A stretch of DNA of 33,241 bases, from assembly GCA_030432715.1 (NCBI GenBank), contig JAUIML010000012.1, positions 1 to 33,241 on the forward strand, in the 5' to 3' direction. Each line of letters starts with the position of its first letter. Positions within the stretch are counted from its first letter, which is position 1. Below are positions 1-33,241 of the stretch, piece after piece. Source of the DNA: Acidimicrobiia bacterium (lineage in GTDB: Bacteria > Actinomycetota > Acidimicrobiia > Acidimicrobiales > Aldehydirespiratoraceae). The notes beneath the pieces are model-generated. The model saw nothing but the letters and a program-made list of their open reading frames with translations. It did no database searches and was not told the DNA's origin. The translations under genes and the position numbers were made by a program.

Positions 1-381
1 CCCGTCGCGGGTGCGCACGACCATCACGCCGTCGGCCAATCCGTCGGTCACGGGCGCAGTGAAGGAGAACGGCAACTCTGCCGTTGCGTCGGCCGACTCG
101 TCGGTCGCCGTCGCTTCGCCGTCGGTCACTGTTCCGAGCCGCACCGGCGTGTCGGCGACGCTGACGTCGGCCGGTCCGGCTCGGCTGATCCACACCATGC
201 CGGACACGATCGCGGCGCTGCCGAGCAGCACCACGCCCGCCCGACGGCGACGGGATCGGCGATGAGCCAGCGCCCGCCTCGCGTCCATCGCCACCTCGGC
301 TGGGTGACGCCAGACCCGGTCTTCGGGCGGCAGGGGTCGGCGGCCGGCCGGCTCCTCGGCGTCGCGCTCCCCGTCTCCCAC
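1..381 (-). CDS. Membrane-anchored trypsin-like serine protease, N-terminal part (runs off the window)
   Basis: The N-terminal 127 codons of a minus-strand gene whose remainder lies before base 1. The protein begins at GTG 381 and carries PLPPEDRVWRHPAE at about residues 17-29, a motif I know from the cytoplasmic tail of actinobacterial HtrA/trypsin-like membrane proteases. A basic stretch (RRSRRRR, about 41-47) and one hydrophobic segment (about 49-66) follow, then an extracellular Thr/Ala/Asp-rich stretch. This gives an N-in, single-pass topology. The protease domain is outside the window, so the function rests on the N-terminal motif alone. The GTG start is supported by a TACGCT -10-like box ending 8 nt upstream, a leaderless arrangement; no Shine-Dalgarno sequence is visible. 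A further in-frame GTG lies about 48 nt upstream. The gene is divergent from moaE. Confidence 0.6.
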   Translation of the reverse strand, partial: MGDGERDAEEPAGRRPLPPEDRVWRHPAEVAMDARRALAHRRSRRRRAGVVLLGSAAIVSGMVWISRAGPADVSVADTPVRLGTVTDGEATATDESADATAELPFSFTAPVTDGLADGVMVVRTRDG

Positions 382-398
382 GGTACGAGAGCGTACCG
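381..398. promoter_or_regulatory. Perfect 7-bp inverted repeat over the -10 box and start of the protease gene
   Basis: CGGTACG-AGAG-CGTACCG is a perfect inverted repeat with a 4-nt centre. It overlaps both the minus-strand TACGCT -10-like box (390-395) and the GTG start at 381, and lies in the 91-bp gap to the divergent moaE start. A repressor site or an RNA hairpin are both possible; no regulator is identified. Confidence 0.4.
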
Positions 399-460
399 AT
401 GAGCTCTCACCTGGTGGTCGCGCCCCCACGGTCGAAGGTTGGCCCGGTCGCTCCGGCCCA

Positions 461-466
461 TACCAT
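461..466 (+). promoter_or_regulatory. -10-like box (TACCAT) for a leaderless moaE transcript
   Basis: TACCAT fits the actinobacterial TANNNT -10 pattern and ends 6 nt before the GTG start at 473, so transcription would begin at the start codon. No Shine-Dalgarno sequence precedes this GTG. I see no clear -35 element. Confidence 0.4.
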
Positions 467-472
467 GGCGGC

Positions 473-970
473 GTGCTCACCCCGCCCGACGACCGTCCCG
501 ACTGGCTCGGCCTCAGCGCCGGCCCCCTGCCGGTGGGCCTCGCCGCCGACTGGGCGGTGCTCCCGAACTGTGGCGCGATGGTGCTCTTCAGCGGTACCGC
601 GCGCGATCACGCACCCGGTCGCGACGGGGTCGAGCAACTCGAGTACGAGGCCTATGAGGAACACGTCGTCCCGCGGCTGGCCGACATCGCGGCGCGCATG
701 CGCGACGAGTGGCCCACCCTCGGCCGGATCGTGCTCCTGCACCGGATCGGCGTCGTGCCGGTGGGGGAGTCGTCGGTGATCGTCGTCGCGTCGTCGCCGC
801 ATCGGCCCGAGGCCTTCGCCGCGGCGCGGTTCGGGATCGACACCCTGAAGGCGACGGTGCCCATCTGGAAGCGAGAGCGGTGGAAGGACGGCGAGTCGTG
901 GGGCCTCGAAGCCCACCACATCGCCGACGTCGACAGTGCGGCTCCCGGCGACGGAGGGGCCCGGCAATGA
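473..970 (+). CDS. moaE: Molybdopterin synthase catalytic subunit MoaE
   Basis: A 165-residue MoaE homologue. MoaE, with the thiocarboxylated small subunit MoaD, converts precursor Z (cPMP) to molybdopterin by adding two sulfurs in the cytoplasm. Visible family blocks in order are CGAMVLFSGTARDH (about 33-46), LEYEAYEEH (about 56-64), the HRIGVVPVGESSV core (about 90-102), and KATVPIWKRERWKDG near the C-terminus, which contains the conserved catalytic lysines. Length fits the family. GTG at 473 is used; it follows a TACCAT -10-like box. The stop overlaps the next start as ATGA (967-970), so the two are translationally coupled. No other molybdenum-cofactor gene is in the window. Confidence 0.93.
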   Translation: MLTPPDDRPDWLGLSAGPLPVGLAADWAVLPNCGAMVLFSGTARDHAPGRDGVEQLEYEAYEEHVVPRLADIAARMRDEWPTLGRIVLLHRIGVVPVGESSVIVVASSPHRPEAFAAARFGIDTLKATVPIWKRERWKDGESWGLEAHHIADVDSAAPGDGGARQ

Positions 971-1176
971 ACACCGCAGCCGTCTTCCTGATCGTCGCCG
1001 CCCTCGCGGCCGTGGGCGGTTCCACGCTCCTCTACTTCGGACATCGGGTGCGTCAGCCGCGTCCTCCCGACTTCCACGAGCAGCTGCGGGCCCTTGCCCC
1101 GCCTCACGCGAAGCGGACGGCGGAGCAGCCGAGCGGTATCGTGCCGTTGGAGCCCGGCCCCGATGAGGAGCGCTGA
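967..1176 (+). CDS. Small single-pass membrane protein of unknown function
   Basis: A 69-residue protein starting at an ATG that overlaps the moaE stop (ATGA). Residues about 4-24 form one hydrophobic segment, followed by a basic, proline-rich hydrophilic tail (HRVRQPRPPDF...) predicted to be cytoplasmic. I recognise no family. Its tight spacing between moaE and mreB, and the GAGGAG in its last codons that probably serves as the ribosome binding site of mreB, argue that it is a real translated member of the operon. Confidence 0.65.
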   Translation: MNTAAVFLIVAALAAVGGSTLLYFGHRVRQPRPPDFHEQLRALAPPHAKRTAEQPSGIVPLEPGPDEER

Positions 1177-1179
1177 ACC

Positions 1180-2193
1180 CTGGCACGAGACCTAGCGATC
1201 GATCTGGGTACGGCGAACACACTCGTCTACGCCCGTGGCGAGGGCATCGTCTTGAACGAGCCCTCCGTGATCGCGCTCAACAGTCGCAATGGCGAAGTGC
1301 TGGCGATGGGTCACGAGGCCTGGCAGATGATCGGCCGGACGCCGAGCTACATCGTCGCCGTGCGCCCGCTCCGCAAGGGGGCCATCACCGACTTCGACGT
1401 CACCCAGCGGATGATCCGGCTCCTGCTGCAGCGTGTCGGCGTGAGTCGCTTGAACCGGCCGAGGGTCGTCATCTGTGTTCCGTCGGCGATCACCGCGGTC
1501 GAACGCCGCGCCGTGACCGAGGCGGCCAAGCGGGCCGGCGCCGCCGACGCTCGCCTGATCGAGCAGCCGGTCGCCGCGGCCATCGGGGCCGATCTCCCGA
1601 TCAACGAGCCGATCGGCAACATGGTGATCGACATCGGTGGCGGTACCACCGAGACCGCGCTCATCTCGCTCGGCGGTGTCGTCGCCCTCGAGGCCGTGCG
1701 GGTCGGGTCGTTCGACATCGACAACGCGATCCAGGGCTACGTCCGGCGCGAGTACGGCATCGCCGTCGGCGAGCGCACCGCGGAGGAGATCAAGATCGTG
1801 CTCGGTTCGGCCGATCCCACCAACGACGAGGTCAACGCCGAGGTTCGTGGCCGGGAGCTGATGAGCGGTCTCCCGAAGACGGTCGTGCTCACGCCGGGCG
1901 AGATCCGCGAGGCGATCGACGAGCCCGTCACCGCCATGGTCGACTCGGTCCTGTCCTGCCTGGCCCAGGCACCTCCCGAGCTCGCGCAGGATCTCATCGT
2001 GCAGGGAATCCATCTCGTCGGTGGTGGCGGGATGCTGAAGGGGATGGACTCCCGCCTGTCGCGCGAAGCCGAAGTGCAGGTGCGCCTGGTCGACTCGCCG
2101 CTCGAGGCCGTGGCCTATGGCGCCGGTCGCGTCATCGAACACTACGAATCGGTGCAGGCGATCTTCATGGAGGGTGGCAGCTCCCGGCGTTGA
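1180..2193 (+). CDS. mreB: Rod-shape-determining actin-like protein MreB, apparent CTG start
   Basis: An MreB-type bacterial actin of 337 residues if started at CTG 1180. MreB polymerises on the inner membrane face and guides elongation of the peptidoglycan wall. Visible nucleotide-binding motifs are phosphate-1 DLGTANT (residues 8-14), phosphate-2 DIGGGTTE (151-158), and the adenosine loop HLVGGGGMLKG (about 278-288). No ATG, GTG or TTG precedes the phosphate-1 loop: the frame is closed by TGA at 1174-1176, and the first usual start (TTG 1252) would remove DLGTANT. CTG 1180 gives an N-terminus xARDLAIDLGTANT of normal MreB form and sits 10 nt after GAGGAG (1164-1169). No mreC, mreD or rodA follows; the next gene is on the opposite strand. 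Confidence 0.95.
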   Translation: MARDLAIDLGTANTLVYARGEGIVLNEPSVIALNSRNGEVLAMGHEAWQMIGRTPSYIVAVRPLRKGAITDFDVTQRMIRLLLQRVGVSRLNRPRVVICVPSAITAVERRAVTEAAKRAGAADARLIEQPVAAAIGADLPINEPIGNMVIDIGGGTTETALISLGGVVALEAVRVGSFDIDNAIQGYVRREYGIAVGERTAEEIKIVLGSADPTNDEVNAEVRGRELMSGLPKTVVLTPGEIREAIDEPVTAMVDSVLSCLAQAPPELAQDLIVQGIHLVGGGGMLKGMDSRLSREAEVQVRLVDSPLEAVAYGAGRVIEHYESVQAIFMEGGSSRR

Positions 2194-2209
2194 CCTCGGC
2201 GGTCGACCC

Positions 2210-2884
2210 TCACCGGTCGTCGGGACCCAGCAGTTCCTCGACCGCGTCGCGGACCTGACGGTCTCGGTCGGTGCGGGCCCGTTCCCACGCCGCCTCGACC
2301 TCGGGGCCCTCGAACGCGACCAGCGCGATCACCGCCCGACGGCGGACGGCCGGCTTGTCGGTCGTCGCCTCCAACACCGCGGGGAGGCCCCGGTCGTCAC
2401 CGATCGCGCCGAGGGCGGCCACGGCCGCCTCTCTCGCCAGCGGGTCGTCGTGGGTCCGCACGATCGTGGCCAGGGAATCGATCACGGACGGATCGGCATC
2501 GGAGCGCTCGCCCAGTGCCCACGCCGCGGACTCGACCACCATCGGGTCGGAGTCGTCGAGGAGGGCGGCGATCGGCGGATCGGACCGGGGCGCGGCCAAC
2601 TCGAGCGCCGTGATGCGCACCGACGGATCGTCGTCGTGCAGGGCCGAAACGAGGTCATTCACGGTCAGGTCGCCGAGCCGCGCCAGCGCCCGCAACGCAG
2701 CGATCCGGACGCGGGCGTCGTCGTCGCCGAGCGCGGCTCGAGCGATGGTCGGATCGCCAGTATGGCCGGCGAGGCCCACGGCTCGCCGGCGCTCGGCGGC
2801 TGACGCAGGATGCACGGGTCGGAGGCTACTCGGGAACCACCGGCGGATCGCGGGTCCCGAACCCTCAAGACGACTGGGGTTCAT
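2210..2884 (-). CDS. HEAT-repeat protein
   Basis: A 224-residue protein (ATG 2884; an in-frame ATG 24 nt further upstream is possible). It is made almost entirely of helical HEAT/PBS-lyase-like repeats of about 30 residues. Each contains a form of DDD-x-VRxxALxALxxLGD: for example DDDARVRIAALRALARLGD, DDDPSVRITALELAAP, DDPLAREAAVAALGAIGDD and KPAVRRRAVIALVAFEG. Such alpha-solenoids usually act as protein-binding scaffolds. No signal peptide, membrane segment or catalytic domain is seen, so the partner and role are unknown. It is convergent with mreB (16 bp apart) and divergent from the next gene. Confidence 0.85.
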   Translation of the reverse strand: MNPSRLEGSGPAIRRWFPSSLRPVHPASAAERRRAVGLAGHTGDPTIARAALGDDDARVRIAALRALARLGDLTVNDLVSALHDDDPSVRITALELAAPRSDPPIAALLDDSDPMVVESAAWALGERSDADPSVIDSLATIVRTHDDPLAREAAVAALGAIGDDRGLPAVLEATTDKPAVRRRAVIALVAFEGPEVEAAWERARTDRDRQVRDAVEELLGPDDR

Positions 2885-2927
2885 GCCGACGTGGGGAACG
2901 GCAGACATCCGCGAAGGAGCCGGTTCG

Positions 2928-3341
2928 ATGAGTCACATCGTGATCCATGACGATAGCGACAACGTCACCCATTACGCCGAGTTCGACGATGTGCAGTCGG
3001 CCGCGACCTACCTCGAGGGCCTGGTCAACCATGATGACGGCGCCAATGCCCGGCTCTTCGCACTCCAGCCGGTCGAGTTCGCCGTGAAGTCGTATGTACG
3101 GGTCGAGATCGGCGGGGCCGTCGCCGAACCCACCCCGGCACCGGCCGCCGAGGCCCCCGCGCCCGAGCCGGTCGCCGAGCCCCTGACCCCCGCCCCCGAG
3201 GCGGTTGCCGACGAGCCCGCCGACGACACGGTGGAGTACGTCGAGGCCGCCATGGCCCCCGTCGACACCCATGCCCCGACGTCCGACCGGGTCGAGTCCG
3301 ACACGAGTGGCGAGGTGCGTCGCGGCCTCTTCGGCCGCTAG
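2928..3341 (+). CDS. Uncharacterised protein with compact N-domain and Pro/Ala/Glu-rich tail
   Basis: 137 residues from ATG 2928, chosen because GAAGGAG (2912-2918) lies 9 nt upstream; an in-frame start 45 nt earlier lacks such a site. Residues 1-65 (MSHIVIHDDSDNVTHY onward) look like a small alpha/beta domain ending in FAVKSYVRVEIGG. Residues about 66-115 form a disordered acidic tail rich in Pro, Ala and Glu, and the protein ends with EVRRGLFGR. The short basic-hydrophobic C-terminal peptide after a disordered linker could be a docking motif, which is inference. No known family is recognised. The last codons form a GCGGCC/GGCCGC hairpin (3322-3338). Confidence 0.75.
   Translation: MSHIVIHDDSDNVTHYAEFDDVQSAATYLEGLVNHDDGANARLFALQPVEFAVKSYVRVEIGGAVAEPTPAPAAEAPAPEPVAEPLTPAPEAVADEPADDTVEYVEAAMAPVDTHAPTSDRVESDTSGEVRRGLFGR
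3322..3338 (+). terminator. Short GC hairpin overlapping the 3' end of the preceding gene
   Basis: GCGGCC-TCTTC-GGCCGC forms a 6-bp stem ending just before the TAG stop. It lies between two convergent genes and could help termination, but there is no U-run and it may only reflect the codons for RGLFGR. Confidence 0.25.
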
Positions 3342-3360
3342 CCCACCCTGCGTTCGAGGA

Positions 3361-3756
3361 TCAGGCGATCGCCTGCTCGAGCAGGAACCCTGCGGCGAGC
3401 ACGATGATGCCGATCGTGGCGGCGAGGGCGATGCCGATCGAGATGATGATGGCGGCGAGCACGATGAGCGCCCTGACGCGTTCCCACACCCGAACGTAGG
3501 CCTTGCGTCCGACGACCGGTTGTTCGATCCGTCGACGGACGAGCCCGAGCGCCCGGAGGGAATCCATGATGATCGACGTGTCGTCGTCGGGATCGAATCG
3601 CAGGGCCGCCCACACGCCGGCCGGGCTTCGGCGACGGAGCGCGGCATCGCTAGCGCGTGCTGCCGTGGCAGGCTGAAGCGCCCACGGCAGCCGAGCGCTG
3701 CCGAAGAAGACCCCCGTCACGAGGACGAGCACGAGCACGATGAGTGAGGTGAGCAC
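3361..3756 (-). CDS. Small two-TM membrane protein of unknown function
   Basis: A minus-strand protein of 131 residues if it starts at GTG 3756. A hydrophobic N-terminus (VLTSLIVLVLVLVTGVFFG, about 1-19), a central hydrophilic stretch with RFDPDDDTSIIMDSLRALGLVRRR, and a C-terminal hydrophobic segment (about 103-127, LIVLAAIIISIGIALAATIG) give a two-pass topology with a roughly 80-residue loop. I recognise no family. The GTG start overlaps the first possible codons of the divergent PDZ protease gene (3740 or 3767), so one of the two starts may be further downstream than given. Evidence that it is real: a clean membrane protein pattern in this frame and no competing gene. Confidence 0.6.
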   Translation of the reverse strand: MLTSLIVLVLVLVTGVFFGSARLPWALQPATAARASDAALRRRSPAGVWAALRFDPDDDTSIIMDSLRALGLVRRRIEQPVVGRKAYVRVWERVRALIVLAAIIISIGIALAATIGIIVLAAGFLLEQAIA

Positions 3757-4906
3757 GCCGGACCCGATGCTACCGCCCCCTCCGGGGCCGGCGGCACGCG
3801 CCGACGAGGAGCGCCTCGGCCGCGCCTCGGTGTGGTGGCGGATTGCGGCTGTGGTCCTCGGTCTCGGGGTGATCGCGCTCGCGAGCGCGTTGGTGCCCGC
3901 CCGCACCCTCGCCGCCGTCATTCCCGGACAGCGGCTCATCATCGACCAGGAGCTCGTCGCCCAGAAGCCCGGGTCGGCCCGGTCGACCGCGGCGCGCGTC
4001 ACGATCAGCGCCGACGGTATCGACCAGCCCGAGGGCTCCATCCTGTTCACCACGGTGCAGCTCGACACCAGCATCTCCGTGTTCGACTGGCTCAACGGCG
4101 AACTCGACGACGACATCGATCTGCGGCCCCGGAGCGAGGTGATCGGCGACCAGAGCGATGCCGTTCGGCGGGAGCGGAACCTCGAGATGATGCGGGTGTC
4201 GAAGGACGCGGCCGTCGTCGCGGCCTTGCATCATCTCGGCATCGATGTCTTCGAGGAGACGGGGCTCGGCATCGACACCGTGCTCGACGACGGTCCCGCC
4301 GACGGCCTGCTCGTGGCGGGCGACGTCATCATCGCGGTCGACGGCACGCCGATCACGGGGTTCGAGTCGCTGCAGAACGAGCTCGCCGACAAGTCTCCCG
4401 GCCAGGTCGGCACCATCACGGTCGAGAACATCGACACCCTGGAGACCCGCGACGTCGAGCTCGCCTGGGGCGACCATCCGGAGCGTCCCGGCGATGCCTA
4501 CATCGGGATCAACATCGTGCCGCGGCAGGAGGAACTGCCCCTGCCCTTCGACGTCGACATCGACTCTGGCAACATCGGCGGTCCCTCGGCCGGACTGGCG
4601 TTCACCCTGACGATCCTCGATCTCCTCACCGAGGGGGAGCTCACGGGGGGCCGCAACGTGGCGGTCACCGGCACGATCTCGGCCGATGGAACGGTGGGTC
4701 CGGTCGGCGGCTCCGGCCAGAAGGCGGCCGCCGCACGCGATGCCGGCGCGGTTGCGTTCATCGTGCCCCTCGCGATGGTCGACGAGGCCTCCCCTCATGC
4801 CGGCGACATGCCCGTGATCGGTGTCGCGTCCCTCGACGACGCGCTCGACGCGTTGGCCGAGCTGGGTGGCACGACCGACGACCTCGAGCTCATGGTCTTC
4901 GCCTGA
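3740..4906 (+). CDS. Membrane-anchored PDZ domain protease with Lon-type (S16) catalytic domain
   Basis: 388 residues from ATG 3740 (or 379 from ATG 3767). A proline-rich cytoplasmic N-terminus is followed by one membrane segment (about 33-55), a beta-rich region, a PDZ domain (about 180-255, with GLLVAGDVIIAVDGTPI) and a Lon-type proteolytic domain. The catalytic dyad is visible: Ser283 in GGPSAGLA and Lys328 in GGSGQKAA, 45 residues apart as in Lon. There is no AAA+ domain. The family matches B. subtilis YlbL and M. tuberculosis Rv3194c-type proteins: extracytoplasmic proteases that trim membrane or envelope proteins. In mycobacteria this gene lies beside the UPF0182 gene; here the DivIVA-like gene is inserted between them. 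Confidence 0.93.
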   Translation: MSEVSTPDPMLPPPPGPAARADEERLGRASVWWRIAAVVLGLGVIALASALVPARTLAAVIPGQRLIIDQELVAQKPGSARSTAARVTISADGIDQPEGSILFTTVQLDTSISVFDWLNGELDDDIDLRPRSEVIGDQSDAVRRERNLEMMRVSKDAAVVAALHHLGIDVFEETGLGIDTVLDDGPADGLLVAGDVIIAVDGTPITGFESLQNELADKSPGQVGTITVENIDTLETRDVELAWGDHPERPGDAYIGINIVPRQEELPLPFDVDIDSGNIGGPSAGLAFTLTILDLLTEGELTGGRNVAVTGTISADGTVGPVGGSGQKAAAARDAGAVAFIVPLAMVDEASPHAGDMPVIGVASLDDALDALAELGGTTDDLELMVFA

Positions 4907-4941
4907 TCGAGGGGATACCCACCTGCGCTCGCTCCCGCTCA

Positions 4942-4947
4942 TACGAT
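4942..4947 (+). promoter_or_regulatory. -10-like box (TACGAT) for the DivIVA-like gene
   Basis: TACGAT ends 7 nt before GTG 4955, matching the leaderless spacing seen at several other genes of this window. There is no Shine-Dalgarno sequence before the GTG and no good -35 box. Confidence 0.4.
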
Positions 4948-4954
4948 CAGGTTC

Positions 4955-6823
4955 GTGAATCCGCCTGCTGACGACCTCGATCCGGCGCGTCTCGAGTCCG
5001 CGTCGTTCGAGTTGGTCCGCCGCGGCTTCGACACCACCGCGGTGCGAGCCGAGCTCCAGCGTGCTGCGCAGGAGATCCGGCGGCTCCGACTCGAACGCGA
5101 CGAACTGGCCGGGCGACTCGCCGAGTTCGACGGACTGTCGCCCGACCAGCTCGAGGCTCATCGGGTGGCCGAAGCGCTCGGTGTCGAGGCGGCGCAGGTC
5201 ATCGAGGCCGCCCATCTCGCCGCCCGAGAGCGGGCCGAGCGGGCCCAACGCGAGGCCGATGCCGTCCGCGACGAAGCGCTCGCGGCGGCCGAACAGACCC
5301 GCGACGAGGCACAGCGCGCCCGCGAGACGATGCTCGAGGAGGCCCGGCGCGAGGCGGAAGCCATCGTCGAGGAGGGCCGGGTCCGCGGTCGCGACATGGT
5401 GGCCGAGGCGCAGACCGTGCGCGAGCGGATGCTGCGCGACCTGGCACGGAAACGCCAGACCGGGAGAGCACAGGTCGAGCAACTCAGAGCCGGACGAGAC
5501 CGGTTGCTCGAGAGCCTGTCCGTGGCCCAGGACAGCCTCCACACCGCAGTCGACGATCTCGTCGCGTCGGTGCCGGAGGCGCGAGCTGCGGCCGAACGTG
5601 CCGGACTGCGGGTCAGCTCCGAGCCCACCCCGTCTCCCGATGAGCTCGAGGGCGAGATCGAAGCGGCGCGTCTGGTCGGGCATCCGATCGTCGACGACGT
5701 CGTCGACCCGGGGCCGGTCGACGACGTGGACGATGTGTTCGTGACCGGTGAGATGGACGCGCTCCCGCACCTCGATGTGCTCGACGAATCCGACGGGGAG
5801 ATCGACCGTGAGCGTCCCGCCGAGGTCTCCGACGAGATCGAGGCCGCGGCCGATGTTTCGGAAGCCGATGTTTCGGAGGTCGATGTCTCGGAGGTTGACG
5901 TCTCGGAGGTTGACGTCTCGGAGGTCGATGGCTCGGCGACCGACGGGCAAGACCTCGAGTCGGCCGACGGTTCGGTTTCGCTCTACGACGTCGACGACGA
6001 AGACGCAGACACGACCGACGAAGCATCGGAGCCCGAGCCCGAGCCCGAGCCCGAGCCGGAGGCGCCGGCCGAGGCCGACGACGTGTTCGCGAAGCTCCGC
6101 TCGGCCCAGGAGTCGACCGACGAAGCATCGGAGTCGGAGCCGGAGCCGGAGCCTGAGCCCGAGCCGGAGCCTGAGCCCGAGCCCGAGCCCGAGCCGATGG
6201 TCGAACCCGGCCTCAGCGTGGCGCGGGCCGGCGCTCGCAAACGAGCTGCGGAGACCGCCGCCAAAGCGATGAAGAAGGTGCTGGTCGACGAACAGGGCAC
6301 GCTGCTCGACGGTGTCCGACGCAGTGGCGCGGCGGCGCTCGGGTTCGTCGTCGACGATCCCGCCGCCCACCGCAGCGCCTACGAGAAGGCCGCAGCAGGG
6401 GCACTCAAGGATCTCGCCGCCGAGCTGGGCGGTTCCAAGCGGCTCGCACTGGCCGATGCCTACGCGCAGATCGACGCGATCGCGCTCGAACCCGTTCGTC
6501 AGCGCCTCGGCGACGTGGCCGAGCGGGTCGACGACGCCGACGAACTGTCCGACACGGTGCGCGCCCTCTACCGGGAATCGCGGAGTCGTCGACTCGACGA
6601 AGCCGCGGCGGCCGCCGCCGTCGCCGTCGACGGCCTCGTGTCCATCGCCCTGGCGAAGGGTCCGGTGGTGTGGCACTGCGAAGCGGGCGGTCCGTGCGGC
6701 CCCGACTGTGCCGACAACGCCCTGGCGGGGGAGACGGAAGCCGGGACGGAGTTCCCCACCGGCGATCGCCATCCTCCGTCCCATCCGGCGTGCACGTGCT
6801 GGCTCGCCCCCGTCGACGGCTGA
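4955..6823 (+). CDS. DivIVA-like coiled-coil protein with repeat linker and MuF-like C-terminal Cys/His module
   Basis: 622 residues from GTG 4955. Residues about 15-55 (SFELVRRGFDTTAVRAEL...) resemble the DivIVA N-terminal domain, which binds curved membrane and organises polar growth or division. Residues about 28-220 form a long Glu/Arg/Ala-rich coiled coil. A low-complexity acidic region follows: five DVSE(V/A) repeats (about 300-324) and two Glu-Pro tracts inside a duplicated segment (about 354-415). The C-terminal 200 residues are helical, rich in Ala/Arg, with YRESRSRRLDEAA, and end with VVWHCEAGGPCGPDC...DNALAG...EFPTG...PPSHPACTC. That ending, CxxxxxCxxxC then PPxHPxCxC, resembles the C-terminus of phage Mu gpF-like minor head proteins. 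The function of the fusion is unknown. It sits between the PDZ protease and the UPF0182 gene. Confidence 0.8.
   Translation: MNPPADDLDPARLESASFELVRRGFDTTAVRAELQRAAQEIRRLRLERDELAGRLAEFDGLSPDQLEAHRVAEALGVEAAQVIEAAHLAARERAERAQREADAVRDEALAAAEQTRDEAQRARETMLEEARREAEAIVEEGRVRGRDMVAEAQTVRERMLRDLARKRQTGRAQVEQLRAGRDRLLESLSVAQDSLHTAVDDLVASVPEARAAAERAGLRVSSEPTPSPDELEGEIEAARLVGHPIVDDVVDPGPVDDVDDVFVTGEMDALPHLDVLDESDGEIDRERPAEVSDEIEAAADVSEADVSEVDVSEVDVSEVDVSEVDGSATDGQDLESADGSVSLYDVDDEDADTTDEASEPEPEPEPEPEAPAEADDVFAKLRSAQESTDEASESEPEPEPEPEPEPEPEPEPEPMVEPGLSVARAGARKRAAETAAKAMKKVLVDEQGTLLDGVRRSGAAALGFVVDDPAAHRSAYEKAAAGALKDLAAELGGSKRLALADAYAQIDAIALEPVRQRLGDVAERVDDADELSDTVRALYRESRSRRLDEAAAAAAVAVDGLVSIALAKGPVVWHCEAGGPCGPDCADNALAGETEAGTEFPTGDRHPPSHPACTCWLAPVDG
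5852..5938 (+). repeat. 15-bp in-frame tandem repeat coding DVSEV
   Basis: Five full 15-bp units (5852, 5867, 5882, 5897, 5912) of the form GA(T/C)GT(T/C)TCGGA(G/A)G(T/C)(T/C) plus a degenerate partial copy encode DVSEA, then DVSEV four times. Units 3-5 are nearly identical, which suggests recent slippage expansion within the acidic linker of the DivIVA-like protein. Confidence 0.9.
6013..6198 (+). repeat. Duplicated segment with Glu-Pro tracts
   Basis: A 19-bp direct repeat, GACCGACGAAGCATCGGAG, occurs at 6013-6031 and 6115-6133, 102 bp (34 codons) apart. Each copy is followed by a run of GAGCC(C/G) hexamers coding Glu-Pro, shorter in the first copy and longer in the second. This is an internal duplication plus hexamer expansion, probably length-variable between strains. 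Confidence 0.85.
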
Positions 6824-6871
6824 ACCTTCGCGATTCGCATCCGGCGACTCCGACTCGCGGTGGGCTGCCGA

Positions 6872-6877
6872 TAGTCT
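6872..6877 (+). promoter_or_regulatory. -10-like box (TAGTCT) for the UPF0182 gene
   Basis: TAGTCT ends 8 nt before ATG 6886, the leaderless spacing. CTCCTG between the box and the start is not a ribosome binding site on this strand. Confidence 0.4.
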
Positions 6878-6885
6878 CCTGACAC

Positions 6886-9800
6886 ATGCGCGCTGCTGAT
6901 GATCTGCCCCGTCGCGAGAATGGCCGCGTGGGCGGTCGCGGCCGAGTGGTCGCCGTCATCGCGGTGGTGGTGCTGATCTTCCTCGCCGCATCGCTTTCGG
7001 GGATCGCGAGCTTCTACACCGACTACCTCTGGTTCGACGCCCTCGACCGGGCGTCGGTCTGGCGTCAGGTCCTCGGCGCCAAGATCGCTCTGACATTGAT
7101 CTTCGGCGGGATCTTCTTCGTCTTCATGTGGCTCAACCTGTTTCTCGCCGACCGGGCGGCGCCGGCCTTCCGCCCCGCCGGGCCCGAAGAGGAACTGCTG
7201 GCTCGCTATCACGACGTGGTCGCCGGTCGGAAGACGCTGATCCGCACCGCCGTGTCGTTCGTGTTCGCGCTCATCGCCGCCGCCGGCGTCTCGAGCCGGT
7301 GGGAAGACTGGCTGCTGTTCACCAACCGGCAGGACTTCGGGATCACCGACGATCAGTTCGGCCGGGACGTCGGGTTCTACGTGTTCCAGCTTCCCTTCCT
7401 CAGCTTCGTGGTCGGGTGGGCGTTCGCCAGCTTCGTCATCATCTTCATCCTCACGGCGATCAACCACTATCTCAACGGGTCGATCCGCGTCACGGCCGTC
7501 GCCGGCAGCCGGGCGACCCCGACCGTGAAGGTCCACCTCTCCGCCATCCTCGCCGTGCTCGCCCTGATCAAGGCCGTCGACTACTGGCTCGACCGGTTCG
7601 AGCTCACGGTCTCGAGCCGGGGTGTGGTCGACGGAGCGCTCTACACCGACATCAAGGCCCAGCTCCCCGCGATCCATCTGCTGATCGCGATCTCGCTCGC
7701 CGCCGTCGTCCTCCTCGTGGTCAACCTGCGCCTCCGGGGTTGGACCATGCCGGTGCTCGCCGTCGGCCTGTGGGCGTTCACCGCCATTGTCGTCGGTGGG
7801 ATCTACCCGGCCTTCGTGCAGCGGTTCCAGGTCGAACCCAACGAGACCACCCGCGAGGCCGAGTTCGTCGATCGGAACATCCGGGCCACGACCTATGCGT
7901 TCGGGCTCGACGGCATCGAACAGCAGCAGTTCGACTACACCGACGAGCTCACGGCCGACCAGATCCGCGCCAACGCGGCGACCGTGGCCAACGCGCGTCT
8001 TCTCGACCCCGTTGCCGTGCACCCGACCTTCGAGCGGGAGCAGACCGAGCGCGACTTCTACCGGTTCGTCGGGGTCGACACCGATCCGAGCGACCCCAAC
8101 GCGGGCACGGCGCTCGATACCGATCGCTATCTGATCGACGGCGAGCTCCGCCAGGTCGTGGTCGGTGCCCGTGAGCTCCAGCTCGACAGCAACCTGAGCT
8201 GGGAGCGCGAGCACGTGCGGCTCACCCACGGCTACGGGTTGGCCATGGCGACGGCCAACACCCCGACCTCGGCCGGCAGTCCCGACTTCGTCGTGTCCGG
8301 TCTTCCCACGGCCGTCGACGAGTCGCTCGAGGTCACGGTGAATCGTCCGCAGCTCTACCACGGCGAGGACCTCGGCGGCTATGCCCTCGTCGACACGACG
8401 GTCAGCGAGATCGACTATGTCGACAGCGAGACCGGCGCCGACGTGCCCTTCCTCTACGACGGCTCCGGTGGTGTCGAGATGGGGTCGTTCATCCGGAAGG
8501 CCGCGTTCGCGCTGCGCTTCCGCCAGATCGACCCGCTGATCTCCAACTTCGTCGACGACAACACGCGGATCATCTACAACCGCGACGTCCACAACCGGGT
8601 GCAGGCGCTGGCCCCGTTCCTCGAGTTCGATGCCGATGCCTACCCGGTCATCGTCGATGGCGACATCTTCTACGTGATCGACGGCTACACGACATCGGAC
8701 CGGTTCCCCTACAGCCAGTCCAGCGAGAACGGACGGCTCACCGAGGGAGGGCTGTCCGGTTCGTCGTTCAACTATGTGCGCAACTCGGTCAAGGCGGTCG
8801 TCGACGCCTACGAGGGCACCGTCGCCTTCTACGTGATGCCGGGCGACGATCCGATCATCAGCGCCTGGCAGAGCGCGTTCCCGGCGCTCTTCTCGGAATT
8901 CGACGAGATGCCGCTCGCACTGCGAGACCACCTCCGGTACCCGCAGGATCTCTTCCGCGTGCAGACCAACATGTACGCCCGGTACCAGGTCGAGGATCCC
9001 GAGGCGCTCATCATCGGCACCGAAGCGTGGGCCGTCGCCCAGGACCCGGGCCGCACGGTGCGCGCCGGCGGCACCTCGGAGGAGTCGACCGACGAGTTCG
9101 GCGTCACCACCACGAGCGAGCGTCGGGTGAATCCCTACTACTCGCTGCTCCAGTTGCCGGGCGAGGAGGAGCCCTCGTTCGTGACGCTGCGGACGTTCGT
9201 TCCGTTCGCGGAGAACGACGACCGCAAGGAGCTCGAGGCCTTCATGGTGGGTGAGACCACCCCCGAGGGTGTGTCGCGTCTGGTGAGCTACGAGATGAAC
9301 AGCGCCTCCGCGCCCGGGCCGGTTCTCGTCGCCACGAGCATCGCCCAGAACGACGAGATCGCCCAGCTCCTCACCCTGCTCAACGCCAACGGTTCGACCG
9401 TCGAGTTCAGCGACGTGCTGCTGCTCCCGATCGACGACGCGATCCTCTGGGTGCGTTCGCTCTATGTCGCGGCCGAGGGCACCAGCGTGCCCACGCTCGA
9501 GAACGTCATCGTCTCGGTCGGCGAGGGCGAGCAACTGGCCATCGGGTCGACGCTCGAGGAGGCGCTGGAGAACCTGTTCCCGGGCGAGGAGTTCGGCACG
9601 GTCCTCGATCGGCCGGCCGGAGGCGCCGTGACGACGCCGCCGGTCACCGTGCCGCCGTCGACCGGCGACCCCGTGGAGCCGCCGCCCCCGAGCGACGGGT
9701 TGCCCGATTCGCTCGAGGATCTGGTGATCGAGATCGAAGAGCTCTGGCAGGCCTCCAACGAGGCGCTCGCCGAGGATCCCCCCGACCGAGTCGCCTCGGC

Positions 9801-9900
9801 CGAAGCCTTGGCCCGCATCGACGAGCTCCTGGCCCACAGCCGGACGCTCACCGGCACGGAGCCACCCGAGCCCGTCGATCCGGGTGAGGTCGAGAGCTGA
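6886..9900 (+). CDS. UPF0182 family large integral membrane protein
   Basis: 1004 residues, typical for the UPF0182 (DUF UPF0182, COG1615) family widespread in actinobacteria and cyanobacteria; the biochemical function is not established. After a short basic N-terminus there are about seven membrane segments within residues 20-310 (for example VVAVIAVVVLIFLAASLSGI and LTLIFGGIFFVFMWLNLFLA). Family-typical stretches are FYTDYLWFDALD, SSRWEDWLLFTN and DPQFGRDVGFYVFQLPF-like text. A large extracytoplasmic domain follows (about 320-920), with NxRATTYAFGLDGI and YPQDLFRVQTNMYARYQVEDPE. The C-terminus has a Pro/Val linker and an acidic helix. The next gene starts inside its stop codon (CTGA). Confidence 0.95.
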   Translation: MRAADDLPRRENGRVGGRGRVVAVIAVVVLIFLAASLSGIASFYTDYLWFDALDRASVWRQVLGAKIALTLIFGGIFFVFMWLNLFLADRAAPAFRPAGPEEELLARYHDVVAGRKTLIRTAVSFVFALIAAAGVSSRWEDWLLFTNRQDFGITDDQFGRDVGFYVFQLPFLSFVVGWAFASFVIIFILTAINHYLNGSIRVTAVAGSRATPTVKVHLSAILAVLALIKAVDYWLDRFELTVSSRGVVDGALYTDIKAQLPAIHLLIAISLAAVVLLVVNLRLRGWTMPVLAVGLWAFTAIVVGGIYPAFVQRFQVEPNETTREAEFVDRNIRATTYAFGLDGIEQQQFDYTDELTADQIRANAATVANARLLDPVAVHPTFEREQTERDFYRFVGVDTDPSDPNAGTALDTDRYLIDGELRQVVVGARELQLDSNLSWEREHVRLTHGYGLAMATANTPTSAGSPDFVVSGLPTAVDESLEVTVNRPQLYHGEDLGGYALVDTTVSEIDYVDSETGADVPFLYDGSGGVEMGSFIRKAAFALRFRQIDPLISNFVDDNTRIIYNRDVHNRVQALAPFLEFDADAYPVIVDGDIFYVIDGYTTSDRFPYSQSSENGRLTEGGLSGSSFNYVRNSVKAVVDAYEGTVAFYVMPGDDPIISAWQSAFPALFSEFDEMPLALRDHLRYPQDLFRVQTNMYARYQVEDPEALIIGTEAWAVAQDPGRTVRAGGTSEESTDEFGVTTTSERRVNPYYSLLQLPGEEEPSFVTLRTFVPFAENDDRKELEAFMVGETTPEGVSRLVSYEMNSASAPGPVLVATSIAQNDEIAQLLTLLNANGSTVEFSDVLLLPIDDAILWVRSLYVAAEGTSVPTLENVIVSVGEGEQLAIGSTLEEALENLFPGEEFGTVLDRPAGGAVTTPPVTVPPSTGDPVEPPPPSDGLPDSLEDLVIEIEELWQASNEALAEDPPDRVASAEALARIDELLAHSRTLTGTEPPEPVDPGEVES

Positions 9901-11579
9901 CCGTCCGGCGTCGTCTGCTGTCGGAGATCTACGGTTCGGCCGCGACCACGATCGCCGACCGCCTCGATGCTCTGGTCGCGGCCGCGAAACGAACACCGCG
10001 CCGGCCTCGATGGTCGAGTGGCGACGCGTGGCTCATCAGCTATCCCGACCAGTTCGGACCTTCGGGGTTGCGGGGAGTGGGTGCGGTGGTCGAGGCGCTT
10101 GCGCCCGAGATCAACGGCGTCCACGTGCTGCCCTTCCACCCTTCGTCGAGCGACGGTGGGTTCAGTGTGGAGGACTACTCGCTGGTCGATCCGGTCGTCG
10201 GATCGTGGGCGGACGTGTCGGAGCTCGCCGAGCGATCCCGGCTGATGGCCGACGCCGTCGTCAACCACGTCTCGGCCCGGGGAACCTGGTTTCGCGCCCA
10301 TCTCGACGGTGATCCCGCGATGGCCGACTACTTCCGCACCGTCGACCCGGGCACCGACCTGTCCGCCGTGGTGCGACCCCGACCCGGGCTCCCGGTGACC
10401 CGCTTCGTCCGCAGCGACGGCACCGCAGCCGACTACTGGACCACCTTCAGCGCCGACCAGGTCGATCTCGACTATCGCTCTCCCGACGTGCTCCTCGCCG
10501 TCTGCGACGCGGTCTTCCGTCTTGTCGCCCACGGCGCGGCGGCGGTTCGGCTCGATGCGGTGGCCTTCGTCTGGAAGGACCCGGCCACACCCTCCGTGCA
10601 TCTGCCCCAGACCCACGCGATCGTCGCCCTCCTCCGGGACTGCCTCGAGGAGATCGACCCGGGTGTCGTGCTGATCACCGAGACGAACGTGCCCCACGAG
10701 GACAACGTGGCGTACCTCGGAACCCCCGACCGGCCCGGCAGCCACGCGATCTATCAGTTCACCCTCGCCCCGCTGGTGTTGCACGGGCTGCAGACCGGCG
10801 ACACCGGACCGCTGTGCCGATGGGCTGCGTCGATGTCGCTTCCCGCGGGCACGACCGCCATGAACTTCCTGGCCAGTCACGACGGAGTGGGCGTCCGGCC
10901 GGCCGAGGGGTGGTTGAGTGCCGAGCAGATCGGCGCCCTCGCGGCGCGATGCCGCGAGGCCGGTGGAGTCGTGAACGAGGCAGCCACAGAGGCGGGTAGC
11001 GAGCCCTACGAACTGGCGGCGACCTGGCGCTCGCTGTGCGAAGTGGGGCCCGGGGCTCCGTTCGGCGACGACGAGTTGGCGGCGCGGATCGTCGCCGGCC
11101 ACGCGGTCGCGTTCGCCCTCGCGGGGATCCCGTTGCTCTACGTGCATTCGCCGGCGGCGACCGGCAACGATGTCGACCGTGCGGCCCGCTCGGGAGTGTC
11201 GCGTGATCTGAACCGTGGCCGTTTCGCGAGCCCCCAGGAGTACCTCGAGCGGCTGGCCGAGGATCCCGTGGGTTCCCGGGTGTGGCCGGCGCTGCGCTCG
11301 ATGTTGTCGTGGCGCCGTGACGATCCGGCGTTCCATCCGGAGGCGACCCAGGAGCTGATCGACGCCCCGCCGGGGGTGGTCGCCGTCCTGAGGCGGTCGG
11401 GGATCGGCTCCGCCCTCGTGGTCACCAACCTCGGCGGCGGGGTGCAGTCGATGGATGTGGGTCCCGGCTGGTTCGCGTTCGGGAGCGGTGAGGCCGCCGA
11501 CGTGGTGCTGGAGCTTCCGCCGTGGTCGACGATCTGGCTCCGTTCGCCCTCACCCAGGGCCCTTGTGTCGCCACGCTGA
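9897..11579 (+). CDS. Sucrose-phosphorylase-family glycoside hydrolase (GH13_18), apparent CTG start
   Basis: A GH13 (alpha/beta)8-barrel enzyme of the sucrose / glucosylglycerate phosphorylase subfamily, which cleaves alpha-glucosides with phosphate to give glucose 1-phosphate. With CTG 9897 as start it has 560 residues. Motifs: barrel strand 1 WLISYPDQFG (about 46-55), region I DAVVNH (119-124), nucleophile Asp220 in VRLDAVAFVWK, acid/base Glu262 in LITETNVPH, and Asp329 in FLASHDGVGVRP. The substrate is unresolved; RLDAVAFVWK and ITETNVPHEDN resemble glucosylglycerate-phosphorylase-type members more than classical sucrose phosphorylase. The frame opens after TGA 9885-9887 and has no ATG, GTG or TTG until TTG 10068, which would delete strand 1. 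CTG 9897 overlaps the upstream stop as CTGA, with AGGT 6 nt before. Confidence 0.88.
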   Translation: MTVRRRLLSEIYGSAATTIADRLDALVAAAKRTPRRPRWSSGDAWLISYPDQFGPSGLRGVGAVVEALAPEINGVHVLPFHPSSSDGGFSVEDYSLVDPVVGSWADVSELAERSRLMADAVVNHVSARGTWFRAHLDGDPAMADYFRTVDPGTDLSAVVRPRPGLPVTRFVRSDGTAADYWTTFSADQVDLDYRSPDVLLAVCDAVFRLVAHGAAAVRLDAVAFVWKDPATPSVHLPQTHAIVALLRDCLEEIDPGVVLITETNVPHEDNVAYLGTPDRPGSHAIYQFTLAPLVLHGLQTGDTGPLCRWAASMSLPAGTTAMNFLASHDGVGVRPAEGWLSAEQIGALAARCREAGGVVNEAATEAGSEPYELAATWRSLCEVGPGAPFGDDELAARIVAGHAVAFALAGIPLLYVHSPAATGNDVDRAARSGVSRDLNRGRFASPQEYLERLAEDPVGSRVWPALRSMLSWRRDDPAFHPEATQELIDAPPGVVAVLRRSGIGSALVVTNLGGGVQSMDVGPGWFAFGSGEAADVVLELPPWSTIWLRSPSPRALVSPR

Positions 11580-11715
11580 CAGACGGTGCGTCACCTGTGT
11601 GACGGCCGGCGTTGCCGCGACCCGCCACGATGGGCACTGTTCGCACGTGATCATTCTCGGGCGGCGGTCCTGAGTTCTCCGGTGTGGGCGCGGCGGCTCC
11701 ACCGGAGCACTCGTG

Positions 11716-11747
11716 TCATCGGGTCTCTCCTCGGGGAGGCCCGATGA
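11716..11747 (+). terminator. 14-15 bp hairpin downstream of the GH13 gene
   Basis: TCATCGGGTCTCTCC and GGGGAGGCCCGATGA pair over 15 positions (two G-T wobbles) around a tiny loop (practically a CTCG tetraloop). It lies 136 nt after the GH13 stop and 38 nt before the candidate promoter of the lipoprotein gene, so it is well placed to separate the two transcription units. There is no U-tract, so it would be a GC-type actinobacterial terminator or a 3' stabiliser. The rest of 11580-11820 holds nothing I can identify. Confidence 0.5.
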
Positions 11748-11785
11748 CGCGTCATCACTGCCCCATCGGCGTCCGATCCCCCGAC

Positions 11786-11791
11786 TACCGT
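11786..11791 (+). promoter_or_regulatory. -10-like box (TACCGT) for the lipoprotein gene
   Basis: TACCGT fits TANNNT and would give a start site near 11798. The resulting 5' leader of about 23 nt carries GGAGG (11807-11811) 9 nt before ATG 11821. Unlike several neighbours, this gene therefore looks leadered. Confidence 0.35.
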
Positions 11792-11820
11792 GGTGCCCAG
11801 CAACCCGGAGGTCTTCCGTC

Positions 11821-12444
11821 ATGATCCGCTTCCCGAGGACCGGTTCCCCGTTCCGTCGTGTGCTCACCGCAGTCGCCGTCGTCGCCCTTCTCGCGAGCGC
11901 GTGCAGCGACGACGGCAGCGACGAGGCCGACGCCACGTCCACCTCTGCGGCCGAGTCGACGTCGTCCACCACGACCGCACCGACCACGACGGCTCCGATT
12001 CCCGAGACCGGCCAGGCGCTGGGCGACCTCCAACTCAATGTCGTGCAGTTCGGCGACGACGGCTATGTCGAGATCGTCAACACCGGGAGCGATCCGATCA
12101 CACTCGCCGGCGTCTACATCTGCGAGTTCCCCGATTACGCCGATCTCGGCGACGTCGCCGATGTGGCGACGCTCGAGCCCGGGGCCACGACCCAGATCGC
12201 TGCCGACGTGCTCGGCGGGCTCAGCATCGACAGCGGCGAGGCTGCCCTCTACGACGGCGACGACTTCGAATCGGCCGACGCCATCCTGTCCTACGTGCAG
12301 TGGGGCACCGGCGACCATCAACGCGCGTCGGTGGCCGCCGAGGCCGGCCTGTGGCCCTCGGTCGACGACTTCGTGACCCCCGATCCGGCCTTCGGCGCGA
12401 TCGAGTCGGGCGGCTTCGCCGCCGACCCGGAGAGCTGGAGCTGA
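11821..12444 (+). CDS. Secreted lipoprotein with lamin-tail-like domain
   Basis: 207 residues from ATG 11821, which follows GGAGG by 9 nt. The N-terminus is a lipoprotein signal peptide (FRRVLTAVAVVALLASAC) with the lipidated Cys at 28. A Ser/Thr/Asp linker (about 29-60) spaces the folded part from the membrane. Residues about 65-170 include YVEIVNTGSDPITLAGVYIC and a beta-rich continuation, typical of lamin-tail (LTD)-like immunoglobulin folds found in secreted bacterial proteins. The later part (ESADAILSYVQWG) also fits that domain. The role is probably surface binding or adhesion; no catalytic residues are seen. Its neighbours are unrelated. Confidence 0.78.
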   Translation: MIRFPRTGSPFRRVLTAVAVVALLASACSDDGSDEADATSTSAAESTSSTTTAPTTTAPIPETGQALGDLQLNVVQFGDDGYVEIVNTGSDPITLAGVYICEFPDYADLGDVADVATLEPGATTQIAADVLGGLSIDSGEAALYDGDDFESADAILSYVQWGTGDHQRASVAAEAGLWPSVDDFVTPDPAFGAIESGGFAADPESWS

Positions 12445-12452
12445 CCCCGGCG

Positions 12453-13958
12453 TCAGGCGCGCAACGTCGCTGCGAGCCGGTCTCGTCGGCCATCGTCGAA
12501 CCAGGCGGAGTTCAGCCCGAGCACATCGGCCGCGTCGGCCAGACGACCGTCGCCGGCGCGTAGCGCGATCTGGTCGAGCCGGATGAGGCTCGGGTGCTCG
12601 ACTCCCATGGCGTGACACAGCGCGCGCAGGTCGGTGCGGAACGAACGGAGATAGCCGGCCGTCCGCGCCGCCTTGTCGTCGGGATCGAGGCCGCGGTGCA
12701 GGCGGGCCTGCTGGGTGGCCACGCCCGTGGGGCAATGCCCGGTGTGGCACTTCTGGGCCTGGATGCACCCGACCGCGAGCATGGCCTCGCGGCCGACGTT
12801 GACGAGGTCGACCCCCATCGCCATCGCGATCGCCGCGTCGGGGACGAATCCGAGTTTGCCGGCGCCGATGAAGGTGGTCTCGTGGTGGAGGCCGTGGCGG
12901 GCGAAGGCATCGAACACCACGGGAAAGCCGTCGCGGAAGGGCAGCGCGACATGGTCGGAGAAGACGAGGGGTGCCGCGCCCGTGCCGCCTTCGCCGCCGT
13001 CGACCGAGATGAAGTCGGGTCCCCTTCCCGTCTCGGCCATCGCGGCGGCGAGCTCGTGCCAGAACGCGACGTCGCCGACCGCGCTCTTGATCCCGACCGG
13101 CAACCCCGTCGCGTCGGCGATGCGTTCGACGAACGAGATCAGGCCCGCCACGTCGTCGAAGTCGGCATGGCGGTTCGGACTCCTCACGGTGACCCCCACG
13201 GGCACCCCGCGGGCCGCCGCGACCTCCGAGGTGACCTTCGCGCCCGGGAGCACGCCGCCCAGGCCGGGCTTGGCGCCCTGGCTCAGCTTCACCTCCATGG
13301 CCCGGACCGGCGCGTCACCGATCGACGCGAGCAGCGCGTCGACAGAGAAGCGGCCCTCCGAGTCGCGAGCGCCGAACAGCCCGGTGCCGATCTGGAAGAC
13401 CACGTCGCCGCCGTGTCGGTGGTGGACGCTGACACCGCCCTCGCCGGTGTTGTGGAATGCGCCCGCCATGGCTGCGCCCTTGTTCAGTGCCTCGATCGCA
13501 GGGCCCGAGAGCGACCCGAAGCTCATGGCCGAGATGTTGATGATCGACGTGGGTCGGAACGCACCCGGTCGATCGGTTCGGGACCCGATGATCTTCGCCC
13601 CCTCCAGGTCATCGTGGCGGTCGTCGTCGGCGGGAGGGAGCGGGAACGCGGCATGGCGGAAGATCGGATAGCCGACGGTGTCGAGGGTGTTGTCGGTTCC
13701 GAAGCCGAAGTAGGAGTTCTCGCCCTTCGCACTGGCGTAGACCCAGCGCCGCTGATCACGGCTGAACGGTCGCTCCTCGTCGTTGTCGGTGACGATGTAT
13801 TGGCGCAGTTCCGGCCCGATGCGTTCGAGGATGTAGCGGAGGTGGCCGACCACCGGGTAGTTCCGCAGGATGGCATGACGTTTCTGAGTCAGGTCGTAGA
13901 CGGTCACCATGCCGAGCACGACGACCAGCACCAGCACGAACCACAGCCACCACGTCAT
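12453..13958 (-). CDS. Membrane-anchored FMN-dependent glutamate-synthase-like protein
   Basis: 501 residues. An N-terminal membrane helix (WWLWFVLVLVVVLGMVTVY, about 3-21) precedes a domain like the FMN-binding synthase domain of glutamate synthase. Seen: SAMSFGSLSGPAIEALNKGA, GTGLFGARD, VEVKLSQGAKPGLGGVLPG-type substrate/FMN text, SVDGGEGGTGAAP and the 3Fe-4S motif Cys398-x5-Cys404-x4-Cys409 (CIQAQKCHTGHC). There is no glutaminase domain, so it is not a full GltB. Family members are annotated as FMN-binding glutamate synthase family proteins with uncertain substrate. The start is supported by TAGTTT ending 6 nt upstream. Confidence 0.9.
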   Translation of the reverse strand: MTWWLWFVLVLVVVLGMVTVYDLTQKRHAILRNYPVVGHLRYILERIGPELRQYIVTDNDEERPFSRDQRRWVYASAKGENSYFGFGTDNTLDTVGYPIFRHAAFPLPPADDDRHDDLEGAKIIGSRTDRPGAFRPTSIINISAMSFGSLSGPAIEALNKGAAMAGAFHNTGEGGVSVHHRHGGDVVFQIGTGLFGARDSEGRFSVDALLASIGDAPVRAMEVKLSQGAKPGLGGVLPGAKVTSEVAAARGVPVGVTVRSPNRHADFDDVAGLISFVERIADATGLPVGIKSAVGDVAFWHELAAAMAETGRGPDFISVDGGEGGTGAAPLVFSDHVALPFRDGFPVVFDAFARHGLHHETTFIGAGKLGFVPDAAIAMAMGVDLVNVGREAMLAVGCIQAQKCHTGHCPTGVATQQARLHRGLDPDDKAARTAGYLRSFRTDLRALCHAMGVEHPSLIRLDQIALRAGDGRLADAADVLGLNSAWFDDGRRDRLAATLRA

Positions 13959-13964
13959 GTCCGC

Positions 13965-13970
13965 AAACTA
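13965..13970 (-). promoter_or_regulatory. -10-like box (TAGTTT) for the glutamate-synthase-like gene
   Basis: On the minus strand TAGTTT is followed by 6 nt and the ATG at 13958, the leaderless arrangement. No ribosome binding site is visible. Confidence 0.4.
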
Positions 13971-13985
13971 CCGGGGGGCGCAGAC

Positions 13986-14021
13986 GAGCCGCCGCACCCC
14001 GAACGAAGGGCGGGGCGGCTC
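13986..14021 (-). terminator. Hairpin downstream of the GNAT gene
   Basis: GAGCCGCC and GGCGGCTC form a perfect 8-bp stem, with further CCC/GGG pairing possible inside the loop. It begins about 30 nt after the stop of the minus-strand acetyltransferase gene and before the promoter of the next minus-strand gene, so it may terminate that transcript. No U-run. Confidence 0.4.
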
Positions 14022-14052
14022 GGACTCGGCCGAAGCCGTGTCGGGTCCGGGG

Positions 14053-14568
14053 TCAGCGGGTGCGCTGGATCTCCCAGAGGTGCTGCGTCTCGCCGTGGAT
14101 CAGCCGATCCTCGACCAGGCGAAAGCCCAGCTTCAGGAGGATCGCCTCGCTGGCCCGGTTGTCGGGGTGGGTCACTGCGTGGATCAGGTCGCCCGGGTAG
14201 CGCTCCCAGGTGTCGGACAGGATGACGTGTCCGGCTTCGGTCGAGTAGCCCTCGTTCCAGAAACGGCGGGCGATCGTGAAGCCGAAGTCGACCGTGGCGC
14301 CCTCGACGTCGAACAGGTGCTGGAGCCCTGCCTCGCCGATCAACCCGCCGGTGGTGGCGTCGCGAATGGCCCAGAGGCCCCATCCCTCGGCCCGCCAGCA
14401 CCGCTCGGCGGCAGCGAGGGCCGACTTGGTCTGCTCGCGGGTTCGGACACCGCCGTCGACGAACTCCATCACGGCTTCGTCGCCATAGAGCGCGCCGACC
14501 TCGTCGAGGTCGGCCGCGCTCAACGGCATCAGGATCGTGCGGTGGGTTCGCAACAGTGGTGCGCTCAC
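14053..14568 (-). CDS. GNAT family N-acetyltransferase (RimJ/RimL-like)
   Basis: 171 residues from GTG 14568. The order of blocks is that of RimJ/RimL-type acetyltransferases, which move acetyl from acetyl-CoA to an amino group: N-terminal TxRxxLMPLSAADLDEV, central WAIRDATTGGLIGEAGL, VDFGFTIARRFWNEGYSTEAG (motif A, acetyl-CoA pyrophosphate binding) and VTHPDNRASEAILLKLGF (motif B). Length is typical. The substrate (protein N-terminus, antibiotic or metabolite) cannot be told from sequence. It is divergent from the first TauD gene, only 44 bp away. Confidence 0.92.
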   Translation of the reverse strand: MSAPLLRTHRTILMPLSAADLDEVGALYGDEAVMEFVDGGVRTREQTKSALAAAERCWRAEGWGLWAIRDATTGGLIGEAGLQHLFDVEGATVDFGFTIARRFWNEGYSTEAGHVILSDTWERYPGDLIHAVTHPDNRASEAILLKLGFRLVEDRLIHGETQHLWEIQRTR

Positions 14569-14612
14569 CCCCCGATCGTGTCACTCTGGAGGTCGAAAGG
14601 GGAGGGGAATCC

Positions 14613-15428
14613 GTGGAAATCGAATGTCGACCGATCACCGGTGCCCTCGGCGCCGAGGTGACGGGCATCGATCTCGCCCGCCTCGACGACTCCGTGATCG
14701 ACGAGTTGCGCAAGGCATGGCTCGACCACAAGGTGCTCGTGATCCGCGACCAGCCGATCACGCGTGAGCAACACGTCGCCTTCGGGCGCTGCTTCGGTGA
14801 ACTCGAACTCCACCCCTTCGCCCCGAGCGATCACGATCATCCCGAGATCGTTCGGATTACCTCCAACGACGAGTTCCCGTACGCCGCGTCGAGCTGGCAC
14901 ACCGATGTCACCTGGCGCCAGGAACCCTCCATGGGTTCGATCCTCCGCGGCGTGGTGATCCCGCCGGTCGGCGGTGACACGTCGTTCGCCAACAGCGCCT
15001 TGGCCTACGAGCGACTCGCCGACGACGTCAAGGAGTTCATCGACGGCCGGTTCGCGATCCACGACTTCTCGATGACCTTCGGGAGGGGGATGAGCGACGA
15101 GGAGCGGGCCGAGCAACAACAGCGCTATCCGCCGGCCCGCCACCCGATCGTGCGTACGCACCCGGAGACCGGGGAGAAGTCGCTCTACACGAGCCGCAAC
15201 TTCGTCCGATCGATCGAGGGCGTCGACGACCCGGTCGAGTTCGAGCGGCTGATGGACACCTTCGACCGGGCGATCATGAACCCCAGTGGGCAATGCCGGA
15301 TCCGCTGGCAGCCCGACACCTTCGTGATGTGGGACAACCGTGCCGTCCACCACCATGCGTCCAATGACTTCTGGCCGGAGACCCGCCATGTCGAACGGGT
15401 CACGATCTGCGGCGACCGACCCTTCTGA
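14613..15428 (+). CDS. TauD/TfdA family Fe(II)/2-oxoglutarate dioxygenase (first of a tandem pair)
   Basis: 271 residues from GTG 14613, chosen because GGGGAGGGG lies just upstream and the protein then starts like TauD (EIECRPITGALGAEVTGIDL). The family oxidises taurine, alkyl sulfates, aryloxyalkanoates and similar compounds, using 2-oxoglutarate and O2. The iron triad is complete: His96 and Asp98 (WHTDVTW) and His247 (WDNRAVHHHA). Arg262 (HVERVTICGD) is the likely 2-oxoglutarate ligand. Other family text: WLDHKVLVIRDQ, EPSMGSILRG, GGDTSFAN and HPIVRTHPETG. It lies 9 bp before a close paralogue. The substrate is not predictable, and nearby sulfur genes are only weak support for a sulfonate. 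Confidence 0.93.
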   Translation: MEIECRPITGALGAEVTGIDLARLDDSVIDELRKAWLDHKVLVIRDQPITREQHVAFGRCFGELELHPFAPSDHDHPEIVRITSNDEFPYAASSWHTDVTWRQEPSMGSILRGVVIPPVGGDTSFANSALAYERLADDVKEFIDGRFAIHDFSMTFGRGMSDEERAEQQQRYPPARHPIVRTHPETGEKSLYTSRNFVRSIEGVDDPVEFERLMDTFDRAIMNPSGQCRIRWQPDTFVMWDNRAVHHHASNDFWPETRHVERVTICGDRPF

Positions 15429-15437
15429 GGAGATGCC

Positions 15438-16256
15438 ATGACCCTGGAAATCACCCCGCTCAACGGCTACTTCGGTGCTGAGGTCTCGGGTGTCGACATG
15501 GCCGATGTCGACGACTCGACCCGCGACGAGCTGCGCAAGACATGGCTCGACCACAAGGTCCTGGTGTTGCGCGAGCAGGACGTGTCGATCGAGGAACACA
15601 TCGCCTTCGGTCGACTGTTCGGCGATCTCGAGATCCATCCCTTCACCGACGGGATCGACGGCTATCCCGAGATCGTGAAGCTGGAGGCGGGAGGCGACAG
15701 TGGGAAGACCTTCGTCGCCGCCGGCTGGCATTCCGATGTGACGTGGCGGGCCGAGCCCTCGATGGGTTCGATCCTGCGTGGTCGTGTGGTGCCCGAGGTG
15801 GGAGGCGACACGTGTTTCGCCGATGCCACCGCCGCCTACGAACGGATGCCGCAGGATCTGAAGGACCTCGTCGACGACGCCTACGCGATCCACGACTACG
15901 CCCGGGTCTTCGCGTCGCGGGTGGCGCCCGACGAGCAGGAGGAGATCCGGGCGAGGTACCCACCCCAGCGCCATCCGGTGATCCGCACCCACCCCGAGAC
16001 CGGGGCCCGGGGGATCTACACCAACATCGGCTTCACGTCCCACATCGACGGCATGAGTGCCGAGGAGTCGACACGGACGCTGCGGCGCCTCGAGCGCCAG
16101 ATCATGGACCCGAGTGTGCAGATCCGCGTGCGCTGGGAACCGAACACCTTCGTGATGTGGGACAACCGCGCCGTGCAACACGCCGCCACCACCGACTTCC
16201 TGCCCGCCCACCGCGTCATGGAACGGGTCACCGTCATCGGCGACCGTCCCTACTGA
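15438..16256 (+). CDS. TauD/TfdA family Fe(II)/2-oxoglutarate dioxygenase (second of a tandem pair)
   Basis: 272 residues from ATG 15438, preceded by GAGGAG. The complete facial triad is visible: His98 and Asp100 (WHSDVTW) and His248 (WDNRAVQHAA). The 2-oxoglutarate Arg is Arg263. It shares long blocks with the upstream gene (WLDHKVLV, EPSMGSILRG, TFVMWDNRAV, HPETG), so the pair arose by duplication. The substrate-facing parts differ: KLEAGGDSGKTFVAAG here against RITSNDEFPYAAS upstream. That suggests different substrates or a two-step oxidation. It is probably co-transcribed with the upstream gene and the sulfurtransferase 11 bp downstream. Confidence 0.93.
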   Translation: MTLEITPLNGYFGAEVSGVDMADVDDSTRDELRKTWLDHKVLVLREQDVSIEEHIAFGRLFGDLEIHPFTDGIDGYPEIVKLEAGGDSGKTFVAAGWHSDVTWRAEPSMGSILRGRVVPEVGGDTCFADATAAYERMPQDLKDLVDDAYAIHDYARVFASRVAPDEQEEIRARYPPQRHPVIRTHPETGARGIYTNIGFTSHIDGMSAEESTRTLRRLERQIMDPSVQIRVRWEPNTFVMWDNRAVQHAATTDFLPAHRVMERVTVIGDRPY

Positions 16257-16267
16257 TCGCGTCCTCG

Positions 16268-17092
16268 ATGACCTTCGGCCCGATCGTGAGCCCCGAGTGG
16301 CTCGCCGAACACCTCGACGACGAGGGCCTGGTGATCGTCGATCTCCGCTGGTCGGTGACCGGCGGCCCCGGTCGCGACGCGTACGATGCCGGGCACATCC
16401 CCGGTGCGGTCTTCGCCGATCTCGACGTCGACCTCTCGGGCGCGGCATCGGCGGCTGCCGGCCGGCACCCTCTGCCCACGCCGATTCGCTTCGCCGAGGC
16501 GATGGGCCGACTCGGCATCGGTGATCGCACCCGCGTGGTCGTCTACGACGATGCCGGCGGCCTGATCGCGGCGCGGCTCTGGTGGATGCTCGACGTGCTC
16601 GGCCGCGAAGTGGCCGTGCTCGACGGCGGGTTCCAGGCGTGGACCGGCAAGGTCTCGAAGGCGAAGCCCAGGCCGTCCGACGCCGAGTTCACCCCGCGCC
16701 CGTGGCCCGAGCACGTCCGGGTCACTCCCGATCAGGTCGCCGCGCTCGCCGACGAAGCGGTCCTCGTCGATGCCCGTTCTCCCGATCGCTATGCCGACGG
16801 AGGGCCGATCGACCCTCGGCCCGGCCACATCCCCGGCGCCCGCAATGTGCCGGCCGGGGCCAACCTCGACGAAGGCCGATGGCGCCCGCCCCGCGCCCTG
16901 CGTGAGATCTACGAGGACGCCGGGGCCGACGGTGACGATGTCATCGCGTACTGCGGCAGCGGGGTGACGGCCTGCGCCGATCTGCTCGGCCGCCGTCTGG
17001 CCGGTCTGCCCGACGGTCGCCTCTACCCGGGGTCGTGGTCGCAGTGGGGAAGCGACGAGGATCGCCCTGCAGTCAGCGGATCCGAACCCTGA
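16268..17092 (+). CDS. Two-domain rhodanese sulfurtransferase (3-mercaptopyruvate/thiosulfate type)
   Basis: 274 residues from ATG 16268. It has two rhodanese domains. The first (about 7-125, VIVDLRWSV...DAGHIPGAVFADLD) lacks a catalytic Cys. The second (about 150-268) has VLVDARSPDRY, GHIPGARNVP and the active-site loop CGSGVTAC with Cys229. CGSGVTA is the loop form associated with 3-mercaptopyruvate sulfurtransferases, while thiosulfate sulfurtransferases usually have CRKGVTA. The enzyme transfers sulfane sulfur to cyanide, thioredoxin or another thiol. It follows the two TauD genes within 11 bp, so an operon is likely; whether it handles sulfur released by them is inference. Confidence 0.92.
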   Translation: MTFGPIVSPEWLAEHLDDEGLVIVDLRWSVTGGPGRDAYDAGHIPGAVFADLDVDLSGAASAAAGRHPLPTPIRFAEAMGRLGIGDRTRVVVYDDAGGLIAARLWWMLDVLGREVAVLDGGFQAWTGKVSKAKPRPSDAEFTPRPWPEHVRVTPDQVAALADEAVLVDARSPDRYADGGPIDPRPGHIPGARNVPAGANLDEGRWRPPRALREIYEDAGADGDDVIAYCGSGVTACADLLGRRLAGLPDGRLYPGSWSQWGSDEDRPAVSGSEP

Positions 17093-17129
17093 GCGCACCC
17101 GACGATCCGTCTCGGACTGGAGTCTCACA

Positions 17130-17885
17130 GTGAGTGCTGATGATCTTCGCGGCACGGTCGCCCTCGTCACCGGTGGGGCCGGTGGCATCGGTCGGGCCGT
17201 GGTGTCCCGGCTCGCCCGTCGGGGCGCGACCGTCGTCGTCGCCGATGTCGACCGTGCTGGGGCCGAAGAGGTCGCAGCCGACGTCGGCGGCCGGGCCCGG
17301 TGTTTCGACGTCGCCTCCCGACGAGAATGGGACGAGGCGGTCGGCGAGATCGTCACCGAACTCGGCCGCCTCGATCGGGTCGTGCTCAACGCCGGGGTGA
17401 TGTCGCGACCCAGGAATGTCGCCATCGACGCCGGCGACCCGCTCGAGTGGATGAGCGAACGCTACGACATCGTGCGCGGGGTCAACCTCGACGGCGTGGC
17501 CTACGGCGTGCTGGCCACGGTCGAGGAGCTCGCCCGCCATGGCGGTGCGATCGTCGTGACCGCCTCGATGTCGGGGCTCGATCCGCAGCGCGGGGATCCG
17601 ACGTATTCGATGACGAAGGCGGGGGTCATCGCGCTGGTCCGGGGTCTCGCACCGTCGCTCTCCACGCGGGGTGTGCGGATCGGGGCGGTCTGTCCGGCCG
17701 GCACCGACACGCCGCTCATCCCGCCCGACGTTCCCCGCTCGGAAGCCGCGTTGGCGCCTCCGGACTTCGTTGCCGAGGCGCTCGAACGCGTCCTCGATCT
17801 CGGCCCCGACGAGGCCGGCGGGATCTGGGTGACGCTCGGGGTCCACGACCCGTTGCGTCGCCACGAGTTCCCGAACGTGCGCTGA
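17130..17885 (+). CDS. Short-chain dehydrogenase/reductase (SDR)
   Basis: 251 residues from GTG 17130. Classical SDR with TGGAGGIG (14-21) for NAD(P) binding, NAG (87-89), and catalytic Ser146, Tyr159 and Lys163 (ASMSG...TYSMTK). Asp39/Asp41 in VVADVDR after beta-2 suggest preference for NAD(H). It probably oxidises a secondary alcohol or reduces a ketone of an unknown small molecule. It is 37 bp after the sulfurtransferase and in the same direction, and convergent with the SnoaL-like gene 6 bp away. Confidence 0.92.
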   Translation: MSADDLRGTVALVTGGAGGIGRAVVSRLARRGATVVVADVDRAGAEEVAADVGGRARCFDVASRREWDEAVGEIVTELGRLDRVVLNAGVMSRPRNVAIDAGDPLEWMSERYDIVRGVNLDGVAYGVLATVEELARHGGAIVVTASMSGLDPQRGDPTYSMTKAGVIALVRGLAPSLSTRGVRIGAVCPAGTDTPLIPPDVPRSEAALAPPDFVAEALERVLDLGPDEAGGIWVTLGVHDPLRRHEFPNVR

Positions 17886-17891
17886 GGCTGC

Positions 17892-18515
17892 TCAGCGCAC
17901 CCGGATGCGCGGGTCGGGCGTGCCCCGGCGCATGCGGGAGAGGAACTCGTCGATCGGCGCCGGTGCCGCGACCTCCGGTTCCTCGTCATCGGGCGGATGC
18001 GCCCAGAACTCCTCCCACGACGGGAACAGGTCGTGGAAGGCGCCCTCGTAGGGCTCGCGGTCGGGCCAGCGCATCTTGTCGTCGCCGACCGGGGGACGGT
18101 TCAGATCGGTGGCGTACCAGTAGCAGGGGAGGCGACGGCGGAAGAGCCACCGGCCGTCGATGCGCTCGTAGTCGTCCCAGTAGAGCATCTGCATGATGAC
18201 CCACTCGTCGCCGGTCTCGTGCTCGTTCTTCGAGTAGACGACGCCGTGGGCATGGTCGACGTCGTCGAACTCGATCACGTGGTTGCCGATGTGGTGGGCG
18301 GTGCCCGTGAACTGCAGGCGCAGGGTGTCGTCGAGCCACCGTTTCAGATGGGCCCGCCCCGTTTGGTCCCGACTCACGCGGATGTCGGGGGCGAACAGGT
18401 TGACGTGGGCGTCGAGATCGCGCATGTCGAGCGACAGGGCGTACTTCGCGACCAGTTGGCGGATCTCGTCGAGTGACTCGAGGCGGTCGAGTCGGGCTTC
18501 GAGGTCAGTGGACAT
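17892..18515 (-). CDS. SnoaL-like (NTF2-fold) protein
   Basis: 207 residues from ATG 18515, with GGGAG 7 nt upstream. Residues about 10-150 form a SnoaL/NTF2-like cone: LDRLESLDEIRQLVAKYALSLDMRDLDAHVNLFAPDIRV, the hydrophobic pocket strand TAHHIGNHVIEFDD, then the WVIMQMLYWDDYERIDGRWLF segment. This fold is used by small isomerases, cyclases, dehydratases and non-enzymatic binders, so the reaction is open. The C-terminal 55 residues are an acidic, Pro-rich extension ending in DPRIRVR. In catabolic clusters such proteins often accompany SDRs and dioxygenases, as here. Confidence 0.85.
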   Translation of the reverse strand: MSTDLEARLDRLESLDEIRQLVAKYALSLDMRDLDAHVNLFAPDIRVSRDQTGRAHLKRWLDDTLRLQFTGTAHHIGNHVIEFDDVDHAHGVVYSKNEHETGDEWVIMQMLYWDDYERIDGRWLFRRRLPCYWYATDLNRPPVGDDKMRWPDREPYEGAFHDLFPSWEEFWAHPPDDEEPEVAAPAPIDEFLSRMRRGTPDPRIRVR

Positions 18516-18557
18516 GGCGACTCCCTGATCGTTCTGCGGACTTCATGGTGATGGATC

Positions 18558-18563
18558 TACCAT
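18558..18563 (+). promoter_or_regulatory. -10-like box (TACCAT) before the hydroxyacid dehydrogenase gene
   Basis: TACCAT fits TANNNT and would give a leader of about 33 nt containing GAGGGGAG before ATG 18603. It lies in the short gap between two divergent genes. Confidence 0.3.
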
Positions 18564-18602
18564 CGGCGACGAGGTCGGCCGGCCATCGAGGGGAGCGCAG
18601 CG

Positions 18603-19571
18603 ATGGGAGACAGTGATCGACTCCGGGTGGTCGTGCTCGACGACTACCAGCGGGTCGCCGAGGTGCTGGGAGACTGGGCGACGATCCCGGCGGCCGTCGA
18701 GCTCGTCACCATCGACCACCACGTTCCCGGCGGGGCCGAGCTCGTCGAGGCAGTGGGCGATGCGGACGTGGTCGTCGCCATGCGCGAACGCACCGCGCTG
18801 ACCGAGGAGTTCTTCGCGGCGGTTCCGACGCTGCGGCTCGTGGTCACCACCGGACCGTCCAACGCGGTGATCGACGTCGCCGCCGCCGAGCGCCACGGCG
18901 TGGAGGTCCGGGGGACGGGCGGATACCTGTCGACGACGGCCGAGCACACGTGGGCGCTGATCCTCGCCCTGGTGCGTCACATCCCTGCGTCGGATCGTGC
19001 GATTCGGGAGGGCGGGTGGCAGCACACGATGGGTACCGAGCTCGCGGGGCGGGTGCTCGGCGTGGTCGGCCTCGGCCGCCTCGGGTCGGCGGTGGCCCGC
19101 GTGGCGCAGGCGTTCGACATGGACGTGATCGCCTGGAGTCCGAATCTCGATCCGGCCCGGGCCGAGGAGCTGGGAGTCGAGGCGGTCACGCGCGACGAAC
19201 TCTTCTCGAGGGCCGATGTGGTGACGATCCACATGGTCCTGTCCGAGCGGACGCGGGGCCTGGTCGGTGCACACGAGATCGGGTTGATGAAGCCGACCGC
19301 GGTGCTGGTCAACAGTTCCCGCGGCCCGCTGGTGGACGAATCGGCGCTGGTCGAGGCGCTGGAGGAGCGCCGCATCGCCGGCGCCGCGCTCGACGTGTTC
19401 CACACCGAGCCGCTGCCGGCCGACCATCGGCTGCGTCGACTCGACAACACCGTCCTCACGCCGCACACGGGGTACGTCAGCGATGGCCTCTACCGGCTGT
19501 TCTACGACGAGATCGTGGAGGACATCGCGGCGTGGTGCCGGGGTGAGCCGCTGCGCGTCGTCGCGCCCTGA
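18603..19571 (+). CDS. D-isomer-specific 2-hydroxyacid dehydrogenase family protein
   Basis: 322 residues from ATG 18603, preceded by GAGGGGAG. It is a NAD-dependent D-2-hydroxyacid dehydrogenase of the phosphoglycerate dehydrogenase type. The substrate domain is split around a central Rossmann domain with GLGRLG (156-161). The catalytic triad is Arg240 (NSSRGPLVDE), Glu269 (HTEPLP) and His288 (LTPHTGY). The usual N-terminal RERT (about 61-64) and TTGPSN segments are present. There is no C-terminal ACT regulatory domain, so it is probably not the biosynthetic serA. It likely interconverts a 2-keto acid and a D-2-hydroxy acid within the surrounding catabolic block. Confidence 0.93.
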   Translation: MGDSDRLRVVVLDDYQRVAEVLGDWATIPAAVELVTIDHHVPGGAELVEAVGDADVVVAMRERTALTEEFFAAVPTLRLVVTTGPSNAVIDVAAAERHGVEVRGTGGYLSTTAEHTWALILALVRHIPASDRAIREGGWQHTMGTELAGRVLGVVGLGRLGSAVARVAQAFDMDVIAWSPNLDPARAEELGVEAVTRDELFSRADVVTIHMVLSERTRGLVGAHEIGLMKPTAVLVNSSRGPLVDESALVEALEERRIAGAALDVFHTEPLPADHRLRRLDNTVLTPHTGYVSDGLYRLFYDEIVEDIAAWCRGEPLRVVAP

Positions 19572-19591
19572 CGCGGCCCGCTCTCCGTCCA

Positions 19592-20689
19592 TCACCTGGC
19601 CGGATCGATGCCGACGTAGACGCGATCAGGGTCGTCGCCCTTCAGCACGGCCATGGCCTCCGACGCGTGCTCGAGGTCGAAGACATGGGTCCGTAGCGAG
19701 CCCAGGCCCGGATCGTCGCCCAACAGCTCGAGAGCCCGGTGATAGGCCGGCCAGCCGGCCGACCGGGCTCCCTGGATGCGGATCGCCCGCAGGACGACCC
19801 GGTCGACGTCGAGCGCTGCGCTGCGGCCCTGCTTGAGGCCGCCGAGCACGACGGTGCCGCCGTCGGCCACACAGTCGATCGCCTGGGAGACCGGCTCGAC
19901 CGCGCCGGCGCTGGTGTCGACGACCACGTCGACGCCGCGGCCGCCCGTCGCCTCGAGCACGGCCGCGGCGAGGTCGTCGGTGCCGATGTCGACCACGCGG
20001 TCGGCCCCGAGGTCGGTGGCGTGGCGCAGGCGCCGGTGGTCGTGGGGTGTGCCGGAGACGATCACGAGGCCGGCCCCGGCGGCGCGGGCGGCGACGACGG
20101 AGGCCAGTCCCCGCTGCCCGGCCCCGAGCACCACCACCGACTGGCCGGCACCGAGGCCCGACCGCCGAACCGTCCACTCGTGGGCGGCGCCGAGCGCGTT
20201 GAACAGGGTCGCCGTTCCGGGGTCGAGCCCGTCCGGGACGCGGTGGACCACCGACAGCGGATGCAGGGCCATGTGTTCCGACCAGCCGCCCCAGAGCATC
20301 GGTTCGGTCGACATGGGTACGAAGCCGTAGGCGAGCGGCCGGGTCGGCCAGCCGCGACACGACACGTATTCGCCGGTGAGGCAGGGCTGGCAGCTGCCGC
20401 AGGGGATGCTCGGTTCGACCGCCACGCGGTCGCCGACGGCCACCCCCCACCGCTGGGCCGTGGCCGCACCGATCTCCTCGATCACGCCGACGACCTCGTG
20501 GCCGAGGATCATCGGCCCGGCCGGCCAGCCGGACCCGGTGAACGACCCGTCGAACTGCTCGACATCGGTGCCACACAGGCCACACGCCTCGACCCTCAGC
20601 CACGCCCACTCCCCGTCGGGCAGCGGGGGGCGTTGGATTGTCTGGAGCTCGATCGCGCCCGGCCCGGTGAGTACCGCGGCGCGGGTCAT
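19592..20689 (-). CDS. Zinc-dependent alcohol dehydrogenase (MDR superfamily)
   Basis: 365 residues from ATG 20689. Medium-chain zinc dehydrogenase with catalytic zinc ligands Cys39 (CGLCGTD) and His64-Glu65 (LGHEVVG), and structural zinc ligands Cys97, Cys100, Cys103 and Cys111 (CGSCQPCLTGEYVSC). The Rossmann motif is VVVLGAGQRGLAS and the substrate-lobe closing segment is DVVVDTSAGA. The enzyme oxidises an alcohol with NAD(P). It is the last gene of a three-gene operon. Its ATG overlaps the amidohydrolase stop (TGATG, 20687-20691), giving translational coupling. The DHHRRL sequence after beta-2 does not settle the cofactor. Confidence 0.93.
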   Translation of the reverse strand: MTRAAVLTGPGAIELQTIQRPPLPDGEWAWLRVEACGLCGTDVEQFDGSFTGSGWPAGPMILGHEVVGVIEEIGAATAQRWGVAVGDRVAVEPSIPCGSCQPCLTGEYVSCRGWPTRPLAYGFVPMSTEPMLWGGWSEHMALHPLSVVHRVPDGLDPGTATLFNALGAAHEWTVRRSGLGAGQSVVVLGAGQRGLASVVAARAAGAGLVIVSGTPHDHRRLRHATDLGADRVVDIGTDDLAAAVLEATGGRGVDVVVDTSAGAVEPVSQAIDCVADGGTVVLGGLKQGRSAALDVDRVVLRAIRIQGARSAGWPAYHRALELLGDDPGLGSLRTHVFDLEHASEAMAVLKGDDPDRVYVGIDPAR

Positions 20690-21948
20690 CACCAGCTCTC
20701 GGGGTCGGCGATGACCGACTCGGGCACCGGGTGGCGATAGAGCTCCGACGCGTTCTCCCAGGTGATCCGGCGGCGGTCCGCCTCGGGAAGATCGCCGATC
20801 TCGCGGGACACGACCTCCTGCGTCCGGGGCCAGGTCGAATCGCAGTGGGGGTAGTCGGACTCGAGCAGGATGTGGTCGACGCCGATCACGTCGCGCTGGC
20901 GGAAGGCCGAGGGGTCCTCGACCGCACAGAAGTAGAAGTTGCGGCGGAAGACCTCGCTCGGGGTGAGATCGGAGGTCCAGGTGCCGTACATGTCGTGGTA
21001 CGACAGCATGTGGTCGAGACGGTCGATGAGCCCCGCCACCCAGCCGATGCCACCTTCCGAGAGGCAGATCTTGAGGTCGGGATGGCGGACCGGGGCCAGC
21101 GAATAGAGCCAGTCGACGGCGGCGTAGATCGCGTAGGCGAAGAACAGCACACCGACGACGTCGGGCGGGGCGTCCTCCGAGGTCGAGGGTGAGGCGCCGG
21201 CCGAGCCGATGTGGAGGTTGATCACCGTCCCGGTCTCGGCGCAGGCCTGGAGGAACGGTTCCCAGTGCCCTGAGTGGAGGGTCGGGAAGCCGAGCTTGTC
21301 CGGCGCTTCGGAGAACGTGACGGCCTTGAACCCGCGGTCCGCGTTCTCGCGGATCATGTCGGCCGCGACCTCGGGGTCGAGCAGCCACGGGATCTGGCAC
21401 GGGATGATGCGATCGGGATAGGGCCCGGCCCAGGACTCGAGATGCCAGTCGTTCCAGGCCCGCACGGTCGCCATGGCCAGCTCGCGGTCGTTGGTGACGG
21501 TCTGGAGGCGCTGGCCGGCGAAGCCGGGCAGGAACGACGGGAAGTTGACCGACGCGTAGACGCCGTTGAGGTCCATGTCGGCGACCCGGGTGTGGATGTC
21601 CCACGCGCCCCGGCGCATCTCGTCGAAGCGGGTCGGTTCGAACCCGTACTCCGACACGGGCCGCCCGACCACGGCGTTGAAGCCGACGTTGGGGAGCTCG
21701 TTGCCGTCGTAGAGCCACGTCTGCCGGCCGTCGTCGGTCTCGACCACCCGCGGGGCACGGTCGACCAGATGGGCCGGGATTCGGCCCTCGAAGGTGTCGG
21801 GTGGCTCCACCACGTGGTCGTCGGCGGAGATCACGAGGTGGTGCCGAGGGGCTCGCTCGGGTTCTGGGAGGAAGGTGACCTGCCGGTCCTCGCCGGTCGA
21901 TGCCTGGGTGAAGCTCAGGTCCTGGGCGAGGTCATCGAGGCTGCGCAT
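20689..21948 (-). CDS. Amidohydrolase family protein (amidohydrolase-2/ACMSD-like metal-dependent hydrolase or decarboxylase)
   Basis: 419 residues from ATG 21948. A TIM-barrel amidohydrolase of the ACMSD-like branch, which contains non-oxidative decarboxylases and hydrolases of aromatic or unsaturated acids. The metal site begins with Asp43-x-His45 (SADDHVVEPPD). A later barrel His lies in NLHIGSAG (about 240), a further one in the LDHMLSYHD segment, and the C-terminal Asp in LLESDYPHCDSTWP. The N-terminal 30 residues are extra. It is the middle gene of the operon with a class II aldolase (15 bp upstream) and an alcohol dehydrogenase (overlapping). The substrate is unknown; decarboxylation is an alternative to hydrolysis. 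Confidence 0.9.
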   Translation of the reverse strand: MRSLDDLAQDLSFTQASTGEDRQVTFLPEPERAPRHHLVISADDHVVEPPDTFEGRIPAHLVDRAPRVVETDDGRQTWLYDGNELPNVGFNAVVGRPVSEYGFEPTRFDEMRRGAWDIHTRVADMDLNGVYASVNFPSFLPGFAGQRLQTVTNDRELAMATVRAWNDWHLESWAGPYPDRIIPCQIPWLLDPEVAADMIRENADRGFKAVTFSEAPDKLGFPTLHSGHWEPFLQACAETGTVINLHIGSAGASPSTSEDAPPDVVGVLFFAYAIYAAVDWLYSLAPVRHPDLKICLSEGGIGWVAGLIDRLDHMLSYHDMYGTWTSDLTPSEVFRRNFYFCAVEDPSAFRQRDVIGVDHILLESDYPHCDSTWPRTQEVVSREIGDLPEADRRRITWENASELYRHPVPESVIADPESW

Positions 21949-21963
21949 ACGGGTGCTTTCGGG

Positions 21964-22779
21964 TCAGTCGAGAACGTCGGGTTCGGTGCGGATCAGCTGG
22001 CGGGCCAGTCCTTCGAAGTAGATGTCGGCGCCGCGCTCCATGAGCGAGACCTTCATGCCGGCGACGAGGCGGGGGTCGAGCGGGATCGGGTCGCGGCCGC
22101 TGCGTTGGACGTCGAGCGACATGCGGCACACCCGGTCGATGCTCGCTGCCCGGTACGTCGCCTGCTCGATCGTCTCGCCGGTGATGATGACGCCGTGGCT
22201 CGCGAGGACGACCACGCTCGCGTCCCCGATGCGAGCCGCAAGATCGGCACCCAGTTCGGCGCTGTCGACCTCGCCGGTGTACTCCGCCACGAGACCGAGG
22301 TCGCCGTCGAACATGCTGGCGGTCTGGTTGACCAGGTCGGGGAGGATCCCCATCGCCGCCAGCACACACACGTGGTACGGGTGGTTGTGGATCACCACCC
22401 GGGCGTCGGGGCGGACGCGATGCAGTTCTGTGTGGATGTGGATCGCCGGTGTCACGTCCCACTTCCCGGCGACGATGTTGGCGTCGGCGTCGACCTCACA
22501 GATGTCGCTGGCCGCGACCTCGCGCCACCACAGACCCCAGGGATTCACCAGCATGGTGTCGGTGCCCTCGCGTTGCCAGGTGATGTGGCCGGCGAGGTTC
22601 TCGGCGAATCCCTCGATCGCGAGCCAGCGGAAGGCCAGCGCGAGCTTCTGCTCGTCGGTGAGATCGCGGCCGATGCCGGGATTGATGCTCGGTGACCAGA
22701 CGGCATAGCCGCCCTCGCGCACGGCGGTGGTCGGGTCGGCGGCGTTATCGTCGTGGGTGCTGGTGACAGGAGACGTCAT
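21964..22779 (-). CDS. Class II aldolase/adducin family protein
   Basis: 271 residues from ATG 22779. Zinc-dependent class II aldolase fold: FAENLAGHITWQ (about 58-69) for the phosphate/carboxylate loop, zinc ligands His131 and His133 (VVIHNHPYHV) and His195 (LASHGVIITG). Family members cleave C-C bonds (fuculose phosphate, ribulose phosphate) or decarboxylate aromatic acids. The absence of sugar-phosphate context and the presence of an amidohydrolase and an alcohol dehydrogenase suggest a non-sugar substrate (inference). First gene of the operon. Transcription probably starts at the ATG itself, since AATCAT ends 7 nt upstream with a perfect TTGACA 17 bp before it. Confidence 0.92.
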   Translation of the reverse strand: MTSPVTSTHDDNAADPTTAVREGGYAVWSPSINPGIGRDLTDEQKLALAFRWLAIEGFAENLAGHITWQREGTDTMLVNPWGLWWREVAASDICEVDADANIVAGKWDVTPAIHIHTELHRVRPDARVVIHNHPYHVCVLAAMGILPDLVNQTASMFDGDLGLVAEYTGEVDSAELGADLAARIGDASVVVLASHGVIITGETIEQATYRAASIDRVCRMSLDVQRSGRDPIPLDPRLVAGMKVSLMERGADIYFEGLARQLIRTEPDVLD

Positions 22780-22815
22780 CTTCTATATGATTTGCGTTTA
22801 ACGCCGACCTGTCAA
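22763..22815. promoter_or_regulatory. Overlapping divergent promoters with a palindromic operator candidate
   Basis: Plus strand: GTGACA (22763-22768), 17 bp, TATGAT (22786-22791), driving the GntR gene with a leader of about 43 nt. Minus strand: TTGACA (22815-22810), 17 bp, AATCAT (22792-22787), driving the aldolase operon with its ATG 7 nt after the -10. The two -10 boxes overlap. The perfect palindrome GCGTT-T-AACGC (22794-22804) lies at the plus start site and inside the minus spacer, so one bound dimer could affect both. The GntR regulator encoded alongside is the obvious candidate. Confidence 0.6.
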
Positions 22816-22840
22816 CCCGAACCCCGAAAGCACGTGGACG

Positions 22841-23695
22841 ATGAAGAACTCTTCGGCGGCCGGCGCGAAGGCATCGGGATCCGACCCACTCCTCGCCGTC
22901 CCCTCGATACGCGGCGACCGAGGGGCCGGTGGCCGCTATCGGGCCCCTCACGTGGCCGACCTGGTCGTGGCGGAGCTTCGACGCCGGATCCTCGACGGCG
23001 AGTTGAAGGACGGCGACGAGTTGCCACGCCAGGAGGACCTGCTCCTGGAGTTCGGGGTTTCCAAACCCTCCATGCGTGAGGCCCTGCGGATCCTCGAATC
23101 CGAAGGCCTGCTGTCCGTGCGGCGGGGCAAGCTCGGTGGTGCGGTCGTGCACCGACCCGGCGAGGGCATGGCGGCCTACACGCTCGGCATGGTGCTGCGC
23201 ACGATGGGCGCACCGGTCGACGACGTGTCGATGGCGCTCAACATGCTCGAGCCCCAGTGCGTCGCCCTGTGCGCGAGCCGGCCGGACCGAGCCGAGACGG
23301 TCATCCCGCGGTTGCGGGAACTGCAGGAGGAGGCCGCGGCCTGCATCGACGACGTGCGCCAGTTCACGATCGTCTCCCGACAGTTCCACGAGGAGCTGGT
23401 CAACCTCTGCGGAAGCCCCACGTTGACGCTCGTCGTCGGCGCGCTCGAAGCGGTTTGGTCGGCCCATGCCGACGCGTGGGCCGAGATCCACGCCGACCAC
23501 GGCGACTACCCCGACGCCGACTACCGCCGCCAAGGACTCGACGACCACGCGGTGCTGCTCGATCTCATCGAACGGGGAGATGTGGCCGGCGCGGTGGCCG
23601 AGGCTCACCGCCATCTGGAGTGGTCGCCGGTCTACACGATCGACGAGGACCACTCCGTCTTCCCGAGCCTGCTGTCGGAGCGCCCCGCCCCATGA
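22841..23695 (+). CDS. GntR family transcriptional regulator (FadR/FCD subfamily)
   Basis: 284 residues from ATG 22841. A Gly/Ala/Arg-rich N-terminal extension (1-36) precedes a winged helix-turn-helix (about 37-108: ADLVVAELRRRILDGELKDGDELPRQEDLLLEFGVSKPSMREALRILESEGLL, given here as landmarks ADLVV, ELP and SMREALRILE) with the wing RRGKLGGAVV. An FCD ligand domain follows (about 118-265), with metal-type residues around RQFHEELVNLCG and AHRHLEW. Such regulators respond to an organic acid, often the substrate of the adjacent genes. It is divergent from the aldolase operon across overlapping promoters, and its stop overlaps the dioxygenase start (ATGA). Confidence 0.93.
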   Translation: MKNSSAAGAKASGSDPLLAVPSIRGDRGAGGRYRAPHVADLVVAELRRRILDGELKDGDELPRQEDLLLEFGVSKPSMREALRILESEGLLSVRRGKLGGAVVHRPGEGMAAYTLGMVLRTMGAPVDDVSMALNMLEPQCVALCASRPDRAETVIPRLRELQEEAAACIDDVRQFTIVSRQFHEELVNLCGSPTLTLVVGALEAVWSAHADAWAEIHADHGDYPDADYRRQGLDDHAVLLDLIERGDVAGAVAEAHRHLEWSPVYTIDEDHSVFPSLLSERPAP

Positions 23696-24510
23696 GTACT
23701 GCGGACACGACCGATGGAGAGGTCGTGGCCGAGCGGGTGCGCGAGGACGGGTGGGCGATCGTGCCCGACGTGATCGATCCAGCGGCCGTCGAACGGCTCC
23801 GGGCCACGGTCGACGCAACGATGGCCACCGACGAGACACCGTTCGGGGCCAACACGTTCCTCGGGCGCGACACCCGCCGGGTCTTCAACCTGCTGGCCCA
23901 CGATCCCGCCTTCGCGGCCGTGCCGATCGATGCCACCGTGCTGCCCATCGTCGAAGCTGTGCTCGACCCGGAACTCCTGCTGTCGTCGCTCACTGCCATC
24001 GAGACCCACCCGGGGCAGGACGCCCAGCCGCTCCATGCCGACGACGGGTCGATCTCGCTGGCCCGCCCCCACCCGCCCTTGGCGGTCGTGGCCCTGTGGG
24101 CGCTCAGCGACTTCACGGAGGAGAACGGGGCGACCCGGCTCGTGCCGGGAAGTCATCGGGAGTCCCGTCGACCGCGCCCCGGCGAGGCCGCAGACACGAT
24201 CAGCGCGGAGATGTCGGCCGGCAGTGTGTTGATCTACAACGGCTCGCTCTGGCACGGCGGCGGTCCCAACCGGTCCGACGCGTTGCGACAGTTCATCGTC
24301 TGCAACTATTGCGCCGGGTGGGTCCGCCAGGAGGAGAACCAGCTCCTCGCCCTCGACCGGTCGTATGTCGAGACGCTGCCGCCCCGCCTGCGTCGGCTCG
24401 TCGGCTACGGCGTCTACCGTGGACTGCTCGGCCATGTGGCGGGCGACGATCCCGGCTCGTGGGTCGACGACCACATCGAGACCGACCTCGTCTGGAAACG
24501 GATGCGCTGA
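23692..24510 (+). CDS. Phytanoyl-CoA dioxygenase (PhyH) family oxygenase
   Basis: 272 residues from ATG 23692, overlapping the GntR stop (ATGA), so the two are translationally coupled. PhyH-type Fe(II)/2-oxoglutarate dioxygenase with an intact triad: His115 and Asp117 (LHADDGS) and His188 (LWHGGGPNRS). Arg199 is the likely 2-oxoglutarate ligand. Family landmarks are DGWAIVPDVID near the start and ENGATRLVPGSH (about 144-155). It hydroxylates an unactivated carbon of an acid, alcohol or CoA ester. The coupling to the regulator suggests its substrate or product belongs to the regulated pathway. Confidence 0.93.
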   Translation: MSTADTTDGEVVAERVREDGWAIVPDVIDPAAVERLRATVDATMATDETPFGANTFLGRDTRRVFNLLAHDPAFAAVPIDATVLPIVEAVLDPELLLSSLTAIETHPGQDAQPLHADDGSISLARPHPPLAVVALWALSDFTEENGATRLVPGSHRESRRPRPGEAADTISAEMSAGSVLIYNGSLWHGGGPNRSDALRQFIVCNYCAGWVRQEENQLLALDRSYVETLPPRLRRLVGYGVYRGLLGHVAGDDPGSWVDDHIETDLVWKRMR

Positions 24511-24525
24511 CCTGCGGGTCGGGGC

Positions 24526-26190
24526 TCAGCCGAACCGACGGGCGACGTCGTCGGCGATCTGGCCCTTGGCGATCTTCCCGCCGCTCGACCGGGGGAGCGC
24601 ATCGAGCACGACGAGCGCTTCCGGCCGGATCTCTTTGGGTGTGTCGCGGGCGGCGAGGTGCTCGAGCAGGTCGTCGAGGGTGAGTGACGCCCCTTCGTGG
24701 AGTTCGACATAGGCGCAGACGCGCTCGCCGAAGACCTCGTCGGGGATCGCCACCGCCGCGCTGAGCCCCACGCTCGGGTGGGTGTTGACCTCGTCCTCCA
24801 CCTGGGACGCCGAGATGTTCTTGCCGCCGCGGATGATGAAGTCGGAGATGCGGCCGGTGACGGTGAGGTAGCCGTCGTCGTCGATGGCACACAGATCGCC
24901 CATGAGCATCCAGCCGTCGGCGGTGTAGAGCCCGGCGTTGGCCTCCCGGTCGAGATAGCCGAGGCAGGTGGCCGGACCGCGGCAGGCGGGACGCCCCTCG
25001 CCGGCCGTGCCGAGAGACTCGACCCCGTCGGCGTCGAAGAGGCGGACCTGCATCTCCGGCACCACCCGGCCGGCGGTGCGAAGGCGCTGTTCGACCGTGT
25101 CGGTCGGTCGGGTGCCGGACAGCACTCCCGTTTCGTTGGATCCGTAGAACTGGAGCACGGCACAGCCGCTGCGTTCCTCGAACTCCCGTGCCCGGTGCTC
25201 GGGCACGGCCTCGCCGCCGGTGAACATCGAGCGGAGCGAGCCGAGGTCACGGTCGTCGAAGCTCGGCTCGTTGAGCATCATCAGGAACTGGGTGCTCACG
25301 CAGCCGAGGACGGACACTCGGTGCTGCTCGATGAGGTCGAGGGTGCGTGCTGCGTCGAAGCGGCGGCTGATCACCGTGGGGGTGCCGAGCACGATCGGGG
25401 TGAAGTGCGCGGTCCACAGACCGAAGCCGAAGGGGGCGGGAAGGAGCGACATGAAGATGTCGTCGTGGCTCATGTTGCCGTGGCGACAGGCGACCTGGTG
25501 GAAGTAGAGCCAGCGGTTCTGGAAGTGCAGCACACACTTCGGGAGACCGGTGGTGCCCGAGGTCGAGTTGATGAACGAGAGGTCGTCGGGGCCGATGCGG
25601 CGGGCGTCGAGGTCGCCGGGCAGGGGCGGGTCGACGGTCTCCCCGTCGACCGTGATGGCGCCCTCCGCGTCGGCCTCGAAGACCGGCAGCTCGATGTGGG
25701 TGTCGATCGTGATGCCGAGATCCTCGATCTCGGACCGGAAGGATGCGGCCGGTGCCCCGTTGTGCTCGGCGAGGGTGATGAGGGTGGTGGCCTCGGTGAG
25801 GCCGAGCAGGTGGGCGACCTCCCGGCTGTTGGCCCGGGCGCCGAGACCCACCGTGACGATCCCCGCCTTCTCGAGCCCGAGGTAGGCGGCGTGCACGGTG
25901 GCGGTGTCGGGGAGCAGCACGCCTATGCGGGTGCCGGGTTCGAGCCCGAGGGCGACGATGACCGCCGCGATCCGGTCGCTGGCCCGGTCGAGGCCCGCCC
26001 AGGTGAGGGTGCCGTCGTCGGCGATGTAGGCCGGTGCGTCGGGGCGGTTCGCCGCGTGGCGGCGGAGGTGGTCGACCAGCGCGTCGTCGCTCCACCAGCC
26101 GGCGGCGCGATACGCGGCGGCGTCGTCGGGGTCGACCGCGTTGCGGAACCCCGGGCCCCCGCCCGCCGATTCGACGAAAGATTGAATCAT
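24526..26190 (-). CDS. Acyl-CoA ligase/synthetase (AMP-binding, ANL superfamily)
   Basis: 554 residues from ATG 26190. It activates a carboxylic acid to acyl-AMP and then acyl-CoA. Motifs in order: phosphate loop NSTSGTTGLPK (208-218), acyl-pocket region with GFGLWTAHFTP, adenine motif FYGSNETG, YTADGWMLMGDL with the ribose Asp, the hinge TGRISDFIIRGGKNIS, and catalytic Lys539 in PRSSGGKIAKG. The text resembles cyclohexanecarboxylate- and fatty-acid-CoA ligases, but the substrate cannot be assigned. It is convergent with the PhyH gene (15 bp) and divergent from the ABC importer. TATCCT lies only 4 nt before the ATG, so the true start may differ slightly. Confidence 0.94.
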   Translation of the reverse strand: MIQSFVESAGGGPGFRNAVDPDDAAAYRAAGWWSDDALVDHLRRHAANRPDAPAYIADDGTLTWAGLDRASDRIAAVIVALGLEPGTRIGVLLPDTATVHAAYLGLEKAGIVTVGLGARANSREVAHLLGLTEATTLITLAEHNGAPAASFRSEIEDLGITIDTHIELPVFEADAEGAITVDGETVDPPLPGDLDARRIGPDDLSFINSTSGTTGLPKCVLHFQNRWLYFHQVACRHGNMSHDDIFMSLLPAPFGFGLWTAHFTPIVLGTPTVISRRFDAARTLDLIEQHRVSVLGCVSTQFLMMLNEPSFDDRDLGSLRSMFTGGEAVPEHRAREFEERSGCAVLQFYGSNETGVLSGTRPTDTVEQRLRTAGRVVPEMQVRLFDADGVESLGTAGEGRPACRGPATCLGYLDREANAGLYTADGWMLMGDLCAIDDDGYLTVTGRISDFIIRGGKNISASQVEDEVNTHPSVGLSAAVAIPDEVFGERVCAYVELHEGASLTLDDLLEHLAARDTPKEIRPEALVVLDALPRSSGGKIAKGQIADDVARRFG

Positions 26191-26275
26191 CTAGAGGATA
26201 CTTGCACGACACTGCGGCAAAGGGAAGAATGACGCCCGACGGGGCACGATCAGCCGCCGTTGCTTGGGGGAACAC

Positions 26276-27109
26276 GTGGTCGAAGGTACGTCGGCGCCGA
26301 TCAAGATCGCGGCCCGGGGAGTGGAACGGCATTTCGGGGCCGACCCGGGCACCGCCGTGCACGCCCTCGGACCGTTCGACCTCGATGTGGCCGAGGGCGA
26401 GTTCGTTTGTGTCGTCGGGCCGTCGGGCTGCGGCAAGTCCACCTTCCTGCGGATCGTGGCCGGTCTCCTGCGCCCGTCGAAGGGCGACATCGAGCTCTAC
26501 GCGGAAGCCAGCTCGGAAACCCCGGTGGCCATGGTCTTCCAGGACTACTCGATCTATCCGTGGAAAACCGTCGAGCGCAATGTCAGCTTCGGACTCGAAC
26601 TGCGCGGCGTGTCGAAGAAGGAAGCCGTGGAGCGGGGCCGTCACTGGCTGGAGCGTCTCGGTCTCGCCGACTTCGCCAAGGCGTATCCCGACACGCTGTC
26701 GGGAGGGATGCGTCAGCGAGTGTCGATCGCCCGGGCCCTCACCGTCGAGCCCGAGATCCTCCTGATGGACGAACCCTTCGCCGCGCTCGACGCCCAGCTC
26801 CGCCAGGTGCTCCAGGACGAACTGCTCGACATCTGGCAATCCGAGGCCCGGCGGACCGTCGTGTTCATCACCCACAGCCTCGAGGAAGCCATCGTGCTGG
26901 GCGACCGCGTGGTGGTCATGTCGGCCCGGCCCGGCACCCTCGTGCAGTCGGTGGACGTGCCCTTCGCCCGGCCGCGAACCCCCGAGCTGCGGGCGCGGGC
27001 CGAGTTCAACGACTTCAAGAACGAGTTGTGGCAGCTCCTCAAGGGAGAGGTCGAGCACTACATGGAAGCCGTCCGGGCCACCGGCGCCACCGACGGGGGG
27101 GCACGATGA
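26276..27109 (+). CDS. ABC importer ATP-binding protein (nitrate/sulfonate/taurine type)
   Basis: 277 residues from GTG 26276, preferred over TTG 26264 because GGGGGA (26266-26271) precedes it at 5 nt. All nucleotide-binding motifs are present: Walker A GPSGCGKST (48-56), Q-loop Gln89 (VFQDYSIYPWKTV), signature LSGGMRQ (141-147), Walker B ILLMDEP (161-167) and the switch His in VFITHS. The YPWKTV after the Q-loop is typical of SsuB/TauB-like ATPases. It energises the importer formed with the permease (ATGA overlap) and the binding protein downstream. Confidence 0.95.
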   Translation: MVEGTSAPIKIAARGVERHFGADPGTAVHALGPFDLDVAEGEFVCVVGPSGCGKSTFLRIVAGLLRPSKGDIELYAEASSETPVAMVFQDYSIYPWKTVERNVSFGLELRGVSKKEAVERGRHWLERLGLADFAKAYPDTLSGGMRQRVSIARALTVEPEILLMDEPFAALDAQLRQVLQDELLDIWQSEARRTVVFITHSLEEAIVLGDRVVVMSARPGTLVQSVDVPFARPRTPELRARAEFNDFKNELWQLLKGEVEHYMEAVRATGATDGGAR

Positions 27110-27954
27110 GCGACTCGCCGCAGGTCGTCCTGCGTCGCACGGCCTCCGATGCCGAGAAGAACCCGGGCGCGACGGCACGACGGCGCCGCATGATCGAGGT
27201 CGGCCTGGCCATCCTCGGACCACTGGTGTTCCTCGGCCTCTGGGAAGTGTGTGTCCGCAACGACTGGTGGTTGGACGGACGCCTGATCTCGTCGCCCTGG
27301 GAGATCATCACCTCCGAGCGTCTCCGCGAGGCCGAAGTGTGGGAAGCCGTGTGGGTCACCACCGTACGGATGCTCAAGGGGTTCGTCATCGGGACCGTGC
27401 TCGGCCTCATTCTCGGTGTGGCGATGGGCATCAACCGCTATGCCCGCGCCGCGTTGAACAGCACCCTCACCGCGCTCTACACGGTGCCGAAGATCGCCCT
27501 CCTCCCGGTGTATCTCCTGCTCTTCGGGTTCGACGAGGCGCCGCGGGTCTACATGATCGCGACGGTGGTCTTCTTCTTCGTCTGGATCTACACGATGGCG
27601 CCGATCATGGCGGTGCCGATGGGCTATCGCGAGGCTGCGGCGTCGTTCAACGCCACGGGCTGGCAGATGTTTCGCCATGTGCTCTGGCCGGCCGCGCTGC
27701 CCCAGATCTTCGTGGGCCTGCGGGTCTCCGCCGGCGTCGCCGTGCTGATGGTGATCGCCGTCGAGCTGATCCTTCCGCGCGACGGCATCGGCTATTTCGT
27801 CAACCGCGGTCGAGAACTGGGCCTACCCGACAACACCTTCCTCGGCGTCTTGCTCGCTGCGCTCCTCGGCATCGTCTTCGTCGGCGTCGTGCGCCAGATC
27901 GGGCGCTGGATGACGCCGTGGGCTCCCGAGGACAACAGCCCGGGCCAGATCTGA
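27106..27954 (+). CDS. ABC importer permease (SsuC/TauC-like)
   Basis: 282 residues; ATG overlaps the ATPase stop (ATGA). About six membrane segments follow a charged N-terminus. The EAA loop that contacts the ATPase is visible at about 175-200 (YREAAASFNATGWQMFRHVLWPAALP region), as in the BinPDT family of nitrate, sulfonate, taurine and pyrimidine-precursor importers. Two copies would form the membrane channel. It is followed after 64 bp by the binding protein. Confidence 0.94.
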   Translation: MSDSPQVVLRRTASDAEKNPGATARRRRMIEVGLAILGPLVFLGLWEVCVRNDWWLDGRLISSPWEIITSERLREAEVWEAVWVTTVRMLKGFVIGTVLGLILGVAMGINRYARAALNSTLTALYTVPKIALLPVYLLLFGFDEAPRVYMIATVVFFFVWIYTMAPIMAVPMGYREAAASFNATGWQMFRHVLWPAALPQIFVGLRVSAGVAVLMVIAVELILPRDGIGYFVNRGRELGLPDNTFLGVLLAALLGIVFVGVVRQIGRWMTPWAPEDNSPGQI

Positions 27955-28018
27955 TGCCCGCGGCACCCATTTCCACAACCAAGTGTTCCAACAAACAGAA
28001 TCACCCAGGAGGGGACTG

Positions 28019-29281
28019 ATGAATACCACACCGAAGAGGATGCTCTTGCGGCTCCTCGCCATCGCCTTGACGCTCGGACTGGTCGCGGCCGCGTGCGGCG
28101 ACGACGACAGTGACGACGCAGGCGATGGCACGACCACGACGGCTGCGCCCGACGACGGCGACATGGACGATGGCGACGGCGACATGGACGACGGTGACGG
28201 CGACATGGACGACGGCGACATGGACGACGGCGACATGGACGGCACGAGCGGCTGCGCGGAGAACGGTCTGACCGACCCGTCCGACCTCTCGCCCGACCGC
28301 ACGATCGCCCGTTGCGAGCCGGGCTACCCCCAGCCGCAACCGCTCGAGGAGCGGGCCACGATCAGGCTGGGCAACCGGTTCCGGGCGGAGTTCGTCGCCC
28401 CGATCCTGCTGGCCGAGCACTACGGCCTCTTCGACGAGGAGAACATCGATGTCGAGTGGGTCGAGCTGAGCCTCACCGACAGCATGGTTCCGCTCGACGA
28501 CTGCTCGGTCGACTTCGCCATCGGCGGCACCGAAGCCTCGTTCCACAACGGTGTGGCCCAGGGCCTCGACGTCAAGATGGTGTTGGGCAACTACTTCCCG
28601 CCCGACGCCGGTGACATCACCACGCCGCAGACCGGTCTGTGGGCCCGTCGCGATGTGTTCAGCGACCCGGCCAACCCCGACATCACCGAACTGAAGGGCG
28701 CTCGCGTCGCATCGGCGGTGGGTCTGGGATCCGTCGTGATCTACCCGATGGCCCAGGCGTTCGACGAGGCCGGCTTCTCCCTGCTCGACATGGAGTTCGA
28801 GCAGATCTCCGCTTCCGAGCAGTTCATTGCGCTGGAGAACAACGCCGTGCAGGCCGCGTGGATGCTCGATCCCTACTGGATCGAGGCTGCGGCCGACCCG
28901 GACAACTACGTGCTGCTGGTGAGCCAGACGCCGGGCGAGCCGCTCGGTGGCGTCTACGCCGGTCCGTGTGTGCGCACCGGTGATCGCCAGGAGGCCGGCC
29001 AGGCGTTCGTGCGGGCCTACATCCGTGCGGTCAACACCTACCTGCCGCCTGACTACCAGGACGACGCCGAGGTCATGGCCGCGCTGGCCGAGGAGACCGG
29101 TGCGCCGGTCGAGTCGCTGATCGAGACCCCGGGTCTCTACTTCGACTGGGAGATGCGCACCAACACGTCGCAGAACGCGCAGAAGTACTTCATCGAGTTC
29201 GACACCGTCGAATACGACGAGGTCCTCACCGATGAACAGGTGATGGACCGCTCGATGTACGAAGCCGTCGTCGGCGGCTGA
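28019..29281 (+). CDS. ABC importer substrate-binding lipoprotein (SsuA/NMT1-like)
   Basis: 420 residues from ATG 28019, preceded by CAGGAGGGG. The signal peptide (RMLLRLLAIALTLGLVAAAC) ends in a lipobox with Cys at about 27. An Asp-rich tandem-repeat linker (about 45-75) holds the domain off the membrane. The periplasmic-binding fold has typical SsuA/THI5-like text: RFRAEFVAPILLAEHYGLFDEENIDVEWVEL, DFAIGGTEASFHNG, LKGARVASAVG and QAAWMLDPYW. It captures the substrate for the importer. The ligand is unknown; related proteins bind sulfonates, nitrate, phthalate-like acids or pyrimidine precursors. Confidence 0.92.
   Translation: MNTTPKRMLLRLLAIALTLGLVAAACGDDDSDDAGDGTTTTAAPDDGDMDDGDGDMDDGDGDMDDGDMDDGDMDGTSGCAENGLTDPSDLSPDRTIARCEPGYPQPQPLEERATIRLGNRFRAEFVAPILLAEHYGLFDEENIDVEWVELSLTDSMVPLDDCSVDFAIGGTEASFHNGVAQGLDVKMVLGNYFPPDAGDITTPQTGLWARRDVFSDPANPDITELKGARVASAVGLGSVVIYPMAQAFDEAGFSLLDMEFEQISASEQFIALENNAVQAAWMLDPYWIEAAADPDNYVLLVSQTPGEPLGGVYAGPCVRTGDRQEAGQAFVRAYIRAVNTYLPPDYQDDAEVMAALAEETGAPVESLIETPGLYFDWEMRTNTSQNAQKYFIEFDTVEYDEVLTDEQVMDRSMYEAVVGG
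28151..28246 (+). repeat. Asp-rich tandem repeat in the lipoprotein linker
   Basis: Repeats of GACGACGGCGACATG and GACGACGGTGACGGCGACATG encode DDGDM and DDGDGDM units, about six in total, immediately after the Thr-rich start of the mature lipoprotein. Near-identical copies point to slippage expansion. The product is a highly acidic flexible spacer. Confidence 0.85.
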
Positions 29282-29294
29282 TCCACGTTCCCTC

Positions 29295-29339
29295 CAGGGT
29301 CTGCCGTTCGGGGGTCTCCCCCCGGACGGCAGTGCCCTG
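29295..29339. terminator. Strong hairpin between convergent genes
   Basis: CTGCCGTTCGGGGG and CCCCCGGACGGCAG pair over 14 positions with one wobble around a tiny loop. CAGGG and CCCTG extend the stem on the outside after a short mismatch. It lies 13 nt after the binding-protein stop and 39 nt before the stop of the convergent lactonase gene, so it could end both transcripts. No U-run. Confidence 0.7.
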
Positions 29340-29378
29340 GGCGGGGTCGACGAAAGCCCGGTTCGCTGAACCCGACCC

Positions 29379-30131
29379 TCAGTCGAGGCGAGCCGGAAGC
29401 GAGGCCATGACAGCTGCGTCGTGGCCGGGAACGAGGGTCGTGCCGGCGGCTCGCATGGCCCGGAGCCGGATCAGGCTGGCGGCCTGGGCCTCGTGGTCGT
29501 GGCCGATCGGCGGGAGTGGCCCGCCGTCGAGCGTTTCGCCGAAGTAGGCGCAGTCGGCACACAGCACGACCTCGCGGTCGGACAGGCGCACCCGCAGCGA
29601 CTGGTGGCCCGGCGTGTGGCCGGGGGTCGGGATGCAGACGATCCGTCCGTCGTCGAACACGTCGTGCTCGCCGCCGACGGTCACGACGTCGTGACCGAGG
29701 TCGAAGTCGGACGGGTTGAAGGTGTTGGCCGCGGCGAGGTCGGCATCGAAGCCGGCGGCCCATTCGTCGGCCTGCACGATCACCCGGGCGTTGGGGAGCT
29801 GGGCGAGGCCGCCGACATGGTCGAAGTGGAGGTGCGAGAGGATCACGATGCCGACCTCGTCGGGATCGACTCCGGCCTCCCCCAGTCGCGACGCCACCAG
29901 ATCGTCGCTGGTCACCTCGAGGCCGAAGAACAGTTCGACCACCTCGCGAGCGGGGCCCGCGCCGACGAGATCATGGTGCATGCCGCAATCGAGGAGGACG
30001 ATGTCGTCGCCGTGGCGGATCAGCCAGGCGGGGACGGGGAGCGATCGCGGGGTGTCGTCGGCGCCCGCTTCGAACATCGACCGGCCGGCCGTCAGGGTGC
30101 CGCACGACAGGGGCTCGATGGTCACGTCCAT
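29379..30131 (-). CDS. Metallo-beta-lactamase-fold hydrolase, N-acyl-homoserine-lactonase-like
   Basis: 250 residues from ATG 30131; longer in-frame starts would run through the neighbouring gene and are rejected. Metal ligands are clear: HxHxDH as His100, His102, Asp104 and His105 (SHLHFDHVGG), His176 (PGHTPGHQS) and Asp193 (CADCAYFG), plus a C-terminal His in LVPGHDAA. Tyr196 sits where AiiA-type lactonases have their catalytic Tyr. The best match is the AHL-lactonase (AiiA/AttM) branch, so quorum-signal or gamma-lactone hydrolysis is plausible. In a catabolic setting a pathway lactone is an equally good substrate. Confidence 0.9.
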   Translation of the reverse strand: MDVTIEPLSCGTLTAGRSMFEAGADDTPRSLPVPAWLIRHGDDIVLLDCGMHHDLVGAGPAREVVELFFGLEVTSDDLVASRLGEAGVDPDEVGIVILSHLHFDHVGGLAQLPNARVIVQADEWAAGFDADLAAANTFNPSDFDLGHDVVTVGGEHDVFDDGRIVCIPTPGHTPGHQSLRVRLSDREVVLCADCAYFGETLDGGPLPPIGHDHEAQAASLIRLRAMRAAGTTLVPGHDAAVMASLPARLD

Positions 30132-30137
30132 GCCCAC

Positions 30138-30143
30138 TACCGT
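30138..30143 (+). promoter_or_regulatory. -10-like box (TACCGT) for the DUF1905 gene
   Basis: TACCGT ends 7 nt before ATG 30151, the leaderless spacing. The start of the divergent lactonase gene is only 19 bp away, so the two promoters must overlap. Confidence 0.4.
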
Positions 30144-30150
30144 CGCACGG

Positions 30151-30456
30151 ATGGACGCGACGTTCGAGTTCTCCTCGGTGCTGTTCGAATGGGACGCCCG
30201 AGACGACTCCTCGTGGGTCTTCGCCACGGTGCCGGCCGACATCTCCGAGGACGTACGCGACATGGAGCTGCCTCGCAAGGGCTTCGGCTCCGTCCGAGTG
30301 CGAGTGCGCATGGGCACCAGCGAGTGGCGGACGTCGATCTTCCCCGACTCGAAGAGCGGCTGCTACGTGCTCCCCGTCAAGAAGGCCGTACGCACGAAGG
30401 AATCGATCGGGATCGGCGACACCGGCGACTTCGAGATCGACATTGCTCCCGAGTGA
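30151..30456 (+). CDS. DUF1905 domain protein
   Basis: 101 residues from ATG 30151. The single domain shows DUF1905 landmarks: TFEFSSVLFEWD, SWVFATVPADISEDV, GFGSVRVRVRMGTSEWRTSIFP, GCYVLPVKKAVR and GDTGDFEIDI. It is a small beta-barrel whose function is not known. The gene ends inside a 15-bp tandem array, with its TGA in the first repeat unit. It is divergent from the lactonase gene and convergent with the CoA-transferase gene. Confidence 0.85.
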   Translation: MDATFEFSSVLFEWDARDDSSWVFATVPADISEDVRDMELPRKGFGSVRVRVRMGTSEWRTSIFPDSKSGCYVLPVKKAVRTKESIGIGDTGDFEIDIAPE

Positions 30457-30503
30457 AGTGCTCCCGAGTGAAGTGCCCCCGAATGAAGTGCGCCTGAAGG
30501 AGG
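30444..30503 (+). repeat. 15-bp tandem array spanning the DUF1905 stop codon
   Basis: Four units: 30444-30458 and 30459-30473 are identical (GCTCCCGAGTGAAGT). 30474-30488 (GCCCCCGAATGAAGT) differs at two bases, and 30489-30503 (GCGCCTGAAGGAGGT) is degenerate. Because the unit is a multiple of three, copies 1-3 each read Ala-Pro-Glu-stop in the gene's frame; only the first stop should be used. It occupies most of the gap between two convergent genes. Confidence 0.9.
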
Positions 30504-30508
30504 TGGGA

Positions 30509-31807
30509 TCATCCGGGCCAGGTCCGGCCGATCTCCTCGAGTTCGGCTCGGAAGTCGGGATGGGCGACGGCGGCCAGGGCGCGAGCCCGTTCCCGCACCG
30601 TCTTGCCGCCGAGTTCGGCGACGCCGTACTCGGTGATGATGACATCGACCTGATGGCGGGGCGTGGTGACGATGCTCCCCGCGGGGGAGACCCCGGCGAT
30701 GCGGGAGACGAGTTCGCCCTCGATCGTCGCCGTTGCCGGCAGGCAGATCAGCGAACGGTCCGTGAGTTCGAGGCCCGCCCCGGCGATGAAGTCCTCGTGA
30801 CCACCGATGCCGGAGAACTGTGACCCGCCGATCGTGTCGGCGATCACCTGGCCGGCCAGGTCCACGCTCACCGCCCCGTTGATCGTGATCATCTCGCGAT
30901 TGCGGCTGATGTTCTCCGGTGAGTTGACGATGTCGACCGGGAGGAAGCGGACGGCCTCGTTGCCGTCGAGCCACTCGTAGAGCTCGGGGGTGCCGGCTGC
31001 GAACGTGGTGACCGCGAATCCGTCGAACTCGCCCTTGTGATCGTTGGTGACCTTGCCGGCCTGACACAACCGCATCAGCCCGGTGGTGAACATCTCGGAG
31101 TGGATGCCGTAGCCGCCGCCGGCCCCTTCGGCCAGGAGTGTGGCCACCGTGTTGGGGATGCCGCCGATGCCGGTCTGCAGGGTTGCACCCTCGGGGACGA
31201 ACTCGGCGGCGTAGGCCGCGATGGCCTCCTCCACTTCGGAGGCGGGGGCGTCGGCCAGCTCGAACGGGATCGCGTCGCCCTCGATGATCATGTCGACCTC
31301 GTCGACGTGGAGCGCGTGGCGGTGCTCGGGCGGGAGACCGATGGTGCGGGGGAACGAGGGGCTCGTCTCCACCACGCAGAGACGGTCGGGGTCGGCGGCC
31401 GCCCGGTGTAGTTCGGCAACGGATGCACCGGCATGGAGCGAGAGGCTCATCCACCCGTCGGCATCGGGGGGCGTGGCCGCGGTGGCCATCACCCGCGGCG
31501 CGATCTGCTCGAGGGCGGGGGCGAACCGGCGGAAGTCGGCAGGCACGAACTCGACCTTGGCCCCGGCCGCGATGAGGAAACGTTCGGCCGGACCGAAGAA
31601 GCCGCTGAGCAACGACACGTTGGGGCGGGTGAAGAGCTCGTAGAGGTCGGGCAGGAGCGCGCCGAACACCTGGAGGTCGGCCCAGTCCTGACGGGCGCCG
31701 AGGGCGTGCAGGAACTTGCCGGGCACCCCCGGCCCCAGGGGCACGGCGAGGGTGTCGGTGGGCCGGACGATGTCGGCGGCCTCGGTCGGGGTCAGCGTGG
31801 GAGCCAT
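30509..31807 (-). CDS. Acetyl-CoA hydrolase/CoA-transferase family protein (4-hydroxybutyrate CoA-transferase-like)
   Basis: 432 residues from ATG 31807. A family I CoA-transferase fold: N-terminal AAxIVRPTDTLAVPLGPGVP, central LQTGIGGIPNTVATLL (CoA-binding glycine loop), GIHSEMFTTGLM with Glu238 at the position of the catalytic Glu of 4-hydroxybutyrate CoA-transferase, and C-terminal SRIAGVSPAGSIVTTPRHQVDVIITEYGVAELGGKT (landmarks). It exchanges CoA between acetyl-CoA and another acid, or hydrolyses acetyl-CoA. A GATACT -10-like box lies 8 nt before the ATG. It is the second gene after the halogenase-like gene (40 bp gap), either co-transcribed or with its own promoter. Confidence 0.92.
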   Translation of the reverse strand: MAPTLTPTEAADIVRPTDTLAVPLGPGVPGKFLHALGARQDWADLQVFGALLPDLYELFTRPNVSLLSGFFGPAERFLIAAGAKVEFVPADFRRFAPALEQIAPRVMATAATPPDADGWMSLSLHAGASVAELHRAAADPDRLCVVETSPSFPRTIGLPPEHRHALHVDEVDMIIEGDAIPFELADAPASEVEEAIAAYAAEFVPEGATLQTGIGGIPNTVATLLAEGAGGGYGIHSEMFTTGLMRLCQAGKVTNDHKGEFDGFAVTTFAAGTPELYEWLDGNEAVRFLPVDIVNSPENISRNREMITINGAVSVDLAGQVIADTIGGSQFSGIGGHEDFIAGAGLELTDRSLICLPATATIEGELVSRIAGVSPAGSIVTTPRHQVDVIITEYGVAELGGKTVRERARALAAVAHPDFRAELEEIGRTWPG

Positions 31808-31815
31808 GGCAAGCG

Positions 31816-31821
31816 AGTATC
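31816..31821 (-). promoter_or_regulatory. -10-like box (GATACT) for the CoA-transferase gene
   Basis: On the minus strand GATACT (one base from TATACT) is followed by 8 nt and the ATG at 31807. This suggests an internal leaderless promoter within the two-gene unit. Confidence 0.35.
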
Positions 31822-31847
31822 CCCCAGGGCGGCGGTGTGACGCAGGG

Positions 31848-33080
31848 TCATTGGTCCCGGGCGGCGACGGGGCCCTCGGCGCTGTGGACGGGCACACCGT
31901 CGCGAAGGCGGGTCGTGTCGACCTCGGTGGTCCCCACGCCGGTCGCGTAGGGGATCGTGGGCTGCCCTGCGTAGATGCCGACGTCGGACGAGGTGTAACG
32001 GATGCCCATCGCCAGCCGAGGTTCACTGGTGCGATTGGGGTACGAGCCGTGGAGGTTGTTGCTGCTGAAGAGGAGGCACTCGCCCGCCCGCATCGGGTAG
32101 TGGGCGGGCTCGATCGACTCGTAGAGATCCGGGAGCAGGCGCAGGGCGACGTCGAAGGCGACCTGGCCGGCGAGGAAGATGTCGCCCGTGTAGCGAAGGG
32201 CGGTGAGGGCGTTCCAGCGATCGGCCCGATCGAAGTGCATCACGAACCCGAGGCGGTCGCGGGAGAAGCGGCGGATCAGGGTGTCGAGGCGGACGTCGGA
32301 ATGGCTACCGGGGATGATCCGCAGACAGGCCGTGTCCACATCGACGTCTTCCAGCGCGATCCAACAGCTGACGTTGGCCATCGCTGCGGGCATGCCGGGT
32401 GGCGGGGTGAGGGCAGGGAGGTCGCCGTCTTCGGTGAACGTCGTCGCCGCGTGCCAGAAGGTGCCCTTGGTGTCGGGTTCGACCACGAACATCTGGGTCC
32501 GCCAGGCGACGACGTCGTCGCCGATGAGACTGGCGAGGCGTTGGGCCAACACCGGGTGCTGGGCGATCGCCCGGATCTCGGGCACGTTGCGTTCCTGCCA
32601 GATGGCTCCGTGGTTGATGGCCCACAGGCCGTTGCGCTTGAGCTCGTCGGCCGCGGCCTTGCCGATGGCGTAGTCCCCGTGCCAATCGGCGGCGTGGGTC
32701 TGCACGACGAAGGCTCGATGGGCCGCGGCTTCTTCGGGAGTGAGGAGGGGCAACGGACCCAGGACCCCGTCGCGTTCGTAGGTCGCGACCTGCTCGGCGG
32801 TCAGGTGGTCGCCTCCGTGCGACTCCTTCGTTCGCGTCCCCCGCGTCGGGTTGGCGACCTGGGCGAACTCCTCGAGCCCGGCGGTCACGTCGAACGGGCG
32901 GCCCCGGAGTCGACGGACCAGCCAGTAGAGCGGCCGCAGGACGCCGATGAGGTTCATCAGGATCACCCGTTCGATCCGCTGGTAGCGGGTCAGGTGCAAC
33001 TGCTCGATCGCGGTGGCGATCGGCACGTGGCCCTCGTAGAGCCGGCTGAGCCTCGCCGCGTCGGCGTCGTCGTCGGGCAT
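31848..33080 (-). CDS. PhyH/SyrB2-like Fe(II)/2-oxoglutarate enzyme with H-x-A motif (putative non-haem iron halogenase)
   Basis: 410 residues from ATG 33080. Residues 1-90 are an extra N-terminal region with a hydrophobic, Arg-bordered helix (about 37-60). The catalytic domain starts at LTAEQVATYERDGVLGPLP. The proximal iron motif reads FWHAATTF: His210, Ala211, Ala212. The Asp normally found two residues after the His is Ala. The distal His344 lies in NNLHGSYPN and Arg355 in EPRLAMGIRY. An Ala or Gly at this Asp position is the hallmark of Fe(II)/2OG halogenases such as SyrB2 (WHQADTF, as I recall it), where chloride takes the vacant site. WRTQMF, ACLRIIPGSH and HGSYP also resemble SyrB2. 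Halogenase activity is inference; an inactive or altered enzyme is the alternative. No carrier protein gene is near. Confidence 0.85.
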   Translation of the reverse strand: MPDDDADAARLSRLYEGHVPIATAIEQLHLTRYQRIERVILMNLIGVLRPLYWLVRRLRGRPFDVTAGLEEFAQVANPTRGTRTKESHGGDHLTAEQVATYERDGVLGPLPLLTPEEAAAHRAFVVQTHAADWHGDYAIGKAAADELKRNGLWAINHGAIWQERNVPEIRAIAQHPVLAQRLASLIGDDVVAWRTQMFVVEPDTKGTFWHAATTFTEDGDLPALTPPPGMPAAMANVSCWIALEDVDVDTACLRIIPGSHSDVRLDTLIRRFSRDRLGFVMHFDRADRWNALTALRYTGDIFLAGQVAFDVALRLLPDLYESIEPAHYPMRAGECLLFSSNNLHGSYPNRTSEPRLAMGIRYTSSDVGIYAGQPTIPYATGVGTTEVDTTRLRDGVPVHSAEGPVAARDQ

Positions 33081-33088
33081 CGGGGCGG

Positions 33089-33094
33089 ACCGTA
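33089..33094 (-). promoter_or_regulatory. -10-like box (TACGGT) for the halogenase-like gene
   Basis: TACGGT on the minus strand ends 8 nt before ATG 33080. The spacing matches the other leaderless candidates in the window; no ribosome binding site is seen. Confidence 0.4.
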
Positions 33095-33125
33095 CCGGAA
33101 GCCGCCGCGATGGTGCGACCGCAGG

Positions 33126-33154
33126 TTGTCACCCATGAGGGCTGCCGGTAGCTT
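33126..33154 (+). promoter_or_regulatory. Promoter of the initiator tRNA gene
   Basis: TTGTCA (33126-33131), 17 bp, then TAGCTT (33149-33154). Transcription would start near 33161, right at the first base of the tRNA. Both boxes are close to consensus and the spacing is ideal. Confidence 0.55.
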
Positions 33155-33161
33155 CCTCAGT

Positions 33162-33238
<77 letters not shown>

Positions 33239-33241
33239 CTC

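Follow-up and report, generated by a model that had tools for sequence, protein, structure and literature searches.

Within the window, by which we mean the whole 33,241-nucleotide stretch of Acidimicrobiia bacterium DNA that was analysed, a gene that we call the DivIVA-MuF-like gene lies between genes for a PDZ-Lon protease and a UPF0182 membrane protein (Table 1). Its open reading frame is a real coding gene, as judged by a coding-type GC content by codon position and by orthologs, which 49 of 51 genomes of the family carry. A TACGAT box resembling a −10 element precedes the GTG start codon by 7 nt in the window, and most orthologs of the family (f1) outside genus g2 have it 6-7 nt 5' of their own start codons. 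Because this spacing recurs, it suggests a leaderless transcript, and the box is likely the gene's own promoter.

Table 1. Features of the DivIVA-MuF-like gene and its surroundings (window positions)
Feature	Position	Strand	Remarks
MreB/Mbl gene (cell shape)	1252..2193	+	further upstream; near the locus in 24/53 relatives with >3.5 kb of upstream sequence
PDZ-Lon (S16, YlbL-type) protease gene	3740..4906	+	conserved upstream neighbour
TACGAT, −10-like box	4942..4947	+	box seen in the sequence; promoter activity presumed
DivIVA-MuF-like gene	4955..6823	+	622 aa, GTG start
DivIVA-like N-terminal segment, residues 14-122	4994..5320	+	PF05103 match below cut-off; orthologs above
Coiled-coil segment resembling Wag31, residues 65-188	5147..5518	+	NF050102, E 1.6e-5, partial, below its cut-off
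Acidic repeat-rich linker, presumably disordered, residues 224-425	5624..6229	+	sequence and tandem repeats
MuF-like domain, helical part (four long helices), residues 422-566	6218..6652	+	conservation, predicted model, HMM match to phage portal-MuF
MuF-like domain, Cys/His tail, residues 570-619 (W573, C581, C585, H610, C613, C615)	6662..6811	+	conservation, hhalign
UPF0182 membrane protein gene	6886..9900	+	invariant downstream neighbour

The original prediction placed the gene inside an envelope gene group, and a genome survey bears this out: among 166 loci, UPF0182 lies downstream in all 159 with enough sequence, and PDZ-Lon lies upstream in 82 of 88. A HEAT-repeat protein gene (window 2210-2908, minus strand) is also near the locus in 43 of the 53 relatives with enough upstream sequence. 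The C-terminal domain occurs in 49/51 genomes of the family, 147/198 of the order and, with a narrower profile, 119/247 of the class. Most Acidimicrobiales families carry the gene, and its relatives include one in the complete genome of Aquihabitans sp. G128. A broader profile also picks up the domain beyond the class, in other families of the phylum, where it again stands directly 5' of UPF0182. The gene is present in none of five genomes that lack UPF0182, as against 9 of 22 that have it, numbers too few for significance alone.

Several lineages have lost the Cys/His tail through in-frame stops or truncation, or lack the gene altogether, and they retain PDZ-Lon and UPF0182; the module is therefore not essential to that pair. 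At six loci (L174, L175, L176, L178, L181 and L190) the gene is absent and PDZ-Lon stands directly 5' of UPF0182. Such loci suggest that PDZ-Lon and UPF0182 form an older pair, which either gained the DivIVA-MuF-like gene by insertion or once had it and lost it. Loss of the tail is under way in genus g9: at one locus (L019, genome G041) a lone in-frame TAG falls at the conserved Trp, with an otherwise intact tail beyond it, and the sister loci L026-L031 have stops followed by decayed sequence. We considered programmed read-through of the in-frame stops before the tail at these loci, but loss is the simpler explanation because the sequence past the stops in L026-L031 has decayed.

The N-terminal part of the protein was expected to be DivIVA-like and to continue into a long coiled coil, and both are found. 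Residues 14-122 match PF05103 (DivIVA) at 23.4 bits, below the Pfam cut-off of 28 bits, whereas orthologs from other families pass it (40.9 and 48.2 bits), as do those of genomes G052, G056 and G181; the set scanned for the two scores given here included one protein (protein 1) that is a hand-written consensus of host sequences. The window's FELVRRGFD corresponds to the RGYD motif of DivIVA, and RRGFD or RRGYE stands at this place in the f1 orthologs, with the coiled coil following the motif and giving the partial Wag31-type match. The acidic, repeat-rich linker was likewise recognised correctly. It is variable, contains tandem repeats of 15-bp and 6/18-bp units at 5851-6196, and separates the C-terminal domain from the DivIVA-like, membrane part. 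Like DivIVA and Wag31 (PF05103, NF050102), the protein thus has an RGYD-type segment and a coiled coil; unlike them, it continues into the long acidic linker and ends in a MuF-like domain. The genomes that carry the gene encode other DivIVA proteins as well.

The C-terminal domain comprises about 200 amino acids and ends in W-x7-CGPDCADNALAG...EFPTG...PPxHPxCTC. Counting protein residue 410 as domain residue 1 (the domain itself begins at about residue 422), W164, D178, L181, G188, P192, T193, C204 and C206 are the same in all 37 sequences compared across the class. The C-terminal motifs named in the original prediction are present as claimed, save that in CxxxxxCxxxC only the second and third cysteines (581 and 585) are conserved in the family and the first, in WHC (575), varies. 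The Cys/His signature of MuF C-termini (C..C and PPxHPxCRC) is found here. Of the two cysteines before the DN, at least one is present in each of the 123 motif-bearing tails. The His is found in 120 of these, and the three His-less tails retain two cysteines. This pattern fits a putative metal site that needs four of five possible ligands, the degenerate tail of L177 being the one exception. Relatives outside the class (L227-L232) carry a variant tail, CPxDxCxxNxxAG...FPSGHxAPPAHGxCTC.

The proposed kinship of this domain with phage MuF proteins was examined by a profile check set beforehand, and it held. The portal protein family PHROG 2662 is matched by 33 of the 37 class-wide relatives (best 9.8e-15), and the window protein aligns to the profile's C-terminal end (positions 545-707 of 717); several minor-head and head-morphogenesis PHROGs are also matched among the 37 relatives. 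Profile-profile comparison (hhalign) of the class-wide domain with seven phage MuF domains gave 98.6% (E 8.8e-16), and the window's family alone gave 97.8%. Twenty column-shuffled controls and one reversed control reached at most 1.5%. When an HMM of the host domain was run against 572 phage ORFs, the top matches were portals with a C-terminal MuF, namely the portal of Brevundimonas phage Strzyga (8e-11) and IMG/VR portals (9e-9 to 3e-6), and some matches (L234, L088) extend through the helical part too. Similarity searches brought up phage proteins whose annotations read MuF-like, portal-MuF fusion, capsid maturation protease or minor head protein; all five that were scanned contain PF04233.

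The tblastn query was a hand-written consensus of host sequences, and we put the weight instead on the PHROG results, on hhalign with its controls and on the host HMM. The phage set used in hhalign had been picked through that query, and for this reason the shuffled controls and the portals L233-L235 were used. These three portals, which are among the top matches of the host HMM, were found via the Strzyga portal, itself a match of the unmodified window domain, and not by direct similarity to the host. PF04233 itself gives weak matches in 20 of the 37 relatives (best E 3.3e-5), all under the curated cut-off of 29.6 bits, as are the whole-genome matches at the locus; in the Pfam scan of the window protein it gave none, and Pfam and NCBIfam scans of the window C-terminus alone returned nothing useful. 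It is because this cut-off is not reached that we use the name MuF-like. Two other weak PF04233 matches in the same family lie away from the locus (G018:C146:14180-14563 and G023:C91:1737-2084). No relatives came up when viral contigs were scanned with patterns from the host domain. Since single-sequence comparisons with phage Mu gpF and Lactococcus Q33 were not significant, the MuF relation rests on profiles. Taken together, these results give good support for a divergent kinship of the C-terminal domain with MuF, its closest likeness being the MuF portion of portal-MuF fusions.

Structure prediction agrees with the expected MuF-like fold. A model built from 37 sequences (pLDDT 96.4) was compared with BFVD, and the named matches were mostly phage head morphogenesis, minor capsid, portal and MuF proteins, with probability 1.00 and TM values of 0.3-0.63. 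Against the PDB the same model had no standout match, only common helical bundles, and a first, shallow model (pLDDT 85.6) had no match there. On the evidence of the model the fold is that of MuF proteins. The phage minor head proteins (PF04233; SPP1 gp7, Mu gpF) and portal-MuF fusions (PHROG 2662; Arthrobacter phage Sonali gp3, the Strzyga portal) resemble the cell protein in C-terminal domain, profile and fold, and share with it a pattern of helices followed by W...C..C..N..AG......FPSG/FPTG..P.AHP.CRC. Unlike them, the cell gene is chromosomal, stands away from portal and capsid genes, is fused to DivIVA, stays below the PF04233 cut-off and has no toxin domain. The MuF polymorphic toxins are alike in using MuF as a carrier with another part attached (PMC5576092); there the MuF is N-terminal, with a C-terminal toxin, in temperate phages, whereas here it is C-terminal on a cell scaffold.

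Could the conserved tail be a switch and not a structural knob? Oxidation or metal loss would then alter scaffold assembly, and C613 and C615 are indeed invariant and H610 nearly so, the Cys pair before the DN is variable, and the acidic linker sets the tail apart from the membrane part. However, phage MuF domains share the CxC and the greater part of this Cys/His set, and the Gly, Pro, Thr and Trp positions are conserved as strongly as the cysteines; both observations point to a structural role. A redox or metal-responsive switch thus appears unlikely.

As to origin, given the significant profile match and the resemblance of the fold to phage head and MuF proteins, the best reading is that a capsid-associated module has been domesticated and now sits among envelope genes, a reading that had been offered at the outset. 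We infer that transfer was from phage to cell. In the tree a single cellular group is compatible with the data and not rejected (AU p 0.38), but the tree is weakly resolved and leaves the split between cellular and phage sequences unrooted, and a domain of cellular origin captured by phages would accord with this. There is only a slim chance that this happened. MuF occurs in phages of many hosts, including archaeal ones, and the cellular form is found only in part of one phylum; moreover, a survey that placed MuF in phages and called its function unknown found 96% of the muf genes in bacterial genomes in prophages or their remnants (PMC5576092).

The nearest relatives are MuF parts fused to portals, and SPP1 gp7 enters the head through a strong interaction with the portal (PMC6316719; portal binding also PMC5576092), so a knob of this kind might serve as an anti-phage decoy that binds incoming portals and poisons head assembly. 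We regard this as quite improbable: the gene is inherited vertically across the class at one locus beside envelope genes, whereas defence genes spread patchily, and its sequence is under strong constraint (tail dN/dS about 0.11-0.22, purifying selection), in contrast to the diversification expected in an arms race. That the Cys/His spacing arose by chance or convergence, with no MuF kinship, might be argued from the missing PF04233 match of the window protein and from Mu gpF alone being unmatched, but it is very improbable and already contradicted by the significant profile, profile-profile and structural matches with their clean controls, some of them running through the helical part. Least credible, and likewise contradicted, is a prophage remnant or a metagenome assembly error, since, although the window genome is fragmented (310 contigs, 83% complete), the same gene stands in the same order in single-contig genomes (G028, G056, G181 and Aquihabitans sp. 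G128), and the scanned window ORFs include no phage genes. Nor is the gene beside a phage portal gene, its neighbours being PDZ-Lon and UPF0182; an HK97-type portal (PF04860) was absent from nine of the ten genomes checked. With its fixed locus, purifying selection and no phage genes among the window ORFs scanned, this is a cell gene and not a prophage.

We are highly confident of the homology and of the architecture, a DivIVA-like N-terminus and a MuF-like C-terminus; a scaffold and docking role is a proposal that we hold to be evenly balanced, and the same measure applies to homology and docking role taken as one claim. Most likely, the gene product combines a membrane scaffold with a docking module domesticated from phages and serves to organise nearby envelope proteins, a function we infer. 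The protein would be an additional membrane scaffold of the DivIVA family whose C-terminus is a domesticated, divergent MuF domain, a helical bundle with a Cys/His tail. At poles or septa its DivIVA-like end and coiled coil would come together on the membrane, the MuF-like knob would be kept at a distance from it by the long acidic linker, and the tail may bind one structural metal ion that shapes the knob. The knob would then dock on a partner encoded alongside, the likeliest being UPF0182 or the PDZ-Lon protease, perhaps in the way that SPP1 gp7 attaches to the portal ring, and this envelope machinery would thereby be concentrated at sites of growth or division. UPF0182 is the best candidate by gene order, but only tentatively the docking partner, synteny alone being no sign of physical contact.

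Rv3193c is a protein that we take to belong to UPF0182. In M. tuberculosis, Rv3193c is among the genetic-interaction hits with the division gene rv0954 (PMC8093794). A survey of DivIVA covers acidimicrobial DivIVA proteins and makes no mention of phages or fusions (PMC9858780). Our literature search, with most subscription papers outside its scope, found no paper on DivIVA together with phage head morphogenesis, or on an Acidimicrobiia coiled coil with a phage portal.

The pairing of a MuF-like domain with DivIVA has been kept across many families, and it seems that a part of a virus has become a permanent part of the cell. It is possible, if somewhat doubtful, that in a single early event within part of the Actinomycetota a DivIVA-type scaffold acquired a portal-associated domain of tailed-phage origin as its docking knob, and that the domain today forms with UPF0182 and PDZ-Lon a lineage-specific complex for envelope growth or division. 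In Acidimicrobiia genomes one could mistake proteins of this kind for prophage remnants. A MuF-like domain under selection in cells across a bacterial class offers a setting outside phages for the job of this domain, be it docking or a metal site, and it indicates UPF0182 and PDZ-Lon as candidate partners, with a viral part added to what is probably bacterial envelope machinery.

Follow-up and report, generated by a model that had tools for sequence, protein, structure and literature searches.

Interlocked divergent promoters and a predicted TATC-N8-GATA operator for an FCD-domain GntR regulator in an Acidimicrobiia bacterium

Results

The window (the whole stretch of 33,241 nucleotides that was analysed) is contig C291 of a 3.68-Mb draft assembly of 310 contigs that is 83% complete; the window itself has a GC content of 69%. 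It carries a gene for a GntR-family regulator, followed by a gene for a PhyH-family protein, and both diverge from an aldolase-amidohydrolase-dehydrogenase operon (Table 1), with 61 bp between the aldolase and GntR start codons. A second divergent gap, at 26185-26280, lies between the AMP ligase and an ABC uptake operon that includes an SsuA-like binding protein. The window frames run against Pfam included no second DNA-binding regulator. Elsewhere in the window, another PhyH-family gene lies at 31851-33080, close to the window end, and a UPF0182 protein of 1004 aa, with a strong Pfam match (2.6e-238), is encoded at 6886-9900.

Table 1. Genes and predicted control elements around the GntR gene, in window coordinates.
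Feature	Position	Strand	Remarks
Zinc-type medium-chain dehydrogenase	19592-20689	-	NCBIfam tdh 6e-42, 143.9 bits, below the cut-off of 458
Amidohydrolase_2 protein	20689-21948	-	Pfam 1.4e-29
Class II aldolase/adducin-family protein	21964-22779	-	Pfam Aldolase_II 1.2e-38
Plus promoter GTGACA-17-TATGAT for GntR-PhyH	22763-22791	+	-35 GTGACA 22763-22768; -10 TATGAT 22786-22791
Predicted GntR operator 1, CATCTTCTATATGATT (minus strand AATCATATAGAAGATG)	22777-22792		Best window match, 13.61
Minus promoter TTGACA-17-AATCAT for the aldolase operon	22787-22815	-	-35 TTGACA 22815-22810; -10 AATCAT 22792-22787
Palindrome GCGTTTAACGC	22794-22804		Within the minus spacer, at the predicted plus start
GntR-family regulator, FCD domain, FadR subfamily	22841-23695	+	284 aa; Pfam FCD 1.3e-16, GntR 2.2e-16
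PhyH-family protein	23692-24510	+	Pfam PhyH 2.3e-31; start overlaps the GntR end
AMP-binding acyl-CoA ligase	24526-26190	-	Pfam AMP-binding 1.1e-67; start codon within predicted operator 2
Predicted GntR operator 2, AATCATCTAGAGGATA (minus strand TATCCTCTAGATGATT)	26185-26200		Second best window match, 13.58
ABC transporter ATPase, first in the operon that diverges from the AMP ligase	26276-27109	+	Pfam ABC_tran 4.7e-31 (frame from 26264); start picked by eye
ABC transporter permease	27106-27954	+	Pfam BPD_transp_1 3.9e-18 (frame 26260-27951); start picked by eye
Substrate-binding protein, SsuA-like	28019-29281	+	NCBIfam SsuA_fam 1.9e-08, 33.9 bits, below the cut-off of 163.5

An earlier note on this DNA had described two divergent promoters that interlock at their -10 boxes (22763-22815), and this arrangement is confirmed. 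The opposed -35/-10 pairs match sigma-70 promoters at the level of sequence, and their -10 boxes overlap by 5 bp (22787-22791). The plus -35 sits within the aldolase coding sequence, the predicted plus start is at about 22798 and the minus spacer spans 22793-22809; the minus -10, AATCAT, matches A2 and T6 of TANNNT and lacks its first T. The 33-kb window holds two such promoter matches in all, exactly this interlocked pair. Dinucleotide shuffles of the window gave a mean of 1.2 matches, and an overlapping opposite pair in 3 of 200, so the pair is an unusual feature, unlike the palindrome by itself (see below). The geometry also supports the suggestion, made in the same note, that RNA polymerase would occupy one promoter at a time, the two being mutually exclusive.

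A GntR orthologue with this junction is present in three of the six other genomes of the genus (G025, G028 and G029; 77-81% identical). In G030 just the end of the GntR gene was found, at a contig edge; G026 has only a relative of 33% identity, and G027 gave no match at 1e-20. The alignment of the junction shows no change in the block GTCATCTTCTATATG or in the minus -35, the latter being kept in all three genomes, each of which has at most one base changed in the minus -10 region. Of the three, one (G029) retains the plus -35 GTGACA with its spacing unchanged, and G025 and G028 lack it. In G029 (locus L086, 7400-7700) the aldolase gene is absent at the locus (18 kb compared), and the amidohydrolase gene is immediately preceded by the promoter block, the operator described below and a relict ATG.

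Because the minus -10 ends just 7 nt before the aldolase ATG (AATCAT begins 13 bp before it) and no Shine-Dalgarno sequence was seen by eye before this codon, the aldolase mRNA is probably leaderless. The ligase gene, and the aldolase gene on contig C19 of genome G583, can be read with the same 7-nt spacing, and the window's aldolase and ligase mRNAs both probably start at the ATG or 1-2 bases away. Leaderless genes are frequent in Actinobacteria, according to excerpts of two studies (PMC3160421, PMC3898074). The genes here would resemble them in their -10-like box, which lies about 12 bp ahead of the start codon, and in showing no Shine-Dalgarno sequence to the eye; they would differ in that a predicted operator overlaps both the -10 and the start codon.

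We searched for a regulator site in the 350 bp upstream of 30 GntR homologues, 41-63% identical and all from outside the window's genus. Matches came from 11 of the 298 genomes searched in the order and from 11 of the 395 in the class, counting the window's own. One region (L068) was dropped as a near copy, which left 29, and the palindromic motif search was run without any sequence from the window's genus; the pattern TATC-N8-GATA had, however, first been spotted by eye with the window site in view, and the motif search came afterwards. The motif returned from the 29 regions was TATCATtTAaATGATA, with a family consensus of about TATC-N8-GATA. Its log-likelihood was 100.5, against 34.9-41.5 for eight block-shuffled sets. 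A site with a posterior above 0.66 was found in 18 of the 29 upstream regions and a confident site was missing in the other 11; the distance from a confident training site to the start of the GntR alignment downstream of it ranges from 24 to 268 bp. A search without forced symmetry gave closely similar motifs, tATCaTntAAATcTTA ranking first and TATCATgTaaAtGATa third, in a form for which no shuffle control was made.

When the motif was scanned across the window (about 33,000 positions), the two best matches fell on the aldolase and ligase starts (Table 1), and the next scored 6.7. For the score of the two best matches (13.6 each), an order-1 model predicts about 4e-4 occurrences in the window, and the two gaps at their own composition would give 2.5e-4; the summed two-hit score was reached by 1 of 3000 column-permuted motifs. 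Since both gaps are AT-rich and 664 of 3000 permuted motifs also placed their best two hits in them, only the score level is informative and not the placement of the top two. A looser pattern allowing 3 mismatches was uninformative overall, with 59 matches against 61 for its reversed control.

Predicted operator 1 is the sole strong site between the aldolase and GntR starts, at the aldolase edge of the gap, and covers the aldolase start codon together with the minus and plus -10 boxes. It differs at 0, 0 and 1 of 16 positions in G028, G025 and G029, respectively; this conservation is less telling, as -10 boxes and a start codon would stay conserved regardless. Predicted operator 2 covers the start codon of the AMP ligase and borders the gap that separates this gene from the divergent ABC transporter operon. 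The element recurs at the ligase start in G025, G028, G029 and G030, and forms a perfect 16-bp inverted repeat in G029; in G030 (locus L087) the ligase and ABC ATPase genes are arranged as in the window. The site thus stands at the aldolase and ligase heads in G025 and G028, and at the ligase head in G029 and G030. Perfect 16-bp inverted repeats occur at loci L090 (TATCTTCTAGAAGATA) and L086 (AATCATCTAGATGATT), and all the differences between them are mirror-paired. In all five genomes ligase codon 2 (Ile), which lies within the element, reads ATT. No other of the 94 Ile codons in six window cluster genes is ATT, and elsewhere in the ligase gene ATT occurs once in G029, once in G030 and never in the other three genomes. 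A/T-rich codons near start codons have other known causes, and a general A/T preference there could contribute to this codon.

The pattern ATCNTNTANANGAT matches two places in the assembly, which are the sites at 22777 and 26185, against one for its reversed control. This pattern was composed after several of its sites had been seen, so its counts are supporting rather than independent. Across 15 genomes searched it occurs in 10, at 21 places, with no match in G026, G027, G138, G052 and G329; 13 of the 21 places are at examined GntR-cluster loci (counting all three on contig C29 of G190) and 8 lie outside them, among them the one place that each of G457 and G118 has. Before cluster genes outside the training set, the motif scores 13.2-16.4 at the sites of the genus, 12.9 at the aldolase head of G583:C19 and 10.9 upstream of the AMP ligase of G138. 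On G190:C29 (L112, 2635-17874), five sites scoring at least 12.7 stand before different open frames around the GntR homologue, four of them outside the training set (12.7-17.4) and one within it, which likely marks a larger regulon. The sites upstream of the GntR genes of G138, G218, G052 and G190:C29 belonged to the training set.

The motif has exceptions. The closest GntR outside the genus (L062/L088, 63% identical) has no confident site, its best match scoring 2.3; this holds for 1.5 kb upstream of the GntR-PhyH pair concerned (L088, 9339-10923, on G583:C124). At the aldolase locus L095 the best score in 11 kb was 7.4, and a GntR paralogue of the window's own genome (46% identical; L013, on G000:C120), which lies beside another AMP ligase, has no strong motif copy (7.9). 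By the same 350-bp upstream test, none of 12 distant named relatives from Nocardia, Rhodococcus, Actinomadura and Tomitella (34-40% identity) has a site of at least 10 (best 9.6), so by this measure the motif does not reach that far. As a background control, the whole loci of distant named relatives gave one match of at least 10 and none of at least 12 in 103 kb. That control left out L027 and L028 (a Firmicutes MAG and an Erysipelotrichaceae MAG); with these added there were 17 matches of at least 10, 5 of at least 12 and 3 of at least 13 in 119 kb.

The GntR protein has an N-terminal GntR winged helix-turn-helix (HTH; PF00392, 59.7 bits, cut-off 27) and a C-terminal FCD domain (PF07729, 61.6 bits, cut-off 24.3), the architecture of the FadR subfamily. 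The motif found de novo lacks the GT/AC boxes of the TKGT/ACMA operator consensus. We carried the HTH numbering of a published survey of the family over to this protein through the consensus of the domain. On this presumed mapping, position 28 is acidic in the window protein (within PRQED) and in 29 of the 30 homologues (Gly in L036), and position 40 is Ser in the window protein. Excerpts of the survey (Suvorova et al., PMC4494728) give Arg as the most frequent residue at position 28 in the FadR subfamily, which differs from the case here, and link Arg at this position with G, Asp with a G/C pair (Asp-C), and Ser at position 40 with G/C. An acidic position 28 could fit a TATC site without GT; with Ser at position 40, which goes with G/C in the survey, the protein does not settle the matter. 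A proline in the recognition helix, at one time taken as an argument from the protein side, was dropped, as in the survey numbering Pro occupies position 39 and Ser position 40.

The earlier note had proposed that a GntR dimer could bind the palindrome GCGTT-T-AACGC, said to coincide with the plus start site and to fall in the minus spacer; GCGTTTAACGC is indeed there. A perfect 5-1-5 palindrome is expected 0.11 times per 53-bp span, and there are 84 in the 33-kb window. Because inverted repeats with arms of 5 and loops of 0-4 are expected 0.6 times in such a span (1 was observed), the palindrome alone is weak evidence. Of its 11 bases, 2 are changed in G028, 2 in G025 and 5 in G029, and its symmetry drops to 3 of 5 in G028 and G025. 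The G029 counterpart, GTGCTTTGCAC, has two mirror-paired changes and 4 of 5 mirror matches, which may be chance. Searched as a regulon marker, GCGTTNAACGC occurs at five places in the assembly and has no second copy on this contig, before a cluster gene or elsewhere; the four other copies, on other contigs, all lie within open stretches of 284-691 codons, and it was rejected as a marker. The motif search did not return the palindrome.

Discussion

The palindrome is probably not the main operator, and on comparative evidence the predicted operator moves from 22794-22804 to 22777-22792, with a second at 26185-26200. What stands of the proposed switch is the control itself, in that the aldolase operon and the GntR gene with PhyH are both probably under GntR control. 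We put at about 0.8 the probability that this FCD-domain GntR protein is a repressor whose operator is the non-canonical TATC-N8-GATA, and that it closes the promoters of the aldolase and of regulator/PhyH at the same time, as well as that of the ligase. The junction would then control the divergent genes through a single operator that they share. The FadR-subfamily GntR would bind, as a dimer, the 16-bp imperfect inverted repeat CATCTTCTATATGATT, and because this site covers both -10 boxes and the aldolase ATG, the bound dimer would keep RNA polymerase off both promoters. The aldolase-amidohydrolase-dehydrogenase operon would thereby be repressed and GntR-PhyH autorepressed at once. The copy at 26185-26200 may act likewise on the AMP-ligase promoter, and perhaps on the divergent ABC operon. 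A pathway metabolite on the FCD domain would release GntR, and the cluster would be expressed. As the aldolase and ligase mRNAs are probably leaderless, one 16-bp element would serve as operator, as part of the -10 and as start codon. A GntR switch at the divergent promoters is, in these terms, likely.

Alternatively, there may be two operators, TATC-N8-GATA for GntR and the variable palindrome, which either a second regulator would bind or GntR itself would use as a weak accessory site, tuning one promoter. Weaker half-sites adjacent to GntR-family sites are reported in the survey excerpts (PMC4494728), and the symmetry at 22794-22804 is mostly retained in G029 despite its changed sequence; it is partly lost in G025 and G028, however, such palindromes are common in the window, and no frame given to Pfam encodes a second DNA-binding regulator. 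We consider this arrangement unlikely. Less likely still is that 22777-22792 is conserved merely as two -10 boxes overlapping the aldolase start codon, with no regulator bound. All three elements are predicted there and AT-rich permuted motifs often choose the same gaps, but the motif was learned elsewhere, from sites at varied distances from the GntR genes, it scores equally at the ligase start, its pattern is rare in the assembly, and the perfect repeats of L090 and L086 differ by mirror-paired changes alone. That GntR binds the palindrome instead is very improbable: it is a perfect repeat that contains GT-N3-AC at a spacing typical of FadR-subfamily sites (PMC4494728, in excerpts) and keeps some symmetry in G029, but it varies in all three sister genomes, does not fit the outer T and K of TKGT/ACMA, recurs only within open stretches and was not recovered by the motif search.

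The preferred reading, with TATC-N8-GATA as the shared operator, has partial parallels among known regulators. In the survey excerpts (PMC4494728), FadR-subfamily sites normally bear TKGT/ACMA boxes, with BioR and NanR named as exceptions, so the missing boxes do not exclude membership of the subfamily. The same source describes single-site divergons, in which one site, at about mid-gap, serves two divergent operons. Like FadR, PdhR, LldR and ExuR, the protein here combines a GntR HTH with an FCD domain, in what would be a divergon with a single palindromic site predicted for both operons; unlike theirs, the predicted operator has no TKGT/ACMA box and lies over a start codon, not at mid-gap. 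BioR (TTATMKATAA, PMC4494728) is likewise a FadR-subfamily member with an AT-rich inverted repeat devoid of GT/AC boxes, a likeness in the published motif, and its half-site spacing differs. In NCBIfam the GntR protein matches NanR best (77.4 bits, cut-off 260), and NanR is also among its five sequence matches in the PDB (6on4), yet NanR binds direct TGGTATAW repeats (PMC4494728), whereas the predicted site here is an inverted repeat. Among the literature titles and abstract openings listed, none named an operator of this kind.

More broadly, we lean, if only slightly, towards an FCD GntR clade in this bacterial class with its own operator code, TATC-N8-GATA. At leaderless catabolic genes the half-sites of a composite 16-bp element would provide the -10 and the start codon, and one dimer would block two opposed promoters. 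The analysis corrects the site that would otherwise have been chosen for mutation at the bench. It offers a concrete predicted operator code for FCD GntR regulators that departs from the FadR-subfamily consensus and whose targets can be searched for by sequence, and it shows how compact the control of leaderless genes could be, with operator, -10 and start codon in one element.
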